Of a stretch of DNA of 62,451 nt, positions 1 through 62,451 are shown piece by piece. The stretch covers positions 1 through 62,451 of the forward strand of contig CAMFDG010000009.1 of NCBI GenBank assembly GCA_945949045.1, read 5' to 3'. This stretch comes from an uncultured Lachnospiraceae bacterium. Its GTDB lineage: Bacteria; Bacillota; Clostridia; Lachnospirales; Lachnospiraceae. Position 1 is the first letter of the stretch. The number at the start of each line of letters is the position of its first letter. Made by a program: the position numbers and the translations under genes. The notes beneath the pieces are model-generated. The model had not been told where the DNA came from, made no database searches, and saw nothing but the letters and a program-made list of their open reading frames with translations.

Positions 1-19
1 GTACAATTCTGCCTGTCCG

Positions 20-125
20 TACGGGTGAAAATGGAAAACTGAAAAACCACCCGTATAATTCCCTCTGCTCTACGGGAAAAATCGCAAAATTTGAAAAATA
101 ACCGTACTTTACGGTCAAATAGTAC
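20..125. repeat. Hairpin array A1 (family A, degenerate)
   Basis: Two recognisable family A units start at 20 and 71, followed by a decayed third near 112. The first core (20-55) begins TACGGGTGA and ends ACCACCCGTA, so its ends are inverted repeats around an A-rich loop. The second (71-106) has lost part of the right arm. The window starts inside or just before the array, so its full length is unknown. The same core recurs in arrays at 2719, 24360 and 52323. Confidence 0.8.
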
Positions 126-153
126 AGACAAAATTGGTAGTATTGAAATTGCT

Positions 154-576
154 TTAGCATTCGTTGACAACGTACATGAGGTTATACCGCAACTGTTCCA
201 ATAATTGATCGGACAGTTCATTATACTCTTTATCTAACCCCTCTTCGTGAGCATAATATGGTGGAGAGTCATTCCATGATTCCATTGCACCAAACACATC
301 TGCCATCATGACTGACAGATAGATGCCCCTGAATTCCTCAGACAGATTTATTGGTAAGACAGGATCTTCCCCATATAAATTACCACATAATGCTTCATAG
401 GCTTTATGAAAAATCGAGGAAAAATTTTTAAAACCAATTCTTTTCGCCAGATCTTTAATATTCAGTAACACCTGCTTAAATTCTTCCGTGCGATTTTCAA
501 AAGAGGGTTTTCCTTTGGGTGCGTCTTTCCAAGTATATGCCACAGAACATCCGCAGGTTCTGCTTCGACCGGTCAA
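154..576 (-). CDS. Hypothetical protein, start uncertain
   Basis: Open frame of about 140 residues with no domain I recognise. The C-terminal two thirds look like a soluble alpha-helical protein rich in acidic and aromatic residues (LYGEDPVLP near the middle, ESWNDSPPYYAHEEG later). The only upstream start is TTG at 576 without a clear ribosome site, and the first 20 residues (TGRSRTCGCS) are unlike the rest. The gene may therefore be a 5'-truncated or rearranged remnant whose true coding part begins near 510. It sits between array A1 and a GNAT gene on the same strand. Confidence 0.45.
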   Translation of the reverse strand: MTGRSRTCGCSVAYTWKDAPKGKPSFENRTEEFKQVLLNIKDLAKRIGFKNFSSIFHKAYEALCGNLYGEDPVLPINLSEEFRGIYLSVMMADVFGAMESWNDSPPYYAHEEGLDKEYNELSDQLLEQLRYNLMYVVNEC

Positions 577-695
577 TATGCTGCCGCAGGTGGAGCGAAT
601 GATCCGGCATGTGGGACGGGGGGAATCTGCGAAGAATATTGTTTTTCCTGCAACCTAAGCGAAGACCTTTAACAGTATATATGTGGAATCTACGC

Positions 696-1151
696 TCAGC
701 AGAGAAGCTGGCTTCCGTCCTTTTCGTAATAAACGGCTTCCTGATCCCTGTTTATTTCCGTATACCCGCACTTGCGATAAAAGCGATTGGTTCGAGAATT
801 CCATACCGGTGTATCCAGTTTTATCTTATTGATATCCGGAAAATAATTTTCTATCTCCTGCATGAGCAGCTGTCCATATCCTTTCCGAAAGAACCTGGGA
901 GAGATAAAAATTCTGCCAATATAAAGGTTTGATTTTTCTGTAAACAGGACTGCTCCGCCGATGATCTCCTTGTGATCTGTGTATGTGAAAAGATGATTCT
1001 CTTTCATCATATCCCTATACCATTGACAGGAATCATATCCGGGAGGACCATCCTTTTCCTTTCCACCTACAGAAACATCTGAATGAAATGCAGATTTGGA
1101 TATTTCTGTCAGAATGGGAATATCTTCTTCGGTTGCTTTTCTAAATTCCAT
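696..1151 (-). CDS. GNAT family N-acetyltransferase
   Basis: A 151-residue cytoplasmic protein of the Gcn5-related acetyltransferase family, which moves an acetyl group from acetyl-CoA to an amine; the substrate cannot be told. Visible family features are the N-terminal RKATEEDIPIL strand-helix start, the motif A region with FRKGYGQLLM (the acetyl-CoA pyrophosphate loop, R/Q-x-x-G-x-G/A type) near residues 88-97, and the C-terminal NRFYRKCGY (motif B, 'x-F-Y-x-k-x-G-F'). Length is normal for a single GNAT domain. The start ATG at 1151 follows GGGAGAAAA. It stands alone, with no obvious partner. Confidence 0.85.
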   Translation of the reverse strand: MEFRKATEEDIPILTEISKSAFHSDVSVGGKEKDGPPGYDSCQWYRDMMKENHLFTYTDHKEIIGGAVLFTEKSNLYIGRIFISPRFFRKGYGQLLMQEIENYFPDINKIKLDTPVWNSRTNRFYRKCGYTEINRDQEAVYYEKDGSQLLC

Positions 1152-1267
1152 TTTTCTCCCTCGTCTTTCTGCTTTTACTACGATTTCAATAAGAATAAAG
1201 GATTTGATATAAGTGTCCTTACAATGAGTTAAGGCTTTTGCCCATATATAGCGAGAACTTGTACTTG

Positions 1268-1816
1268 TTATATATCTACATAAATTGCTTCATGGTGAAC
1301 CGCCGGCAAAAATTTCTCCAGCAAATCTTTCGTTGTAAGTTTTATGCTGGAAGTGTTGATGCAGGGGTGACAGCCTAAGTATTCCTCCTGCAGAAGGTCC
1401 CGGTCCATCAGAAGCTGTACGCGATTTTCCTTATCGTTCATCAGCCCCATGACGCTGACGGAGCCTGGGGTGATATCGAGGAACTCTTCCATGAATTCTT
1501 CCGGGGCAAAGGAAAGCCTTGCGACACCCAGCTGCTTCGAGACAATCTTCGTCCGGAACTTCTTTTCCCCCGGCATCATCAGCATATAAAAGGTGGTTTT
1601 CTGTGTATTGCACAGAAAGAGGTTCTTGCAGACGTGGATGTCCAGTCTTGTGTCTACGTCATGGCAGGCTTCAATGGTGGGAAGTGCTTCATGTTCAATA
1701 CGAACATAGGGGATGCAAAGTTCATCCAGAAGGTCATAGGTGCGAATTTCTTTTTCCAGACGCCCACTGCAATCCTTTGGGCGTCCTTTATAAATTGGTG
1801 TGTGTAAAATATCCAT
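1268..1816 (-). CDS. YbaK/ProX-type aminoacyl-tRNA deacylase
   Basis: A 182-residue YbaK-fold protein of the ProX/PrdX (prolyl-tRNA deacylase) group, free-standing editing enzymes that hydrolyse mischarged tRNA, typically Ala-tRNA(Pro). The family core is visible: CKNLFLCNTQKTTFYMLMMP, then GVARLSFAPEEFMEEFLDITPGSVS, and the late CHPCINTSSIKL strand that in ProX carries the 'HP..N..T' substrate-site residues. The start at 1816 is chosen because AAGGAG lies eight bases upstream; an upstream in-frame start gives 20 extra unlikely residues. The next gene on this strand upstream is a DNA glycosylase, 35 bp away, so the two may be co-transcribed. Confidence 0.85.
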   Translation of the reverse strand: MDILHTPIYKGRPKDCSGRLEKEIRTYDLLDELCIPYVRIEHEALPTIEACHDVDTRLDIHVCKNLFLCNTQKTTFYMLMMPGEKKFRTKIVSKQLGVARLSFAPEEFMEEFLDITPGSVSVMGLMNDKENRVQLLMDRDLLQEEYLGCHPCINTSSIKLTTKDLLEKFLPAVHHEAIYVDI

Positions 1817-1851
1817 AATGTGTACTCCTTTGTGATATGCTCTTTGTCGGC

Positions 1852-2346
1852 TCAGCCCCGGATGCAGCCATGCCATGCCTCAAGTAACCGCTCCATGGAA
1901 AATGCAGCGTTGGCGGGACTGGTGGAGGGCAGTTTGATGATCTCTCTTTGGCAGTCCGGGTAGCAGTAGCGCATATACAGTTCATAAGCCTTGCCGCCAT
2001 TGGCATAAATCTGTTTAATCGGTGCATGATCAAGAATCAGTCTCATATCATTTGGAACCACATTTCTGATGGAACTGTCGCTGGAACCGATAATATCGCA
2101 TTTTGCAATGACATCCCAGACAGCAATTTTATGATCGTATAAAAGAGTCTTTTTTTCTTCTATGGTCTGTGGAATTTCTTCGTGGCATAAGGCTGCAATC
2201 AGCTTCCAAAAACGATTCTGTGGATGACCGTAATAAAAATGATTTTCCCTGGACTTCACAGATGGCAGTGACCCCAAAATGAGAATTTCGGACTTCGAGT
2301 CGAATATGGGGTCAAAAATATGTTCAATTGTCTGGTATTCTGCCAT
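1852..2346 (-). CDS. Hypoxanthine/uracil-DNA glycosylase (UDG family 6)
   Basis: A 164-residue DNA repair enzyme of the uracil-DNA glycosylase superfamily, family 6 (HDG), which removes deoxyinosine and sometimes uracil from DNA to start base-excision repair. Diagnostic segments are ILGSLPSVKSRENHFYYGHP near residues 25-44 (motif 1 with the YYGHP-x-N-x-FW element), KIAVWDVIAKCDIIGSSDSS, and the C-terminal LPSTSPANA (motif 2). The start at 2346 follows GAGGAAAAG; a start at 2364 would lack a ribosome site. The gene lies directly after a DUF6440 gene and before the deacylase on the same strand, with short gaps, suggesting one transcript. Confidence 0.88.
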   Translation of the reverse strand: MAEYQTIEHIFDPIFDSKSEILILGSLPSVKSRENHFYYGHPQNRFWKLIAALCHEEIPQTIEEKKTLLYDHKIAVWDVIAKCDIIGSSDSSIRNVVPNDMRLILDHAPIKQIYANGGKAYELYMRYCYPDCQREIIKLPSTSPANAAFSMERLLEAWHGCIRG

Positions 2347-2356
2347 AGTCTTTTCC

Positions 2357-2533
2357 TCATACAATTGGAGAAATCACAGGCTTTCCCTCCCTATTCAGCA
2401 ATGGAGTCAATCCACCTGAATTTCCACATGCGTGATATAGATAATTCACGCCGGTTTCTTTATCAACCCAGATTTCTGATACGTTCATGGATCCCTGAGA
2501 ATATATTTTCTCAAATCTTTCGTTTTTAGCCAT
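2357..2533 (-). CDS. DUF6440 family small protein
   Basis: A 58-residue protein matching the DUF6440 pattern: a charged start (AKNERFEKIY), the central VDKETGVNYLYHACGNSGGL and a closing TPLLNREGKPVISP. Its function is unknown; homologues are small soluble proteins common in Firmicutes. The start at 2533 is fixed by GGGAGGG eight bases upstream; upstream in-frame codons have no ribosome site. It is the first gene of a short minus-strand run with the glycosylase and deacylase genes. Confidence 0.8.
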   Translation of the reverse strand: MAKNERFEKIYSQGSMNVSEIWVDKETGVNYLYHACGNSGGLTPLLNREGKPVISPIV

Positions 2534-2718
2534 TTCGGTTCCCTCCTTCAAGTGTAGATTTGAATTGTTTTTGATTTCTTTCATTCTATCACATTGACAC
2601 ACAATATGTCACCTTCCAACAAATGCACATCAACCTTAATCAAAAGAATAAGTAGAACATTAGGTGGTTCTTTGCTATAATATTTTTGTCCCTGAAAATA
2701 TGTTCATTGGGAATTTTA

Positions 2719-2910
2719 TACGGTGAAAATTACAAATGGAGAATTTACTCGTACAGGGTGAGCCATCGTACGGGTGAAAAAAGCAAACCGAGAAATTCAC
2801 CCGTACAAAGAGTCCATAGCGTACGGGTGAAAAAAGCAAAACGAGAAAACCACCCGTATAAAGAGACAGAACTGTATGGTAAATATTAAAAATCAGAGTT
2901 TTTACGGTCT
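2719..2910. repeat. Hairpin array A2 (family A, 53 bp period)
   Basis: Four family A units start near 2719, 2769, 2822 and 2875. The two central cores (2769-2805 and 2822-2858) are 37 bp, with arms TACGGGTGA and CACCCGTA around loops of the type AAAAGCAAA(A/C)CGAGAAA. The outer two are decayed (TACGGTGAAAA, TATGGTAAATA). The central spacers (CAAAGAGTCCATAGCG and TAAAGAGACAGAACTG) resemble each other but not the spacers of the other A arrays. The array fills the divergent gap between the DUF6440 gene and the ArsC-like gene. The rest of this gap holds only A/T-rich DNA. Confidence 0.9.
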
Positions 2911-2986
2911 GCAATCATAACAAAATTCAATTTAGGTAAATAAATCCGAAAGGGATATAACATTTTAAGGAAAGGTGGAATCAATT

Positions 2987-3331
2987 ATGTTATTTGTCAA
3001 TTATCCAAAGTGCGGCACCTGCCAGAAGGCACGGAAATATTTAGAGGAAAAGGGGATTGCTTTTGAAGATCGCAACATCAAGGAGCAGAATCCGACAGCA
3101 GATGAATTGAAAAAGTGGATTGAGAAAAGTGGGCTGCCAATAAAGAAGCTTTTCAATACCAGCGGCATGCTTTACCGACAGATGGGGCTTAAGGACAAGC
3201 TTCCTGATATGAGCGAGCAGGAGATGATCGAGCTGCTTGCCACGGATGGGATGCTGGTTAAGCGTCCGATTCTTGTGACAGAGGATAAAGTGCTGGTTGG
3301 CTTTAAGCAGGCAGAGTGGGAACAAGTGTAA
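2987..3331 (+). CDS. ArsC/Spx family protein
   Basis: A 114-residue thioredoxin-fold protein of the ArsC/Spx/YffB family. The N-terminal FVNYPKCGTCQKARKYL carries a CxxC pair (residues about 9-12) as in Spx-like reductases, followed by the family pattern KWIEKSGLPIKKLFNTSG and the late GMLVKRPILV. Single-cysteine arsenate reductases and the transcription regulator Spx share this fold. The C-terminal contact with RNA polymerase cannot be judged, so I call it only ArsC-family reductase-like. The start at 2987 is set by AAAGGTGG; an upstream GTG (2975) overlaps that site. A DinB-like gene follows 28 bp downstream. Confidence 0.85.
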   Translation: MLFVNYPKCGTCQKARKYLEEKGIAFEDRNIKEQNPTADELKKWIEKSGLPIKKLFNTSGMLYRQMGLKDKLPDMSEQEMIELLATDGMLVKRPILVTEDKVLVGFKQAEWEQV

Positions 3332-3359
3332 ATTGGTTAAAATATGAATTGGTAAAATT

Positions 3360-4037
3360 ATGAATCAGGAATGGTCAGTGTTAAATAAATCCATGCAGCA
3401 ACTGTTGAAAAAAGAGATAGACTTTTCGGAGGGAATTCATACACTTTTACAGCTGCGAAGGCAGTTGATGGAGCAGGTGCTGCGGTTTCGGACGGAACTG
3501 TCCGGGGACGATTTATGTGCAATGCCCTATCTGAATGCAAGGGGATATCATAACAAAACGATTGCGTATTCCCTCTGGCATATTTTTCGTATTGAGGATA
3601 TTGTTGCCAATACGCTGATTGCGGATAGAGAACAGATTTTCTTTTCGCAGGATTATAAAAGGAAGATGAATACTCCCATTATTACAACAGGAAATGAACT
3701 TGTAAAAGAGGAAATTGCTGCGTTTTCCAGACAGCTTGACATAGACGAATTGTATCAGTATATTACGGATGTGGATCGGACTACTACAGAACTTTTGCAG
3801 GCCCTTTCTTTTGCTGATTTAAAGAAAAGGGTGGGGAGTGAAAAGAAGAAGGATTTAGAATCGCTCCAGGTGGTGAGTGAAGATGAGAATGCCCGCTGGC
3901 TAATCGATTATTGGTGTAGTAAAGATGTCCGGGGGCTGATACAGATGCCATTTTCCAGACACTGGATTATGCACATAGAGGCGTGTCTGCGGATTGAGCA
4001 GAAATTGGTTACTATTCACAGCCAATGTTCATTCTGA
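3360..4037 (+). CDS. DinB-like four-helix protein
   Basis: A 225-residue protein with the DinB/YfiT-type plan: a helical bundle with metal-ligand histidines, here in YSLWHIFRIEDI (about residues 72-83) and RHWIMHIEACLRIE near the C-terminus. Members bind a divalent metal and some are thiol transferases; the substrate is unknown. The last ten codons (VTIHSQCSF) lie inside a separate inverted-repeat element that begins at 4008, so the native C-terminus has probably been replaced. The start ATG at 3360 has only a weak ribosome site, which fits coupling to the upstream ArsC-like gene. Confidence 0.7.
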   Translation: MNQEWSVLNKSMQQLLKKEIDFSEGIHTLLQLRRQLMEQVLRFRTELSGDDLCAMPYLNARGYHNKTIAYSLWHIFRIEDIVANTLIADREQIFFSQDYKRKMNTPIITTGNELVKEEIAAFSRQLDIDELYQYITDVDRTTTELLQALSFADLKKRVGSEKKKDLESLQVVSEDENARWLIDYWCSKDVRGLIQMPFSRHWIMHIEACLRIEQKLVTIHSQCSF

Positions 4038-4154
4038 AATCTGACTGCGAAGCAGGAACCTTATCCTCATAAGCAATCTTAGCTCCGCAGGAGCGGGAAA
4101 GCAGGCGAAGCCGGCGGGATTGCGCATGAGAATGAGGGGGCTGTGAATAGTAAC
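4008..4154. repeat. MITE-like inverted-repeat element E1
   Basis: A 147 bp element bounded by a perfect 16 bp inverted repeat: GTTACTATTCACAGCC at 4008-4023 and its reverse complement GGCTGTGAATAGTAAC at 4139-4154. The interior holds further self-complementary stretches (GCTCCGCAGGAGC, CCTCATAAGCAATC against GATTGCGCATGAG). It carries no gene. Its left end supplies the stop codon and final codons of the DinB-like gene. A diverged relative with right end CCTGAACAGTTAC lies near 4625-4772. Confidence 0.75.
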
Positions 4155-4184
4155 AGAAATTGAAGTGATCCGTCCAGTTTCCGG

Positions 4185-4214
4185 TTGACAAATGTTTTGC
4201 AGGGCGATTATAAT
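4185..4214 (+). promoter_or_regulatory. Strong sigma-A type promoter without a gene
   Basis: TTGACA at 4185-4190 and TATAAT at 4209-4214 are both perfect consensus hexamers, with an 18 bp spacer. Transcription would start near 4221. The nearest downstream gene on this strand is tyrS, almost 1 kb away behind its own T-box leader, and the DNA in between carries strong hairpins. Confidence 0.75.
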
Positions 4215-4220
4215 ATGAAT

Positions 4221-4362
4221 AAGTATCTATTCAGAACCCCATGCAAATCAAAGAAACAAATTAGTCATACTTTTTGATTATTAAATGAGGATTGTGTTAG
4301 GTTTTCTATGAAAACCTGACATGCAGCGTCGGTCCATTTGCCGAAGGCAAATGGACCGATGT
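4221..4362 (+). ncRNA. Candidate structured small RNA
   Basis: Predicted only from structure behind a consensus promoter. Two clean hairpins follow: AGGTTTTC/GAAAACCT with a three-base loop at about 4300-4318, and a 13 bp perfect stem CGGTCCATTTGCC/GGCAAATGGACCG with loop GAA at about 4330-4358. No open frame with a ribosome site is present. The second stem has no T-run after it, so it is not a standard terminator. The family is unknown and the 3' end is a guess. Confidence 0.35.
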
Positions 4363-4371
4363 TCAAAGCTT

Positions 4372-4535
4372 TGGGCATATATATGAGAAATCAAAATGTA
4401 CTGCCCATTTTTGTTCCCATTTTCGTCAGAAATCCGATGCTTTGGGCGTGGGAACTAATAATTTGATTTTTACACTCCGCTAAATGCCTAAAATGTGGGC
4501 GTGGAAAGTAAGCAGTTGGACAATACGCCCAATTG
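4372..4535. repeat. Hairpin array B1 (family B)
   Basis: Three family B units start at TGGGCA (4372), TGGGCG (4443) and TGGGCG (4496). Arms are closed by TGCCCA near 4411 and CGCCCA near 4532. The middle unit has a damaged right arm (CGCTAAATGCC). The first two starts are 71 bp apart, the same period as the intact array B3 at 59527. The third spacing is 53 bp, consistent with an 18 bp loss. Confidence 0.7.
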
Positions 4536-4624
4536 TCTATTTTTAGGATGTTTTAATCATGGAAATTGGGATGTAGGAAACAAATTTTTTCTCATATGTC
4601 CAATTTAGGAAATATGTCCGGTTT

Positions 4625-4775
4625 TGTTATGTATACGTTCACGTATATGAGCCGAATGTGTGTAATAAGGAATCTTCCCGCTATGCGGGTCCCTCCTTGT
4701 TACAGGCTGCGAAGCAGCAAGAAAGCGCGTAAAGCGCACGGTTTTACGAATCTATGAGGAGGGGGCCTGAACAGT
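4625..4775. repeat. Repeat DNA, diverged element E2
   Basis: This stretch has no credible gene. Its right end, GAGGGGGCCTGAACAGTTAC, resembles the right end of element E1 (GAGGGGGCTGTGAATAGTAAC). It also holds the block AATCTTCCCGCTATGCGGGT (4671-4690), followed by CCCTCCTT, which is repeated at 4893-4918 inside the tyrS leader. I read it as a decayed inverted-repeat element or as part of a duplicated leader. Confidence 0.4.
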
Positions 4776-4789
4776 TACGTGAATAATTG

Positions 4790-5113
4790 AGTAAAAGGCT
4801 TTGAAGGGAATAAGTACCCATTTGTGGAACGAACAGAAAGTAACCGGTAGATGAGAGGTGCGCGGGAAGCAGATGCTGCAAATGTCACAAGGGATCCTCC
4901 CGCGAGCGGGTCCCTCCTTATGACAGGGAATTACATCCCGGAGCTGCACACTGAACGCGATTGAGTTAGTAGGCTGTGACGGAGTGGTGCACGTTAGAAG
5001 CACCGGAGTGTGGTATGCACTCGCTGAGGCAGTCTGGCGTGAGCGGTCTGCAAATTAAGGTGGTAACACGAGAATTCTCCCCTCGTCCTTAAGCAGGACG
5101 GGGGGCTTTTTCG
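4790..5113 (+). promoter_or_regulatory. T-box leader of tyrS
   Basis: A tRNA-sensing T-box leader. The conserved T-box sequence AAGGTGGTAACACG lies at 5057-5070 in the antiterminator. It is followed by a rho-independent terminator (CCCCTCGTCC/GGACGGGGGG plus TTTTT) at about 5079-5113. Stem I begins around GAAGGGAATAAGTACCC (4803-4819). A TAC tyrosine specifier is plausible in GGGAATTACATCCC (4925-4938). Uncharged tRNA-Tyr would stabilise the antiterminator and switch tyrS on. Part of the leader (4889-4927) repeats a block at 4667-4706. Confidence 0.85.
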
Positions 5114-5171
5114 CGAATAAGCAGAGAAAAATGGTTTTGGAAAGAAAATTAGTTTTATAAGGAGGAACACA

Positions 5172-6395
5172 ATGACAGTTTATGATGAATTAGTTGCCCG
5201 CGGCCTGATTGCCCAGGTAACAGACGAGGAAGAAATCAAGGAGTTAATCAACAATGGAAAAGCCGTATTCTACATCGGCTTTGATCCGACGGCTGACAGC
5301 CTTCACGTAGGTCATTTCATGGCGCTGTGTCTCATGAAACGTCTGCAGATGGCAGGAAATAAGCCGATTGCATTGATTGGTGGAGGCACCGCCATGATCG
5401 GAGATCCTTCCGGGCGTACCGATATGCGTCAGATGATGACGCCTGAGACCATCCAGCATAATGTGGACTGTTTCAAAGAGCAGATGAGCCGTTTTATCGA
5501 TTTCAGCGATGACAAGGCATTGTTAGTCAATAATGCAGACTGGCTCATGGACTTAAATTACATCGACGTGCTTCGCGAGGTTGGTCCCCATTTCTCCGTG
5601 AACCGCATGCTGACTGCAGAATGTTACAAGCAGCGTATGGAGCGAGGCTTAAGCTTCTTAGAGTTCAACTACATGATCATGCAGAGCTATGATTTTTACA
5701 CCCTTTTCCAGAAATACGGCTGTAACATGGAGTTCGGCGGTGATGACCAGTGGAGCAACATGTTGGGAGGAACCGAGCTGATCCGTCGTAAGCTGGGCAA
5801 GGATGCTTATGCCATGACCATCAATCTGCTCCTGAATTCCGAGGGCAAGAAGATGGGAAAGACCCAGTCCGGTGCCGTATGGCTCGACCCGAACAAGACC
5901 TCTCCCTTCGAGTTCTTCCAGTACTGGAGAAATGTAGGGGACTCTGATGTCATCAAATGCTTACGTATGCTGACCTTCCTCCCACTGGAAGAAATTGATG
6001 AGATGGCAAAATGGGAGGGCGCACAGCTGAATCAAGCCAAGGAAATTCTTGCGTATGAGCTCACCAAGCTGGTACACGGCGAGGAGGAAGCAGAGAAAGC
6101 GAAGGAGGCTTCTCATGCACTGTTTTCCGGCGCAGGTGTCTCTGCCAATATGCCAACGGTCACTCTTGCGGAAGAGGATCTGGTAGATGGCAAGATGGAT
6201 ATTATGGCAGTGCTGGTGAAGGCCGGGCTTTGCGAGAGCCGATCCGATGCCCGCCGTGCCGTGCAGCAGGGCGGTGTCTCTGTGGATGGCGAGAAGGTGA
6301 CGGATATCAGTACCAGTTACACCCTTTCCGACTTTTCCGGTGAGGGGAAGGTTGTCAAGCGAGGCAAGAAAAACTTTGCCAAGGTTGTCAGCTAA
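5172..6395 (+). CDS. tyrS: Tyrosyl-tRNA synthetase
   Basis: A 407-residue class I aminoacyl-tRNA synthetase that charges tRNA-Tyr with tyrosine in the cytoplasm. The HIGH-like signature is [15 protein letters not shown] (about residues 38-52). The KMSKS-like loop is [12 protein letters not shown] (about 229-240). The Rossmann core has [13 protein letters not shown] and [13 protein letters not shown], with tyrosine-binding residues in [12 protein letters not shown]. The C-terminus (from about residue 335) is an S4 RNA-binding domain ([18 protein letters not shown]). Length and order are normal for bacterial TyrS. AAGGAGG lies just before the ATG. It is regulated by the upstream T-box. Confidence 0.97.
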
Positions 6396-6413
6396 AGAAA
6401 AATAAAAAAGTCC

Positions 6414-6444
6414 TTGACCTTCCACCTTATGGAAGCTGTATAAC
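6414..6444 (+). promoter_or_regulatory. MerR-type promoter and operator
   Basis: TTGACC (6414-6419) and TATAAC (6439-6444) are separated by 19 bp, the over-long spacing typical of MerR-activated promoters. The spacer carries the dyad CTTCCACCTTATGGAAG centred between the hexamers. The MerR gene starts 37 bp downstream, so this is most likely its autoregulated promoter. Confidence 0.8.
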
Positions 6445-6480
6445 AAGGTCAGACAGGACAAATAAAAAGGGAGTTTTACC

Positions 6481-7122
6481 GTGAAGATCAAGTTTGTGGA
6501 GGAACTGGTGGGAATCACCGGAAAGAACATCCGGTTCTATGAGGCGCAGGGACTCATTCATCCCCGGAGAGCAGAGAATGGCTACCGTGAATATGAGCAA
6601 GAGGATGTTCATCGTCTGATGCAAATCAAACTGCTGCGTAAGCTGGGGGTATCCATCGAGGAGATCCGGCGCCTGTTTGACGGAAAGATCAGCTTGTCTG
6701 ACTGCCTGGACCGGCACCAGAGTGAGCTGGAGCACCAGAAAGAAACACTTTCTCAAATGGAGGCAGTCAGCGAGCAGATCATTACCAGCAGACTTTCTCT
6801 CGAGAATCTTCCTGTAGAGTCCTATCTGGAACAGATTGAGCAGATGGAAAAGGAGGGAATGGATTTTATGGATGTAGGGAAAAAGGACACGCGGAAGGTG
6901 AAACGCGCGGGGGCCATCGTGGCGGGAATTGCCATGATACTTCTTATGCTGATTCCGGTGGCAACCATCCTCTGGGCAACCACAAAGGAGAATGTTCCGG
7001 GGCCCGTTGTACTTCTCTTCATTGTTGTGCCGATTGCATTTGCGGTCTGTATTCTTGCAGCACTGATCAAACGGATGAAAGAAATCGAAGGAGGAGAAGA
7101 GGATGAAGCTTCTAAGTATTGA
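6481..7122 (+). CDS. MerR regulator with C-terminal membrane helices
   Basis: A 213-residue protein with an N-terminal MerR helix-turn-helix and wing (VEELVGITGKNIRFYEAQGL, then NGYREYEQEDVHRLMQI), a dimerisation coiled coil (about 75-125, ending near SLENLPVESYLEQIEQMEKE), and two strongly hydrophobic segments (about 142-165 and 173-195). It is therefore a membrane-anchored regulator, and no metal-binding cysteines are seen in the usual place. The start is GTG at 6481 with GGGAG eight bases upstream. The promoter 37 bp upstream has the MerR 19 bp spacer. The YbjQ-family gene overlaps its 3' end by 20 bp, so the two are co-translated. Confidence 0.85.
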   Translation: MKIKFVEELVGITGKNIRFYEAQGLIHPRRAENGYREYEQEDVHRLMQIKLLRKLGVSIEEIRRLFDGKISLSDCLDRHQSELEHQKETLSQMEAVSEQIITSRLSLENLPVESYLEQIEQMEKEGMDFMDVGKKDTRKVKRAGAIVAGIAMILLMLIPVATILWATTKENVPGPVVLLFIVVPIAFAVCILAALIKRMKEIEGGEEDEASKY

Positions 7123-7420
7123 GTATGTACCGGGACAGGAGATTGAGGCATTGGGCCTGGTAAAGGGAACGATTGTGCAGACCAAAAATGTGGGCCGTGA
7201 TATCATGGCCGGGATGAAGACGCTGGTGGGCGGCGAGATTGCAGGTTACACGCAGATGCTCAACGAGGCCCGGCAGATTGCCACCAAACGTATGGTAGAT
7301 GAAGCCAAAGAGCTTGGCGCGGATGCGATTATCGGAATCACCTACGGAAGCTCCCAGGTGATGGCCGGTGCGGCGGAGGTTGTGGCCTATGGGACCGCAG
7401 TGAAGTATAAAAATTCGTAA
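7103..7420 (+). CDS. YbjQ/UPF0145 family protein
   Basis: A 105-residue soluble protein of the YbjQ (UPF0145) family, which forms small pentameric beta-rich assemblies; its role is unknown although often listed as heavy-metal binding. Family marks are LGLVKGTIVQTKNVGRDIMA (about 18-37), the mid-protein TQMLNEARQIATKRMVDEA, and ELGADAIIGITYGSSQVM near residue 75. Length matches the family. The ATG at 7103 lies after AGGAGGAGAAGAGG inside the 3' end of the MerR gene, a typical translational overlap, and links its job to whatever the membrane MerR protein senses. Confidence 0.88.
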   Translation: MKLLSIEYVPGQEIEALGLVKGTIVQTKNVGRDIMAGMKTLVGGEIAGYTQMLNEARQIATKRMVDEAKELGADAIIGITYGSSQVMAGAAEVVAYGTAVKYKNS

Positions 7421-7508
7421 ACATTCTTTACAAACCATGCAGAATATGCTAATGTGTTCTCTACATTGATTGCCGTGGCATTCCCGCCGGAAAGAATGGG
7501 GGAATTTC

Positions 7509-8513
7509 ATGACACATAAAAAAATCTTGAGAGCAGCATTAGCTCTTCTATGCATGGTTTCCATGCTGTTAGTTCCCGATGAACATACAACGGTATATGC
7601 CGCAAGTGGTTACGACTATGTGCTTTTGACACATTACACAAAGACCATGAAGATCGGGGATGAGTTTTATCTCGCGGCAGTGACCTCGTCAGGGAAGAAA
7701 CCGAAGTTTTCTTCCAGCGATTCCAAGGTGGCATCTGTCAACACCTATGGAAAGATCACTGCCAAAAAGGCCGGCACCGCGACGATTACCGCAAAGATCG
7801 CAGGCGGGGAGGCAGGCTGTAAGGTAACCGTTGAAAAGACGGTCATCACATTAAATCATAAAAACATATCATTGGAGAACGGATACACCGCAAGGCTTAC
7901 CGCCCGGGTCTCCACCGGACATCCGGTCACGTACCGATCCGGCAGAACAAGCGTCGCAGCCGTCGATGAGGACGGAGTGGTTACTGCGAAGAAGCCGGGG
8001 GAAGCGGTCATAACAGTCACGGCGGATAAAACCAGTGTCACCTGTAAGGTTACTGTGAAGGCGCCGAAGGTTTCGTTGGACCGCACAGCGGTTTCCATGT
8101 ATCGGAAGAAAACCGTAAAGCTGTCCGTTCAATCCACATCCAAAAGTATTCCCAAGTGGAAAACCAACAAAAAAAGTGTTGCTGTTGTCGATGATAATGG
8201 TACGGTCACCGCTGTGAAAAACGGCTGTGCAATGATCACGGTTACCGTAGACGGGATTTCCAAAACCTGCGAGATCACAGTAAAAAAGCCGGTAATTCGT
8301 TTTGATGAACCACAGGTGTCCATTCCGGTGGGCCAGACAAAACAAATCGGTTTAACGGTATCGTCGGGGATTTGGCCGGAATTTACAAGTTCCAACAGTA
8401 ATGTTGCTTCCGTGGATGAAAGAGGCGTGATCCTGGCAAAGTCAGCCGGGCGGGCGTATATTTACGCAAAAGAGGACGGCACCAGGGAGCGCATGATTGT
8501 AACTGTAAAATAG
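7509..8513 (+). CDS. Secreted protein with four Big_2 Ig-like domains
   Basis: A 334-residue secreted or surface protein. A signal peptide (KKILRAALALLCMVSMLLV, cleavage probably near VYAAS) is followed by four tandem bacterial Ig-like (Big_2) domains of about 75 residues. Each carries the S-x-x-x-V-A-x-V-x-x-x-G-x-(V/I)-T-A-K-x-x-G signature (ASVNTYGKITAKKAG, AAVDEDGVVTAKKPG, AVVDDNGTVTAVKNG, ASVDERGVILAKSAG). Such domains are spacers or adhesion modules. No LPXTG or SLH anchor is present, so it may be released. The start at 7509 is set by GAATGGGGG. It stands alone between ybjQ and the manganese riboswitch. Confidence 0.88.
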   Translation: MTHKKILRAALALLCMVSMLLVPDEHTTVYAASGYDYVLLTHYTKTMKIGDEFYLAAVTSSGKKPKFSSSDSKVASVNTYGKITAKKAGTATITAKIAGGEAGCKVTVEKTVITLNHKNISLENGYTARLTARVSTGHPVTYRSGRTSVAAVDEDGVVTAKKPGEAVITVTADKTSVTCKVTVKAPKVSLDRTAVSMYRKKTVKLSVQSTSKSIPKWKTNKKSVAVVDDNGTVTAVKNGCAMITVTVDGISKTCEITVKKPVIRFDEPQVSIPVGQTKQIGLTVSSGIWPEFTSSNSNVASVDERGVILAKSAGRAYIYAKEDGTRERMIVTVK

Positions 8514-8577
8514 CAGTATCCATAACACGTGATGAGGTGGGGATGCAGGCAGTCAGTGTAAATAAAAAAAGTTTGTG

Positions 8578-8607
8578 TTGACTAACAACAAAGGCGTCTG
8601 CTATATT
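8578..8607 (+). promoter_or_regulatory. Promoter of the mntP leader
   Basis: TTGACT (8578-8583) and TATATT (8602-8607) with an 18 bp spacer. They precede the manganese riboswitch, giving a transcript start near 8614. Confidence 0.65.
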
Positions 8608-8640
8608 GTTCCTAAATACAATACACCAAACTTCAAATGC

Positions 8641-8772
8641 AGTGAGGGAGTAGTTCGCACAAAGTGTGGTTTGTCAACAGTCCCGGTCGTAAGACCTGGC
8701 AAACCTTAAAGAATGAGACTCACGTATGTTCTGATATGATTAGACAGGCATACGTGCGTCTCATTTTATTTT
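8641..8772 (+). promoter_or_regulatory. yybP-ykoY manganese riboswitch with terminator
   Basis: The hallmark GGGAGTAG (8646-8653) follows a P1 strand GTGAG (8642-8646) that pairs with CTCAC (8719-8723). Between them is the conserved GTTTGTCAACAG/AAGACCTGGCAAACC helix. The 3' P1 strand is also part of a strong terminator (GAGACTCACGTATG at 8715-8728 with CATACGTGCGTCTC at 8749-8762, tail ATTTTATTTT), so Mn2+ binding would prevent termination and turn the efflux gene on. Its position directly before mntP matches the known regulon. Confidence 0.85.
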
Positions 8773-8900
8773 GAATGAAACCCGGTTTTACGATCATCAT
8801 TTCAAGCTGTTTTATGGGCTGGAACATCGTATGTAATCATAAATCAAGCACTGCGGGAAAAACTAAAGAGTATCTGGAAAAGTAAAAGGGAGAAAGCATT

Positions 8901-9482
8901 ATGGCAGTATTTATTGAGTTGTTTCTGCTTGGTGTCGGCCTGTCCATGGACGCTTTTGCGGTATCTGTCTGCAAGGGCCTTGCTATGAATAAGGTCAACA
9001 AGAAGCAGGCAGTGATGATCGGCCTGTATTTCGGCGGATTTCAGGCGTTGATGCCACTGATCGGCTGGTTTCTGGGAGTCCGTTTTCAAAAGTACATCAC
9101 CTCCGTTGATCACTGGATTGCCTTCGGGCTTCTGGTATTTATCGGAGGAAAAATGATCCTGGAGGCCGTGCGGGATTCAGAGGTACAGGAGATTGGAGAG
9201 AAGGATCTGCCCCTTGATCATAAGGAAATGTTCGTGCTGGCGGTTGCAACCAGCATTGATGCTCTGGCAGTAGGAATCACTTTTGCCTTTTTAGACACGC
9301 CAATCATCGAGGCAATTGCCATCATTGGCTGTACCACCTTCCTGCTGTCGATTCTTGGTGTGGTAGTAGGAAACTTCTTTGGAACACGTTATAAGAAAAA
9401 AGCAGAAATTGCAGGAGGAATCATTCTGGTGTTGATCGGCCTGAAGATTCTGCTGGAACATCTGGGACTGCTCCCGTTTTAA
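8901..9482 (+). CDS. mntP: Manganese efflux pump MntP
   Basis: A 193-residue inner-membrane protein with six hydrophobic segments arranged as two three-helix repeats, the MntP (YebN) plan. The paired signatures are [17 protein letters not shown] in helix 1 and [19 protein letters not shown] in helix 4, whose aspartates (MDAFA, IDALA) are needed for Mn2+ export in the family. It protects against manganese excess. Length is standard. The ATG follows AAGGGAGAAAGC. Its regulation by the upstream yybP-ykoY riboswitch supports the assignment. A CaCA antiporter follows 40 bp downstream and may share the transcript. Confidence 0.95.
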
Positions 9483-9522
9483 AGGTTACATTTTCAAAAA
9501 TGAGTAGAAAAGGAGAAATATT

Positions 9523-10509
9523 ATGACAGAGTTTATTTTGAATTGTTCCATGCCCCTTGCAATTATTTTTCTGGCGGCCGGTTTTTTCTTTCTGGTAAAG
9601 GGCGCGGATATCTTTGTGGAGGGAAGCTCCAGTATTGCAAAGAAGTTTCATGTGCCATCCATTATCATTGGTCTGACCATTGTAGCTATGGGGACCTCTC
9701 TTCCGGAGGCGGCGGTATCCGTCACCGCATCCCTGGCCAATCAGAATACCCTGGCAATCAGCAATGTGATTGGATCCAATATTTTTAACCTCATGGTGGT
9801 CATCGGTATGTGCGCGGTACTGACGCCGGTAGCTGTGCAGCGGGAAACTTTAAAAAGAGATTTTCCCTTTTCCGTCGCCTGCGCGATTCTTTTGCTGATT
9901 TTTGGATGGATTGGGCCTATGGAGTTAGGACATGCAGACGGAGTAATTTTTCTGGTCCTTTTTGCGTTGTTTATCGCATACATGATCCGGTCGGCGCTTA
10001 AGGCCAATCAGGAGGGAAAAAATGCCGCTGAGGAAACGGATGAGGTCGATGCAATGAAGATCATGTCCCTGCCAAAGAGTCTGCTGTTTATCGTGATCGG
10101 AGCAGCAGGTATCATTCTGGGGGGCGATGTGGTAGTGAACAGTGCCACGAATATTGCCACCAGACTGGGCATGAGCGAGACGCTGGTGGGACTTACAATT
10201 GTATCCATCGGAACCTCCCTGCCGGAGCTTGTGACCTCCGTTGTGGCAGCCAGAAAGCATGAGGTGGATATGGCACTGGGCAATGCAATCGGTTCCAACA
10301 TTTTCAATATTCTCATGGTTCTGGGAATCGCCGGTGCAATCAGTCCGATGGCTTTTTTGACGGAGAATATTATCGATATTGTAGTACTTCTGGTATTCAG
10401 TCTGATTGTATGGGTGTTTTCCTGGACGAAGCAGAAGCTGAATAAAGGAGAGGGTGCGGTCATGCTGCTGTTATATGCCGCATATATGGTTTATATCTGT
10501 GTTCGCTGA
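9523..10509 (+). CDS. Calcium/sodium antiporter (CaCA family, YrbG-like)
   Basis: A 328-residue integral membrane cation exchanger with about ten helices in two inverted halves. Each half carries an alpha-repeat: GLTIVAMGTSLPEAAVSVTA then NVIGSNIFNLM in the first, and GLTIVSIGTSLPELVTSVVA then NAIGSNIFNILMVLG in the second. The glutamates in SLPE form the ion site in this family. A charged cytoplasmic loop (QEGKNAAEETDEVDAM, about 165-180) joins the halves. It exports Ca2+ in exchange for Na+ or H+. Its closeness to mntP suggests a divalent-cation homeostasis unit under the manganese switch. Confidence 0.92.
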   Translation: MTEFILNCSMPLAIIFLAAGFFFLVKGADIFVEGSSSIAKKFHVPSIIIGLTIVAMGTSLPEAAVSVTASLANQNTLAISNVIGSNIFNLMVVIGMCAVLTPVAVQRETLKRDFPFSVACAILLLIFGWIGPMELGHADGVIFLVLFALFIAYMIRSALKANQEGKNAAEETDEVDAMKIMSLPKSLLFIVIGAAGIILGGDVVVNSATNIATRLGMSETLVGLTIVSIGTSLPELVTSVVAARKHEVDMALGNAIGSNIFNILMVLGIAGAISPMAFLTENIIDIVVLLVFSLIVWVFSWTKQKLNKGEGAVMLLLYAAYMVYICVR

Positions 10510-10582
10510 TTCGTTGCGTATTTGTGGCATACGTGCTATCATAGTTACATGAAACCAATGATTATCAGAAGGAGGAATTGAG

Positions 10583-10939
10583 ATGGGGTTTGATTTTAAT
10601 AAGCTCAAAAGCGATATTGTTTCTGTGGGAAAGGATGTCGGAAATAAGGTAAGTGATGCATCTGCCGTGGCAAAGCTCAAGATGGATATCCATAACAAAG
10701 AGGATTTTATGGAAAAACAGTTTACGGAGCTGGGACGTGCCTACTATCTGGCACATAAGGACGAGGAGGAGATTCCGGAGAAGGAATTTTTTAAGCCGAT
10801 TGCGGAGGCGGAAGCAGAGCTTGCAAGACTTCAGGATGAGCTTCTTACGATGCAGGGGGCAAAGGTCTGCCCAAGCTGCGGCGCAAAGCAGTCAAAGGAA
10901 AGCAGCTTCTGTAACAGCTGTGGTGCAAAGCTGGATTAG
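10583..10939 (+). CDS. Zinc-ribbon protein
   Basis: A 118-residue cytoplasmic protein. The first 85 residues are a charged helical region (KLKSDIVSVGKDVGNKVSD, then an amphipathic stretch with AEAEAELARLQDEL). The last 25 form a zinc ribbon with two CxxC pairs (VCPSCGAKQ and FCNSCGAKLD). Such proteins are common in Firmicutes with no assigned function. The ATG at 10583 follows GAAGGAGG. Its stop overlaps the stop of the convergent XRE gene by three to four bases, leaving no space for a terminator between them. Confidence 0.8.
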   Translation: MGFDFNKLKSDIVSVGKDVGNKVSDASAVAKLKMDIHNKEDFMEKQFTELGRAYYLAHKDEEEIPEKEFFKPIAEAEAELARLQDELLTMQGAKVCPSCGAKQSKESSFCNSCGAKLD

Positions 10940-11274
10940 GGTGCATTCAGGACACGGTGAACGACTTCATGAAGCTCCGGGTGTTTGCGGTACTGCTTGA
11001 TCAGTTCCATTTCGTCCGGTGTGATGGGGAAGTCACTCACCGTTGCCGGAGGCGCAATCAATCCGTCAGACAGACGGTCAATCTGATACAGTTCACAAAG
11101 TGTCAAAAGGGTTTCCGAACGGGGCAGAGACTGATCACTTTCCCAGCCATAAACCGTTTTCTCAGCCACGTCAACATCATACAGATCGTGAAGTCTGACA
11201 ACCACGTCGTTGATTGTCCATCCGCGCATTTTACGGTATTTTCTTAGTGTATCCCCAATCTGTCTGTTTGCCAT
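10936..11274 (-). CDS. XRE family DNA-binding protein
   Basis: A 112-residue protein with an N-terminal helix-turn-helix of the Cro/CI type: IGDTLRKYRKMRGWTINDVV, then VAEKTVYGWESDQSLPRSET and LLTLCELYQIDRLSDGL. The second half (FPITPDEMELIKQYRKHPELH) resembles the short C-terminal tail found on many XRE regulators in Lachnospiraceae. It presumably represses its own or nearby genes; targets are unknown. It has the usual length. It is transcribed toward the zinc-ribbon gene and away from the DUF1287 gene. Confidence 0.85.
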   Translation of the reverse strand: MANRQIGDTLRKYRKMRGWTINDVVVRLHDLYDVDVAEKTVYGWESDQSLPRSETLLTLCELYQIDRLSDGLIAPPATVSDFPITPDEMELIKQYRKHPELHEVVHRVLNAP

Positions 11275-11449
11275 ATATGATAGCCCCTTTCTTTAATAAT
11301 CAAATCTTAGACAGACAGAAAATAAATGGCAAGATATTCTGTTAAAATAAGAAAAGTATGGAGAAATGCGAAGGGGGATTCTTATTTGATGAGAAATAAA
11401 ATATGATTAGGTATTGTAAAGGCAGATTGGTATGGATAAGGAGAAGAAA

Positions 11450-12121
11450 ATGAAACTTAAGTGGAAAAAGAGAACGGTGATTTTGCTGCCGTTATTGGTA
11501 TTGCTTTTTATTGTAGGAGTGGCAGTTTGCGGACTGAGATCCCAGCACACCAAAAGCGACCGTCTGAAAGATAAAAGTCCCAAACAGTACACAGCATTTC
11601 AAAGCTCCGTTGACAAGGATCTGGACGGAATCGATGATGTGACCGACATGCTTCAGGGTGCCCTAAACTACATAAAAACAGAACCGAAATACAAGAGCAA
11701 ATATTATAACAGTGGCTATCCCGACGATGCCTATGGCGTGTGCACGGATGTGGTGGCCAATGCCTGTCTTGCGGCGGGGTATGATCTGATGGCGTTGGTT
11801 GCCGATGATATCGCGAAAGCGCCGGAGGCCTATGGGATCACAGAGCCGGATCCTAACATTGATTTTCGCCGGGTCAGGAATCTGAGGGTCTATTTCCAGC
11901 GCAACGCGGTGGAACTGACCACAGACCTTTCGGACCATGAGGCGTGGCAGGGTGGCGATATTGTGATCTTCAAATCCCACATTGGGATCGTCTCTGACCG
12001 ACGGAATGCCCATGGAGTTCCCTATGTCATTCATCACAACGGTCCCAGACAGACGCGCTACGAGCAGGATATTCTGGAGAAGAGGGACGATCTGGTGGGA
12101 CATTATCGGATTTCAGAATAG
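11450..12121 (+). CDS. DUF1287 family membrane-anchored protein
   Basis: A 223-residue protein with one N-terminal membrane anchor (TVILLPLLVLLFIVGVAVCG) and an extracellular DUF1287 domain. The domain shows the family cysteine-histidine pattern of an NlpC/P60-like fold: YGVCTDVVANACLAAGYDL (candidate catalytic Cys near residue 87), AWQGGDIVIFKSHIGIVSD (His) and YVIHHNGPR. A role in peptidoglycan or amide hydrolysis is inferred from the fold, not shown. AAGGAG is six bases before ATG 11450; ATG 11432 is an alternative. No signal-peptide cleavage site is obvious. Confidence 0.8.
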   Translation: MKLKWKKRTVILLPLLVLLFIVGVAVCGLRSQHTKSDRLKDKSPKQYTAFQSSVDKDLDGIDDVTDMLQGALNYIKTEPKYKSKYYNSGYPDDAYGVCTDVVANACLAAGYDLMALVADDIAKAPEAYGITEPDPNIDFRRVRNLRVYFQRNAVELTTDLSDHEAWQGGDIVIFKSHIGIVSDRRNAHGVPYVIHHNGPRQTRYEQDILEKRDDLVGHYRISE

Positions 12122-12130
12122 GCGGATCCC

Positions 12131-12159
12131 TTTACAAATCAGGAAAAATCGGGTACAAT
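12131..12159 (+). promoter_or_regulatory. Promoter of the metG leader
   Basis: TTTACA (12131-12136) and TACAAT (12154-12159) with a 17 bp spacer. They start ten bases after the DUF1287 stop codon and just before the T-box leader. Confidence 0.7.
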
Positions 12160-12165
12160 GCTTTT

Positions 12166-12644
12166 GAAGAATAAGAAAACACTGAGAAAAAGAGAGTACA
12201 TCTGACAGGAACTTTACAGAGAGATTTCCGGCGGTACGCCGCATGCTGAGAGGAAATGGGGGAGCGCAGATGGAAGATGGCTTTGGAGTGGCAGGATTGA
12301 GCCCGGGAGGTTAGATTCTGACAGGACCGCCTGTTATAGCGGAGAATAAGGCTGTTGCAAAAGTGTCATAATATGATATGAGGGTCAAAAGGTATTTTGC
12401 CCCTCATTTGATACACGAATTGCTCCGTTGCTACGCAACTTCCGCAATTCTACACACATTCGGAATCCGTTGATTTTCCAAGGAAAATCACAGGGTCATC
12501 AATCAAAGATTGGTGACAGTCCTCATGTGTGTGCGGGTCAACAAGTCAGAACTCTTGTATCATAATATGTGACAGGCAGCGGCGAAGAGAAGTGGTAACA
12601 CGGGATGATGCTCTCGTCTTCTATGGAAGGCGGGGGCTTTTTGT
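12166..12644 (+). promoter_or_regulatory. T-box leader of metG, interrupted by a repeat element
   Basis: T-box riboswitch for a methionyl-tRNA synthetase gene. The leader begins GAAGAATAAGAAAACACTGA (stem I side). The 3' part has the T-box core GAAGTGGTAACACGGG (12590-12605) and a terminator (CTCGTCTTC...GAAGGCGGGGGCTTTTTG, 12613-12644). An ATG specifier is plausible in GAGGAAATGGGGG (about 12251-12263). A 212 bp family D element (12364-12575) lies between the stem I/II part and the antiterminator, making the leader unusually long. Whether sensing still works is uncertain, since a self-folding insert may be tolerated. Confidence 0.8.
12364..12575 (+). repeat. Dispersed structured element, family D copy 1
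   Basis: A 212 bp element with imperfect terminal inverted repeats (TGTCATAATATGATA at 12364-12378, TATCATAATATGTGACA at 12559-12575). It is built of successive hairpins: ATGAGGG/CCCTCAT closing CAAAA/TTTTG, GAATTGC/GCAATTC closing GTTGC/GCAAC, GATTTTCC/GGAAAATC, and ATCAATC/GATTGGT, with an outer CACACAT/ATGTGTG helix. It has no coding capacity. Other copies lie at 16636 (reverse), 46505 (reverse, partial) and 62340 (cut by the window end). Confidence 0.8.
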
Positions 12645-12713
12645 TTGGCAAATGCGAAACGCAAGAGTTTCGTAACTGCCAAAGGAAATCAATCATAAAA
12701 GGAGGCCCAAAAA

Positions 12714-14705
12714 ATGGCACAGAACAAGGGAAAATATTACATGACAACAGCGATTGCCTATACCTCAGGCAAACCGCACATCGGAAATACCTACGAGATC
12801 ATTCTCGCAGATGCGATCGCCCGCTACAAGAGAGCGGATGGCTATGACGTCTATTTCCAGACCGGAACGGACGAGCATGGTCAGAAGATTCAGGAAAAGG
12901 CAGAGGCTGCCGGCATCACGCCGAAGGAGTATGTAGACCAGGTTTCCGGTGAGGTGAAGAGGATCTGGGATATGGTCAATGCATCTTATGATAATTTTGT
13001 CCGCACCACCGACGAGGGTCACGAGAAGTGTGTGAAGAAGATATTCAAGAAATTATATGATCAGGGAGATATCTATAAGGGATCGTACGAGGGAATGTAC
13101 TGTACTCCCTGCGAGTCCTTCTGGACCGAGTCCCAGCTGGTGGACGGCAAATGTCCGGACTGTGGAAGAGAGGTAAAGCCGGCAAAGGAGGAGGCCTATT
13201 TCTTCAAAATGAGCAAGTATGCCGACCGGCTGATTGACTACATCAACACCCATCCGGATTTCATTCAGCCGGTGTCCAGAAAGAATGAGATGATGAACAA
13301 CTTCCTGCTGCCGGGACTGCAGGATCTGTGTGTATCCCGTACTTCCTTCAGCTGGGGAATTCCGGTAGATTTTGATCCGAAGCACGTGGTCTATGTATGG
13401 CTGGATGCGCTGACCAACTATATCACCAAGATCGGTTATGATCCGGACGGTTCCAGCGATCTGTTTAACAAGAACTGGCCTGCAGATCTGCATCTGATTG
13501 GAAAAGATATCGTCCGTTTCCACACGATTTACTGGCCGATTTTCCTGATGGCACTGGATCTGCCGCTGCCGAAGCAGGTGTTCGGACATCCATGGCTTTT
13601 GCAGGGTGGCGACAAGATGAGTAAATCCAAGGGAAATGTCATCTACGCAGATGACATGGTGGATCTCTTTGGGGTGGATGCCACCCGTTATTTCGTACTG
13701 CATGAGATGCCTTATGAGAACGATGGCGTGATCACCTGGGATCTGGTCATCGAGCGCTATAATTCCGACCTGGCAAATATTCTTGGAAATCTGGTGAACC
13801 GTACCATTTCCATGAGCAATAAATATTTTGGCGGTATTGTAAAATCCACCGGTGTCACCGAGGCTGTGGATGATGATTTGAAAGCTGTGGTGACAGGAAC
13901 CAAGGCAAAGGTTGGTGAGAAGATGGAGAAGCTTCGCGTAGCAGACTCCATTTCCGAGGTAATTGCCCTGTTCCGTCGCTGTAACAAATATATTGACGAG
14001 ACAGAACCATGGGTTCTGGCAAAGGATGAGGCAAAGCATGATCGTCTGGCAGAGGTCCTCTACAACCTGACGGAGTCCATCACCATCGGTGCAAGCCTGC
14101 TGCATCCGTTCCTGCCGGAGACCGCAGAAAGAATCGTGGCACAGCTGAATACCGAGCTTCGTGATTTTGATGAACTGGATCAGTTCGGTCTGTATCCAAA
14201 GGGAAACAAGGTTACGGAGAAGCCACAGATCCTCTTCGCAAGACTGGATCCGAAGGAGATTATGCCAAAGGTAGAGGAGATTCAGGCAAAGCAGAAGGCA
14301 GAGTACGAGGAAGAACGTAAGAAACTTGGCGGCGGAGATGCAGCCGAGGAAGAGGTAACGATTGATATCGAGCCGAAGGCAGAGATCACCTTTGAGGATT
14401 TTGAAAAAATGCAGTTCCAGGTGGGCGAGATACTTTCCTGCGAGGCAGTACCGAAGTCCAAGAAGCTCCTGTGCTCCCAGGTGAAGATCGGAAGTCAGGT
14501 AAAGCAGATCGTATCCGGAATCCGCAAGGATTACAACCCGGAGGAGATGGTAGGCAAAAAGGTAATGGTTCTCGTGAACTTAAAGCCGGCAAAACTGGCC
14601 GGAGTCCTGTCCGAGGGAATGCTTCTGTGCGCTGAGGATGAGAATGGAGTACTTTCTCTGATGACACCGGAGAAGCCAATGCCGAGCGGGGCGGAGATCT
14701 GTTAA
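12714..14705 (+). CDS. metG: Methionyl-tRNA synthetase
   Basis: A 663-residue class I synthetase that charges tRNA-Met and the initiator tRNA. The HIGH motif is YTSGKPHIGNTYEIIL (residues 17-32). A zinc knuckle with two cysteine pairs follows (CTPCESFW, KCPDCGREV, about 128-152). The KMSKS loop is GDKMSKSKGNVIYADDM (about 299-315). A helical anticodon-binding domain spans roughly 340-500. The C-terminal EMAP-II/tRNA-binding OB domain (FEDFEKMQFQVGEILSCEAV onward) dimerises the enzyme in this subgroup. Full length. AAAGGAGG precedes the ATG. It is controlled by the upstream T-box. Confidence 0.97.
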   Translation: MAQNKGKYYMTTAIAYTSGKPHIGNTYEIILADAIARYKRADGYDVYFQTGTDEHGQKIQEKAEAAGITPKEYVDQVSGEVKRIWDMVNASYDNFVRTTDEGHEKCVKKIFKKLYDQGDIYKGSYEGMYCTPCESFWTESQLVDGKCPDCGREVKPAKEEAYFFKMSKYADRLIDYINTHPDFIQPVSRKNEMMNNFLLPGLQDLCVSRTSFSWGIPVDFDPKHVVYVWLDALTNYITKIGYDPDGSSDLFNKNWPADLHLIGKDIVRFHTIYWPIFLMALDLPLPKQVFGHPWLLQGGDKMSKSKGNVIYADDMVDLFGVDATRYFVLHEMPYENDGVITWDLVIERYNSDLANILGNLVNRTISMSNKYFGGIVKSTGVTEAVDDDLKAVVTGTKAKVGEKMEKLRVADSISEVIALFRRCNKYIDETEPWVLAKDEAKHDRLAEVLYNLTESITIGASLLHPFLPETAERIVAQLNTELRDFDELDQFGLYPKGNKVTEKPQILFARLDPKEIMPKVEEIQAKQKAEYEEERKKLGGGDAAEEEVTIDIEPKAEITFEDFEKMQFQVGEILSCEAVPKSKKLLCSQVKIGSQVKQIVSGIRKDYNPEEMVGKKVMVLVNLKPAKLAGVLSEGMLLCAEDENGVLSLMTPEKPMPSGAEIC

Positions 14706-14717
14706 CTTGTTCTTCGA

Positions 14718-14852
14718 AGATGCGCTGCAATTGTTATTGTCATCGGAATAGGTTCCCTGATCAATACTACGTTCGCAATCTTATTTTCCTGCTTTGGACT
14801 TATTCATGCGATAGAATGTGACCTTTTCCAAGTTTTCTCATCTAATAGATAG
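14718..14852 (+). pseudogene. Remnant of a membrane protein
   Basis: A 44-codon open stretch reads as one hydrophobic helix (CAAIVIVIGIGSLINTTFAI, then LFSCFGLIHAIE) ending at TAG. It has no start codon or ribosome site and lies just before sigma-factor debris, so it is probably part of the same decayed regulatory locus, for example the membrane part of an anti-sigma protein. The family is not identifiable from this much sequence. Confidence 0.35.
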
Positions 14853-14853
14853 G

Positions 14854-15030
14854 ATGCCCAAAAGAGAAATGGAGGGAGGGAATGAAGTTCTGGACAGGCA
14901 CATGGCAGAACTGATGAGAAAAGAAATCGCACATTTGCCTGAGCCCTATGGCAGTGTGTGCGCTGTGAAAATTTATGCAGAACTTACGTATCGTGAGATT
15001 GCTGCAGAATTTCAAAAATCTGAAAGCTGA
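14854..15030 (+). pseudogene. ECF sigma factor remnant, region 4
   Basis: A 58-codon fragment matching the C-terminal sigma-70 region 4 of extracytoplasmic-function sigma factors: MRKEIAHLPEPYGSVCAVKI then YAELTYREIAAEFQKSES, after which a stop replaces the recognition helix that should follow (normally W-A-R-V-x-x-R-A-K). Regions 1 and 2 are absent upstream. It cannot be functional alone. A region 2 fragment lies 114 bp downstream, in the wrong order for a single gene. Confidence 0.65.
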
Positions 15031-15143
15031 ATGATGATCTTCTTGAAATTTATGTGGAGCCGCAGAATAATAGTGTCATTCCATAGGATTATTTTGTGTT
15101 CTCAATCGTGTATATAGTAGAGGTATGAATCAGATACAGGCAG

Positions 15144-15299
15144 GAGGATGTTGCGCAGACCGTTTTTCTGAAAGTGTGGGAGAAGACACCAAAGTTTCGG
15201 AGCGAGAACCATGAGACCGCGTGGTTTCTCACCACGACCAGAAACCAGTGCCGTGACCTTCAGAAAAACTTTTACCGCAAGCTTTGTAAATACGATTGA
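15144..15299 (+). pseudogene. ECF sigma factor remnant, region 2
   Basis: A 51-codon stretch coding the sigma-70 region 2 core: EDVAQTVFLKVWEKTPKFRS, then ETAWFLTTTRNQCRDLQKNF and a TGA stop. The pattern E-D-x-x-Q-x-x-F-x-x-x-W is typical of ECF sigma factors. There is no N-terminus with a start and no region 4 after it. With the region 4 fragment upstream it marks one or two dead sigma genes. Confidence 0.7.
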
Positions 15300-15368
15300 T
15301 AAAATCACTTTCTAAGAGTAAACTGTAATTAATGTCGTTTGCATCATCCATAAGGGGGATTAAATATA

Positions 15369-15525
15369 TGGGAATTTTTCTGAACCCGGGGAAGGAAAGT
15401 AAAAAACATACTTGTGTGATTCAGAGATGGGAGACCTAGAGGCTTCCTGAAGTTTTCAACAGATGAAATAAAATAAATGTGTGGGCAGTTTCGCGGTAAG
15501 TGGGATTGCCCACATATTTTTCTTG
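15369..15525 (+). other. AAA-ATPase-like start fragment and terminator hairpin
   Basis: ATGGGAATTTTTCTGAACCC (15369-15388) starts an open stretch reading GIFLNPGKESKKHTC and ending at TAG at 15438. It resembles the first residues of the AAA-ATPase-like family (M-G-x-Y-L-N-P-G-N-E) and is only a scrap. A hairpin TGTGGGCA...TGCCCACA followed by TATTTTTCTT (15479-15522) looks like a rho-independent terminator. The rest of the gap between metG and the next gene shows nothing else I can identify. Confidence 0.4.
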
Positions 15526-15628
15526 TATTTTGTTTTCAAAGGTGTAATATCAATGCTGGAACAAATTTATAAGATTTTATATTACTGAACAGACACAATT
15601 ATTCTGATGTAGAGATAAGGAGTTAACA

Positions 15629-16471
15629 TTGAGAAAGAATAAGGGAATACTAATTATAGTTATTTTTATATTGGCAGTAGGGGTGGTGGCAGCCGGATGC
15701 CGACTGGTAAAGAACTATATAAAAAATGAAAATGGAGAACCGAAGCAGCCGGAAGCGGCTCCGAAATCTACAGCGGAATCAGAAACGAAATCGGCAACAG
15801 AGTCAACAGAAGAATCAGCGGCAGAATCGGGTACGGAACCAACTACAGAACCAACTGCGGAATCTGAGGAAGCATCGGAATTTCATGAATTCTCCAATCA
15901 GGATTTCTACATTTCCGAAATCCCGGATGAAATCTTTGGAAAAATGCAGGGCAAGTCTTACAAGGAAAACTGTACGGTGCCACGGGAAGATCTTCGTTAT
16001 CTACATGTGCTGCACATGGGGATTGACGGGCAGACAAAGGAAGGTGAGCTGGTGGTGAATAAAGCCATCGCCGATGATGTCCTTGCAATCTTCGAGGAAT
16101 TGTATCAGGCGGATTATCCAATTGAGAAAGTGCGCCTGGTGGATGAATATGATGCAGACGATGAGGCTTCCATGAGAGACAACAATTCCTCCGCTTTTAA
16201 TTTCCGCTTTATTTCTCATACGACAAAAGTATCGAAGCATGGGTTGGGGATGGCGGTGGACATTAATCCCCTTTATAATCCGTATGTGAAGACGGTGAAG
16301 GGAAAAGCTTCCATTGAACCTGCCAATGCCAACGCATATGTGGACAGAAGCGAGGATATTCCATACAAGATCGACCACGATGATCTGTGTTACAAGCTTT
16401 TTACAAAGTATGGATTTACCTGGGGTGGGGATTGGGAACATTCCAAAGATTATCAGCATTTTGAGAGATGA
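15629..16471 (+). CDS. M15 family (VanY-like) D-Ala-D-Ala carboxypeptidase
   Basis: A 280-residue exported protein. An N-terminal hydrophobic segment (GILIIVIFILAVGVVAAGC) acts as membrane anchor or lipoprotein signal, with VAAGC as a weak lipobox. A low-complexity Ser/Thr/Glu linker spans about residues 38-85. The catalytic domain belongs to peptidase M15: SKHGLGMAVDINP (zinc His and Asp, S-x-H-x-x-G-x-A-x-D) and GFTWGGDWEHSKDYQHFE (catalytic Glu/His, W-x-x-D-x-x-H-F). It trims peptidoglycan stem peptides or cross-links outside the cell. The start is TTG at 15629, chosen because AAGGAG lies six bases upstream. Confidence 0.88.
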   Translation: MRKNKGILIIVIFILAVGVVAAGCRLVKNYIKNENGEPKQPEAAPKSTAESETKSATESTEESAAESGTEPTTEPTAESEEASEFHEFSNQDFYISEIPDEIFGKMQGKSYKENCTVPREDLRYLHVLHMGIDGQTKEGELVVNKAIADDVLAIFEELYQADYPIEKVRLVDEYDADDEASMRDNNSSAFNFRFISHTTKVSKHGLGMAVDINPLYNPYVKTVKGKASIEPANANAYVDRSEDIPYKIDHDDLCYKLFTKYGFTWGGDWEHSKDYQHFER

Positions 16472-16521
16472 TTTGAACTGCTTGATAAAATGATAATAGT
16501 TTGATTTAATTTGAAGAGCAC

Positions 16522-16550
16522 TTGCAAAAATAGAATAAATTTGGTATGAT
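16522..16550 (+). promoter_or_regulatory. Promoter of a possible small transcript
   Basis: TTGCAA (16522-16527) and TATGAT (16545-16550) with a 17 bp spacer. No open frame follows; transcription would run into a GC-rich hairpin at about 16606. Confidence 0.55.
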
Positions 16551-16555
16551 TCAAA

Positions 16556-16630
16556 CAGAATATACAGAGAATACTGGTCGGGGTAAATACTCTTTGGACC
16601 ACCGAAGGCGGGAGGATTTCCCGCCATTTC
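16556..16630 (+). ncRNA. Candidate small RNA with terminator
   Basis: The transcript predicted from the 16522 promoter would be about 75 nt. It holds a stem TGGTC/GGACCA around GGGGTAAATACTCTTT (about 16575-16601) and ends in GGCGGGAGGATTTCCCGCC followed by ATTTC, a terminator-like hairpin with a weak T-tract. I recognise no family. It might instead be the end of the M15 gene transcript. Confidence 0.3.
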
Positions 16631-16635
16631 TAATT

Positions 16636-16799
16636 ATATGATATGATATGATACAAGGGTCAAAAGGTCAGAACTCGTTCCTGCTTGCAGGATAAGAGCT
16701 CTGACTTGTTGACCCGCACACACATGAGGACTGTCATCAATCTTTGATTGATGCCCCTGTGATTTTCCTTGGAAAATCAACGGATTCCGAATGTGTGTA
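16636..16799 (-). repeat. Family D element copy 2 (reverse, truncated)
   Basis: It reads as the reverse complement of the right two thirds of copy 1. Shared blocks include TTGTTGACCCGCACACACAT, GAGGACTGTCATCAATC and GATTTTCCTTGGAAAATCAA, ending at AATGTGTGTAG where the GAATTGC hairpin should follow. An extra hairpin GTCAGAACTC...GAGCTCTGAC around TTCCTGCTTGCAGGATAA lies at its left end, and the same hairpin occurs alone at 38569. The rest of the 16472-16882 gap holds only the promoter and hairpin listed separately. Confidence 0.75.
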
Positions 16800-16882
16800 G
16801 TCTTGCGGGGCGCGGACTTGGATATAGATCTGCATAGTTACCCTTAAAGAAAGTCAGACTATGGAATGAAGGAGGCACGCAG

Positions 16883-17434
16883 ATGGAAATACTTGATGTG
16901 GTAGACGACAGCGGAAAGCCTACAGGAGAGACGATAGAGCGGGAGGAGGCCCACCGGGAGGGGGTGCAGCACCGCACTGCCCATGTGTGGATTGCAAGAA
17001 ACAAGAATGGGAGGATACAGCTCCTTTTGCAGAAACGATGTATGCAGAAGGATTCTTTCCCGGGATGCTATGATATTTCCAGCGCCGGGCATATACCGGC
17101 CGGGGTCGATTATGTGGCATCTGCGTTAAGAGAACTTGATGAGGAGCTGGGAGTGAAGGTAAAGGCGGAGGACCTCATTGACTGTGGTCAGTTGAAAAAC
17201 CAGGTGGATTCGGAGTTCCACAAGACACCGTATCACGATCACCAGATATGCCGGGTTTTTCTGCTGTGGCTGGACTGGGAGGAAGACGCTTTTACCCTTC
17301 AGGAGGAGGAAATCGAGAGTGTGCGCTGGATGGACTATGCCCAGTGTCGTGGGATGGTTGCCGCGGATACAATGCCCAATTGCATTATTATGGAAGAACT
17401 GGACATGCTGGAGGAGCATTTTCATGATTTTTGA
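16883..17434 (+). CDS. NUDIX hydrolase (Idi-like group)
   Basis: A 183-residue NUDIX protein of the group resembling isopentenyl-diphosphate isomerase: ILDVVDDSGKPTGETIEREE at the N-terminus, HRTAHVWIARN, and LLLQKRCMQKDSFPGCYDIS. The Nudix box is GHIPAGVDYVASALRELDEE followed by LGV. It keeps the catalytic RELxEE but has valine where the first conserved glutamate usually stands, which also occurs in this subgroup as far as I recall. The substrate is a nucleoside-diphosphate-linked compound of unknown identity. It overlaps the start of tatD by 11 bp, so the two genes form an operon. Confidence 0.88.
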   Translation: MEILDVVDDSGKPTGETIEREEAHREGVQHRTAHVWIARNKNGRIQLLLQKRCMQKDSFPGCYDISSAGHIPAGVDYVASALRELDEELGVKVKAEDLIDCGQLKNQVDSEFHKTPYHDHQICRVFLLWLDWEEDAFTLQEEEIESVRWMDYAQCRGMVAADTMPNCIIMEELDMLEEHFHDF

Positions 17435-18203
17435 AACGCACGCACACTATAATGACAGCAAATACGATATGGATCGGGAGGCCCTGCTTTTGGATTTGCC
17501 GAAAAGCGGGGTCTCTCCGGTCATCAATGTAGGGGATTCCATTGGTTCAACGGAGCCGGTGCTTGCGCTGACAGAAAAGTATCCGTATATTTATGCGGCC
17601 CTTGGCGTACATCCCAGTGAGATCAGCGGATTGAACGAGGAGACCTTTGCCTGGCTCTCGGAGCAGATGAAGCAGGACAAGGTAGTTGCAGTGGGAGAAA
17701 TCGGATTGGATTACTATTGGGATAAGGAACCGGACGTGCAGGAAAAGCAGAGGTATTGGTTCCGGCGGCAGCTGGCACTGGCGAAGGAACTGTCTCTTCC
17801 GGTTATCATTCATGCAAGAGATGCCGCAGAGGACACCATGACCATTATGAGGGAAGCATATGCAGATGGAATCGAAGGGGTCATCCACTGTTATTCCTAT
17901 TCCCCGGAGATGGCTCAGGAGTTTGTGCGCATGGGATACTATATTGGGGTTGGCGGAGTCGTTACCTTTAAGAATGCGAAGAAGCTTGTCCGTACCGTGG
18001 AGGAGATTCCTCTTACAAGTATTCTTCTGGAAACGGATTGTCCTTATATGGCGCCGGAGCCCCATCGGGGGACCCGCAATGATTCCCGAAATATTCCTTA
18101 TGTAATTGCAAAAATTGCTGAAATCAAGAGTGTCGCACCGGAGGCTGTGGAGGAGACCACCAGGGAGAATGCGTTCCGGTTGTTTTCTAAGGTGAGGGGT
18201 TAA
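17424..18203 (+). CDS. tatD: TatD family metal-dependent hydrolase
   Basis: A 259-residue TIM-barrel metallohydrolase of the TatD deoxyribonuclease family, involved in DNA fragment processing and quality control. Visible metal-site motifs are ETHAHYNDSKYD (H-x-H at residues 5-7, with the common D replaced by E-T), AVGEIGLDYYWD (Glu near 91), PVIIHARDAAEDT (His), GVIHCYSYSP (His) and LLETDCPYMAPEPHRG (catalytic Asp). Length is typical. The start at 17424 follows GGAGGAG within the NUDIX 3' end. Confidence 0.93.
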   Translation: MIFETHAHYNDSKYDMDREALLLDLPKSGVSPVINVGDSIGSTEPVLALTEKYPYIYAALGVHPSEISGLNEETFAWLSEQMKQDKVVAVGEIGLDYYWDKEPDVQEKQRYWFRRQLALAKELSLPVIIHARDAAEDTMTIMREAYADGIEGVIHCYSYSPEMAQEFVRMGYYIGVGGVVTFKNAKKLVRTVEEIPLTSILLETDCPYMAPEPHRGTRNDSRNIPYVIAKIAEIKSVAPEAVEETTRENAFRLFSKVRG

Positions 18204-18233
18204 TTTGTTGAATGTATTGGAGGGGGAGATACG

Positions 18234-19099
18234 ATGTTGCGCCATTTAATTCTGGTGAATTATGCAACGGTTACACTTATGGTCTGTCTGTTACTTTTTA
18301 TCATTAGCAACAGCTATTTTGAAAAGCAGATCAGGAGATTGTTTTTGCTGGCATGTCTGCTGGTGTTATGTCTTGTCATCGTTGACTCGGTAGAGTATTG
18401 GACGGCGACTTTTGATCATGCAACAAGCCTTAGAATATGGATGTCGGCCATTGGATATAGTATCAGACCTGCCAACATTTTTATTGTCATTTTGTTGCTG
18501 CTACGGCAGAGAAAAAAGAAACTGGTATGGCTGAGCATACCGCTTTACATAAATGCGCTGCTGGGATTTTCTGCTTTATTTACAGATATCGCATATTCTT
18601 ATTCGGCAGACAATCAGTTTGTGCGAGGCCCTTTGGGTTATTTTGCTTTTGTGACAAGTGGATTTTACGCAGTGGTTTAAGAGATCCCATGACGAAGGCG
18701 CTGAATCGCAGGTGCTTTTTTCTGGATGCGGAGAAACATGCAGCCAGCCTGAGCGCTGTTTTGTCCATTGACGTGAATGATCTGAAGCAATGGAACGACG
18801 GGCATGGACATGCAAAGGGGGATGATGCGATTTGTACCCTCGTACATTGTGTTCAGAAAGTAATTCCGAAGGCCTGCTATCTTTATCGTACCGGAGGAGA
18901 TGAGTTTATGATTCTCTGTTTTAATAAGGAGAAGGAGACGGTAGAGCAGCTCCTTATGGATATTAGGAGAGAACTTGCCCCGACACCGTATTCCTGCGCC
19001 ATTGGGATGGCTTATCGTGACCGGGATCAGGAGTTTAACCAGTTGTGTCTGCAGGCGGACAGCGAAATGTACGAGGATAAAAGAAAATATCATAGCTAG
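18234..19099 (+). pseudogene. GGDEF diguanylate cyclase, broken by internal deletion
   Basis: The first frame (18234-18680, 148 codons) encodes about five membrane helices of a sensor domain and ends at TAA. The second frame, readable from about 18684, begins RDPMTKALNRRCFF and contains a full GGDEF domain (SIDVNDLKQWNDGHGHAKGD, then YRTGGDEFMILCF and SCAIGMAYRD). Intact relatives have one or two more membrane helices and a linker between these parts, so some tens of codons have been lost with a frame change. The catalytic GGDEF signature is intact, but the protein cannot be made as one chain. An intact GGDEF gene lies at 34233. Confidence 0.8.
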
Positions 19100-19176
19100 A
19101 CATATTGATATTTTACCGTTATACTAAGGGATAGTGATATCGTGTTTACATTTTAGGAAAAGGAGAAGGAAGTTAC

Positions 19177-20544
19177 ATGAGTGAGAAGATTCCGTATAAG
19201 ATTTATTTGTCCGAGAGTGAGATGCCAAAAGACTGGTATAATGTCCGGGCAGATATGAAGAACAAGCCGGCGCCGCTTTTGAATCCGGCAACCCATGAGC
19301 CGATGAAGCCGGAGGAGTTGGAACAGGTATTTTGTAAGGAGTTGGTGAAGCAGGAGCTGGATAACGATGACCGCCTGATTCCGATTCCGGAGGAGATCCA
19401 GGAATTCTATAAGATGTACCGTCCGGCACCATTGGTGCGTGCATACTGTCTGGAGAAAAAGCTGGGTACACCGGCCAAGATTTATTATAAGTTTGAGGGA
19501 AATAATACCAGTGGAAGCCACAAGTTAAACTCTGCCATTGCACAGGCATATTACGCAAAGAAACAGGGGCTTAAGGGTGTGACTACAGAGACCGGAGCTG
19601 GCCAATGGGGGACTGCATTGTCCATGGCATGCTCCTACTTTGATCTGGACTGCAAGGTCTTCATGGTGAAATGCTCCTATGAACAGAAGCCTTTCCGCCG
19701 CGAAGTGATGCGTACCTATGGTGCCAGTGTGACACCGTCACCTTCCGAGACAACGGAGGTGGGGAAGAAGATTTTAGCGGAGCATCCGGGAACTACCGGA
19801 AGTCTTGGCTGTGCCATTTCCGAGGCGGTGGAGGTTGCCACACATACCGACGGATACCGTTATGTTTTGGGAAGCGTGCTCAATCAGGTGCTGCTTCACC
19901 AGTCCATTATCGGTGTGGAGACAAAGATCGCCATGGATAAGTACGGCATCAAGCCGGACATCATCATCGGATGCGCCGGAGGCGGTTCCAATCTCGGCGG
20001 TCTGATTTCCCCGTTTATGGGAGAAAAGCTGCGTGGGGAGGCTGACTATCACTTTATTGCCGTTGAGCCTGCCTCCTGCCCGAGTCTGACGAGAGGCCGC
20101 TATGCATACGATTTCTGCGATACCGGTATGGTATGTCCGCTGGCCAAGATGTATACCTTAGGAAGCGGATTCATTCCATCCCCGAATCACGCGGGAGGAC
20201 TTCGTTATCATGGTATGAGTTCCATTCTGTCCCAGTTATATGATGACGGATATATAGAGGCACGTGCTGTGGAGCAGACTTCTGTCTTCGCGGCTGCAGA
20301 GCAGTTTGCAAGAGTGGAGGGAATTCTTCCGGCACCGGAGAGCAGTCATGCCATCCGCGTTGCCATTGATGAGGCATTGAAGTGCAAGGAGACCGGCGAG
20401 GAGAAGACCATTCTCTTCGGACTGACCGGAACCGGCTATTTTGATATGGTAGCTTACGAGAAGTACCACAACGGTGAGATGAGCGATTATATCCCCACGG
20501 ATGCAGACCTGCAGGTGGGATTCGATGGATTACCGCAGATCTGA
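19177..20544 (+). CDS. trpB2: TrpB2-type tryptophan synthase beta chain
   Basis: A 455-residue PLP enzyme of the TrpB2 branch, longer than classical TrpB. The PLP lysine is in NTSGSHKLNSAIAQAYYAKK (about residues 109-128). ETGAGQWGTALSMAC follows, and CAGGGSNLGG is the phosphate loop. The C-terminal GLTGTGYFDMVAY is typical. TrpB2 condenses indole with serine, or phosphoserine in some lineages, to give tryptophan. No trpA or other trp gene is nearby, so it probably salvages free indole. It starts after AAAAGGAGAAGG. A MATE transporter gene follows after 69 bp. Confidence 0.93.
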   Translation: MSEKIPYKIYLSESEMPKDWYNVRADMKNKPAPLLNPATHEPMKPEELEQVFCKELVKQELDNDDRLIPIPEEIQEFYKMYRPAPLVRAYCLEKKLGTPAKIYYKFEGNNTSGSHKLNSAIAQAYYAKKQGLKGVTTETGAGQWGTALSMACSYFDLDCKVFMVKCSYEQKPFRREVMRTYGASVTPSPSETTEVGKKILAEHPGTTGSLGCAISEAVEVATHTDGYRYVLGSVLNQVLLHQSIIGVETKIAMDKYGIKPDIIIGCAGGGSNLGGLISPFMGEKLRGEADYHFIAVEPASCPSLTRGRYAYDFCDTGMVCPLAKMYTLGSGFIPSPNHAGGLRYHGMSSILSQLYDDGYIEARAVEQTSVFAAAEQFARVEGILPAPESSHAIRVAIDEALKCKETGEEKTILFGLTGTGYFDMVAYEKYHNGEMSDYIPTDADLQVGFDGLPQI

Positions 20545-20613
20545 TATATAATTGCAGCTGCTCGGACAGAGCGCTTCTCCATATGAGTAAAGTTCTCAAT
20601 AGGAATTAATATC

Positions 20614-21993
20614 ATGAGTACTATTAATCAGACAAATACAAGGATTTACAAACGGGCACTGCTTCTGGCAGTGCCCATGATGATACAAAACGGAATAACG
20701 AATGCGGTCGTCCTGGTGGATAACCTGATGGTGGGAAGCCTGGGGACTGAGAGCATGACAGCGGTCGCTATTGTTGGACAGCTGTTTTTTGTGTTTAATC
20801 TGGCGGTTTTCGGAGGGCTTTCCGGCCCTGGAATTTATGGGGCCCAATATTATGGGCGCGGTGATACCGAGGGGGTAAGGAATATTTTCCGTCTGAAGTG
20901 GTGGATCGGTCTTTTCTGTGTCATAGCGGGAACACTGGTCTTTGTGTTTGGCGGAAATGCACTGATTTCCCTTTATCTGCGGGGAGAGGGAAATGGGATT
21001 GATGCCGGACTTACACTGGCATTGGGCAGGGGGTATATGCTGATTATGCTTGCGGGCCTTCTGCCTTTTGGCATCACGCAGGTGTACTCCTCCAGCTTAC
21101 GCGAGACGGGGGAGAGTGTCAAACCTATGATTGCAGGCATTTCGGCGGTAGTGACGGATGTGGTGTTCAATTATCTTCTCATTTTCGGTAAGCTTGGACT
21201 GCCGAGGCTGGGGGTAAAAGGTGCGGCAGTTGCAACCGTTCTTTCCCGTTTTGTGGAAATGGCAGTTATTGTTGTGCTGGCACATAAAAATACAGCGGAG
21301 CATAAGTTTCTGCAGCATGTATACCATACGATGCGGGTGCCGGTTGCGGTATTAAAGCCGTCCCTTCAGAAAGGTTTTCCGATTTTTCTGAATGAATTTA
21401 TGTGGTCCGGGGGGATTGCAGTGCTGACGCAGTGCTATTCCATCCGCGGATTAAATGTCGTGGCAGGGCTGAATATCTCCAATGCCATCTGCAATATGTT
21501 AAATGTTGTTTTCGTGGCTCTGGGAAATGCGGTTGGGATTGTCATCGGACAGATGCTGGGTGCGCGGCAGTTTGAAGAGGCGAAAAAATCGTCTGTCCGG
21601 CTGATGTGGTTTTCGGGAGCCGTCAGCGCCGTGGTAGCTGTGTTGCTCTTTGCACTTTCCGGGGTCTTTCCGCTGGCTTACGATACTACGGCACAGGTGC
21701 GGCAGTACGGGCAGTATTTCATTATGATTACGGCTGCCTTTTTCCCACTGCAGGCCTTTTTAAATGCGCTGTATTTCACCCTGCGATCGGGGGGAAGAAC
21801 GGTCATTACCTTTATGTTTGACAGTTGTTATACCTGGGTGGTCAGTGTATCGGCGGCCTATATCCTGTGTACGTATACAAATGTTCCGATTCTTGGAATC
21901 TATACCATTGTACAATCGTTGGATTTTATCAAAGTGATCGTTGGATATGGGCTGATAAAAAAAGGGGTTTGGATTACAAGCCTTGTAGAATAG
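20614..21993 (+). CDS. MATE family efflux transporter
   Basis: A 459-residue membrane protein with twelve predicted helices in two six-helix halves, the MATE (NorM/DinF-type) plan. It opens with LLLAVPMMIQNGITNAVVLV and LMVGSLGTESMTAVAIVGQ. The second half has FPIFLNEFMWSGGIAVLTQC and GLNISNAICNMLNVVFVALG. Family members export cationic drugs or metabolites using Na+ or H+ gradients; the substrate is unknown. The MFS gene starts 29 bp downstream on the same strand, so the two exporters may be expressed together. Confidence 0.9.
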   Translation: MSTINQTNTRIYKRALLLAVPMMIQNGITNAVVLVDNLMVGSLGTESMTAVAIVGQLFFVFNLAVFGGLSGPGIYGAQYYGRGDTEGVRNIFRLKWWIGLFCVIAGTLVFVFGGNALISLYLRGEGNGIDAGLTLALGRGYMLIMLAGLLPFGITQVYSSSLRETGESVKPMIAGISAVVTDVVFNYLLIFGKLGLPRLGVKGAAVATVLSRFVEMAVIVVLAHKNTAEHKFLQHVYHTMRVPVAVLKPSLQKGFPIFLNEFMWSGGIAVLTQCYSIRGLNVVAGLNISNAICNMLNVVFVALGNAVGIVIGQMLGARQFEEAKKSSVRLMWFSGAVSAVVAVLLFALSGVFPLAYDTTAQVRQYGQYFIMITAAFFPLQAFLNALYFTLRSGGRTVITFMFDSCYTWVVSVSAAYILCTYTNVPILGIYTIVQSLDFIKVIVGYGLIKKGVWITSLVE

Positions 21994-22022
21994 CTGTTTT
22001 GAACGAAGTGTAGAGGTGAGAA

Positions 22023-23198
22023 ATGTTTTCGATTTTACTGGCAATTATCTATCTTGCATTTATCAGCCTGGGGCTGCCGGATTCTCTTCTGGGATCCGCA
22101 TGGCCGGTGATGTACCGGGATTTGAATGCTCCGATCTCCTGCGCCGGAATGATTTCCATGACGATTGCGGCGGGGACGATCCTCTCGAGCCTGTTTTCGG
22201 ACAAATTAACAAGAAAATTAGGACCCGGGCGGGTCACGGCATTCAGTGTGCTTCTGACTGCCCTTGCGTTATTTGGCTTCTCCGTTTCAAGATCGGTTGT
22301 TCTGCTGTTCCTGCTGGCTGTCCCCTATGGATTGGGAGCGGGAGCAATCGATGCTGCGCTAAATAACTATGTTGCTCTGCATTACAGCAGCAGGCATATG
22401 AACTGGCTGCATTGTTTCTGGGGAGTCGGCGCATCCATAAGCCCCTATATTATGGGATATGCGATCGGGAGCGGACACGGATGGAGAAAGGGATATGGGA
22501 TTGTTTCTGTGATTCAGATTGTGATTACGGTGATTCTGTTTTTGTCACTGCCGCTCTGGGAGAAAAACGGCCGCAAAGATGAGGGCAGCAGTGGGAAGGA
22601 AGAAGAACACCCAGCAGGTCTGAAGCTGCGTGAGGCATGGAAAATCAAGGGGGTTCCCTTTATTTTGTTTGCATTTTTCGGCTATTGTGCCTTTGAAACC
22701 ACCTGCGGTTTGTGGGCCAGCTCTTATCTGGTAGGTTATCGCGGGCTGGACAGCCAGACGGCGGCCAGAGTTGCAGCCCTTTTCTATTTGGGAATTACCG
22801 TTGGTAGATTTGTCAGCGGATTTGTTGCAGATAAGGCGGGGGACCGTAGAATGATTCGTATTGGCCTGGTGACGGTGACGGCTGGAATTGTGTTGATTGC
22901 GCTGCCGGTTCCTGCCAATATGACGGCCCTGGCAGGACTTGTGATCACAGGAATCGGCGCCGCACCAATCTATCCGGCGATCATTCATGCTACGCCGGAC
23001 AATTTCGGAGAGGAGAATTCCCAGGCAATTATCGGCATCCAGATGGCCAGCGCCTATGTAGGATCAACCTTTATGCCGCCGGTGTTCGGACTGCTTGCCG
23101 AGCATGTTTCCATGGGACTGTACCCGTATTATCTGGCGGCCTTTGTTGTTTTGACCATTTTTATGATTGAAGGGCTGAATCACAGGAAAAAGGGATAG
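22023..23198 (+). CDS. MFS transporter
   Basis: A 391-residue transporter with about twelve membrane helices. The loop 2-3 signature (FSDKLTRKLGPGRVTAFSVL) and its second-half counterpart (GFVADKAGDRRMIRIGLVTV) are those of the major facilitator superfamily. The layout (ISLGLPDSLLGSAWPVMYRD at the start, HCFWGVGASISPYIMG in helix 4-5) resembles the sugar/FucP-like or YbjJ-like group, and the substrate is not determinable. The ATG at 22023 follows GAGGTGAG. An intervening charged loop (GRKDEGSSGKEEEHPAGLKL) joins the halves. Confidence 0.9.
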   Translation: MFSILLAIIYLAFISLGLPDSLLGSAWPVMYRDLNAPISCAGMISMTIAAGTILSSLFSDKLTRKLGPGRVTAFSVLLTALALFGFSVSRSVVLLFLLAVPYGLGAGAIDAALNNYVALHYSSRHMNWLHCFWGVGASISPYIMGYAIGSGHGWRKGYGIVSVIQIVITVILFLSLPLWEKNGRKDEGSSGKEEEHPAGLKLREAWKIKGVPFILFAFFGYCAFETTCGLWASSYLVGYRGLDSQTAARVAALFYLGITVGRFVSGFVADKAGDRRMIRIGLVTVTAGIVLIALPVPANMTALAGLVITGIGAAPIYPAIIHATPDNFGEENSQAIIGIQMASAYVGSTFMPPVFGLLAEHVSMGLYPYYLAAFVVLTIFMIEGLNHRKKG

Positions 23199-23209
23199 AG
23201 CCGGTCATC

Positions 23210-23673
23210 TTATTCGGTGGCGTATGTTAGGATGTCATCCAGAATCGACAGGTATCCCTCCCGGTTGATATGCATGCCTTCAATGGTGTATTCTTTTTTC
23301 AAATTTCCCTCAGTATCGGTGAGAGGCGCATTGACATCAATGTAGCGTGCATGATGTTTCTGCGCTAATTTTATGACTTCGCGGTTGGCGGATGCGATCT
23401 TTGCGTTCGTGCGGATGGCAAGGCATTCCTTCATTTCCGGAGCAGCAGCTTTCGGGTTGACTGGATAGTAGGCCATCAGGTACAGCTCTGCTTCCGGAAG
23501 CTGTTTCCTGATATCGGTTAGAATCCAATCATAATTTTGAATCATCTGCTCTATTGGAATTGCAGGATCGCTGAGATCATTGGTGCCGATATTGATAAAG
23601 ATCCTGCGGTCTTGTTTTGTTCGTGGTACTTTTCAAGTTTTCTGTCTGTTTCTTTTTTCAATTCTGGTGTCAT
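23210..23673 (-). pseudogene. SGNH/GDSL hydrolase, 5'-truncated and frameshifted
   Basis: The 3' part (23210-23545) encodes block III-V of an SGNH esterase/lipase, ending with EYTIEGMHINREGYLSILDD (catalytic Asp/His region as D-x-x-H replaced by G-M-H). Reading upstream gives RRIFINIGTNDLSDPAIP, the block with conserved G-x-N-D, and, after a frame change near 23595, MTPELKKETDRKLEKYHEQN. The N-terminal GDSL block with the catalytic serine is missing. The LysR remnant on the other strand begins just beyond, so a rearrangement probably removed both 5' ends. Confidence 0.75.
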
Positions 23674-23737
23674 CTGGTTTTCCTTCTTTCTTATTTTATG
23701 AGGTGAGTTTCAAAAGAATTTATGTACTCCAAAGAAA

Positions 23738-24194
23738 TTGCGCTGCCATGATAAATATCGGAATGGTTATGGCAGAAAATAAGGTAGATAACATTATGCT
23801 GGCTGTCCCGAAAAACCACCGGTTATTTCGACGGAAGAATATTTTGGCAGCTGATTTATTGGAAGAAAATTTTATCAGCCTGAACGCGTTGTGGTCGCTG
23901 GAGCAAATGATTCAGAAAGCGTGCAGCAGGAAAGGCTTTGCACCCAATGTCCTGATCCGGGTAGATAATCCGGATCTGCTGCGCCGCCTTCTGGTGGAAA
24001 AAATAGGACTTGCCTTTGTCCCTGAGAAAACCTGGGGGAAGTCTTTTTCCAGGGGCGAATTCGATTTGCGTCCGGTAGCGGATCTGTCCATAAAGCGGTA
24101 TGTTTATGTGGTATGGAAGGAGGGATTTGTCCGGGAAAATGTCAGGGAGTGCATTCATTGTATCGAGGATTTTTTCAGTGAGAGCATTTCCTGA
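23738..24194 (+). pseudogene. LysR-type regulator, C-terminal half only
   Basis: Codons from about 23738 encode the second half of a LysR substrate-binding domain: VDNIMLAVPKNHRLFRRKNI, FISLNALWSLEQMIQKAC, VDNPDLLRRLLVEKIGLAFV, ending FVRENVRECIHCIEDFFSES. The N-terminal winged helix-turn-helix and first subdomain are absent. An open frame extends upstream to 23580, but that part is antisense to the GDSL remnant and not LysR-like. It cannot bind DNA as it stands. Confidence 0.75.
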
Positions 24195-24359
24195 TTGCAT
24201 CGATACCTGCGTACGCTTTTTCGTTTCTCTGCAATGTTATGAATTGGTTGATTTCATAAAGTCCGGTTAAATAAAAACAGCTATACCAGCTCTTTCATCA
24301 TGTGTTTTACTTGGTTATGGGGTTCTACAATTATAAATGAATTCTATTGAGAGAGAAAA

Positions 24360-24690
24360 TAGGGGTGAAAATCATAAAAGTCAAAAATCGTCCGTACGAA
24401 ATAGAGGAATGGTACGGGTGAAAAACGCAAAAACTGAAAATCGCCCGTACGAAATAGAGGAATGGTACGGGTGAAAAACGCAAAAGTCGAAAACACCCGT
24501 GCGCAGGGGAGAGATGGTACGGGTGAAAAACGCAAAAGTCAAAGAACACCCGTGCGCAGGGGAGAGATGGTACGGGTGAAAAACACAAAAGGCGAAAATC
24601 ACTCGTATGAAGGAGAGAAATAGTACGGGTGAAAAACGCCAAGGTCAAAAATCGCCCGTACAAAAGGCAAAATGATACGGACGAAAACAA
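24360..24690. repeat. Hairpin array A3 (family A, seven units)
   Basis: Seven units start near 24360, 24413, 24466, 24518, 24571, 24624 and 24676 (spacing 52-53 bp). Cores read TACGGGTGAAAAACGCAAAA then a variable middle and (T)C(A/G)CCCGT(A/G). Spacers come in groups: CGAAATAGAGGAATGG (units 1-2), GCGCAGGGGAGAGATGG (units 3-4), then two diverged ones. The last unit is degenerate and runs into the ribosome site of the truncated GNAT gene at 24712. An open frame on the minus strand across the array is an artefact, since its units do not keep a constant multiple of three. Between 24195 and 24360 I see nothing else. Confidence 0.93.
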
Positions 24691-24711
24691 CAATCATAGG
24701 AGAATGTGAGA

Positions 24712-24993
24712 ATGAAGATCGAATATAAAAGACTTACAGAAAATGAATTAGATATATTCATTAACATGCGAATCCATCAACTGCGGGAAGAAGGAGCCAG
24801 GGAAGAGATTGATTTAGCGCCTGCTTTAAAAGATTATTATAACCGTCATATGGCAGATGTAACCTTTGTATCCTGGCTTGCGGTTGACGGCGATAAAATT
24901 ATTGGAACAAGTGGAATGTCATTTGTGGAGAAACCACCATACTTCGGATGCCCAAGTGAAAGTGTGATGGAACCATCAGGTTCAATGTATTTA
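24712..24993 (+). pseudogene. GNAT acetyltransferase, N-terminal half
   Basis: Start ATG at 24712 with AGGAG nine bases upstream. The first 90 codons (MKIEYKRLTENELDIFINMR, VSWLAVDGDKIIGTSGMSFV, KPPYFGCPS) match the N-terminal half of a GNAT domain up to the strand before the acetyl-CoA loop. The frame then runs on into sequence that is antisense to an antitoxin-like gene and has no GNAT character, ending at 25230. The acetyl-CoA-binding half is missing. Array A3 lies immediately upstream in the place of its leader. Confidence 0.7.
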
Positions 24994-25157
24994 TCAGCCG
25001 TAAATTTATATGGAGCTAAAATTTCAGACATCGTATCTAAACTGGAAAACCACATTTTATCCCGTGTGCGTTTGATAAATTTAGGTTTTTCATGGATAAC
25101 GCTGTCACAAACTGCGCTCCATTCCTTTCTTACTGTAGTTGCCTGCTCCATCAACAT
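24955..25157 (-). pseudogene. Antitoxin-like fragment
   Basis: On the minus strand, AAAGGAG seven bases before ATG 25157 starts a frame reading MLMEQATTVRKEWSAVCDSV, then PKFIKRTRDKMWFSSLDTMS and ILAPYKFTADKYIEPDGSIT. This resembles the N-terminal two thirds of a Phd/YefM-like antitoxin found in Lachnospiraceae (V-R-x-x-W-S-x-x-x-D-x-V, then the 'F-x-x-K-R-x-R-D' stretch). The frame then continues antisense to the GNAT fragment until 24846. No toxin gene is adjacent. Family assignment is from memory of similar sequences. Confidence 0.5.
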
Positions 25158-25170
25158 ATCAATCATCTCC

Positions 25171-25496
25171 TTTATTATATTACATATCTTGCAATTGAAA
25201 ATGATGAAGTGGTTGGGTTTATCGGATTAAAAAAAGATTTGGTCGAGTCATATATGATTTTAGATATGATGCATGTATCGGCTGCCTGCAGAGGACAGGG
25301 GATTGGAAGGAGACTGTTTGATGTAGGAAAGGGAGAAGCTCGAAAGGCCAAAGCAGAGGCTTTGTATATTTCAGCTTGCTCATCGGAAGAAACGATTGCT
25401 TTTTATAAAGCTATGGGAGCTGAGCGGACAGACTGCCCAATAAAAGAATTTGCAGAAGCTGAACCATATGATTTACAAATGATTTGTTGTGTTTAA
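25171..25496 (+). pseudogene. GNAT acetyltransferase, C-terminal half
   Basis: From about 25171 the frame encodes YLAIENDEVVGFIGLKKDLV, MHVSAACRGQGIGRRLFDVG (motif A with R-G-Q-G-I-G for acetyl-CoA) and SSEETIAFYKAMGAE (motif B), a complete C-terminal GNAT half. There is no start codon with a ribosome site, and upstream in-frame codons belong to the antitoxin fragment read backwards. It is from a different GNAT gene than the N-terminal piece at 24712, judging by style; joining the two would not give one gene. Confidence 0.7.
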
Positions 25497-25558
25497 ATAT
25501 GATAGCTTTTAGTATAATGATGTGGTTTGTTTCAACCTATTTATGCAGGTAAAGAATG

Positions 25559-25690
25559 ATGATAAATGAGAACTGCCCATGTAAAAAGAAAAAGTGTGAA
25601 CGTCATGGAAAATGCGATGAATGCAGAAAACATCATGCTGAGTCGAAACATCAGAGACCTGTTTATTGTGAAAAAGAGAAAAAGGGATGA
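25559..25690 (+). CDS. Small cysteine-rich protein
   Basis: A 43-residue protein, too short for usual gene callers: INENCPCKKKKCERHGKCDE, CRKHHAESKHQRPVYCEKEK. It has six cysteines in the spacing C-x-C-x4-C-x5-C-x2-C ... C, plus three histidines, which suggests a metal-binding mini-domain. I have seen the same C-P-C-K-K-x-K-C-x-R-H-G pattern in short unannotated proteins of Firmicutes; its function is unknown. There are two consecutive ATGs (25556, 25559); AGGTAAAG lies upstream. It lies between gene fragments but appears intact. Confidence 0.65.
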   Translation: MINENCPCKKKKCERHGKCDECRKHHAESKHQRPVYCEKEKKG

Positions 25691-25794
25691 AACAAGTTCA
25701 GAGAATATCCATAGGCAGATGGTCGAGTTGGGCATATATAGGAAAAACCAAAACGCAGTGCCCATTTACAAATCAGTGTGGGAAGTTTTCGTTA

Positions 25795-27104
25795 TTAAAA
25801 TTTCAAAAAAGTATTTAAGATGCCGCGCCCCAGTGAAGCACCGATATTACCGCCTAATTTCTTGCCGAATTTACCGCCGATGGAGGATCCGAGGGTGTTT
25901 CCCACCTCCCGGCCGATGGTGCCGGCAGCGGAATTGGCCACACTTTTCACAGCGCGGTTTGTGGCAGCCTGTTTTTCCGCTTCTTTCCGGGCAGCCAGTT
26001 CCTCGGCCTGTTTTGCGGCAGCTTCCGCATCAGAAGCAGATTTTCTCTGCAAAAATTCGTAAGCAGAATCCCGGTCAACGAAATCCTTATAGCGTACATA
26101 GAGAAGATTGTTTGTGATTTCCTGACTTCTTGTGGCATCATCTAACGGCCCCATCTTGCTCTGAGGGGGCAGAATCCGGCATCGCTCCACCATGGTAGGA
26201 ACACCGTTTTCGTCCAATACGGACACAAGGGCCTCTCCGATTCCCAGGGAAAGCATGGTGTCGTAGGTGTCAAAGGCCGGATTCTCGCGGAAGGACATGG
26301 CTGCGGCTTTGACACCCTTCTGCTCTGCCGGCGTGTAGGCATGCAGGGCATGCTGGATTTTGTTCCCAAGCTGGCTCAACACTCCATCCGGAATATCTTT
26401 TGGGTTCTGGGTGATAAAATAAATTCCTACGCCCTTGGAGCGAATCAGCTTCACCACCTGCTCAATTTTGGTCAGCAGAGATTTGGACGCGGAGTCAAAA
26501 AGAAGGTGTGCCTCGTCAAAGAAAAAAACCATTTTCGGCTTCTCCCTCTAATGCCACGATGGAACGGATGATGGCAGCCAGGCTGACAGAGGAAATATTG
26601 CCATACTTCATGCTGTATTCTTTGGCATTTTCCCCCACATACTGCAGCATGGACCTAAGATCTTTCGTATCAATGAGAAGAAGCCCTTCGTCGTCCGCAA
26701 TCTTAAAGACCACTGAGAGGATGGAAGACTGGGTATCATTAAGCCCCAGAATCTGGCTTAACAGTAAAGGCCCCATTTCAGAAACAGTAGTGCGTAATGG
26801 CATGCCCTTTTCTCCATAGACATCCCAGAAATTCACCGGGTATTTCCGGAAGGAAAAGCCCTCGCCCGTCAGTCCCATTTGAGCGGCCCGTTCAGAGACA
26901 GAGCCGTTTTCCTACCCGGGACAGCACATGGCGGCGAGATCGCCTTTGACATCCGCAAGAAATACCGGAACGCCGCAGTCACTGAAGGATTCGGCGAGAA
27001 CCTTCAAGGTGACGGTTTTACCGGTACCGGTTGGCCATTTTCGGGTAAATGTAAACTTTGTTATTTTCGGTGTTTCCAATCCGGATTTTATTGTCCTGAT
27101 ACAT
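25795..27104 (-). pseudogene. HerA-like ATPase (DUF853 type), multiply deleted
   Basis: In intact relatives this is a protein of about 500 residues with a FtsK/HerA-type ATPase. Here ATG 27104 starts [25 protein letters not shown], and then Walker A ([20 protein letters not shown]) in another frame with the preceding loop lost. A stop follows [15 protein letters not shown] second open part (26516-26878) runs from GLTGEGFSFRKYPVNFWDVY to SIVALEGEAENGFF. A third (25795-26532) resumes at MVFFFDEAHLLFDSASKSLL (Walker B) to the glycine-rich C-terminus. About 60 codons between the second and third parts are missing. At least three lesions make it non-functional. Confidence 0.85.
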
Positions 27105-27774
27105 ATGCGGTTACCTCTGGTATTTTTTTATATTCATATTGTTCTTCCTTCAAAACCAGATACAGTGCTGCAGCCAGCAGGATTTCCGCGGCCCAGCAGG
27201 ATTTTACCTGCAGGAGCCTGCAGACAAAAAAGGAAACGATGACTCCCAGATGAAAGAAAATCAGGGAATTTGCAAACATGATCATTTTATCGCGGGAGGC
27301 AGGATCCTTTTCCAGGACATAACTGCCCAGAGACAGCGAAAACTGCTTGAAGTTATTGGTGGAAAAAATGGTGGAACTGTTGTAACCGTCGGTACCGTGA
27401 AATACACACCACTGCGTGGACATCATAAAAAAGATCGGGTACAGGCAGATAATCGGATTCGCATGAAGCGGAAGAAAACCCAGAATCAAAAGACACAGCG
27501 CCTCTGCCGCCAACGCATATTTTTTCAAACTGACATTGGTTTTTTTATCCAGAAATACAGTGATTTCGATTGCAAGAAAATAGAAGAACAGGCCGCCGAG
27601 GCGGATCAGAAATCCGGGCAAATCCCGCCCCAGAAGATTTAAAAACAGACAGATTAAATTGTTGGTCTGGGCGGAACCGAGGTTGTCGCAGCGCATCAGT
27701 ATAGCGTAGGCTCCCATGAAGCCGCCGGTCATACACATCACCCGGTGAAGATTTAAATCAAGCTTATTCTGCAT
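27088..27774 (-). CDS. YoaK family (DUF1275) membrane protein
   Basis: A 228-residue membrane protein with six hydrophobic segments, matching the YoaK/DUF1275 family. It opens with [20 protein letters not shown] (the family G-G-x-x-x-A-Y core), then [20 protein letters not shown] in the second helix region, [20 protein letters not shown] (Q-N-x-x-x typical loop) and [18 protein letters not shown]. The role is unknown, possibly a transporter. Its stop overlaps the first codons of the broken HerA gene on the same strand, so the pair was once an operon. Confidence 0.82.
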
Positions 27775-27937
27775 CCTGAAATCACTCCTTAGTAATCAAT
27801 CCTACACAACATATTTAATCATATCAGCATTTTTTTTAAAAGTATAGAGAAAAAATGCGGGAAAAATAGTGAAATATAGAAAAAAATTTAGTAAAATAAT
27901 AGCTATAGCAGATTTTGTTGAATTCAGGAGGCGTAAA

Positions 27938-28342
27938 ATGAGTGAACATTTGGATAAAGCGGAGCTGTTGAGGAAATCGGAAGAAAGACATTATAACTGC
28001 GCACAGTCGGTGCTGATTCCTTTTGCCGGGGAGGCAGGGTTAGATGAGGAGCAGGCATACAAAATAGCATCCGGTTTTGGCTCCGGCATGAAGACAGGAA
28101 ACGTGTGTGGAGCTATCACGGGCGGAGCAATGGTTCTGGGCCTTTTGGGAAAGGACTCGCCGGAAAACATGCAGAGACTTTTCCGGGAGATTAAGGAACG
28201 GCATGAGGGACAGACGGATTGTAAGGACCTGCTGGCACTGAATGCGAAAAAGGGCGGAGAGAAGAAACCACATTGTGATCGTATGGTTTATGAAGTGATT
28301 TCCATTGTGGATCAGATGATTGGAGAAGACGGCCTGTCATAA
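27938..28342 (+). CDS. C-GCAxxG-C-C family protein
   Basis: A 134-residue redox-type protein named for its cysteine pattern. Visible cysteines are in YNCAQSVLIPF, TGNVCGAITGGAMVLGLLGK (C-G-A-x-x-G), TDCKDLL and KPHCDRMVYEV. The family is thought to bind a metal or iron-sulfur cofactor and often occurs beside oxidoreductases or transporters; here it is followed after 45 bp by a hybrid kinase. The start at 27938 is set by AGGAGG; earlier in-frame codons lack one. Length is normal. Confidence 0.88.
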   Translation: MSEHLDKAELLRKSEERHYNCAQSVLIPFAGEAGLDEEQAYKIASGFGSGMKTGNVCGAITGGAMVLGLLGKDSPENMQRLFREIKERHEGQTDCKDLLALNAKKGGEKKPHCDRMVYEVISIVDQMIGEDGLS

Positions 28343-28387
28343 AATGATATTTATCACGAGGACGTTAAGTTTGGAGGACGAAACGGA

Positions 28388-31198
28388 ATGGAAGCCGTAA
28401 AACTGCAGATATGCTGCCTGATGATTACATCGTTTATTGCAGGTATTTACTTTCACGTTAAGAGAAAAAGAACTTATTCACATATTATTTTTTCTCTTTC
28501 CCTGTGGACTTGCGTATTTTGTCTGATATTTGACATGATTACAGTCTATACCGTAAATCATCTGGACAGAGTTTCACCGGTGTTCAACCGGTTTGCCCAT
28601 GATCTGTTTATGGGAAGTCTTATCATGGAGGTAGGGCTTTGCTATGTGTATTGCCTGGTGCTGATCCATAACGAACAGATCAGCAAAAAAAGATTATGGA
28701 TTTCAACCGTGCCGGTCTGGATATCGTGGGTGTGTCTGGTGGTTCTCCCCCTTGATTATGTGGAGACACCGAAGGGAAATTATTCCTGGGGGCCGGCGGT
28801 ATTTACAGTGCATGCCAGTGTGGCAATTTATGTGTTCTGTATTCTGGTGGAACTGTTGCGATACGGTAAGAAAATAGAACCCAAAAAGCGTTATGTCATT
28901 ATTCTGGCTTTTTGTATTATGCTGATGGTCATTATCTACCAGACATGTGTTCCCACCTCGCTTGTCAGCAGTATGGTAATTATGATGGTCAATCTGTCTT
29001 TTTTCCTGACGGTGGAGAGCCCGGACATCTTACTGTTGGAGAGGTTGAAGCAGGAGAAGGAGCGGGCTGACAGAGCAAATGCCGCAAAATCGGAGTTTTT
29101 GTCCAGTATGTCCCACGAAATCCGCACGCCCATGAATGCGATTGTGGGTATGACGGATATTGTACTGCGGGAAGATCTGGCTCCAAATGTACGGGAATAT
29201 CTGAATAATATTAAGAACTCCGGAGAAGCGCTTCTGACAATTATCAATGATATCCTTGATTTTTCAAAGATCGAATCAGGAAAGCTGGAGATCGTGGAGG
29301 AAAAATATGAGCCCATGTCCATGTTTCATGACCTCTCCATGATTTTCCTGAACCGGATCGGGGAAAAGGATATCGAACTTTTGTATGAGATCGATCCGTC
29401 AATGCCCACCAGACTGCGGGGGGATGACCAGAGAATCCGGCAGGTGGTTCTCAATCTCATGACCAATGCCATTAAATATACGGAGAGCGGTTATGTAAGG
29501 CTGAAGGCAGAGATCAGGTTAGCTGGCGAGGATGTGGCGAATCTGAAATTTTCTGTTGAGGACAGTGGTCAGGGGATTCGTGAGGAGGATCTGGGAAAAT
29601 TATTTACCTCCTTTCAGCAGGTGGACACGAGAAAGAACTATAAGAAAGAGGGAACCGGGCTGGGCCTGGCCATTTCCAAGCAGCTTGTGGAACTTATGGG
29701 TGGAACCATTGAGGTGGAAAGCGTCTATGGTAAGGGAAGCACGTTTTCTTTTACGGTGCCGCAGAAAATTGTGGATGTGACACCGGCTGCCCGGCTGAAA
29801 AATTATGAGACGCATCTGTGCCGGATCGACTGCAGGATTAAGAATGGGCTGGTACGGGAGCAATTCCAAAAACTGGCCGATTCCTATCGGGTGACTCATG
29901 TCAGTATGAATGGTGTACGGGACAAGAAAGTGGATTTCCTGATTACGGATGACCTCTCTCTGGTTTCCGCAAAAGAGAGAGCGCATATCCGGGATGTGGG
30001 TGGAAAGGTCTGTGTGATTCAGAATCCCATGAGGGAAAGTGTTTCAGATATTACTTTGACAGTCATAAACAAACCTTTTTTCAGCCTGAATTTTTGTCAG
30101 CTGCTAAACGGTGAGGAGCAGGTATTTGTCCGGTCGTCGGGTACAGAGCAGGCTTTTACAGCGCCTGAGGCACGTATACTTGTGGTAGATGACAATGAGA
30201 TGAATGTGAAGGTGTCCAAGGGCTTGCTGGCACCCTATCTTATGCAGATTGATACGGCGGAGGATGGAAGACAGGCGATTCGGATGGTCCGCAAGAATAA
30301 TTACGATATTGTTTTGATGGATCATATGATGCCGGTAATGGATGGTGTTGAAGCGACACAGGAAATCAGGAAGCTTTCTGGAGAGGATTATCAGAAGCTG
30401 CCCATTATCGCACTGTCGGCCAATGCCACCTCTGAGGCAAAGGAACTGTTTCTTCAGGCGGGAATGGATGACTTTATTGCAAAGCCAATCCGGGAAAAGG
30501 AACTGGTGGCATGCATTCAGAAATGGCTGCCGGAGAATTTGATTCAGCTTCAGGAGCCAGGGGCGGCGGAGACTTTAGAAGAGGCCGACAAGGGCGAAGA
30601 GGCGGAAAAGTCGGAAGAGCCGCTGGAAATCGAGGGTCTGGACGTGGCAGAGGGACTTCGAAATTGCGGGTCAAGAGAACTGTTTATGGAACTGTTGGGG
30701 GACTTTTACCGGCTGATCGATTCCAAGAGTGACAAGCTGGAGGAGTATGTGAAGGAGCAGATGATCAGGGATTACACGATCGAAGTTCATGCTCTGAAGA
30801 ATAATGCCAGGATGATTGGAGCTATAGAGCTGTCCGGGTTGTTCTATGAAATGGAGCAGCTGGGCAATGAAGAGAAGCTGGAGGAGATTAAAGAGAAGCT
30901 GCCAAAGCTTCTAAAGCTGTACAGAAGCTATAAGGATATCCTTTGTGAATATGCCAAAAAGCCGGAGGGAGAGCAAAAACAGGTTTCGAAAGAGACAATC
31001 CGGCAGGTGCTTATGAAGCTGCATGATGCAGTAGATACCTTTGATCTTGATGCAACGGATGCTGCAATGAAGGAGCTGGAAGGCTACGCACTTCCGGTGG
31101 AACTGCAGCCCATGGAGGAGATGCTCCGGGCGTATGTATCAGATGTTGCGATGGAGGATATCATGAGGCTCACCGAAGAGATGTGTGCTAAGCTGTAA
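28388..31198 (+). CDS. Hybrid sensor histidine kinase with receiver and Hpt domains
   Basis: A 936-residue membrane signal-transduction protein. Residues 1-215 hold about seven hydrophobic helices (7TM sensor type). A coiled linker leads to HisKA with the phospho-acceptor in FLSSMSHEIRTPMNAIVG (about 237-254). HATPase_c shows N-box VLNLMTNAIKYTE, G1 FSVEDSGQGI and G2 GTGLGLAISKQLVELMGG. A degenerate region separates it from a receiver (ARILVVDDNEMNVK, phosphorylated Asp in IVLMDHMMPVMDG, Lys in DFIAKPI). The C-terminal Hpt domain has the histidine in YTIEVHALKNNARMIGAIEL. It forms a full internal phosphorelay. A response regulator gene follows 50 bp downstream. Confidence 0.93.
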   Translation: MEAVKLQICCLMITSFIAGIYFHVKRKRTYSHIIFSLSLWTCVFCLIFDMITVYTVNHLDRVSPVFNRFAHDLFMGSLIMEVGLCYVYCLVLIHNEQISKKRLWISTVPVWISWVCLVVLPLDYVETPKGNYSWGPAVFTVHASVAIYVFCILVELLRYGKKIEPKKRYVIILAFCIMLMVIIYQTCVPTSLVSSMVIMMVNLSFFLTVESPDILLLERLKQEKERADRANAAKSEFLSSMSHEIRTPMNAIVGMTDIVLREDLAPNVREYLNNIKNSGEALLTIINDILDFSKIESGKLEIVEEKYEPMSMFHDLSMIFLNRIGEKDIELLYEIDPSMPTRLRGDDQRIRQVVLNLMTNAIKYTESGYVRLKAEIRLAGEDVANLKFSVEDSGQGIREEDLGKLFTSFQQVDTRKNYKKEGTGLGLAISKQLVELMGGTIEVESVYGKGSTFSFTVPQKIVDVTPAARLKNYETHLCRIDCRIKNGLVREQFQKLADSYRVTHVSMNGVRDKKVDFLITDDLSLVSAKERAHIRDVGGKVCVIQNPMRESVSDITLTVINKPFFSLNFCQLLNGEEQVFVRSSGTEQAFTAPEARILVVDDNEMNVKVSKGLLAPYLMQIDTAEDGRQAIRMVRKNNYDIVLMDHMMPVMDGVEATQEIRKLSGEDYQKLPIIALSANATSEAKELFLQAGMDDFIAKPIREKELVACIQKWLPENLIQLQEPGAAETLEEADKGEEAEKSEEPLEIEGLDVAEGLRNCGSRELFMELLGDFYRLIDSKSDKLEEYVKEQMIRDYTIEVHALKNNARMIGAIELSGLFYEMEQLGNEEKLEEIKEKLPKLLKLYRSYKDILCEYAKKPEGEQKQVSKETIRQVLMKLHDAVDTFDLDATDAAMKELEGYALPVELQPMEEMLRAYVSDVAMEDIMRLTEEMCAKL

Positions 31199-31248
31199 AA
31201 GGGGTCGAAACATCAAAGACCATGGACGATGAAAGAGGAGAAAACAAA

Positions 31249-32010
31249 ATGGAAGAGAAGCAGGAAATACTGGTTGTGGCAGAAAAGACAGGTTTTTTAC
31301 CCAGGGCAATCGCGGAACAGCTTGGAGATGAGTATGGATATCAGGTAACACTGGTGGAACTGGATATGCAGAAGTTGTTTGAGGTAGAGGGGGCCTTCGA
31401 GGCTGCGCTTCTGTATATGGAGAGTGATGTTCAGGAATATATGCAGGAGCTTTTGTACCTGAAGGACATGACCGTGGAGGAGGGGACTCCGATCTTTTTC
31501 ATCGGGGAAGACGTCGAAGGTTTGAAGGAAATCATTCCGGGACATATCCTAAAGGAAGTGTTTGAGCGGCCCATCGATGTGAAGATTTCTGCCAAAAAGG
31601 TTGACAGCTATATCAAACTTCACGGAAAACATATTAAGAAAAAAATTCTTGTGGTGGATGATTCCGGTGCGGTGCTTCGCAGTGTCAAGGGCTGGCTGGA
31701 GGATAAGTATCAGGTGATTCTTGCCAACTCAGGTGCAATGGCAATTAAATTTCTGGCAACGAACCGGCCGGATCTGGTGCTTCTCGACTACGAAATGCCT
31801 GTCGTGGACGGCAGGCAGGTACTGGAAATGATGCGCACGGAGATGGAATTCAGCGACATACCGGTCATTTTCCTGACCAGCAAAAATGATAAGGAAAGTA
31901 TTTTAAAGGTTATGGAGCTTAAGCCGGAAGGCTATATCCTCAAGAGCACGCCGCCAAAGCAGATACTGGAAGAAATTGATCACTTTTTTGAAAAACTGAT
32001 GCATCAATAA
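31249..32010 (+). CDS. Response regulator with tandem receiver-like domains
   Basis: A 253-residue cytoplasmic protein. The C-terminal half is a true receiver: KKILVVDDSGAVLRSVKGW (acidic pair), LVLLDYEMPVVDGRQVLEMM (phospho-acceptor Asp), IFLTSKNDKES (Thr/Ser) and GYILKSTPPKQI (Lys). The N-terminal half (EILVVAEKTGFLPRAIAEQL, GTPIFFIGEDVEGLKEIIPG) folds like a receiver but lacks the aspartates. There is no DNA-binding or enzymatic output domain, so it probably passes phosphate or docks partners for the kinase upstream. The start at 31249 is set by AGAGGAG; an in-frame ATG 27 bp earlier has no ribosome site. Confidence 0.88.
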   Translation: MEEKQEILVVAEKTGFLPRAIAEQLGDEYGYQVTLVELDMQKLFEVEGAFEAALLYMESDVQEYMQELLYLKDMTVEEGTPIFFIGEDVEGLKEIIPGHILKEVFERPIDVKISAKKVDSYIKLHGKHIKKKILVVDDSGAVLRSVKGWLEDKYQVILANSGAMAIKFLATNRPDLVLLDYEMPVVDGRQVLEMMRTEMEFSDIPVIFLTSKNDKESILKVMELKPEGYILKSTPPKQILEEIDHFFEKLMHQ

Positions 32011-32021
32011 AGGGATAGCGC

Positions 32022-33041
32022 CTATCCCTTTAAGATGCAGTCTCTGGTAATTTCATTTAAGGTGGAAACGCCACACATTTTCATGGTGTCCTCCAGCTCG
32101 GCTCCGATTTTTTCGATATAGGAGCGGACGCCCTCCTCGCCTCCGCCGTAAACGGCAGTTACGAAAGGTCTTGCGATCACGACGCCGTCAGCGCCCAGAG
32201 CAAGTGCTTTAAAGACATCTGTGCCGCTTCGGATACCGCCGTCTACCAGGATTTTCATGGAATCCCCCACAGCGGAAGCAATGTCAGGAAGGACCTCGGC
32301 AGTGGAAGGACACTGGTCTAATACTCTGCCGCCATGATTGGATACGATAATAGCGGAGGCACCCGCCTCCTTTGCCTTCATGGCACCCTTTACGGTCATA
32401 ATTCCCTTGACGATGAAGGGAGTCTGGGTCATGTTTACGATCTCCCGCAGCTCTTCTACGGTTTTGGAGCCGGCAGGAGGAGTAAAATTCCGAAGGAACG
32501 GAAGCCCGGCTGCATCGATATCCATGGCAGCGGCGAAAGCACCGGAAGCCTTTACCAACTCCATTTTTTCACGAATCATGTCTAAATTCCACGGCTTCAC
32601 CGTCGGGATGCCCAGTCCGTCTGCATGCCGGATCGCTTTCGTTGCGGCAATCATGGTGTTTGGATCCATTCCATCTCCGGTAAAGGCGGCAATGCCATAT
32701 TTCGCGCAGGCGTTTACCAGAAGGTCGTTGTAGGACATATCGTCATAGCAGTCCCCATAGTGCATCTGCACGGCACCCACAGGTCCTGCAAAAAACGGAT
32801 ACTGAAATGTTCTCCCAAATAATGTAAGGGAGGTATTGACCGGTTTGTTTTCCGTGATGGTATCCATGTTTACACGGATTTCCTTCCATTTATCGTAGTT
32901 GCGGATGGCAGTATCACCCACACCCTTGGCTCCGGGACCGGGGATTTGGTTTTTGCAGGCGCGGCCGTTACATTCCGGGCAGGCCTTGCAGTATTTGCCG
33001 ATGCGGTCTCTGGCGTTTATGATACACTCTGAATAATTCAT
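32022..33041 (-). CDS. FMN-dependent alpha-hydroxy acid dehydrogenase
   Basis: A 339-residue TIM-barrel flavoenzyme of the lactate oxidase/glycolate oxidase family. FMN and substrate residues are visible in LFGRTFQYPFFAGPVGAVQM, PFIVKGIMTVKGAMKAKEAG (active Lys), ASAIIVSNHGGRVLDQCPST (catalytic His with N-H-G-G-R) and ILVDGGIRSGTDVFKALALG (DGGIRxGxD). It oxidises a 2-hydroxy acid such as lactate. The N-terminus has four cysteines (GKYCKACPECNGRACKNQ) that may bind an iron-sulfur cluster or metal, a feature of the clostridial branch. It is convergent with the response regulator gene, 11 bp apart, with a GGGATAGCGCCTATCCC hairpin between the stop codons. Confidence 0.9.
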   Translation of the reverse strand: MNYSECIINARDRIGKYCKACPECNGRACKNQIPGPGAKGVGDTAIRNYDKWKEIRVNMDTITENKPVNTSLTLFGRTFQYPFFAGPVGAVQMHYGDCYDDMSYNDLLVNACAKYGIAAFTGDGMDPNTMIAATKAIRHADGLGIPTVKPWNLDMIREKMELVKASGAFAAAMDIDAAGLPFLRNFTPPAGSKTVEELREIVNMTQTPFIVKGIMTVKGAMKAKEAGASAIIVSNHGGRVLDQCPSTAEVLPDIASAVGDSMKILVDGGIRSGTDVFKALALGADGVVIARPFVTAVYGGGEEGVRSYIEKIGAELEDTMKMCGVSTLNEITRDCILKG

Positions 33042-33257
33042 AATGCTTCCTCTTTTCTACTACTTTCGTTTCATTGGTTGATTGGCACTTCTTTTGTCTA
33101 TTTTAAAAGGTCTGACAGGAAATGTCAAAAATAGATTGCTTTTCTGTGTACGCCTTGGCATAATAGAAAATATCAATTCAAATCAAAGGCTCACAAACGA
33201 CAATGTATTTCTTTGAGATCAGAATATCAACAGAAGGAAGAAGGAAAGGATAGAGAA

Positions 33258-34127
33258 ATGAAGAAAATAGCAGTTACATATGAGAATGGACAGGTGTTCC
33301 AGCACTTTGGGAGAACCGAGGCTTTTAAGATCTATGAGGTTTTGGATGGGAAGATAACCGGAAGCACGATTCTCGAATCTGGCGGTGCCGGACATGGGGC
33401 GTTGGCAGGGCTTCTGGCGGAGAATGATATCAATGTGCTGATTTGTGGAGGCCTGGGAGGCGGAGCTATGGCTGCACTGGAGGAACAGGGAATCGAGATC
33501 TGTGCCGGAGCCCGGGGGGATACGGATGCGGCAGTAGAAGCATATTTGAATGGAGAACTGGAGAATGCCGGAGCTACCTGTGATCATCATGGGGAAGGCC
33601 ACACCTGTGGAGACCATGGGGAGGGACATTCCTGTGGCGGACACGAGGGGGAGAGTGGCTGTGGTGGTTGTCAAGGATGCGGAGCCCGCAGTATGTTAGA
33701 GGGAAGAAATGTGGGAAAGACGGTAAAGACCCACTACAGGGGTACCTTTAATGACGGAACCCAGTTTGATTCCTCCTATGACAGGGGAGAGCCGTTGGAA
33801 TTTGTATGCGGGGCAGGAATGATGATTCCGGGTTTTGATGCCGCGGTCGCAGATCTTGAGGTGGGACAGGAAATCGATGTTCACCTGATGCCGGAGGAGG
33901 CCTATGGCATGCCGGATCCTCAGGTGATTTTCACCATGGAGATCGCACAGCTGCCGGGTTCTGAGGAACTTGAGGTGGGGCAGCAGGTGTATTTAACCAA
34001 TCCTTATGGACAGCCGTTTCCGGTGAAAGTGACTGCGAAGGATGATACCAACATTACCTTAGATGCAAACCATGAGATGGCCGGCAGGGAATTGAATTTT
34101 CATATTGAGTTGGTTGAAGTGCTGTAG
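33258..34127 (+). CDS. NifX/NifB-type domain fused to SlyD-like FKBP
   Basis: A 289-residue two-domain protein. Residues 1-115 are a dinitrogenase iron-molybdenum cofactor domain (KKIAVTYENGQVFQHFGRTE, ICGGLGGGAMAALEEQGIEI). Residues 116-155 form a His/Cys-rich linker (CDHHGEGHTCGDHGEGHSCG, CGGCQGCG). Residues 156-289 are a SlyD-type FKBP peptidyl-prolyl isomerase with inserted-flap region (VKTHYRGTFNDGTQFDSSYD, PLEFVCGAGMMIPGFDAAVA, MPEEAYGMPDP). It probably buffers or delivers metal such as nickel, or an iron-sulfur unit, and aids folding. The start at 33258 is favoured by AAGGAAAGGA. No nif genes are near. Confidence 0.88.
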   Translation: MKKIAVTYENGQVFQHFGRTEAFKIYEVLDGKITGSTILESGGAGHGALAGLLAENDINVLICGGLGGGAMAALEEQGIEICAGARGDTDAAVEAYLNGELENAGATCDHHGEGHTCGDHGEGHSCGGHEGESGCGGCQGCGARSMLEGRNVGKTVKTHYRGTFNDGTQFDSSYDRGEPLEFVCGAGMMIPGFDAAVADLEVGQEIDVHLMPEEAYGMPDPQVIFTMEIAQLPGSEELEVGQQVYLTNPYGQPFPVKVTAKDDTNITLDANHEMAGRELNFHIELVEVL

Positions 34128-34232
34128 AAGAAACAAGGATTGTTAAAACATACATTGATTATACGTCTCTCCCTTTTATGTTAAACACGAATGATACGTG
34201 GACTGATGTTCAAGGTTCCGGAGGTACGCAGA

Positions 34233-35393
34233 ATGAATACACAGATTTATAATATATATTATATTCAGACAAATGTGATCTGCATTTTATTACTGGCATT
34301 TGTTCTGATCGCCTATCTAAAGGAAATGCGGGGGTCGTCGCAAGCCAGATATTATATCGCAGAAATTATCGAAATTATGATCTACTGTCTGTCGGATATG
34401 GTTGCTGCCGTGTGTAAAGGGAATACCTTTCCGGGAGTGCGTCTGGTGCTGAAGACTGCAAATGCGGTCTATGTGGCGTTACCGGGCATTATGGTGGCAA
34501 CCTGGGGGCAGTATATCTTTCTGCACATGAAAAAATACGGTTTTCACAAGAGTGTTTTCGGACGTATTTGCAGGATTCTGGCTTTGGCAGCGGCCGCAGC
34601 CACACTTTCCAGCCCTTTCACACAGTTTGCATTCTATCTCGATGGGAATAACGTTTATCATCGGAATCCGGGAGCCTACCTGGTACCCGTGATCAGCTAT
34701 CTGTATATGATATACGATGCTATAAAGCTCCTGGTGATCAGCCGAAACATTGACTCTCTGGAAGGAAGACGGGAGGCGAAAACACTGGCTGTTTTTGTGG
34801 TGCCGGGGCTTCTCTGTTCCTTTATACAGATGGGCTTTTATGGTTGTACGACCGCCCAGGTGGGATTTACGCTGGGCTTTTTGATCGTTTATCTGATCTG
34901 CCAGCAGAACAAGATTTCCAAGGATGAGCTTACCGGACTGAATAATCGCAGAGAATTTGAGAATCAGTTCGACAACATGGCCAAAAGTGCGAATCATCTA
35001 TTTGTGGCAATGATCGATGCGGATTCCTTTAAGAAAATTAACGATGTATACGGCCACGTGGAGGGGGATAATGCAATCAAGACGATTGCCCTCATTTTAT
35101 CGAGGGCCTGCGTTGCATCCAGAGAAGGGGGGAATTTCTTCCTGGCGCGCTATGGCGGGGATGAGTTCGTCATATTGTCCAAGGATTTTCGGGAGGATGC
35201 AGAGCTGATCCTGACAGATGCAATTGATGCGGAGCTTAGAAAAGTGCACGAGACAAGCACCAGTTCCTATACCTTGAGTCTTAGCATCGGAATCGCCAGT
35301 GGAGAGATCAACGGCAGAAAGGAAGCCCGGGAAATCATGCGGAAGGCAGATCGAATCATGTATCGGACGAAGAGGGCGAAAAAGGGGAGATAG
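34233..35393 (+). CDS. Membrane diguanylate cyclase (GGDEF)
   Basis: A 386-residue protein with about seven membrane helices (residues 1-225) and a C-terminal GGDEF domain that makes cyclic di-GMP from two GTP. Motifs: DELTGLNNRREFENQFDNMA, MIDADSFKKINDVYGHVEGD (metal-binding Asp) and FLARYGGDEFVILSKDF (active loop), then LSLSIGIASGEI. No RxxD inhibitory site is evident. The start at 34233 is set by CGGAGG; an upstream in-frame start at 34191 lacks one. recQ begins five bases after its stop, so the two are co-transcribed. Confidence 0.9.
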   Translation: MNTQIYNIYYIQTNVICILLLAFVLIAYLKEMRGSSQARYYIAEIIEIMIYCLSDMVAAVCKGNTFPGVRLVLKTANAVYVALPGIMVATWGQYIFLHMKKYGFHKSVFGRICRILALAAAAATLSSPFTQFAFYLDGNNVYHRNPGAYLVPVISYLYMIYDAIKLLVISRNIDSLEGRREAKTLAVFVVPGLLCSFIQMGFYGCTTAQVGFTLGFLIVYLICQQNKISKDELTGLNNRREFENQFDNMAKSANHLFVAMIDADSFKKINDVYGHVEGDNAIKTIALILSRACVASREGGNFFLARYGGDEFVILSKDFREDAELILTDAIDAELRKVHETSTSSYTLSLSIGIASGEINGRKEAREIMRKADRIMYRTKRAKKGR

Positions 35394-35397
35394 GTCT

Positions 35398-37275
35398 GTG
35401 AGACAAAAAGAAGAAATTTTAAAAGAGTATTTTGGGTATGATTCCTTCCGGAAGGGGCAGGAATCCATTATAAATGCGATTTTGGAGGGGAGAGATATTC
35501 TGGCAGTGATGCCGACCGGTGCCGGTAAATCGATCTGCTATCAGGTGCCCGCTTTAATGCTTCCAGGCATCACGATTGTAATTTCACCGCTGATCTCGCT
35601 GATGCAGGATCAGGTGAAGGCTTTGAATGAGAATGGAATCCATGCGGCATACATCAATTCTTCCCTGTCGGATTCCCAGATCAGCAGAGCTTTGGAAGCT
35701 GCTGCAAACGGCGGATACAAGATTGTCTATGTGGCTCCGGAGAGGCTGGAAACCCGTGAATTTATGGGGTTCGCCAGCCGGACGGACATCGCTATGGTAA
35801 CCGTGGACGAGGCCCACTGTATTTCCCAGTGGGGACAGGATTTCCGTCCCAGCTATCTGAAAATTATTGATTTTGTGAATAGTTTGAAAAAAAGGCCGAT
35901 CTTAAGTGCATTCACCGCCACGGCAACAGAAGAAGTTAAAAATGATATTGCGTGTATCTTAAGTCTTCGGGATCCCCACGTTGTAGTGACGGGCTTTGAC
36001 CGGGAGAACCTGTATTATCAGGTGGAGAACCTGAAGCATAAGGACGATTTTATCGTTTCCTACATAGAAAAGCATCCACAGGACAGCGGGATCATATACT
36101 GTGCCACAAGGAAAAATGTGGAGGCCTTGCATGAACTGCTGTTTCAGCGTGGAGTTCCGGTGACGAAATACCATGCAGGGCTGGATAACGATGTCAGAAA
36201 GAAGAATCAGGATGATTTTATCTATGACCGGGCACCTGTAATCGTGGCAACCAATGCCTTTGGAATGGGAATTGACAAATCCAATGTCAGGTATGTCATT
36301 CACTATAATATGCCCCAGAGCATGGAAAACTATTATCAGGAGGCAGGCCGCGCAGGCCGGGATGGAGAGCCTTCCACCTGCATTCTGCTTTTTTCGGCGC
36401 AGGATATCATGATCAACAAATTTCTGCTGGAACGCAAGGATTTTTCCGGGGTGGAACCGGAGGATATTGAATTGATCCGGCAGAGAGATGCCAAACGGCT
36501 TCAGGTCATGGAGGGCTACTGCAGGACTACCGGGTGCCTGAGAAATTATATTCTTTCCTATTTCGGTGAGAAGACCGGTGCGCCCTGTGATCACTGCGGC
36601 AACTGTCACCGGGAATACCGCGAGGTGGATATGACTGCCGAAGCGAAAGCGATTATAAACTGCGTGTTTGAAACGAAGGGACGTTACGGCCTTAATATTG
36701 TTCTGGGAATTCTGCTGGGAGCAAAAAGAGCACGTTTAAGGGAAATCAAAGCAGAGACCTACAAAACCTACGGTGCATTGAAGGACAAAAACGAGGCAGA
36801 GCTGCGGCTTCTCATCAGTCAGATGATTCTGGAGGGCTATCTTTACCAGACTGAGGACCGCTACAGTGTGCTGAAGATGGGAAATATTGCGCCTTTGAAG
36901 GATGAGAGTACCCGTGTGATCCTGCGCATGCATGAGGAGAAGGAACCCTCCGGAAAACCGAAATCTGCAAAACGCAAAAGTACAGATGCGCTTACCAGCG
37001 CAGGATACGAGTTATTTGAAAGGCTACGGGCACTACGACTTGCCATTGCAAGGGAGGAGGCTCTGCCGCCTTATATTGTGTTCAGTGATAAGACTTTGAT
37101 CGATATGTGCGTGAAAATGCCATCGGATGAACCGGAAATGCTGGGTGTCAGCGGAGTCGGGGCTGCGAAAATCGGCAAATACGGTCAGCGCTTCTTGGAA
37201 GAGATTGAAGCTTTCAAACTGCAGCATCCGGAGGCTTTGACCAGTATTACAGAAGAAAATAGTGAAGAAATATAG
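35398..37275 (+). CDS. recQ: ATP-dependent DNA helicase RecQ
   Basis: A 625-residue superfamily 2 DNA helicase for recombination and replication-fork repair. Motif I is MPTGAGKSICYQVPAL (about 37-52), motif II VDEAHCISQWGQDFRP with the aromatic loop, motif III SAFTATATEEVKNDI, motif VI YYQEAGRAGRDGEPS. The RecQ-specific zinc-binding region has CDHCGNCHREY (about 399-409), followed by a winged helix. A C-terminal HRDC domain spans about 540-612 (FERLRALRLAIAREEALPPY). The start is GTG at 35398 with GGGGAGA upstream. sfsA starts nine bases after its stop. Confidence 0.94.
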   Translation: MRQKEEILKEYFGYDSFRKGQESIINAILEGRDILAVMPTGAGKSICYQVPALMLPGITIVISPLISLMQDQVKALNENGIHAAYINSSLSDSQISRALEAAANGGYKIVYVAPERLETREFMGFASRTDIAMVTVDEAHCISQWGQDFRPSYLKIIDFVNSLKKRPILSAFTATATEEVKNDIACILSLRDPHVVVTGFDRENLYYQVENLKHKDDFIVSYIEKHPQDSGIIYCATRKNVEALHELLFQRGVPVTKYHAGLDNDVRKKNQDDFIYDRAPVIVATNAFGMGIDKSNVRYVIHYNMPQSMENYYQEAGRAGRDGEPSTCILLFSAQDIMINKFLLERKDFSGVEPEDIELIRQRDAKRLQVMEGYCRTTGCLRNYILSYFGEKTGAPCDHCGNCHREYREVDMTAEAKAIINCVFETKGRYGLNIVLGILLGAKRARLREIKAETYKTYGALKDKNEAELRLLISQMILEGYLYQTEDRYSVLKMGNIAPLKDESTRVILRMHEEKEPSGKPKSAKRKSTDALTSAGYELFERLRALRLAIAREEALPPYIVFSDKTLIDMCVKMPSDEPEMLGVSGVGAAKIGKYGQRFLEEIEAFKLQHPEALTSITEENSEEI

Positions 37276-37284
37276 AGAAGGCAA

Positions 37285-37989
37285 ATGAAGTACGAAGAAA
37301 TCAGTAGTGCGAAATTTATGGACAGACCCAACCGGTTTATCGCCCACGTGGAATTGAATGGGAAAACGGAAACCGTCCATGTAAAGAATACCGGACGTTG
37401 CAAAGAACTTCTGCTTCCCGGCGCGGATGTGATCCTGAGTCATTCCGGGAATCCCTCCAGAAAAACCGATTACGACCTGATTGCCGTCTATAAGGAGAGG
37501 CTTGGCCTTGTGAATATTGACAGTCAGGCACCGAATCAGGTGGTGAAGGAGTGGCTGCAGGGACAGGATTTTACTCTTGTCCGGCCGGAATATCGTTACG
37601 GGGAATCCCGAATCGATTTCTATATGGAAAAAGGAGACAGACGGTATCTGATGGAGGTAAAGGGCTGCACGCTGGAACGTGGGGGAATCGGATATTTCCC
37701 GGATGCTCCCACGGAGCGGGGCGTAAAGCATCTTCACGAGCTGGCGAAGGCTGCAGCGGAGGGGTATCAGGCATATCTCACCTTTGTAATTCAGATGGAG
37801 GGCGTCACCAGGGTACTTCCCAATATCGAAACCCATCCGGCATTCGGAGAGGCGCTGCAGGCGGCACAAGAAGCCGGTGTGAAGGTGGTGTATCTTCCCT
37901 GCCGGGTGGAGGAAGACAGAATCTACGCCAAGGGTGATTTTGCAGCACTGGGACATATAGAGGAAAAACCGGAAGGCTATGTCCCCTGA
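37285..37989 (+). CDS. sfsA: SfsA family DNA/RNA nuclease
   Basis: A 234-residue protein of the SfsA family (sugar fermentation stimulation A). It has an N-terminal OB-like part (RFIAHVELNGKTETVHVKNT then GRCKELLLPGADV) and a PD-(D/E)xK nuclease core with RIDFYMEKGDRRYLMEVKGC (D and E-x-K residues), followed by ERGVKHLHELAKAAAEGYQA. Some homologues bind DNA and one has been described as a nuclease. Length is typical. It is part of a recQ-sfsA-nitroreductase run with short gaps or overlaps. Confidence 0.93.
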   Translation: MKYEEISSAKFMDRPNRFIAHVELNGKTETVHVKNTGRCKELLLPGADVILSHSGNPSRKTDYDLIAVYKERLGLVNIDSQAPNQVVKEWLQGQDFTLVRPEYRYGESRIDFYMEKGDRRYLMEVKGCTLERGGIGYFPDAPTERGVKHLHELAKAAAEGYQAYLTFVIQMEGVTRVLPNIETHPAFGEALQAAQEAGVKVVYLPCRVEEDRIYAKGDFAALGHIEEKPEGYVP

Positions 37990-38026
37990 AATTGTTGCAG
38001 AGAGAAAGAAACAGGAGGAAATGAAA

Positions 38027-38554
38027 ATGGCTGAAACATTAAAAGTATTGGAGACAAGAAGGAGCTGCCGGGCATATAAGCCGGACCTTATCGAGGAGGA
38101 AAAACTGGAGAAAATTATTACGGCGGGAACCTATGCGGCAACAGGCATGGGACGGCAGTCGCCCATCATCATCGCTGTTACGAACAAGGAACTGCGGGAT
38201 AAGCTCTCGGCGATGAACGCAAGGATTATGGGAAAATCCGAGGATTTTGATCCGTTCTACGGGGCACCGGAGCTTCTCATTGTGCTGGCGGATAAGTCTG
38301 CACCAACCTACATTTATGATGGAACCCTGGTCATGGGAAATCTTATGAATGCAGCGGCAGATCTGGGTGTGGACAGCTGCTGGATTCACAGAGCCAAGGA
38401 GGAGTTTGCGTCTGAGGAAGGGAAAGAGATCTTAAGAAGTCTTGGGATTGAGGGGGATTATGAAGGAATCGGGCATCTGGTGCTGGGGTATGCGGCGGAG
38501 CCTGCGAAAGCTGCGGCACCGCGGAAAGAGGATTATGTGTATTATGTGAGGTAG
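38027..38554 (+). CDS. Nitroreductase family protein
   Basis: A 175-residue FMN-dependent oxidoreductase of the nitroreductase family. The N-terminal LKVLETRRSCRAYKPDLIEE carries the FMN-contacting R-R-S-x-R. Further family segments are ATGMGRQSPIIIAVTNK, DGTLVMGNLMNAAADLGVDS and a C-terminal FMN site, GIEGDYEGIGHLVLGYAAEP. It reduces nitro compounds, quinones or enones with NAD(P)H. The start is placed at 38027, eight bases after AGGAGG; ATG 38021 is also possible. Its predecessor sfsA ends 37 bp earlier. Confidence 0.92.
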   Translation: MAETLKVLETRRSCRAYKPDLIEEEKLEKIITAGTYAATGMGRQSPIIIAVTNKELRDKLSAMNARIMGKSEDFDPFYGAPELLIVLADKSAPTYIYDGTLVMGNLMNAAADLGVDSCWIHRAKEEFASEEGKEILRSLGIEGDYEGIGHLVLGYAAEPAKAAAPRKEDYVYYVR

Positions 38555-38568
38555 CTTGATATATGTGA

Positions 38569-38607
38569 GTCAGAAATCTTTCCTGCTTGCAGGATAAGAT
38601 TTCTGAC
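38569..38607. repeat. Solo hairpin also found at the edge of family D copy 2
   Basis: GTCAGAAATCTT and AAGATTTCTGAC enclose TCCTGCTTGCAGGAT, a 39 bp perfect double-stem hairpin. At 16664-16702 the same design occurs with altered but still pairing arms (GTCAGAACTCGT... / GAGCTCTGAC). No T-tract follows, so it is a repeat rather than a plain terminator, although it lies after the nitroreductase gene. Confidence 0.65.
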
Positions 38608-38684
38608 TGAAATCAATACTGGGGAAAACACTTGGCACTTTTGATTCCGCATATGTCAGCAAACAGTTCCTCATATCAATTGCT

Positions 38685-39614
38685 TCACGACTGGTAGATT
38701 TGGTTGATGGCATTTTTCAGGTCCCGGTATTTATTCTTTAATTCTTCGTTTGATTTCCGGGTATGCTCATAAATATCAAGTACGACTTTTGAAATTGTCA
38801 TATCATGATCAGCCACTTCTCCGTAATCAACCAGTTTGATGAGTACCTTCATGATATTTACACAGCCTTCTTCTGCATCACTAAGACGCACAGATCCCAT
38901 ATATTCCATATCTTCAGCAATCATCAGTGCAAGCCGGTGGGACATATTATCAAATATTCTTTTTCTGGCCTTGCCCGGTAGTGCTTTCATGGCAATTTCA
39001 ATATCGTTATTAGAAGTTTCACGCAGCAGTCGCTGCATATCCTCATCGGAAAGTGTAATCAGTGATAGAGCAGTCTGGTTGATAATAGAATGATCGTTTT
39101 CATCAATCTCCTTCCCGTCCTCGCAGAGTGCCTGAATATTATCCGGTTTTTCTGTTTCGGAAAGTGTCCTTGATGTATTGCGATCCTTCATTTCAAGCTT
39201 TCCCAAAATGCTCATAGGGAGCATGGACTGCATGTACACATCAATCACATATGGGTTTTTCCCGGACTGAATCATCATGGCCGCCTGATAATACATCATA
39301 CACATGAGTCCGTCATAGGCCGGCAGATGCATAGCCAGACATCTGTTCTTACCGATTTCCGCTATCAGCAGAGGGTCTGTTCCATCAACCATCAGCATCA
39401 ATAGAAAATAGAAATATGCTTGTGTATTATCACTTCGATCAAGAGTATCACATTCCTCCTCCAGAGCAAGGAGTCCTTCTTTTCGTGCCACATGCTGAAA
39501 ACGCGTAATGATCTCATATGCCTTTATCACGGCTTCTTCCTTTTCAGAATCCGGCATATTAGAACGAATTTCATCATAGATTCGTTTCAACTCATCATAA
39601 ATAATGGTATCCAT
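38685..39614 (-). CDS. MotA-like/FliG C-terminal-like chimeric protein
   Basis: A 309-residue cytoplasmic protein joining two flagellar-motor-like modules without membrane helices. Residues about 30-125 resemble the cytoplasmic part of MotA (FQHVARKEGLLALEEECDTL, then MLMVDGTDPLLIAEIG). Residues about 180-285 resemble the FliG C-terminal domain (TLSDEDMQRLLRETSNNDIE, IAMKALPGKARKRIFDNMSH, MEYMGSVRLSDAEEGCVNIM). No other flagellar gene is in the window. It could be a motor-switch accessory or a derived non-motility adaptor. CTTAAGGAGG precedes the start at 39614. The identification is from pattern resemblance only. Confidence 0.65.
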   Translation of the reverse strand: MDTIIYDELKRIYDEIRSNMPDSEKEEAVIKAYEIITRFQHVARKEGLLALEEECDTLDRSDNTQAYFYFLLMLMVDGTDPLLIAEIGKNRCLAMHLPAYDGLMCMMYYQAAMMIQSGKNPYVIDVYMQSMLPMSILGKLEMKDRNTSRTLSETEKPDNIQALCEDGKEIDENDHSIINQTALSLITLSDEDMQRLLRETSNNDIEIAMKALPGKARKRIFDNMSHRLALMIAEDMEYMGSVRLSDAEEGCVNIMKVLIKLVDYGEVADHDMTISKVVLDIYEHTRKSNEELKNKYRDLKNAINQIYQS

Positions 39615-39882
39615 ATATTAGTCCTCCTTAACTTCTCGAATATAGTGTCTGTCAGCTTTTACACATAAATGGTCTGTCTCATAAATCACACTCGGCTGTG
39701 ATATACAATTTTCAGGGCTCGATAGTTTCTTTAAGTATATATTATCATAAAGAGTGTAAACAATGAAATAAACCTATGGTACAAAATTCATAGGTAAAAA
39801 TTCATAGGTGGTACAATTTCATCCTGAGGAGCAACCGATTTCAATACCGGTAATCCATCTCTTCCCTGTTTTCTACATTTTA

Positions 39883-40170
39883 GATTATTTTCTGCGAGAC
39901 AGATTAGCAGAAGTAATCTTTTTCAGAATCCTTCGTCACCGTTTAGATTACTTTCCTCAACTTGCAAAGTGCAAAAATAATCTTTTTTGTACATTCTCCT
40001 CAGAGTTTGGATTACTTTCTCCGATATCAAGTTGCAGAAGTAATCTTTTTCGTACATTTCCTTCACAAATTAGATTACTTTCTCTGACATCAAGTCGCAG
40101 AAGTAATCTTTTTCATATATTCCCTTTACAATTTGGATTACTTTCTCCAGCTTCGATGCGCAAAAGTACG
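39883..40170. repeat. Hairpin array C (family C, 63 bp period)
   Basis: Five units start with GATTA at 39883, 39946, 40010, 40073 and 40136 (spacing 63, 64, 63, 63 bp). Units 3 and 4 are the cleanest: GATTACTTTCTC(C/T)GA then CAAGT(T/C)GCAGAAGTAATC, arms GATTACTT/AAGTAATC, followed by TTTTTC and a spacer of about 25 bp (CGTACATTTCCTTCACAAAT type). The first and last are decayed. The flanking 39615-39882 region holds a short direct repeat TTCATAGGT (39788, 39802) and otherwise nothing I recognise. Confidence 0.9.
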
Positions 40171-40205
40171 ATTGGATTGGATGTTATTTCCGCTAAAGCA
40201 CAGCG

Positions 40206-40430
40206 CTAAATCATCATGTTCCTTAACGCATCAACGAAAGGAGAAAAATCTCCTTCCGGCATTAGCCCTCTGAGCATTTCGGTGCTGACATCTCTTGTGA
40301 ATTCATCATTAAAATAAAGCAATAGTTCATAAGAAGAAGGAAACATTTTTTGCACATAACAAAAGAGTAGGTAATTGCGATATGGTAATAAGCGGTTTAT
40401 AATATTATAATATAAAAAAGCGTAAAGCAC
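40206..40430 (-). CDS. Hypothetical protein or fragment
   Basis: An open stretch ending FNDEFTRDVSTEMLRGLMPE then GDFSPFVDALRNMMI. The end has the look of the C-terminal tail of Rpn/PD-(D/E)xK transposase-like proteins, but this is weak. The in-frame start at 40430 has no ribosome site and the N-terminal part is A/T-rich with many Tyr, Leu and Asn; the ATG near 40346 (FPSSYELLLY) is another candidate. It lies between array C and the helicase gene and may be a remnant. Confidence 0.3.
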   Translation of the reverse strand: MLYAFLYYNIINRLLPYRNYLLFCYVQKMFPSSYELLLYFNDEFTRDVSTEMLRGLMPEGDFSPFVDALRNMMI

Positions 40431-40513
40431 TTTTCGAGAATAGATTGTGTCAAGTCAGCTCAATGATGAGGGTATACCGTGAAAGGGCTGATGTCTAAAG
40501 GGAGAATCGGTAC

Positions 40514-43501
40514 ATGAAAGAGAATAAATTACAGGAAATAAGAGCAGGCTTTGAAACAGCATATATCAATGGTAACGTGGCTTCAAATCTGGTGTTTCAG
40601 CCGGGTTTCGTATCAAATAATCCTCATGAAGGAAAGAAAGTGCTTTCTTCCATTGAGGATGAGCTGTTGCGGTGCGACAAGTTCCAGATCAGTGTTGCTT
40701 TTATCACCATGGGCGGGATCACACCGCTGTTGCAGACCTTAAAGGAGTTGGAACATAAGGGGATTCCTGGAGAAATTCTTACAACAAATTATCTGGATTT
40801 CAGTGAACCGATGGCGCTGGAGAAGTTGCACGAGCTTAAGAACATTACACTCAAAATGTATGATGTGAATGCGGCCGAAAACGATTTTCATACCAAGGGA
40901 TACATATTCAAAAAAGAGGAAGTTTACCGGATTATTCTTGGCAGCTCCAATATGACAGGAAAGGCGCTCACAAGCAATGTGGAGTGGAATACCCGGATTA
41001 TCTCTACAGAAGAGGGAGAGGTTGCCCGGCAGATTGTAGAGGAATTTACAGAACTCTGGAATTCGGAGTATGCTTTATCGTTTGATCGCTTTTTTGAGGT
41101 TTACAAGGAACGATACAACATTATCAAGCATCAGAGGGAGATTGCGAAAAGGGAGGAAATTCCGTCTTTTGAGCGCTATACGTTAAAGCCGAATTCGATG
41201 CAGGAGGAGTTTATTGCCAACCTTCGCAAAATTATGGAAGCTGGGGAAAATCGTGCTCTGTTAATTAGTGCGACGGGTACCGGCAAGACATACGCCTCAG
41301 CCTTTGCTATGCGCGAGCTGGGCTTTAGGAGAGTCCTTTTTCTGGTGCACAGAGCCCAGCTGGCGAGACAGACGAAGAAGTCCTTCGAAAAGGTTTTCGG
41401 CAGTCAGGTTTCTTTCGGTTTCGTTGGCGGCGGATATTACGAATATGATAAGGATTATGTATTTGCAACGGTGCAGACACTGAATCGGGATGAGCATCTG
41501 TTCCAATATAAACCGGAAGAATTTGATTGCATTATCCTTGATGAAGCTCACCACAGCACCGCAGAAACCTATCAGAAGGTCATGAATTACTTTAAGCCGA
41601 AGCTTTTCCTCGGCATGACTGCGACGCCGGACAAGCGGGATGACAGCGAAGAAGGGAAAAACGTCTACGAGCTGTTTCACTATCAGGTAGCGCATGAGAT
41701 CCGGTTGCAGCAGGCCATGCAGGACAACCTGCTCTGTCCCTTCCATTACTTTGGAATCAGCGATATTTACAGCCTGGACGATAAGCAGTTGAAGTCCAGA
41801 AAGCTAGAGGAGAGAGACTTTAACCTGCTGACCGGGGATGAACGAGTGCGGCATATCATGGAACAATCCCAATATTATGGGTACAGCGGAACTCGTGTGA
41901 AGGGATTGATCTTCTGCAGCAGAATCGATGAGTCCATTGCGCTTTCACGTAAATTCAATGAGCAGGGACTTCGAACCATTGCTCTGAATGGAAGTTCTTC
42001 GGAGGAAGAACGTGAGGAGGCCTTTGAGCGGCTGGCTATGGAGGAAGAGGATGCAGGCGAGCTGGAGCCGCTGGATTACATTTTTTCTGTGGATATTTTG
42101 AATGAGGGCGTGGATATTGTTGAAGTGAACCAGGTCATCATGCTTCGGCCGACCCAGTCACCAATTGTGTTTATCCAGCAGCTGGGAAGAGGACTTAGAA
42201 AAGCCGAGGGGAAAGAATACGTTGTGATTCTTGACTTCATCGGAAATTATACGAATAACTTTATGATTCCGGTGGCGTTGTCCGGCGACCGCACCTATAA
42301 TGCAGACGTGATTCGGAAATATGTCATCAGCGGAAACAGTACGATACCGGGTGCATCTACGGTTCATTTTGATGAAATTGCCAAGGATCGGATTTTCAAA
42401 TCCATTGATAAAATTAAGGGGATGAAGACACTGATCCGGGAGAGTTATGTTTCCCTGAAAAACCGTCTGGGACGGGTGCCGTACCTGATTGATTTTTACC
42501 GGAACGGGGAAATGGATCCACTGGTCATCATGAAAGAATACAAGACCTATTATGCTTTTCTGGAGGCGATGGAAAAGTCGTCTTATCAAAATCCCTTAAG
42601 CGATCAGGAAAAGCTGACGCTGGAATATTTGTCCAAGACGGTGCTAAGCGGTGTGCGGCCGGATGAACTGGAAATCTTAAAGCATCTGCTGACCAATGAT
42701 ACCATTGATACGGAGCAGTTTTCGAGGGAATATCGGGAGAAATATGGTTATGCCATGGAAACCTCGCAGATGGAAGAGGCGGTGAAGGTACTTCAGGGAC
42801 ACTTTGTCAGCAAGGATGAAGAATATCAGAAATTCCGTGAGATTGACATCTTATCCTATGATGAGAATCGGACTATTCGGCGGATGAAAAGCTATGCAGA
42901 CAGGCTTTCCCACGGAGAATTCTACCGGCAGGTGAAGGATATCATTTCTGTTGGCATTGCCCGCTATGAGGATAAGTTTGAAAAAGGGAAGGCAGAAGAA
43001 AGTCCCTTTGTATTATATGAAAAATATTCCCGAAGGAATGTCAGTCTTCTTATGAACTGTGGCAAGGACCTGTCCTCTATCATGTTTGGAATGAAGCGGA
43101 TTCGGGATGATGTCTTTCTATTTATCACTTACCATAAGGAGGAGAGCAGAGATGAAAAGAATTATGTCGACGGCAAGCCGGATTATGCGGATGCCTTCGA
43201 GGACAACATGACCTTCAAATGGGATTCCAAGATTGGCATGGATAAGGACAGTACCTACATGATCGACGTAATCACGGCAAGCCGCAAACACCTTCTGGTA
43301 AAGAAAAGTGATGCGGAAAGCAATTTTTACTATATGGGACAGTTTGATATTGTAGAAGCGAAAAATGCCACCAAGGAAGATAACAAAGGCAGGATGCAGC
43401 CCATCACGAAGGTGACGATGCGGATGCATCATCCGGTGCGGGAGGATCTGCTTAAGTATTTGCAGAGTGATATTGTGCGAAGCGGGGATGAAGGGGTCTA
43501 G
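40514..43501 (+). CDS. PLD-nuclease/DEAD-like helicase with DUF3427
   Basis: A 995-residue multidomain protein. Residues about 40-195 form a phospholipase-D-like nuclease domain with NDFHTKGYIFKKEE and GSSNMTGKALTSN (H-x-K and downstream N/S). A superfamily 2 helicase follows: Walker A LLISATGTGKTYASAFAMRE, DEAH in CIILDEAHHSTAE, motif III FLGMTATPDKRDD, motif VI FIQQLGRGLRKAEGK. The C-terminus (from about 700) is DUF3427. This architecture is found in bacterial defence or repair islands, and a MutT-like NUDIX often accompanies it, as at 44066. It probably acts on nucleic acid ends; the target is unknown. The start at 40514 has weak GGGAGAATCGG. Confidence 0.92.
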   Translation: MKENKLQEIRAGFETAYINGNVASNLVFQPGFVSNNPHEGKKVLSSIEDELLRCDKFQISVAFITMGGITPLLQTLKELEHKGIPGEILTTNYLDFSEPMALEKLHELKNITLKMYDVNAAENDFHTKGYIFKKEEVYRIILGSSNMTGKALTSNVEWNTRIISTEEGEVARQIVEEFTELWNSEYALSFDRFFEVYKERYNIIKHQREIAKREEIPSFERYTLKPNSMQEEFIANLRKIMEAGENRALLISATGTGKTYASAFAMRELGFRRVLFLVHRAQLARQTKKSFEKVFGSQVSFGFVGGGYYEYDKDYVFATVQTLNRDEHLFQYKPEEFDCIILDEAHHSTAETYQKVMNYFKPKLFLGMTATPDKRDDSEEGKNVYELFHYQVAHEIRLQQAMQDNLLCPFHYFGISDIYSLDDKQLKSRKLEERDFNLLTGDERVRHIMEQSQYYGYSGTRVKGLIFCSRIDESIALSRKFNEQGLRTIALNGSSSEEEREEAFERLAMEEEDAGELEPLDYIFSVDILNEGVDIVEVNQVIMLRPTQSPIVFIQQLGRGLRKAEGKEYVVILDFIGNYTNNFMIPVALSGDRTYNADVIRKYVISGNSTIPGASTVHFDEIAKDRIFKSIDKIKGMKTLIRESYVSLKNRLGRVPYLIDFYRNGEMDPLVIMKEYKTYYAFLEAMEKSSYQNPLSDQEKLTLEYLSKTVLSGVRPDELEILKHLLTNDTIDTEQFSREYREKYGYAMETSQMEEAVKVLQGHFVSKDEEYQKFREIDILSYDENRTIRRMKSYADRLSHGEFYRQVKDIISVGIARYEDKFEKGKAEESPFVLYEKYSRRNVSLLMNCGKDLSSIMFGMKRIRDDVFLFITYHKEESRDEKNYVDGKPDYADAFEDNMTFKWDSKIGMDKDSTYMIDVITASRKHLLVKKSDAESNFYYMGQFDIVEAKNATKEDNKGRMQPITKVTMRMHHPVREDLLKYLQSDIVRSGDEGV

Positions 43502-43544
43502 TGAAAGAGATGTGAATATTGAGTGAAAAAGAGGTAAATTTCTA

Positions 43545-43700
43545 ATGAATAAAAAAAGATTTGCTATTATAGCCAACATTGTTTTATTAGTATGGTATTC
43601 CCTTTCTATGTTTGGACTTAAACTAGGGAATAAATATCTTGTTGAAGAGTATCATCAGAAAATGTGGAAAGAAGCTGGAGAATCTGGAAATGCTGCTTGA
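43545..43700 (+). pseudogene. Truncated membrane-protein start
   Basis: ATG 43545 after AAAGAGG starts NKKRFAIIANIVLLVWYSLS, MFGLKLGNKYLVEE, a typical first helix of a small membrane protein. Then the frame crosses into antisense-like or foreign sequence (YHQKMWKEAGESGNAA) and stops. The same bases in another frame are the start of the SWIM fragment. The junction near 43645 therefore joins two broken genes. Confidence 0.55.
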
Positions 43701-44016
43701 GGGAAATTTCCCTCAGGAAATGCAGGAACTTTTTCAGGGAAAGGATGGGTTCTTTCCCTCCCCCAGGGAGATTAGTTTTTCCTGCAGCTGCCCGGATTGG
43801 GCACTGATGTGTAAACACGTTGCAGCTGCACTCTATGGTGTGGGGGTGCGTCTGGATGAAAATCCACTACTGTTTTTTGAATTGAGAGGTATCAATGTGG
43901 ATCGTTTTATTGACGTGGCGCTGGCAAATAAGGTTGAGGAAATGTTGGCAAATGAGGGAAAGCCAGGCAGCCGAATCATAAAGGATGAGGAAGCTATGAA
44001 ATTGTTCGGGGTGTGA
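43639..44016 (+). pseudogene. SWIM zinc-finger protein, 5'-truncated
   Basis: A 125-codon remnant. The SWIM motif is ISFSCSCPDWALMCKHVAAA (C-x-C-x7-C-x-H), followed by LYGVGVRLDENPLLFFELRG and NVDRFIDVALANKVEEML. Intact proteins of this family have a long N-terminal part ending L-L-x-G-x-F-P-x-x-x-x-x-x-F; only its last piece (MLLEGNFPQEMQELFQGKDG) remains. In bacteria such genes often lie beside SNF2 or DEAD-like helicases, which fits the neighbour upstream. Probably inactive. Confidence 0.7.
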
Positions 44017-44065
44017 AACTCAAAGGCCAACGAATGAAATAAATAAGAAGGATAGTAGTTAAGAA

Positions 44066-44467
44066 ATGAAAACAGTACGAGTTGTTGCAGCAATCATTAA
44101 GGATGTGAACGCGCAGGGAGAAAACGTCATTTTTGCCACCCAGCGCGGATATGGTGAATTTAAGGATGGCTGGGAATTCCCCGGTGGAAAGATTGAGGAG
44201 GGGGAAACCCCACAGGAAGCATTAAAGCGGGAGATTCGGGAAGAACTGGATACAGAGATCGCGGTGGGAGAACGGATCGAAACCGTTGCGTACGATTATC
44301 CGACCTTTCATCTGTCCATGGACTGCTTTTTTTGTACGATCGTGAAGGGGGAGCTTGTGCTTAAAGAGCATGAGGCCGCAAGGTGGCTTACAAAGGAGCA
44401 GCTGAATGAAGTTGCGTGGCTTCCGGCAGACATCTCACTGGTGGACAAAATCAGAAATCTTATGTGA
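44066..44467 (+). CDS. MutT-like NUDIX pyrophosphohydrolase
   Basis: A 133-residue NUDIX enzyme of the (deoxy)nucleoside triphosphate pyrophosphohydrolase type, which hydrolyses 8-oxo-dGTP, CTP or similar nucleotides. The Nudix box is complete: GGKIEEGETPQEALKREIRE followed by ELDTEI (G-x5-E-x7-R-E-x-x-E-E). It begins VRVVAAIIKDVNAQGENVIF and has GWEFPGGK just before the box. It starts 50 bp after the SWIM remnant and about 560 bp after the DUF3427 helicase; the helicase-NUDIX pairing is known in other genomes. The GH125 gene starts six bases downstream. Confidence 0.92.
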   Translation: MKTVRVVAAIIKDVNAQGENVIFATQRGYGEFKDGWEFPGGKIEEGETPQEALKREIREELDTEIAVGERIETVAYDYPTFHLSMDCFFCTIVKGELVLKEHEAARWLTKEQLNEVAWLPADISLVDKIRNLM

Positions 44468-44473
44468 GGAGGA

Positions 44474-45760
44474 ATGAAGGGATTGAAGCAGGAACTGGAA
44501 GCATCCATCTGTCATGTATTGGACAGGGTGAAGACCGTGTTCCGGGAGGAACCGGAGGTTTACGAGCTATTTGAGAACTGTTATACCAATACGCTGCGCA
44601 CAGCAGTGCGTCCTATGGAGGATGAAACGGTTTATGTTGTCACCGGGGACATTCCCGCCATGTGGCTTAGGGATTCTGCGGCATCGCTTCGTCCCTATCT
44701 GGTTCCGGCGCGGGAAGACAGGCAGATTGCGGATCTGCTGGCAGGTGTGGTCCGCCGGCAGTTTCAGTACATATGCATAGATCCCTATGCAAATGCTTTT
44801 AACGAGGCGCCGAACGGGAACTGTTGGGCAAGGGGTGACACAGAGATGAATGATTGGCTCTGGGAGAGAAAATACGAGGTGGATTCTCTGTGCTACCCAT
44901 TGCATTTTGCTTACCTTATCTGGAAAAATACAGGGAGAACGGATCCATTCGACCAGACTTTTGTGGAGGGCGCATGGAAGATTCTTAAGGTATTTCGCAC
45001 AGAACAGTATCATGAGGAAAAATCGGATTACCGGTTTTCCAGAAAAGATACTTATTTTACCGATACACTCTCCAGAAACGGCAAAGGAGCTCTGGTGAAA
45101 TCCGCCACAGGCATGATCTGGTCCGGCTTCAGGCCCAGCGATGATGCCTGTACCTACGGATATCTGGTTCCGTCGAATATGTTTGCAGTGGTGGCTTTGG
45201 AAAACCTTGCGGATATTGCCGGACAGATACTGGGAGACAGAGAACTGAAGCAGGAAGCATTACAATTAAGAAATGAAATCTATGAAGGAATAGAAACCTA
45301 TGCCATTACCCGAAAAGAGGGATATGGTCTGGTATATGCCTATGAGGTGGACGGATTCGGGCAGTATTGTCTGATGGACGATGCCAATGTACCCAGCCTT
45401 CTTTCCATGGATTATCTGGGATACCGGGGGAAGGACAGGCAGGTGGCCCTCAATACCAGAAAAATGATCCTGAGTGAGGCAAATCCGTATTTTTATAAGG
45501 GGAAAAAGGCAGAAGGGATTGGCAGTCCCCACACCAGAGTCGGCTATATCTGGCCGATCGCTCTCTGTATGCAGGCACTGACGGCAGAGACGATGGAGGA
45601 AAAAAGGAAAATCATTGAGCTTCTGGCAGCAACAGATGGCGGAAAAGGGCTGATGCACGAAAGCTTCTGTGCCGATGATGATACGCAGTACACAAGAGAC
45701 TGGTTTGCCTGGGCGAATGCCATGTTCTGTGAGTTGATCATGGATTACTGTGGAATATAG
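44474..45760 (+). CDS. GH125 exo-alpha-1,6-mannosidase
   Basis: A 428-residue glycoside hydrolase of family GH125, metal-independent alpha-mannosidases that remove terminal mannose from N-glycan-like chains with inversion. Family segments are [60 protein letters not shown] (acid Asp region), [18 protein letters not shown], and [20 protein letters not shown] (base Glu region). There is no signal peptide, so it acts inside the cell on imported oligosaccharides. GTGAGGAGG precedes the start. It is adjacent to the NUDIX gene on the same strand. Confidence 0.93.
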
Positions 45761-45867
45761 CCCGAGGCTGCAAATTGGCAAATTGGCAGAATTACATGAA
45801 TTGATAATTTACTGATTACATGTTATGATATGTAATACAAGTGATGACAGGAAAAGGAGAAAAGACG

Positions 45868-46326
45868 ATGGGGTTTTTGGACAAACTGATTAAGGGAGCA
45901 CAGATGCTGGGGGAAATGGCTTCCGAGATGAATACAGCGGAGAGACCGGTATCAGGACCGGTGCATACGGCACCTTATGTCCCGGAAAAGAGCTTTGAGG
46001 AGAAACTGCAGACGGTTTTACAGAATGCAGGCAGCTATGAACTTCGAAATAACATTTCCCCGGACGAATTAGAGCGGGAGTTCGGGCAGGAAATCTATAC
46101 CCGGAAGGGATGTAAAAGACCGGAGAATATTACCTATGGCATTTATCAGGCTGGGAACAGGGTTCTTCTGATTCGGCTTTGGACAAATTACGGAGATTAT
46201 AATCACAGGGCAAATCGCCAGATTAGGGAATTCTGTGAGTCTCACGGTGCAAAAATACTGGATTTCTTCGGCTATCTTCCAAATGAAGAAAGCTACATGG
46301 ATCAACGAATCCGGGCAAATCTGTAA
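45868..46326 (+). CDS. Conserved hypothetical protein
   Basis: A 152-residue soluble protein I cannot name. The N-terminal GFLDKLIKGAQMLGEMASEM is an amphipathic helix. A proline-rich bridge (RPVSGPVHTAPYVPEKSFEE) leads to an alpha/beta domain with NNISPDELEREFGQEIYTRK, YGIYQAGNRVLLIRLWTNYG and REFCESHGAKILDFFGYLPN. It may be a short restriction-endonuclease-like or DUF-type fold, but no motif proves this. The start at 45868 is fixed by AAAGGAGA. It is the gene immediately upstream of the reverse transcriptase locus, 279 bp away. Confidence 0.7.
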   Translation: MGFLDKLIKGAQMLGEMASEMNTAERPVSGPVHTAPYVPEKSFEEKLQTVLQNAGSYELRNNISPDELEREFGQEIYTRKGCKRPENITYGIYQAGNRVLLIRLWTNYGDYNHRANRQIREFCESHGAKILDFFGYLPNEESYMDQRIRANL

Positions 46327-46504
46327 CCATATTGGGCAAAAAGGAAGCGAAACGCAGCAGTTGCTGCATCTGTGAGGGATGAAGCATATTTTTTCCGTGA
46401 GACGGAAGGCCAAACGGTCTGCTTTGCAGATAGCAGAAATATGTTCAGTCCGGTAGAATCAAGCACGCTTTGATTCCTTCAAAGTTCTTTTGCTTTCCTT
46501 TTTC

Positions 46505-46590
46505 TATAATAGAATTGCGGAAGCTGCGTTGAGCAGAGCAATTCCTATACCAGGTGAGTGGCAAAAGAAATTTTGTCACTCACATCTTAT
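46505..46590 (+). promoter_or_regulatory. Reverse transcriptase leader: -10 box plus two family D hairpins
   Basis: TATAAT at 46505-46510 is a perfect -10 hexamer with no good -35. A transcript starting near 46516 would consist almost only of two hairpins. Hairpin 1 (46512-46544) has arms GAATTGC/GCAATTC with an inner CTGC/GCAG. Hairpin 2 (46554-46583) has a 13-pair stem GTGAGTGGCAAAA/TTTTGTCACTCAC and a GAAA loop. Together they are the reverse complement of the left end of the dispersed family D element. The reverse transcriptase ribosome site and ATG follow 20 bases later. Further upstream (46327-46500) are weaker hairpins (TTCCGTGAGACGGAA, GAATCAAGCACGCTTTGATTC). Confidence 0.65.
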
Positions 46591-46605
46591 TATAAGGATT
46601 GTAGT

Positions 46606-47820
46606 ATGGAAATACTTTCATTACTTTATTCCGAGGCTGCCTGGCAGGATTTTTTACAGCACAAAACGCAAAAACAGCATATATCGAAAACGGAGCAGAA
46701 GGGCTTGGAAGCGTATATTTACGGACGCCGTTATCTGGCTGTTTTGGATGCCATGAAGGAGCCGGATTACAGCTGCCCGGTGCCGGTGAAAAGGGAGATC
46801 AATAAGGGAGGGGTATCCAGGAAACGAGTGGTATATTCTTACCCGGAGGACTTTACTGTCGTTCTGAAAAATATAGCGTTTTCATTATACAAATATGACG
46901 GCCTTTTTGCGGAAAACTGCTACGCCTTTCGCAGAAATCATGGTGTTCGGGATGCCATAAAGCGGATTCTTCGTACAAAGGATATTTCTTCAAAATACTG
47001 CCTGAAGGTGGATATCAGCAATTATTTTAATTCCATTGATGTGCCGCTTCTTCTCAGTAAGCTGGCTTTTTTAAAGGAAGAGGATGCTTCCTTGTATGCG
47101 CTGTTTGAAGGGATGCTTACGACAGATCAGGCATTGGAAAACGGTCATACGGTTACGGAAAAGAGAGGTGCAATGGCGGGAACGCCGGTATCTCCCTTTT
47201 TTGCCAATGTGTATCTGATGGATGTGGACCGGTATTTTGAGGAGAGAGGGGTTCTCTATTTCCGCTATTCGGATGATATTTTGATTTTTGCAGATTCCGC
47301 GGAGGAGCTTCAGGAATACCGGCAGATTTTGTACCGCAAGATCGAGGAACATCAATTAAGATTGAATTCTGCGAAGGTTCATATCAGTGCGCCCGGGGAA
47401 TCCTTTGAATTTCTTGGTTTATGTTATGATCATGGGGAAATCGATCTGTCAGCCAATACCATACGCAAAATGAAGGATAAAATCAGAAGGAAGGCAAAGG
47501 CTTTACGTCGATGGCAGAGTCGTAAGGGACTTTCCGGGGAAAAGGCGGCCAAAGGTTTTATCAAGGCCATGAATCACAAATTCTTTGACAGTGGTGACGG
47601 GACGGAGTTTTCCTGGAGTCGGTGGTTTTTCCCGAATTTAACCACGGACAGAGGACTAAAGGAAATTGACCGGTACATGCAGCAGTATATCCGTTACTGT
47701 GTGACAGGGCGGCATTATAAGGGAAATTACCGGATGCCCTATGAACAGTTGAAGGAATGGGGATATCGGAATCTGGTGCATGAGTTTTATGAAAAGGAAA
47801 GAAAAGTTGGATACATTTGA
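46606..47820 (+). CDS. Stand-alone reverse transcriptase, unclassified
   Basis: A 404-residue RNA-directed DNA polymerase. RT motifs in order: RKRVVYSYPEDF (RT1), NCYAFRRNHGVRDAIKRIL (RT2), YCLKVDISNYFNSIDVPLL with the first catalytic Asp (RT3), RGAMAGTPVSPFFANVYLMD (RT4), VLYFRYSDDILIFADSAEEL with catalytic YSDD (RT5), HQLRLNSAKVHISAPG (RT6) and FEFLGLCYDHGEIDL (RT7). A basic thumb region (TIRKMKDKIRRKAKALRRW) and a C-terminal helical part (YMQQYIRYCVTGRHYKGNYR) follow. There is no HNH or maturase DNA-binding domain, and no intron, retron msr/msd or template/variable repeat is seen nearby. The start at 46606 follows AAGGATTGTAGT. It overlaps the next gene, so both form one unit. Confidence 0.92.
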   Translation: MEILSLLYSEAAWQDFLQHKTQKQHISKTEQKGLEAYIYGRRYLAVLDAMKEPDYSCPVPVKREINKGGVSRKRVVYSYPEDFTVVLKNIAFSLYKYDGLFAENCYAFRRNHGVRDAIKRILRTKDISSKYCLKVDISNYFNSIDVPLLLSKLAFLKEEDASLYALFEGMLTTDQALENGHTVTEKRGAMAGTPVSPFFANVYLMDVDRYFEERGVLYFRYSDDILIFADSAEELQEYRQILYRKIEEHQLRLNSAKVHISAPGESFEFLGLCYDHGEIDLSANTIRKMKDKIRRKAKALRRWQSRKGLSGEKAAKGFIKAMNHKFFDSGDGTEFSWSRWFFPNLTTDRGLKEIDRYMQQYIRYCVTGRHYKGNYRMPYEQLKEWGYRNLVHEFYEKERKVGYI

Positions 47821-48757
47821 AATGCTCAAAGAGCTGCTGGTACAGAACGAATTTGAGCTGCTCCTGCCGGATATAAAGGAACAGAACAGGCAGCAGGACA
47901 TCCGCCTGGTTTACCAGATGAACGACACGGTAGAAAGCTTTCTGGTATTTCGGGAAGCAGTCTGGACGGGAACTTACAAAGAGAATTATGAGGGGAAGCT
48001 TATTGCTTCCTTCGATCAGGACGGCGGCCGATATGTTCTGGGCGTAAGACAGGGAGACAGCGTGATTACGCTGTTTTACCGGAAGTTGGATCTGGAGGTA
48101 CAGCTTTATAATTATGGAGATGCAGCACATTTCTGGGTCCCGAAATACGAAAATCTGAGGCAGCTGGAGTTTCGAATTGCGGTACTTTGGGACAAATTTA
48201 CATATCTTGGAGAAGATTATTGTACGAGAGGGGAGAGGCGGCTGGTCCATCTGGCGGATGTGCCGGCACTTAATTTCTGCTCCTATTGTGCGGCTCCGGA
48301 GCAGTATCAGGTACCTCATGAGATGCCGGTGGAATCTTTTCGTCAGGGTCTTGATGTGATGGAGGAGCTTGCGAAAGAAGCGAAGGATCATTCTCTGGTG
48401 CGACTGGTGCGGTTTTACAGGAAGCATCCCTACCCGATCGTAACAAAGTACGTGGCACGTGCTCTTCATCAAAGCAGGCATTTTGGTTTTATTCAGATTC
48501 TTACGGAGACTATCAAGAAGGAGACGGAGGTCTATCCGCACCGCTCCTTTGGGAAAGAGACAGATGCACAGATTGCAGAATGGATCAAGGCAGCGGAAAA
48601 AAAGCGAAAGGAGCTGGAGCAGGACGGCGCATATGCCGAGGTGCTCAGAGAGGATCCGTTTACGACAGCACAGGATCAGATGGAAATGAAAGTGTATGTC
48701 CTTGCCACAAGGCGTGGCAGGATCAACCAGCGTGTAGAAGTGTTCGAATATGAATGA
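47780..48757 (+). CDS. DUF3878-like protein coupled to the reverse transcriptase
   Basis: A protein of up to 325 residues, beginning inside the 3' end of the reverse transcriptase gene; possible starts are ATG 47780, 47789 or 47822, the last just after the RT stop in TGAAATG. It is soluble. Marked segments are DGGRYVLGVRQGDSVITLFY, LYNYGDAAHFWVPKYENLRQ, LEFRIAVLWDKFTYLGEDYC and PALNFCSYCAAPEQYQVPHE. The C-terminal half is helical (VRLVRFYRKHPYPIVTKYVA) with a lysine/glutamate-rich stretch. I recall this layout as DUF3878, but this needs a profile search. No catalytic motif is recognised. Tight coupling suggests it works with the RT. Confidence 0.6.
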   Translation: MSFMKRKEKLDTFEMLKELLVQNEFELLLPDIKEQNRQQDIRLVYQMNDTVESFLVFREAVWTGTYKENYEGKLIASFDQDGGRYVLGVRQGDSVITLFYRKLDLEVQLYNYGDAAHFWVPKYENLRQLEFRIAVLWDKFTYLGEDYCTRGERRLVHLADVPALNFCSYCAAPEQYQVPHEMPVESFRQGLDVMEELAKEAKDHSLVRLVRFYRKHPYPIVTKYVARALHQSRHFGFIQILTETIKKETEVYPHRSFGKETDAQIAEWIKAAEKKRKELEQDGAYAEVLREDPFTTAQDQMEMKVYVLATRRGRINQRVEVFEYE

Positions 48758-48790
48758 AAACTTCCCACGCTGATTTTCATGCGGCCCTGT

Positions 48791-48931
48791 TTAATTCCGT
48801 ATAATTGCATTGGGATAAATCCGCTCCAGAATAAAGCCGGTAAGCAGTACCACAAAAATGGACAAAAGCGTGCCGCCCAGGAAGGAATAAATCAGGAAAA
48901 ACCACAGGAACTGGTATACTGTGTAACTCAT
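48791..48931 (-). CDS. Small membrane protein coupled to DHH gene
   Basis: A 46-residue protein read downstream of the DHH phosphoesterase on the minus strand. Its ATG (48931) overlaps the DHH stop as ATGA, a translational-coupling arrangement. The sequence is nearly all one or two membrane helices: SYTVYQFLWFFLIYSFLGGT, LLSIFVVLLTGFILERIYP, ending NAIIRN. The start Y-Q-F-L-W-F-F-L-I-Y-S-F-L-G is like the beginning of the CmpB-type putative ABC permease family (PF06541), so it may be a shortened relative. Too short for standard gene callers. Confidence 0.55.
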   Translation of the reverse strand: MSYTVYQFLWFFLIYSFLGGTLLSIFVVLLTGFILERIYPNAIIRN

Positions 48932-49848
48932 GCGTTCGCCATTTCAGACAATTCTTTTAACAGCTTTGGCAGCTCGGTGTCCATATTCTCGTCGCTGAAC
49001 TGGCACGTACCTACCTTCTTATGGCCGCCGCCATTGTATTTGAGCATAAGGCTGCCCACATCCAGAGTTGCGGTGCGGTTTAACACACTGTAACCAACGG
49101 CTGCCGAACACCCTTTGCCGCCACGTCCGCTGACGATCCATGCGGAGATGTTTTGTTCCGGGTACATGCTGTAGATCATAAAGCGGTTTCCGGAGTAAAT
49201 GGGATCCACACCCCGCAGATCAGAGATCAGCAGATTTCCGTCCACGACGGTGTGTGCTTTGACCATCTCTACAAATTTCTCTGTCTGTTCAAAATATGTA
49301 TCAACACGCTCCTGTACATCGGGGAGTGCAAGAATTTCTTCGGTGGACATTGTGCGACAGGCATCAATCAGACGCTCCATCAGCTGATAATTTGAGATGG
49401 TAAAATTGCGCCAGCGGCCCAGCCCGGTACGTGGATCCATGAGAAAGCCGATTAAAATCCATCCCGTCGGGTGCTGCACCTCCTCAATGGTAAGATTGCC
49501 GGAATCTACCTTATCGACGGCCTCCATCATTTCATCAAACTGTGGAAAACGCTCCTTTCCCCCGTAATAGTCATAAATTATCCGCGCGCAGGAAGGCGTC
49601 ATGCGGCTTTCGCCCTTGTATTTCCCCTCAAGCTGAAGACGTTCATGTTCGCTGGAGTGGTGGTCGAACCATAACCCACAGCCCTCAACAAAAGGAACAT
49701 TCGCCAGACAGTCATTCTCATTAACCTCCACAAGACCATCCTGCAAATCCTTCGGATGTGCAAATTTCCAACTATCAATAATGCCGGCCTCTTTTAAAAG
49801 AGCGCCACAGGCAAGCCCATCAAAATCAGATCTTGTAACAAGTCTCAT
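48928..49848 (-). CDS. DHH family phosphoesterase
   Basis: A 306-residue metal-dependent phosphoesterase of the DHH superfamily (NrnA, PpaC and exopolyphosphatase relatives). Motif I is LVTRSDFDGLACGALLKEAG. The name-giving D-H-H is in GLWFDHHSSEHERLQLEGK. An Asp motif lies in MEAVDKVDSGNLT. The DHHA1-like C-terminal substrate domain ends in KYNGGGHKKVGTCQF. It probably hydrolyses short oligonucleotides, nucleotides or polyphosphate. RBS AAAGGAGAAAGGT precedes ATG 49848. A small membrane gene overlaps its stop. It converges on the RT-DUF operon with 171 bp between stops. Confidence 0.9.
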   Translation of the reverse strand: MRLVTRSDFDGLACGALLKEAGIIDSWKFAHPKDLQDGLVEVNENDCLANVPFVEGCGLWFDHHSSEHERLQLEGKYKGESRMTPSCARIIYDYYGGKERFPQFDEMMEAVDKVDSGNLTIEEVQHPTGWILIGFLMDPRTGLGRWRNFTISNYQLMERLIDACRTMSTEEILALPDVQERVDTYFEQTEKFVEMVKAHTVVDGNLLISDLRGVDPIYSGNRFMIYSMYPEQNISAWIVSGRGGKGCSAAVGYSVLNRTATLDVGSLMLKYNGGGHKKVGTCQFSDENMDTELPKLLKELSEMANA

Positions 49849-49872
49849 TACCTTTCTCCTTTCGTAACAACT

Positions 49873-50040
49873 ACTAGTACAGCGTTTTCGAAATAACTAG
49901 ACCAAATAACTTGCCTATTTTTCTCATTGCACATGTCAAAAAGCCTCGACGTAGCCCGCTGCGCCTACGTTTTTTGACATGCACACTGGAAGAAATATTC
50001 TGCGTTATTGGTCCAGTTATTTACGAAACGCTATACTAGT
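49873..50040. mobile_element. MITE F with 37 bp terminal inverted repeats
   Basis: A 168 bp non-coding element. The left end ACTAGTACAGCGTTTTCG, continuing to 49910, and the right end (50004-50040), whose reverse complement starts ACTAGTATAGCGTTTCG, match at most positions. The interior carries a second hairpin (CATGTCAAAAA/TTTTTTGACATG around CGTAG/CTACG). Ends read CTAGT, possibly reflecting a CTAG-type target. No transposase is present. It fills most of the divergent gap between the DHH and amylase genes; the remainder (50041-50200) shows only A/T-rich promoter-like DNA. Confidence 0.8.
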
Positions 50041-50213
50041 CTAATTATAATAATAAATGGGTGCATTTATCAAGCTTTTTTATGAAATTTTCCTATATAA
50101 TTGGGGATTTTCAGCCTGCTAAATGGGGGAGGATTGATTTTGAAGGGGATTTGTATTATCCTTGTGACGTTGTATAGAGACTGGACTCCATTTTAAGAAG
50201 GTGACAATGGAAA

Positions 50214-51809
50214 ATGAACAATAATCGAACAATGATGCAGTGTTTTGAGTGGTACCTGCCGGACAACGGACTTCACTGGAAACGTATAGCTGCGCAGGCA
50301 CCGGCTCTCAAGGAGGCCGGCATCAACATGGTCTGGCTGCCGCCGGCCTATAAGGGGGCAGCGGGAAAAAGCAGCGTTGGCTATGATGTATATGATATGT
50401 ACGATCTTGGAGAATTTGACCAGAAAGGCACGGTTTCCACCAAGTACGGGACGAAAGAGGATTACCTTTTGGCGGTCAGGGCATTACAGGACAATGGGAT
50501 TGCGGTTCTCTGTGATGTGGTGCTGAACCACCGCATGGGTGCTGACGGCCTGGAGGATGTCATGGTCGAGGAGGAGGTCAGTACCGACCGGAATCAGGAT
50601 ATGGGAGGACCACAGCAGATTCGGGCATGGACAAAGTTTGATTTCCCGGGCAGAGCTGGAAAATACTCTGATTTTCACTGGAATGCGTCCCATTTCAGCG
50701 GAACGGACTGGGATGATGCGGCGAAGAGAAATGGGATTTTCCGCTTCGCGGGGAAGAACTGGAACCGGGAGACGGATTCGGAGAATGGAAACTATGACTA
50801 CCTGATGGGAGCAGATCTGGATACGGATCAGCCGGAGGTGATTCAGGAGACCCATGACTGGGGCAAATGGTATCAGGATACGATACATATGGATGGTTTC
50901 CGGCTGGATGCGGTAAAGCATATCGGCTTTGACTTCTACCGGGAGTGGATGAAGGATATGCGGGAGTACGCGTCATATCTGTCGCAGGAGAAGAAATCCT
51001 GTGATGGCATGACGAATCCGCAGGACTCTGCGAAGAAGCCGGGCGTTGATCCGACGGTAGCACAAGGAAGTGAAACGGGGGTAGCTGATATCGGAGAAGA
51101 ATTATTTATAGTCGGGGAGTACTGGTCGAAGGAGGTTGACCGTCTTACTCATTATCTGGATGTGACGGAACGGAACCTGTCTCTTTTTGACGTGCCGCTG
51201 CATTTTCATTTTCTGACAGCGGCCACTTCCGATGGCGCATATGATATGAGTAAAATCTATGATGGAACCTTGACGGGAGAGGATCCGGAACATGCCGTGA
51301 CCTTTGTGGACAATCATGACACCCAGCCGGGGCAGGCGCTTTATTCTTTTATCCCGGCATGGTTTAAACCTCATGCTTACGCAATGATCCTGATTCGGGA
51401 TGCAGGGATTCCCTGTGTCTTTTACGGAGATTACTATGGAATTCCCCACGATGGGGTGGCTTCTGTGCCGGGGCTTTCCACTTTGCTCAAGATCAGGGAG
51501 CAGTATGCTTACGGCAAAGAAAATCTGTATTTTGATGATAAATCCGTGGTCGGTTTTACCAGAGAAGGAGACAGTGAGCACAAGGATTCCGGCGTTGCAG
51601 TGCTCCTGACAGATAGTGTCTGCGGCAGCAAGCGGATGTATGTGGGCACAGGGCTTGCCGGACAGCGGATGGTGGATGCCATGAGAAAGAGACCGGAGAC
51701 CGTGGTGATCGGAGACGATGGCTGGGGCACATTTTCTGTGGATGACGGTTCTGTTTCGGTGTGGGTGACGGAGGCTGCCGGGGAAGAACTGTTTTTGCAT
51801 GTGAAATAA
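50214..51809 (+). CDS. Cytoplasmic alpha-amylase (GH13_5 type)
   Basis: A 531-residue GH13 alpha-amylase hydrolysing alpha-1,4-glucan inside the cell (no signal peptide). The four GH13 regions are visible: LCDVVLNHRMGADG (region I), MDGFRLDAVKHIGFDF (region II, nucleophile Asp), ELFIVGEYWSKE (region III, acid/base Glu) and TFVDNHDTQPGQAL (region IV). It starts NRTMMQCFEWYLPDNGLHWK, the hallmark of the Bacillus-liquefying and cytoplasmic group. An extra loop of about 35 residues (EKKSCDGMTNPQDSAKKPGV and following) precedes region III. A C-terminal beta domain is present. ATG 50214 follows AGAAGGTG. Confidence 0.94.
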   Translation: MNNNRTMMQCFEWYLPDNGLHWKRIAAQAPALKEAGINMVWLPPAYKGAAGKSSVGYDVYDMYDLGEFDQKGTVSTKYGTKEDYLLAVRALQDNGIAVLCDVVLNHRMGADGLEDVMVEEEVSTDRNQDMGGPQQIRAWTKFDFPGRAGKYSDFHWNASHFSGTDWDDAAKRNGIFRFAGKNWNRETDSENGNYDYLMGADLDTDQPEVIQETHDWGKWYQDTIHMDGFRLDAVKHIGFDFYREWMKDMREYASYLSQEKKSCDGMTNPQDSAKKPGVDPTVAQGSETGVADIGEELFIVGEYWSKEVDRLTHYLDVTERNLSLFDVPLHFHFLTAATSDGAYDMSKIYDGTLTGEDPEHAVTFVDNHDTQPGQALYSFIPAWFKPHAYAMILIRDAGIPCVFYGDYYGIPHDGVASVPGLSTLLKIREQYAYGKENLYFDDKSVVGFTREGDSEHKDSGVAVLLTDSVCGSKRMYVGTGLAGQRMVDAMRKRPETVVIGDDGWGTFSVDDGSVSVWVTEAAGEELFLHVK

Positions 51810-51879
51810 TGAAAAAATTTCCCGAATAATAAAGGGATGCTATTTTCAACATCGTGGGGCTCTATTTTGAGCGTTAAAC

Positions 51880-51945
51880 TTCTAGAGAGAAATCAATACA
51901 AAGATTGATGACGGTCCTAAAATTTCTGATTTCTCCAAAAGGGGC
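51880..51945. repeat. Partial family D-like repeat
   Basis: GAGAAATCAATACAAAGATTGATGACGGTCCTAAAATTTC, read in two pieces, recalls the right part of family D (ATCAATCAAAGATTGGTGAC then AGTCCTCATG). AGAAATCA and TGATTTCT form the outer stem. It is a decayed copy. It lies directly after the amylase stop and may also help end transcription. Confidence 0.45.
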
Positions 51946-51964
51946 GGGGACAGATTATTTTTTC

Positions 51965-52110
51965 GTATTCGCCCAAATGAAATTGATATACAGACTGAAA
52001 ATGGGCGGCAGGGGTTGAGTTACGATCCTGCCGCCCATTTTTGTGGGTTGTGTGAGATAATTTTGGGCGTATAGAAGAAAAATGTAACATTTCAGTCTAC
52101 GCCATTCACA
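51965..52110. repeat. Hairpin array B2 (family B)
   Basis: Family B arms are seen as a leading half unit (TATTCGCCCA, ending 51975), a perfect hairpin ATGGGCGGCAGG/CCTGCCGCCCAT at 52001-52038, and a third unit TGGGCGTATAG (52064) with a decayed right arm TCTACGCCA near 52096-52104. Starts of the two right-hand units are 62 bp apart. The rest of this gap before array A4 (52110-52322) holds no gene; a stretch with AAGGAGGAACTCGCATAGCG near 52157 has no open frame after it. Confidence 0.75.
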
Positions 52111-52322
52111 AAGCCGCACCTTTGGTGCTTTTCCGTTGCTTTGCAGTCTGTAATTAAGGAGGAACTCGCATAGCGGGAGAATTTCGTTTGACACATCTTT
52201 GCTTATAACTGTATGACAAGCAAATTTATGTAAGCGGGACTCTCTTGTTGTACTGGTTATGGCTGAATTGATGCAGAAAAATTGCTTCTGCCGACCACGG
52301 TAAGGGTTTTTCGATGTATTGG

Positions 52323-52680
52323 TACGGGCGAAAATGGGAAAGGGCGAAAATCACCTGTATAGTTGGAGTGATATGTACGGGCGAAAATGGCAAAGACTGA
52401 AAATCACCCGTACAGTTGGAATGGTATGTACGGGCGGAAATAGGAAAGACTGAAAATCACCCGTACAGTTGGAATGATATGTACGGGCGAAAATGGGAAA
52501 GACTGAAAATCACCCGTACAGTTGGAATGGTATGTACGGGCGGAAATAGGAAAGACTGAAAATCACCCGTACAGTTGGAATGATATGTACGGGCGGAAAT
52601 GGGAAAGGGCGAAAATCACCCGTACAGTTGGAGAGATATGTACGGGCGGAAATAGAAAAAAGAAAAACCCCGCCCGTATA
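52323..52680. repeat. Hairpin array A4 (family A, seven units, exact 53 bp period)
   Basis: Seven units start at 52323, 52376, 52429, 52482, 52535, 52588 and 52641, every interval exactly 53 bp. Cores: TACGGGCG(A/G)AAATGG then a short middle and GAAAATCACCCGTA, 37 bp. The spacer is CAGTTGGAATG(G/A)TATG in nearly all units. Alternate units are more alike (GAAAATGG and GGAAATAG types), suggesting duplication of two-unit blocks. In the last unit both arms change together (TACGGGCGG with CCGCCCGTA), keeping pairing, and this unit also forms part of the M20 gene terminator. Confidence 0.95.
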
Positions 52681-52705
52681 TGGAAATACTACAGGCAGGG
52701 TTTGT
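52650..52705 (-). terminator. Terminator of the M20 gene overlapping array A4
   Basis: On the minus strand, AACCCTGCCTG (about 52693-52703) pairs with CGGGCGGGGTT (about 52667-52677), followed by TTTCTTTTTT, a rho-independent terminator 12 bp after the M20 stop. Its 3' arm and T-tract are the right half of the last family A unit. Confidence 0.7.
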
Positions 52706-52714
52706 TCCGATTTT

Positions 52715-53899
52715 CTATGCGTTTTCCTTCAGCCACCGCAGGGCACTGGTAACGAGCAGAGCACTTCCGATGGGAAGAATATCCTCGTTGAAGACCACAT
52801 GATCGTTGTGCATCGGTTTCCCGTACAGCTCATTTTCCTGTGGGGTACCGGCACCCAGCAGAATGTAACTGCAGGGGATCTCGTAAGTATAAGAAGCGAA
52901 ATCCTCGGAGCCCATCCCCCCCTGACTGAAAACATATACCAGGTTCGGATTGTAGGCATCCTTGATATATTCCGAGATGGTCTTGGTCATCTCTTCATCA
53001 TTGTGAAGAGGCGGTGCGGAGGCAATCTCGGTGACAGCAGCCTGTCCGCGGAACAGGGCAGCAGTCTGTGAGGAGATTTCTTCGATTCTCTTGTAAATCT
53101 GTGCGGAGAGATCCCGGTCCAGGGTACGGATGGTGCCCTCCATCACAACCTCTTCGGGAATGATATTGGGGGCCTGACCGCCTGCAAATTTTCCGATGGT
53201 TACAACCGCCGGCATGGTGGGGGTAACTTCTCTTGCGATGATCTCCTGCAGGGAGAGGAAAACATGTGCAGCGATGTTGATGGGGTCCACGCCGTTCTCC
53301 GGCATCGCGCCGTGACAGCCCTTTCCTTTTACGGAAATACGAAACAGGGTACAGCCTGCCATACAGGTGCCAAGGCCACAGAGCACAAGTCCGGATGGGG
53401 TTCCGGAGTTGACGTGCAGTGCCATTCCCGCATCGACTTTGGGATTTTCCAGTACACCGGCCTTCAGCATGGTTTTGGCACCGGTAAAACCCTCCTCATC
53501 CGGCTGGAAAACCAGCTTGATGGTTCCGGCAATTTCGCCCTGATGCTCCTTTAACAGCTTGGCAGCGCCTAAGAGCATGGTGGTATGCATGTCGTGCCCG
53601 CAGGCGTGCATGCTGTTATTTTTCGATGCAAAGTCCACTGGTGCCTCCTCCTTGATGGCTAAGGCATCCATGTCGGCGCGCAGTAAAAAGGTTTTCCCCG
53701 GTTTGTTTCCTTCGATGGTGGCCACAATGCCGCTCTCGCAGATTTCTTTTGGCTCATAGCCGAATTCCTTCAGCTTTTCTTTCACAAATTCTTTTGTCTT
53801 CGGCAGAACCGGTCCTACTTCCGGGCACCGGTGAATGGTGCGGCGGATATCGATCAGATCCGGTTTTAACTGGTTTGCTTCTTTAAAAATGTTGTTCAT
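52715..53899 (-). CDS. M20 family amidohydrolase/metallopeptidase
   Basis: A 394-residue zinc enzyme of the M20D (hippurate hydrolase/N-acyl-amino acid amidohydrolase) group. Metal and catalytic segments are HACGHDMHTTMLLGAAKLLK (H-x-D-like, zinc His and Asp), LVFQPDEEGFTGAKTMLKAG (catalytic and zinc Glu), MALHVNSGTPSG (His) and MGSEDFASYTYEIPCSYILL (late metal His region). The dimerisation domain sits between (GKGCHGAMPENGVDPINIAA). It cleaves N-acyl or aryl amides of amino acids in the cytoplasm. Its start at 53899 follows AAGGAGGTAACACT. A serine hydrolase gene lies 33 bp upstream on the same strand. Confidence 0.93.
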   Translation of the reverse strand: MNNIFKEANQLKPDLIDIRRTIHRCPEVGPVLPKTKEFVKEKLKEFGYEPKEICESGIVATIEGNKPGKTFLLRADMDALAIKEEAPVDFASKNNSMHACGHDMHTTMLLGAAKLLKEHQGEIAGTIKLVFQPDEEGFTGAKTMLKAGVLENPKVDAGMALHVNSGTPSGLVLCGLGTCMAGCTLFRISVKGKGCHGAMPENGVDPINIAAHVFLSLQEIIAREVTPTMPAVVTIGKFAGGQAPNIIPEEVVMEGTIRTLDRDLSAQIYKRIEEISSQTAALFRGQAAVTEIASAPPLHNDEEMTKTISEYIKDAYNPNLVYVFSQGGMGSEDFASYTYEIPCSYILLGAGTPQENELYGKPMHNDHVVFNEDILPIGSALLVTSALRWLKENA

Positions 53900-53932
53900 A
53901 GTGTTACCTCCTTGTCCTTTATAATTACAGTA

Positions 53933-55399
53933 TTAAATCCGGTGGCCGGTATAGGAAAACTCTGTTTTTATTGCCATGCTGCGTTTTTTTTGTACGGTGA
54001 CGGCAAGCGACTTACCGGAAGGAATCAACTGGGCAGCAACGCCAAGCGGTCCGTTCAGATAGCAGAGCTTTAAGTTCAGATGGTCTTTTTCCCAGGCCCA
54101 CGCCCCTGCAGTCTGGGCGGTGCAGATGTCGCCGCAGGTATAGTAATGTGCATTTTTTATGCCATCGATTCGATTGTCCCGCCAGCTGTTATAACCAAAT
54201 TGCAGGCAGCGGGTTCGACCATCGGAAAAAGAACAGGTGATGGTCAGGGTGTTCGGTTCATCCGGCAAGAAAGACAATGTAAGTTTTTGGATATGTTCCT
54301 CATTATCCGCAAGCTCATAGGTTCCCGTCAGAGACCGGGGCAGATCCCCTGTTCCCGGCGGACAGGAAATGGTAAAGTGCCTTTTTTCGGAATCCGCTTC
54401 TGTGAGGGCAGCCAGATTCACCGGCCCGCAGGCGGGAAGCAGGTGCGCCCACATTTCATCCATCAGTCCACCCATATCTTCCGTTCCGGAAAGGGTGGCA
54501 ATGATGAGGTTTTCCCTGGGGGCCACGATGACGAACTGGCCGTAGGCACCGTCTCCCCGGTAGACGCCATCAGGGATGCACTGCCAGATCTGGTAGCCGT
54601 AACCGTATCCCCAGTTATCTCCGTCATCGTAGATATCGCCTCCTGCGGAGGGGATGAGATTGGAAGTCATACGCCGGATCCAGTCAGGGGAAAGGAGCTG
54701 TTTTCCTTCCCATTTTCCCTCCTGCAATAAGAAGACGCCCAGTTTCGCAATGGATTCCACAGACAGATTCAGACCGATGCCGCCCAGGGAATTGCCCTCC
54801 GGCGAAAGATCCCAGGCAAAGTCTGTGATGTCCAGCGGATCAAAAAAACGTGGTTTTAAATAATCTGCCAGGGGTTTACCGCTGACTCTGGTTAAAATTG
54901 CGGAAAGCACATAGGTTGCTGTCGTATCATAGAAGAAGGTGCTCCCCGGTTCGTATACCGGAGTAATCTTCAGGAACTCTGCGACCCAGTTTCCGTCAAA
55001 CTCGTAGTTTAAAATCGGAGGTTCTTCTGTCTGACCTGTACTCATGGTAAGCAGGTGCTCGATTTTTATCTGTTTTGCTTTTTCGCTGATGGAATTGGAA
55101 TATGCACTCTTTTCCAGCTCCTCCCGGAAAAAGGAATACACGGTGTCCCCCGTATGAATCAGTCCCTCCTGCAGGGCAAAGCCAATCCCTATGGCGGTAA
55201 AGGCTTTGCTGAGAGAATAGAGCATATGCAGATCCCCTTTTCGGTAGGGGGTCCATTCGGCTTCGCAGCAGACATAGGAGCCCCTCAGCAGCAGAAAGTC
55301 GTGCAGTTCAATGCCCCGCTCACTGACAGCGGTAAAAAAGGCATCGACTTCTGCCCGATCAATATTTGCGGTTTCTAAGTTTGTTCGTTTCAATTTCAT
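53933..55399 (-). CDS. Beta-lactamase-fold serine hydrolase
   Basis: A 488-residue class C beta-lactamase-like hydrolase. The S-x-x-K nucleophile motif is MLYSLSKAFTAIGIGFALQE (about residues 61-80). The Y-x-N/S equivalent lies in FFYDTTATYVLSAILTRVSG, and the third motif region is YRGDGAYGQFVIVAPRENLI. The last 150 residues form an extra beta-rich lipocalin-like domain (GTYELADNEEHIQKLTLSFL). No signal peptide is evident. It could be an esterase or D-amino-acid peptidase; it need not give antibiotic resistance. It lies 33 bp before the M20 gene, so both may act on the same N-acyl compounds. Confidence 0.88.
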   Translation of the reverse strand: MKLKRTNLETANIDRAEVDAFFTAVSERGIELHDFLLLRGSYVCCEAEWTPYRKGDLHMLYSLSKAFTAIGIGFALQEGLIHTGDTVYSFFREELEKSAYSNSISEKAKQIKIEHLLTMSTGQTEEPPILNYEFDGNWVAEFLKITPVYEPGSTFFYDTTATYVLSAILTRVSGKPLADYLKPRFFDPLDITDFAWDLSPEGNSLGGIGLNLSVESIAKLGVFLLQEGKWEGKQLLSPDWIRRMTSNLIPSAGGDIYDDGDNWGYGYGYQIWQCIPDGVYRGDGAYGQFVIVAPRENLIIATLSGTEDMGGLMDEMWAHLLPACGPVNLAALTEADSEKRHFTISCPPGTGDLPRSLTGTYELADNEEHIQKLTLSFLPDEPNTLTITCSFSDGRTRCLQFGYNSWRDNRIDGIKNAHYYTCGDICTAQTAGAWAWEKDHLNLKLCYLNGPLGVAAQLIPSGKSLAVTVQKKRSMAIKTEFSYTGHRI

Positions 55400-55504
55400 A
55401 CTAATTTATCCTCGCAGCCTTCTTTTATGCAATATCATACTACAGTTACTCAAGAATTGCATTATTTTTCGAAACATGGGGGAAATAGAAGTAGATTTGA
55501 CGAA

Positions 55505-55545
55505 TTGACAGTAAGTGGGTCCTGTGCTAATATGAACAATGTTCA
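55505..55545 (+). promoter_or_regulatory. tetR promoter with palindromic operator
   Basis: TTGACA (55505-55510) and TAATAT (55528-55533) with a 17 bp spacer. The perfect palindrome TGAACAATGTTCA (55533-55545) begins in the -10 box, so a bound repressor would block transcription. The TetR gene starts 30 bp downstream, indicating autoregulation. Confidence 0.75.
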
Positions 55546-55574
55546 CATAAAAGGGATCAATACAGGGAGGACAG

Positions 55575-56132
55575 ATGAAGGCGGGAGTGACTTCAAAGGA
55601 AGAGATCATGCAGGTGTGTCGCCGGATTGTTTTAGAGCAGGGATTATCGGCGGTAAACATGCGGGCGGTGGCATCGGCCTGTCATATTGCCCTTGGCACA
55701 TTATATAACTATTACTCCGACAAGGATGAATTGGTGCTGGCAACTGTGGAAAGTGTCTGGATGGATATTTTTCATATGGATCAAAGCTGTAAAATACGGG
55801 ATTCTTTTGGGGAGTATGTCAGGGAATTGTATGAGCGGGTGCTGGAGGGGATAAAGGCATATCCAAATTTTTTTACCGCTCATTCTGTGGGGATAGCCAA
55901 TGCAGAAAAAGGCAGAGCCAGGAGCATGATGGAGCATTATTTCAGCCATATGAAAGCGGGGATGCAAAAAGCGCTGGAGGCTGATCATAAGGTGAGAGCG
56001 GATGCATTTTCCGGGGAATTTACTAAGGAAAATTTTGTGGGATTTGTTCTGGAAAATATGCTGCTTCTTCTGATGCAGGGGCGGGGTGACTGCGGGGTTC
56101 TGATTGAGATGATCCGGCGCGGAATCTACTAG
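55575..56132 (+). CDS. TetR family regulator
   Basis: A 185-residue repressor with an N-terminal TetR helix-turn-helix (VTSKEEIMQVCRRIVLEQGL, VNMRAVASACHIALGTLYNY, YSDKDELVLATVES) and a helical ligand-binding domain (about 60-185). AGGGAGG lies before ATG 55575. Upstream it has its own promoter and a TGAACAATGTTCA palindrome. It is divergent from the serine hydrolase gene at 55399, which it may control together with the MCP-like remnant downstream. The ligand is unknown. Confidence 0.9.
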   Translation: MKAGVTSKEEIMQVCRRIVLEQGLSAVNMRAVASACHIALGTLYNYYSDKDELVLATVESVWMDIFHMDQSCKIRDSFGEYVRELYERVLEGIKAYPNFFTAHSVGIANAEKGRARSMMEHYFSHMKAGMQKALEADHKVRADAFSGEFTKENFVGFVLENMLLLLMQGRGDCGVLIEMIRRGIY

Positions 56133-56182
56133 AGTTTTATCATGATTATAATCCGCCTTTCGCAGAAAGGCGGATTATAAGT

Positions 56183-57285
56183 ATGAAAAAAAAGAAAACA
56201 ATTTCAATGATGGCATCGTTATTTCTGATCGCTCTTGTACCGACGTTGGCAGCTGCTGTTATTGTCGCTGTGTCAGGCTGTAAGTCACTGTCAGATTCCC
56301 TGGAAAATGATGTCTATCATGAACTGCTTGTTGCAGCACAGGGGTTAGCGAATTACTATGAACAGGATATTCGGAATGCAGCGGATCATCAACCTTCCTA
56401 TGATCATGATTATGTAGACAGTCTGTTGAAGGATGATGTGCAACTGACCCTTTTCATGCAGGATGTCCGCTTTGTTACTTCTGTCGAGGATAAAAGTAAT
56501 GCAACCGGAAGAAATGAGGGAACAAATTAGGATCCGGATATCTGGAAAACGGTGTCTGCCGGAAATGTAATCGGTATGTCTTTTGCCGGAAAAGAAGAAA
56601 AGATTGTACATAATCAGGTGGTCTCTGCAATGGTAAAATTGCTGATATTTAGCGGGATTATTGTGATCATCTGCGGTATTGCCGTGATCATCATTGCAAG
56701 AAAAATTAAAGAACCACTTGAAATCATTGCAAGGAACCTTCAGCTTTTGTCGAATGGTGAGTTGCAGCCATATAAGAACGCAACAAGTAATGTGACGGAA
56801 ATTGATTCCATTATCCAGTCACGGAAGAAGATGTCCGCAACGCTTCAGGATATTGTAAAGAAGGTTCAGCAGGCATCGGAAGATTTGCTTTCAAGCGGAA
56901 ATCAATTGCGGAGCAGACAAATCTGTTATCCTTAAACGCTTCCATCGAGGCTGCCAGAGCCGGAGAGGCGGGCAGAGGATTTGCGGTTGTGGCAAATGAG
57001 ATCTCTGCCCTTGCAGATCAGTCCAGCGAGTCTGCTAAGAAGGTTGAGGAGATACTTGAAAACCTTGTTTCCGATTCAAAGCATTCTATTGAGAAGATGA
57101 AAGAGGTTAATAAACACTTACAGGAGCAGCAGGAAAAGTTAAAGAGTACACAGACTGAATTTGCAAATGTAAGCAGTGGTATTGAAAATACGAAAAATCA
57201 AAGTGGATTAGTTGACGGACAGGCGGAGGAGGTGCGGGAACAGGCTCAGGTCCTCGAAAAAGCAATGAGATTCTTTAAATTGTAA
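56183..57285 (+). pseudogene. Methyl-accepting chemotaxis protein, broken
   Basis: Reading frame 1 (56183-56530) holds the first membrane helix (ISMMASLFLIALVPTLAAAV) and part of an extracellular single-Cache domain, then TAG at 56528. The same frame continues (DPDIWKTVSAGNVIGMSFAG) through the second helix (VKLLIFSGIIVIICGIAVII) and HAMP (LQLLSNGELQPYKNATSNVT) to 56935. There a deletion joins it out of frame to the signalling tip ([40 protein letters not shown]) and ends at 57285. Roughly half of the methyl-accepting domain is missing. The hairpin TCCGCCTTTCGCAGAAAGGCGGA (56151-56173) precedes it. Confidence 0.85.
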
Positions 57286-57287
57286 GA

Positions 57288-57911
57288 TTAAAGCTTAACG
57301 CGATAAATCCGGTAAAATTCTTCCACTTGCCGATCCAGAATGGAGAGCGCTTCCTCCACCTGATCTTCCTGTCCTGCATACATATTCAGCAGCAGGAAAA
57401 TCGGAGCATAGAAATTGATGGCAGCTGCTCGGGCATCGCCTGCATAGAACACGCCCTGCTTCATCATTTCGTCAAACAGCTTCGTCTGATAGGAGATGGC
57501 GTTCTCCATGAAAATGCGGTGAAACATTTCATAAATCTGCGGATTCTGGTACTGTTCCATGTGAGCCAGCTTCCAGAATCGGGAAATATAGGGATCTGTC
57601 AGGTAGAAGACAAATACTTTCCGGGAAAGCGCAGTCAGATCTTCCAGACTTAAATTTTTGTAAAAGTCCGAGGCGCTTTCATAGGAACTGTCATACTGCG
57701 GCATCCCCAGCCGGACAGACAGATCGCTGATGTGTGCAGAGATCAGCTCCACAATGGAATCAAAGATCTCCTGTTTGCTCTTAAAATGCTTATACAGTGA
57801 GGCGTCCTTGATTCCAACTGCATCAGCTATATTTTTTACACTGGTCCCTTTATATCCTTTCGTGGAGAACAGGGTCAGCGCTTCTTCCGTAATCCGTTCT
57901 TTTGTTGTCAT
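57288..57911 (-). CDS. TetR family regulator
   Basis: A 207-residue repressor. The N-terminal helix-turn-helix reads TTKERITEEALTLFSTKGYK, GTSVKNIADAVGIKDASLYK, HFKSKQEIFDSIVELI. The C-terminal helical domain includes LARKVFVF-like FYLTDPYISRFWKLAHMEQY and PQIYEMFHRIFMENAISYQT. The start at 57911 is set by GGAG and overlaps the stop of the upstream radical SAM gene as ATGA, so it is the second gene of that operon. Two matching 16 bp sites (GCTAGCGATTACTAGC, GCTAGTGAATACTAGC) in the operon promoter are the likely operators. Confidence 0.9.
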   Translation of the reverse strand: MTTKERITEEALTLFSTKGYKGTSVKNIADAVGIKDASLYKHFKSKQEIFDSIVELISAHISDLSVRLGMPQYDSSYESASDFYKNLSLEDLTALSRKVFVFYLTDPYISRFWKLAHMEQYQNPQIYEMFHRIFMENAISYQTKLFDEMMKQGVFYAGDARAAAINFYAPIFLLLNMYAGQEDQVEEALSILDRQVEEFYRIYRVKL

Positions 57912-58546
57912 GATGTTTCTCCAATCAATTTCTTCACTTCTGTTTCCTGCGCAAACAGCGTGCATCCACCGACGTGGCTATCCTCCAGCATACCACAGTC
58001 TTGCAGTTTTTGAAACAGTGGAGAGTGCAGCGCCTCCCTCAGAGAATGGTTCTTAAGGCTCAAGTCAGAGTAAGCTGAAAATGGACATGGCTCTGCAGCC
58101 CCATAGGCGTTAATATGGAAAAATCCGCGACCTGCAGCAAGACATCCGCCCATCGGTTTCCTTTTCGTTTCCCTCGATACTGAGTACCGGAAGAAGATTT
58201 GGATTGTCCTCCAGAAGACGCAGTCCCGGATCCTGCAGCATGGTTCCATTGGTGAAAACCGGAAATAAAATTTTCCTATGTAATCCTGCTGCACGAAGCA
58301 CATCCTGCCGCAAAAGGGGCTCGCCGCCCGCCAGAAGAATAAAGGAAATGCCAAGATCTTCTGCTTCTGCAAAGATCCGTTCCCAATCCTTCGTTGAGAG
58401 AAGCTGTTTTTCCGCTTCTTCGGAATCCACGCATCCGTGATTGGCCCTTGCGTAGCAGCCCTTACAGTGGAGGTTGCATTTGGTTGTGATGCTGGCAATC
58501 AGAAAGGGAGGAATGTGTTCGCCCCGATCTTCAAATTCTTTTCCAT
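57908..58546 (-). pseudogene. Radical SAM/SPASM protein with frameshift and internal deletion
   Basis: ATG 58546 starts MEKN, then one base is missing, and the frame continues EDRGEHIPPFLIASITTKCN with the cluster motif KCNLHCKGC (C-x3-C-x2-C) and LGISFILLAGGEPLLRQDVL. After PVLSIEGNEKETDGR the frame jumps to GGCLAAGRGFFHINAYGAAE, PCPFSAYSDLSLKNHSLREA and the final VGGCTLFAQETEVKKLIGET. Relatives have about 110 more residues at that junction, so an internal deletion has removed part of the barrel. The SPASM-like cysteines remain. It precedes the tetR gene in one operon and is almost surely inactive. Confidence 0.85.
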
Positions 58547-58669
58547 GGTTTATATACCTTTCTTACGCATTCATTCCTTGAAATATCTGTATTTCCTGCT
58601 ATTGTCTGTTATACTTGGAGAATCAATTTCTGATGGATCCTTTTCCCCGCTTTTGAAAAATTCATGCAG

Positions 58670-58721
58670 GCTAGCGATTACTAGCTATTTATAGTATAGG
58701 CTAGTGAATACTAGCTGTCAA
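58670..58721 (-). promoter_or_regulatory. Promoter with paired TetR operators
   Basis: On the minus strand TTGACA (plus 58716-58721) and TATACT (plus 58693-58698) have a 17 bp spacer. Operator GCTAGTGAATACTAGC (58700-58715) fills the spacer exactly. A second near-identical palindrome GCTAGCGATTACTAGC (58670-58685) lies just downstream of the transcript start, centres 30 bp apart. This is a textbook repressor arrangement for the radical SAM-tetR operon. Confidence 0.85.
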
Positions 58722-58740
58722 GGAAAATTTTTAAAAACCC

Positions 58741-58771
58741 TTGACTCTGACGCAGCGTGATAGTGTATTCT
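58741..58771 (+). promoter_or_regulatory. MerR-type promoter (19 bp spacer)
   Basis: TTGACT (58741-58746) and TATTCT (58766-58771) separated by 19 bp, with the sequence CTCTGACGCAGCGTGATAG in between, typical of TipA/Mta-like regulators that use TTGACTCTGACGC(n)GCGTCAGAG dyads. The MerR gene begins 26 bp later. Confidence 0.8.
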
Positions 58772-58796
58772 GTTTCTGCAGGGAGGAAATGAGATT

Positions 58797-59522
58797 ATGA
58801 TGACTGTTCATGAAGTAAGCAAATTAACCGGAGTAAGTATACGTACTCTGCATTATTATGACGAGATCGGGCTTCTGCATCCACCGGTGACGACCGAAGC
58901 GGGATACAGAATGTATGACGATACAAGCTTAGAGCGTCTGCAAAGCATCCTGTTGTTTAAAGAGCTGGAATTCCCGCTTAAGGATATTAAGAGAATTCTT
59001 GACAGCCCTGAGTTTGATCAGAGGGAAGCTTTAGAACAGCAGATCAAATTGCTTACTATGAAGAAGGAACATATTGAGAATCTCATCACCTTTGCAAAAC
59101 AAATAAAATTAACAGGAGTGAATACGATGGATTTTAAAGCATTTGATACGAAGAAAATAGACGAATACACAAAGCAGGCCAGGGAAAAGTGGGGAAACAC
59201 TGAGGCGTACAGAGAATTTGAGCGTAAAACTTCGGATTATTCGGATGAAAAGAAGAAGGCGGTTGGTATGGATCTGATGGGAATTTTTACAGAGTTTGGC
59301 TCTATGATGGATCGAAACCCTGAGGATGAACGGGTACAGGCACAGGTTGGAAAACTGCAGCAGTTTATCACGGATAACTATTACACCTGTACAAAGGAAA
59401 TCCTTGCCGGTCTCGGGCAGATGTATGCGGCAGGAGGAGAAATGACGGACAATATCGATGCGGCCGGAGGCAAAGGCACTGCGGAGTTTGCCTCCAGGGC
59501 AATTGCCATTTATTGTGAGTAA
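58797..59522 (+). CDS. MerR regulator with TipAS drug-binding domain
   Basis: A 241-residue protein. Residues 1-70 are a MerR winged helix-turn-helix (TVHEVSKLTGVSIRTLHYYD, GYRMYDDTSLERLQSILLFK). Residues 75-108 form the dimer coil. Residues 120-241 are a TipAS antibiotic-recognition domain (KWGNTEAYREFERKTSDYSD, YYTCTKEILAGLGQMYAAGG, AAGGKGTAEFASRAIAIYCE). The family (Mta, SkgA, TipAL) activates multidrug genes when bound to thiopeptides or other hydrophobic drugs. GGGAGG lies before tandem ATGs (58797, 58800). No efflux gene follows, so it may act on distant targets or only itself. Confidence 0.93.
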   Translation: MMTVHEVSKLTGVSIRTLHYYDEIGLLHPPVTTEAGYRMYDDTSLERLQSILLFKELEFPLKDIKRILDSPEFDQREALEQQIKLLTMKKEHIENLITFAKQIKLTGVNTMDFKAFDTKKIDEYTKQAREKWGNTEAYREFERKTSDYSDEKKKAVGMDLMGIFTEFGSMMDRNPEDERVQAQVGKLQQFITDNYYTCTKEILAGLGQMYAAGGEMTDNIDAAGGKGTAEFASRAIAIYCE

Positions 59523-59526
59523 TAAA

Positions 59527-59756
59527 TGGGCGGTAGAAGTAAATAATTTCCTATACGCCCACCTAAAATAATAAAATAACAGATTTGACTCCAAAAATGG
59601 GCGCCGAGTTGAAAAAATTCTCTATTCGCCCATATTTTGGGAGATGAGCTCTGCTAAAAAACAAATGATGGGCGGATAGAAAAAAAATACTTGCTACCGC
59701 CCATTTTTACACTTTTGGGGAGAGGTTCCGGTTCGCTCAGTGGGCGAATACACAAA
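59527..59756. repeat. Hairpin array B3 (family B, 71 bp period)
   Basis: Four units start with TGGGCG at 59527, 59598, 59669 and 59741 (intervals 71, 71, 72 bp). Arms: TGGGCGGTAG/CTATACGCCCA, TGGGCGCCGAG/CTCTATTCGCCCA, TGGGCGGATAG/CTACCGCCCA, then a lone left arm TGGGCGAATAC. Loops are A/T-rich (AAGTAAATAATTTC, TTGAAAAAATT, AAAAAAAATACTTG). Spacers of about 36 bp contain no genes. The array fills the space between the MerR gene and the convergent XRE gene. Confidence 0.9.
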
Positions 59757-59782
59757 AACATAAAGAAAATGTTCTTTTTATA

Positions 59783-60352
59783 TTATAAGAAAATGGATAA
59801 TAGGATGCAGGCGATCACGAAGATGGCCATAATCACACCTGCAGCCTTTATCATTCGACGTCGCTTCAGGTTTTCCCGGACTTTTGAAAGTATGCCCATG
59901 ACATAGAGGGCGTTCATGATCAACACACCAAGGGTAAATCCGTAAAGACAGTCCTGAAGATTTTTGTAAAAAAATGCTTTTGTGTTAAGGCTTGTGATTT
60001 CTAAAGCACATGCGGCGACCATGGTGACTAATCCGACACAGTCAATGATCCGAACTCGTCTTAAAATATGTTGTTTATCGTTTTCGGCATAGTCCGCCAC
60101 CTTTTGCAGGGTTTCTTTTTCATTTTGATTCATAGTCTCGCTTTTCCTTTCTCCATCAATGATTTCCCGGATGTCGGTCTCGTAGAAGTCGGCTAACTCT
60201 ACCAGAATCGATAGATCCGGAAGATTGGTTCCTGTTTCCCACCTGGAGACAGTTCGGCTGGAAATATTGAATTTCCCGGCAAGCTCCTCCTGGGTAAGAT
60301 GTTTTTCTTTGCGTAGTTCTTTTAAGAACAGACCTGTTTTTTTCTGATCCAT
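59783..60352 (-). CDS. XRE regulator with C-terminal membrane helices
   Basis: A 189-residue protein. The N-terminal helix-turn-helix is LFLKELRKEKHLTQEELAGK, FNISSRTVSRWETGTNLPDL, SILVELADFYETDIREIIDG. A charged linker (NQNEKETLQKVADYAENDKQ) is followed by three or four hydrophobic segments (CVGLVTMVAACALEITS, CLYGFTLGVLIMNALYVMG, MIKAAGVIMAIFVIACILLS). The plan is a membrane-tethered transcription factor, common in Firmicutes. The start at 60352 is fixed by AAGGAGG eight bases upstream. A second regulator of similar layout (MerR with helices) lies at 6481. Confidence 0.9.
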   Translation of the reverse strand: MDQKKTGLFLKELRKEKHLTQEELAGKFNISSRTVSRWETGTNLPDLSILVELADFYETDIREIIDGERKSETMNQNEKETLQKVADYAENDKQHILRRVRIIDCVGLVTMVAACALEITSLNTKAFFYKNLQDCLYGFTLGVLIMNALYVMGILSKVRENLKRRRMIKAAGVIMAIFVIACILLSIFL

Positions 60353-60625
60353 AAGGGGTACCTCCTTAAGAAGCATGTTATCGTCCAATGGAACCTTTTT
60401 ACACGACATAAAGCGAGAAAGTCGTATATTTTGCGGACTGGACAATTTTGTCTGGTGTTTATCATATCACAAAGCGGGTGATTAAACTACAGGTTTAAAG
60501 ACAAGACTCTGTGATAATGCTATGCTGATATCTGCAATACACCGAAGTTGTATCATAAAGGTCAGCCCATCTGCCGCAGGTAAATGATGCAGGGGCTGAT
60601 GTTCCAAAGAATGGAGGAAAGAAAC

Positions 60626-61141
60626 ATGGCAAAGATGACATCAGCATATGCAAATAAGGTTTTAAGAAAGCTGCAGGAGGACAAGGAATTCTGGCGCAAC
60701 AAGGAGCAGGAGGGTTGCCTCTATATTGCGGCATTGGATGAGGAGCCAGTGATTCCGGAGTATGATTACACAGAGGTTGCGGGACATATTGCAGAGATTG
60801 ATGAGGAGATTGTTCGCATCAAACATGCAATTAACGTGAACAATGTGACCAATTCCATTCTGGTGGGGACAGAGAGAATGACCATCGATGAGATCCTGGT
60901 GCGGATGGCACAGTTTAACAAGAGAAAGAATGTGCTGGATTGTATGCGGAAGCAGCAGCCGAAAACCAGAATGAATTCCGGCTTTTATCAGAGCAGGAAA
61001 ACAGCGCCGGAGTATCAATATATCAATTATGATCTGGAACTGATCGGGAAGGAGTACGAACGGATTGACAGCCGGATCGCAGAAATGCAGATTGCGCTGG
61101 ATAAGTATAATCAGACCTTCGAATTTGAGGTGGAGATTTAA
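60626..61141 (+). CDS. DIP1984-like coiled-coil protein
   Basis: A 171-residue, mostly helical protein. It begins SAYANKVLRKLQEDKEFWRN. The centre reads EIDEEIVRIKHAINVNNVTN, then TIDEILVRMAQFNKRKNVLD, and the end LIGKEYERIDSRIAEMQIAL. This matches the DIP1984 pattern (L-x-x-L-x-x-R-I-x-x-I-N-x-T-N ... L-x-x-R-D-x-L). The family is small, soluble and of unknown role; some have been found near toxin or phage loci. The start is taken as ATG 60626 after GGAGGAAAG; earlier in-frame ATGs at 60584 and 60611 are less likely. Confidence 0.6.
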   Translation: MAKMTSAYANKVLRKLQEDKEFWRNKEQEGCLYIAALDEEPVIPEYDYTEVAGHIAEIDEEIVRIKHAINVNNVTNSILVGTERMTIDEILVRMAQFNKRKNVLDCMRKQQPKTRMNSGFYQSRKTAPEYQYINYDLELIGKEYERIDSRIAEMQIALDKYNQTFEFEVEI

Positions 61142-61317
61142 TCGGGGCAGTTTTTCCGTGCAGAGGAGAGCGTATAACCTACATGGTTTCATGGTGACGT
61201 TATGCGTAAGGTTTATGGATCCGGTTTGTGATTATTACGTTATTTATTATTCGATAAGGTTTAAGGTTTGTAATCACATAGGAGATAAATATTCAAAAGA
61301 AAACTCTCTTGTCTGCA

Positions 61318-61424
61318 GAAAACTTCATACGGGAATCCTGGAAAGGTCTGTCCTGCGGGCAGATGGTTTCAGGTTCAACGGTCGGGAGCATGGAAGTACG
61401 GTTTCATATGCTCCCTTTTCATTT
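61318..61424 (+). promoter_or_regulatory. yjdF-motif riboswitch with terminator
   Basis: The stretch AACTTCATACGGGAATCCTG, then GTCTGTCCTGCGGGCAGATG and GGTTCAACGGTCGGGAGCAT follows the yjdF RNA motif as I know it (CTTCATA-GGGAA, TGTCC-x-x-x-GGGCA, TTCAACGG), an aptamer that binds azaaromatic compounds and regulates yjdF. A hairpin GGGAGCAT...ATATGCTCCC followed by TTTTCATTTT (61384-61424) is a terminator or ribosome-site sequestering element. The yjdF gene begins 13 bp later. The rest of the 61142-61317 gap shows no gene. Confidence 0.75.
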
Positions 61425-61436
61425 TCGTGGCAAAAC

Positions 61437-61835
61437 ATGTGCATTTGTGCTAAGATGACAGTACAGGTCCGTTCTCTGTGCAATAATCGGCCGAAAGGCA
61501 AAATGTCCGTCTGCAAGGTCACGTTTGGAGCGGAACCGAAGGACTATGAGGTTCATGCTTTTATCCTTAAGAATCACGGGAGATTGAAGTTCAGCCCCGC
61601 AGTGGCGACTGAGGTGAAAAAGGCCAGCCACAACCCGAAGCGGATACAGAGAGAAATACAAAAGCAGGTGCAGAATACCGGTATCGGTACGAAAGCACAG
61701 CAGGCTTTGAAGCTGCAGCAGGAACAGGCGAAAACAGAGCGAAAGACTGAAAGCCGCAGGCGGCGGGAAGAGGAAAAGCAGCTCCGCTTTGAGCAGAAGC
61801 AGCAAAAAAAGAAAGAGAAGCACAGGGGCAGGTAA
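61437..61835 (+). CDS. yjdF: YjdF family protein, N-terminus altered
   Basis: A 132-residue product whose last 105 residues are a typical YjdF (DUF2992): GKMSVCKVTFGAEPKDYEVH, AFILKNHGRLKFSPAVATEV, NPKRIQREIQKQVQNTGIGT, KAQQALKLQQEQAKTERKTE and a Lys/Glu/Arg-rich end. The N-terminus (AKMTVQVRSLCNNRPK) does not match the usual K-L-T-V-F-F-E-D-P-F-W-V-G start; the DNA suggests two small deletions that change frame. Translation from ATG 61437 or 61455 could still give a protein without the first strand. There is no strong ribosome site. The function is unknown; the family is linked to the upstream riboswitch. Confidence 0.75.
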   Translation: MCICAKMTVQVRSLCNNRPKGKMSVCKVTFGAEPKDYEVHAFILKNHGRLKFSPAVATEVKKASHNPKRIQREIQKQVQNTGIGTKAQQALKLQQEQAKTERKTESRRRREEEKQLRFEQKQQKKKEKHRGR

Positions 61836-61938
61836 ATTCCTGCCCTTGTATTCTTAAGGGGATATGCATTATCCGGTGGATAAGTCAGAATCTGATTATT
61901 GAGAAAAAAAGAAAAAATTGTTATACTGAGGACAGGAA

Positions 61939-62055
61939 CTTACGCTGGAGATAGAGAAAATTGCAGAGTATTTTGACGGCCTCGACAACCTTATCACCCT
62001 TCATCAGCGTAAGTATTTAACCCCTATTGCGCCAATGTTTTTAATTCAAATTTTG
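61939..62055 (+). pseudogene. Type I restriction specificity subunit (hsdS) scrap
   Basis: A short open stretch reads LEIEKIAEYFDGLDNLITLH then QRKYL, matching the conserved end of an HsdS half (I-x-x-x-F-x-x-L-D-x-x-I-x-L-H-Q-R-K). Nothing else of the gene remains. It is enclosed by a 9 bp perfect inverted repeat, CTTACGCTG (61939-61947) and CAGCGTAAG (62005-62013). Such conserved segments are used for inversion in phase-variable hsdS loci. Confidence 0.6.
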
Positions 62056-62339
62056 TAACTGTTCAGACCCAATGTCATTGACTTAAGGCGAGCAAGCTCC
62101 AAACAGATCGCTTGTTCGATAAACTTAAGTCCACGATGCACTAACAGGTGGGTACGGCATTGCATAGATGGAAGGTTTTTCACCATTATGGGATGTTTTA
62201 AGCTGTACATTGACAATTGATAAGCACGCCAAATAGACGCGGACTATCCCCGTCGGAAGTATCGTGATGATCTTCCGGGTCTGATCGGCTCGATGTATTG
62301 AGCGAGTATGGCACGTGCCCATATCTCCTGAACAATGTA
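62056..62339. other. Unassigned DNA
   Basis: No supported gene. A minus-strand open stretch (62125-62322) lacks a ribosome site and recognisable motifs. TGTAACTGTTCAGACC at 62056 resembles the termini of the E elements (CTGAACAGTTAC at 4761). GACTTAAGGCGAGCAAG and CTTGTTCGATAAACTTAAGTC (62090-62132) are partly self-complementary. Probably decayed mobile DNA. Confidence 0.35.
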
Positions 62340-62451
62340 TTCATATGATGTGAGTGTCAAAAGTGCTTTTGCCACTCACTGATATACGAATTGCTTCGTT
62401 GCTCCGCAACTCCCGCAATTCTACACACATTCGCAATCCGTTGATTTTCCT
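62340..62451 (+). repeat. Family D element copy 4, cut by window end
   Basis: It reads in the same direction as copy 1: ATTCATATGATGTGAGTGTC, then TTTTGCCACTCACTGATATA, CGAATTGCTTCGTTGCTCCG, CAACTCCCGCAATTCTACAC and ACATTCGCAATCCGTTGATT. The first stem is GTGAGTG/CACTCAC instead of ATGAGGG/CCCTCAT in copy 1, so both arms changed together. The element continues beyond the window. Confidence 0.8.

What the first reader, a model, noticed from the sequence alone, without database searches (positions are those of the whole stretch)
46505..48757. Stand-alone reverse transcriptase coupled to an unknown gene, with a hairpin leader
Seen: a complete RT with YSDD and all seven motif blocks, no endonuclease or intron part, and an overlapping DUF3878-like partner. 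The leader is nearly all hairpin, with a consensus -10 box placed so that the transcript would start at the first hairpin. Known: bacterial RTs outside group II introns are mostly retrons, diversity-generating elements or defence RTs, and those have a dedicated non-coding RNA or partner protein. Inference: RT, partner and leader RNA form a unit that may be an undescribed RT system, with the leader or other hairpin repeats as template or primer.
Basis: partly seen in the sequence, partly recalled or inferred. Interest (0 to 1): 0.88.

Follow-up and report, generated by a model that had tools for sequence, protein, structure and literature searches.

The report
UG26 reverse transcriptase with RT-5 RNA
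A gut bacterium carries a little-studied reverse transcriptase that is almost always found with its own intricately folded RNA and usually with a small nuclease-shaped protein, which points to an uncharacterised RNA-templated DNA-making system related to known bacterial antiviral enzymes.

Summary
The RT (46606-47820) is a full-length member of the known class UG26 (PADLOC 547.6 bits; next UG class 110). Its RNA is not the hairpin leader (46504-46605), which is a dispersed genomic repeat. The RNA lies just upstream at 46338-46503 and contains the Rfam RNA "RT-5", extended here by a closing stem and a covarying pseudoknot. It is present at 93 of 95 UG26 loci. In 391 genomes it occurs in exactly the 15 with a clear UG26 RT and was found in none of the other 376. 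DUF3878 adjoins the RT at only 2 of 95 loci. The recurrent partner (72 of 95) is a gene upstream of the RNA (45868-46326): amphipathic N-terminus plus a PD-(D/E)XK-like fold without conserved catalytic residues. Best reading: RT + RNA is the core, and the RT copies a short template loop of the RNA into repetitive cDNA, like the ncRNA-using RTs DRT2, DRT9, DRT3a and DRT10. Copying, template and defence role are inferred; the template-repeat signal is weak and flanking genes are not enriched in defence genes.

The parts
45868..46326 (+). Upstream gene (152 aa), the recurrent partner: amphipathic N-terminus, PD-(D/E)XK-like domain from about residue 40
46338..46503 (+). RT-5 RNA, extended with closing stem P1 (46338-46348 with 46489-46503)
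   Evidence: Rfam RF03026 at 46364-46488, 51.9 bits, gathering 45.7; model R1 117.5 bits at 46340-46503; fold z-score -3.4; covariation
46368..46373 (+). Pseudoknot, 5' strand (AUCUGU)
   Evidence: Pairs with 46426-46431; helix paired in 318 of 318 cells of 53 RNAs, 52 cells with two-sided changes; letters checked
46426..46431 (+). Pseudoknot, 3' strand (GCAGAU)
   Evidence: as above
46455..46476 (+). Hairpin P4, last stem-loop before the proposed template
   Evidence: A hairpin of changing sequence at this place in the 93 RNAs examined (three parses were reset by rule)
46477..46488 (+). Proposed template loop CUUCAAAGUUCU, with a possible A-B-A' repeat UUC-AAAG-UUC (read by eye)
   Evidence: Place equivalent to the DRT10 template loop (PMC12632851); T46479, A46481, A46482 invariant in 53 RNAs; A-B-A' only weakly above chance. 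Inference
46504..46605 (+).
   Evidence: 14 other copies at E below 1e-10 in the own genome
46606..47820 (+). UG26 reverse transcriptase, 404 aa, YSDD at 47266-47277
   Evidence: PADLOC RT_UG26 547.6 bits, residues 1-399; AF2 pLDDT 94.3
47780..48757 (+). DUF3878 gene, a neighbour not conserved with the RT
   Evidence: PF12994 E 4.8e-47; next to the RT in 2 of 95 loci

Best explanation
This is a UG26 reverse-transcriptase system whose core is the RT plus the RT-5 RNA, usually with the upstream gene as third component. SHOWN by comparison: RT and RNA go together almost without exception; the RNA folds into a closed multi-stem structure with a covarying pseudoknot and a conserved single-stranded segment between the last hairpin (P4) and the closing stem. 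INFERRED: the RNA binds the RT as scaffold and template. The RT copies the short loop after P4 (UUCAAAG...) again and again, by re-annealing the end of the cDNA, into repetitive single-stranded cDNA; for the window the predicted unit would be about CTTTGAA. The cDNA is bound or sensed by the upstream protein, a domain of nuclease-like fold that looks catalytically dead and may be tethered by its amphipathic N-terminus, which acts as effector or regulator where present. Antiphage defence is the likeliest purpose by kinship, but it is not shown and the gene neighbourhood does not support it.
For: UG26 identity: 547.6 bits over 1-399, with the next specific UG classes UG27 110, UG17 (= DRT10) 107, UG4 104, Drt9 92, and Drt3a and Drt2 also in the first 25. 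RNA: 29 pairs predicted without the pseudoknot, 28 of them with compensatory changes; with the pseudoknot 95.8% of cells paired, 365 two-sided changes against 107 in shuffles. Present at 93 of 95 loci (recounted) and in exactly the 15 RT-bearing genomes of 391. The Rfam model, made independently, finds it at 13 of 15. The upstream family was found in 7 of 391 genomes, all among those 15. The RNA stays where the RT has been moved 1.2, 2.5 or 7.3 kb away. DRT2, DRT9, DRT3a and DRT10 copy a template in a cis ncRNA, in DRT10 from a loop directly 3' of a stem-loop (PMC12632851 and PMC13174585); the conserved loop here lies in the equivalent place.
Confidence: 0.5

Rival explanations
1. One reading: RT, DUF3878 and the hairpin leader form the unit, with the leader hairpins as template or primer.
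For: Overlapping genes in the window and in the relative L020, so a lineage-specific accessory role of DUF3878 is possible.
Against: DUF3878 adjoins 2 of 95 RTs, 7 of which have under 1 kb of contig downstream. It occurs without the RNA in 5 of 6 relatives that have it. The leader is a repeat with 14 other strong copies and L020 lacks it.
Confidence: 0.04
2. DRT2-like: the RT copies a longer part of the RNA (for example the variable arm of P3) into concatemers that carry a coding or regulatory message, rather than a short loop.
For: The DRT2 ncRNA also has several stem-loops and a pseudoknot (PMC12596737, passages). The P3 arm varies greatly in length and sequence between loci, as a template under weak sequence constraint might.
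Against: The invariant unpaired positions sit in the loop after P4. Nothing was tested that would show a hidden reading frame.
Confidence: 0.2
3. Retron-like: the RT makes one discrete msDNA from one arm of the RNA, with the closing stem in the role of a1/a2.
For: A closing stem joins the RNA's ends, and retron systems also pair an RT, a ncRNA and a partner protein.
Against: Retron RT models score far below UG26 (RT_II-A 64, RT_I-B 59 against 547.6 bits; retron_St85_RT 65 against a cut-off of 235).
Confidence: 0.12
4. The RNA is only a cis-regulator (attenuator or riboswitch-like leader) of the RT gene.
For: It lies 5' of the RT on the same strand at all 93 loci where it was found and ends within 200 nt of the RT start in most, usually with a T-run after the closing stem.
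Against: In three genomes it is 1.2, 2.5 and 7.3 kb away from the RT, in one with an opposite-strand ORF between, and yet is kept.
Confidence: 0.12
5. A decayed group II intron RT.
Against: No group II RNA in the window, while the same scan finds it at the three group II RT loci L017-L019. TIGR04416 116 bits, cut-off 300. RT under purifying selection, dN/dS about 0.08 against L020.
Confidence: 0.02

Closest known systems
DRT class UG26 (PADLOC PDLC03764 RT_UG26)
   Same: Full-length match, 547.6 bits; all 59 relatives scanned match it.
   Different: PADLOC lists the RT alone; I found no held paper that links it with an RNA or partner. The only held paper with both 'UG26' and 'reverse transcriptase' reports UG26 RTs in cold-seep viruses (passages).
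RT-5 RNA (Rfam RF03026)
   Same: Gathering-level hit at 46364-46488 and at 13 of 15 UG26 loci of the first sample.
   Different: Extended here by the closing stem and the pseudoknot; tied to UG26 by genome-wide co-occurrence.
DRT10 (UG17 + ncRNA + SLATT; PMC12632851)
   Same: Three parts: RT, cis ncRNA, partner gene. UG17 is among the three next-best UG models. Loop directly 3' of a stem-loop.
   Different: Partner is not SLATT-like by any search made; the loop is conserved rather than variable; A-B-A' only weak; no experiment.
DRT9 (UG28 + ncRNA; PMC12483538, PMC12489045)
   Different: UUCAAAG-type loop, not poly-U; a partner gene is usual; shorter RT (404 aa against 481-499 in the PDB chains).
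DRT2 (UG2; PMC12596737)
   Different: RNA about 145-170 nt here against about 280 nt (PMC12489045, passage); RT model score only 73 bits.
PD-(D/E)XK-like domains (I-Bth0305I, VRR_NUC, RAP module) for the upstream protein

Membership tests
UG26 (DRT) reverse transcriptase | Full-length match to the class model, well above all other RT classes | tested here: met
   547.6 bits, 1-399; next specific UG class 110
Class 2 UG RT with ncRNA template (DRT2/DRT9/DRT3a/DRT10 type) | RT groups with Class 2 enzymes on a tree | tested here: inconclusive
   Next-best models are UG27, UG17 (DRT10), UG4, Drt9, but no reference tree was built and the fold is nearest group II RTs
Class 2 UG RT with ncRNA template (DRT2/DRT9/DRT3a/DRT10 type) | Conserved structured ncRNA encoded in cis | tested here: met
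   93 of 95 loci; covariation
Class 2 UG RT with ncRNA template (DRT2/DRT9/DRT3a/DRT10 type) | Template loop 3' of a stem-loop, with A-B-A' repeat or conserved template | tested here: inconclusive
   Conserved loop present; A-B-A' 26 of 73 against 19.1
Class 2 UG RT with ncRNA template (DRT2/DRT9/DRT3a/DRT10 type) | Repetitive cDNA, protein priming, phage defence | not testable with these tools
   Needs experiments
RT-5 RNA | Match above Rfam's gathering score | tested here: met
   51.9 bits, cut-off 45.7
Retron | Retron-type RT | tested here: not met
   Retron models 59-65 bits, St85 cut-off 235
Retron | msr-msd RNA giving RNA-linked msDNA | not testable with these tools
   No cDNA data
Group II intron | Intron RNA around the RT | tested here: not met
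   None in the window; found at the control loci L017-L019
Group II intron | Maturase/RT above the curated cut-off | tested here: not met
   TIGR04416 116 bits, cut-off 300
Diversity-generating retroelement | Template/variable repeat pair with a target gene | not tested
   No dedicated TR/VR search was made
PD-(D/E)XK nuclease (upstream protein) | Fold | tested here: inconclusive
PD-(D/E)XK nuclease (upstream protein) | Conserved catalytic D and (D/E)xK | tested here: not met
   Columns at or above 60% in 58 members contain no D, E or K

The most novel reading that the evidence does not exclude
UG26 + RT-5 RNA is a mostly chromosomal machine, outside defence islands and largely bound to its phylum, that makes telomerase-like tandem-repeat DNA from a conserved UUCAAAG loop for a purpose other than classical phage defence, with a membrane-tethered pseudo-nuclease as the dedicated reader of that DNA.
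Probability: 0.15. Interest if true: 0.88.

Novelty: new variant of a known kind. Interest (0 to 1): 0.62.

Why it matters
An RNA family known by name (RT-5) and an RT class known by name (UG26) turn out to be one almost obligate unit, with a recurrent third component that no family library I searched recognises. This gives a concrete three-part system, with a predicted template segment and product, close to a group of RTs that includes those proposed as kin of telomerase (PMC12632851). It occurs in rumen and gut bacteria of three phyla, so the function can be tested directly.

Tried and rejected
Rejected: the hairpin leader as template (dispersed repeat); DUF3878 as conserved partner; group II decay; a retron-type RT. 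Led nowhere: paper searches for DUF3878, RT-5/RF03026 and bacterial RTs with structured RNAs (no papers); for UG26, where the only paper that also names reverse transcriptase is PMC10504277 (passages), which reports UG26 RTs in cold-seep viruses; viral contigs (27 stretches matched a pattern, none a relative by tblastn); the defence-island test (of 128 flanking ORFs from 44 loci at most 3 match any one PADLOC family at 1e-10, against at most 2 of 112 from 19 of 20 random stretches; the tables show the first 25 of 61 and of 47 families; ORFs were picked by length and some are surely spurious); the upstream family against Pfam and PDB sequences (only weak scattered hits). In the VIA second look no telomerase was among the 50 rows shown; that says nothing about kinship. 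Not done: a tree with reference DRT sequences, a larger RNA sample for the A-B-A' test, a fold of DUF3878 (the two prediction jobs went to the upstream protein and the RT), metagenome scans.

Rows dropped: of 19 RT hits, L016 (284 bits) and L017-L019 (139-145 bits, with group II RNA nearby) were left out of the 95. Of 84 RNA intervals, 53 went into A4. The RT tree used 88 of 95. The A-B-A' test used 93 RNAs, 73 unique; three misparsed hairpins (L032, L033, L037) were reset by rule. The upstream alignment A6 used 58 of 72 members. The control scan used 112 of the 113 ORFs chosen. An earlier count said 12 of 15 loci with Rfam RT-5; the right count is 13.

Full report
WHAT IS THERE. The RT reads 46606-47820, 404 aa, with RVT_1 at E 3.9e-27. 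PADLOC gives RT_UG26 at 547.6 bits over residues 1-399; the next specific UG classes are UG27 110.2, UG17 107.2, UG4 104.0 and Drt9 91.7. All 59 relatives scanned match UG26 and these runners-up. The overlapping downstream ORF is DUF3878 (E 4.8e-47). The copy at 12368-12452 overlaps the Rfam Clostridiales-1 hit 12409-12562. The nearest relative L020 has 19 nt between RNA end and RT start. The leader is therefore a repeat insertion.

THE RNA. Rfam places RT-5 (RF03026) at 46364-46488, 51.9 bits, gathering 45.7. I collected 15 UG26 loci from 391 genomes of the same class (four further hits dropped, see Tried and rejected) and 80 from named GTDB records. The stretches 5' of the RT share one architecture. 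On a MAFFT alignment of 53 of them RNAalifold predicts 29 pairs, 28 with at least one compensatory change. Adding a 6-bp pseudoknot between the segment after hairpin P2 and the loop of P3 gives 35 pairs: 95.8% of cells paired against 80.3% in shuffles, 365 two-sided changes against 107, and 44-52% paired when the partners are slid. The pseudoknot alone is paired in 318 of 318 cells with 52 two-sided changes; two of its five summary measures (number of pairs with a two-sided change; further pair types) do not exceed the shuffles. The structure was derived from these same sequences, which favours it over the slid versions. The window's own RNA folds with z-score -3.4.

CO-OCCURRENCE. The covariance model R1 finds the RNA at 93 of 95 UG26 loci (94 hits, the window counted twice as window and L001; recounted). 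53 of the 93 trained the model. The misses are L039, whose contig starts 94 nt before the RT, and L005. The RNA is on the RT's strand and 5' of it in all 93 (one, L014, overlaps the RT start by 1 nt as chosen). Rfam's own model finds it at 13 of the 15 loci and at none of the four other RT loci. Genome-wide, R1 hits 15 of 391 genomes (with filters that can lose weak matches), exactly the 15 with an RT above 460 bits, including the genome of L005, where the RNA lies 7.3 kb upstream of the RT. In G200 it is 1.2 kb upstream with an opposite-strand ORF between; in G411 about 2.5 kb upstream, with a homologue of the upstream gene still next to the RNA. So the RNA need not be part of the RT leader. 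L016, a diverged RT at 284 bits, shows no RNA in the 3.7 kb held, and its genome G235 has no R1 hit.

HOW IT LIKELY WORKS. Published relatives: DRT2, DRT9, DRT3a and DRT10 (= UG17) copy a template in a cis ncRNA (PMC12632851: abstract, results parts 1-2 of 3 and discussion read; PMC13174585, PMC12483538, PMC12489045, PMC12596737 and PMC8934634: passages only). In DRT10 the template loop lies directly 3' of a stem-loop and carries an A-B-A' repeat. In UG26 RNAs the segment directly 3' of P4 is mostly a UUCAAA-type motif with invariant positions, in the equivalent place. I infer that it is the template. A test for A-B-A' gave only weak support: matches of at least 4 nt in 26 of 73 unique loops against 19.1 with tails swapped among loci (12 of 500 swaps as high) and 16.7 with shuffled tails; at least 3 nt in 62 against 64.0 swapped and 52.4 shuffled. 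Relatedness was not controlled, A was allowed to start up to 3 nt inside P4, and A' often falls in the closing stem. Striking single cases are L007 GGAUU-UAAU-GGAUU and L015 CUGUU-AAAUU-CUGUU. In the window I read UUC-AAAG-UUC by eye; the script scored another 3-nt match as best. Protein priming is unknown: the aromatic position nearest the RT C-terminus is Y, W or H; Y379 is in 58 of 59 RTs.

AGAINST A SIMPLE DEFENCE STORY. Flanking genes are not richer in PADLOC hits than random stretches. No plasmid or phage record matched at 60% identity or more, and the viral-contig scan found no relative; but a published survey does report UG26 RTs in cold-seep viruses (PMC10504277, passages), so viral carriage exists elsewhere. 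On an RT tree of 88 loci the three phyla need only 2 changes, the minimum (quick tree, labels from record titles for 73 rows), although in the window's genus the RNA was found in only 2 of the 36 genomes searched. Between the window and L020 the RT is under purifying selection (dN 0.106, dS 1.35; the neighbouring gene at 48928-49848 dN 0.024, dS 1.12).

NOVELTY. RT class and RNA family were both named before. From recall, the RT-n RNAs come from a 2017 survey of candidate structured RNAs and the UG classes from a 2022 classification; neither paper is held under the ids I tried. In the held library I found no paper that links UG26 with RT-5 or with the upstream family. New here, as far as I can see, are the almost obligate link between UG26 and RT-5, the extended fold with pseudoknot, and the recurrent upstream family. 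I call it a new variant of a known kind.

Noticed in passing
   Followed up: partly
window 62343-62423 (-) and 46504-46605: Further copies of the same dispersed repeat; several copies in the genome lie at contig ends.
   Followed up: partly
window 52269-52692, 24348-24704, 2757-2863, 19-105: Related tandem arrays with a unit of about 53 bp (GTACGGG...) at four places.
   Followed up: no
window 39879-40153: Tandem array with a unit of about 63 bp.
   Followed up: no
L020:185-445: In the nearest relative the upstream gene is cut short and runs into the middle of the RNA, as if by a deletion (or an assembly error).
   Followed up: partly
L003; G085 contig C18; G411 contig C16: RNA and RT separated by 1.2, 7.3 and 2.5 kb, so the RNA seems able to act apart from the RT gene.
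   Followed up: partly
L016:1501-2622 (-): A diverged RT, 284 bits to UG26, without a detectable RT-5 RNA: perhaps a sister class.
   Followed up: no
window 46468-46484 and many Lachnospiraceae RNAs: The loop motif CAAAG could also pair with CUUUG in the 3' strand of P4, an alternative hairpin that might hide or expose the proposed template (seen by eye).
   Followed up: no
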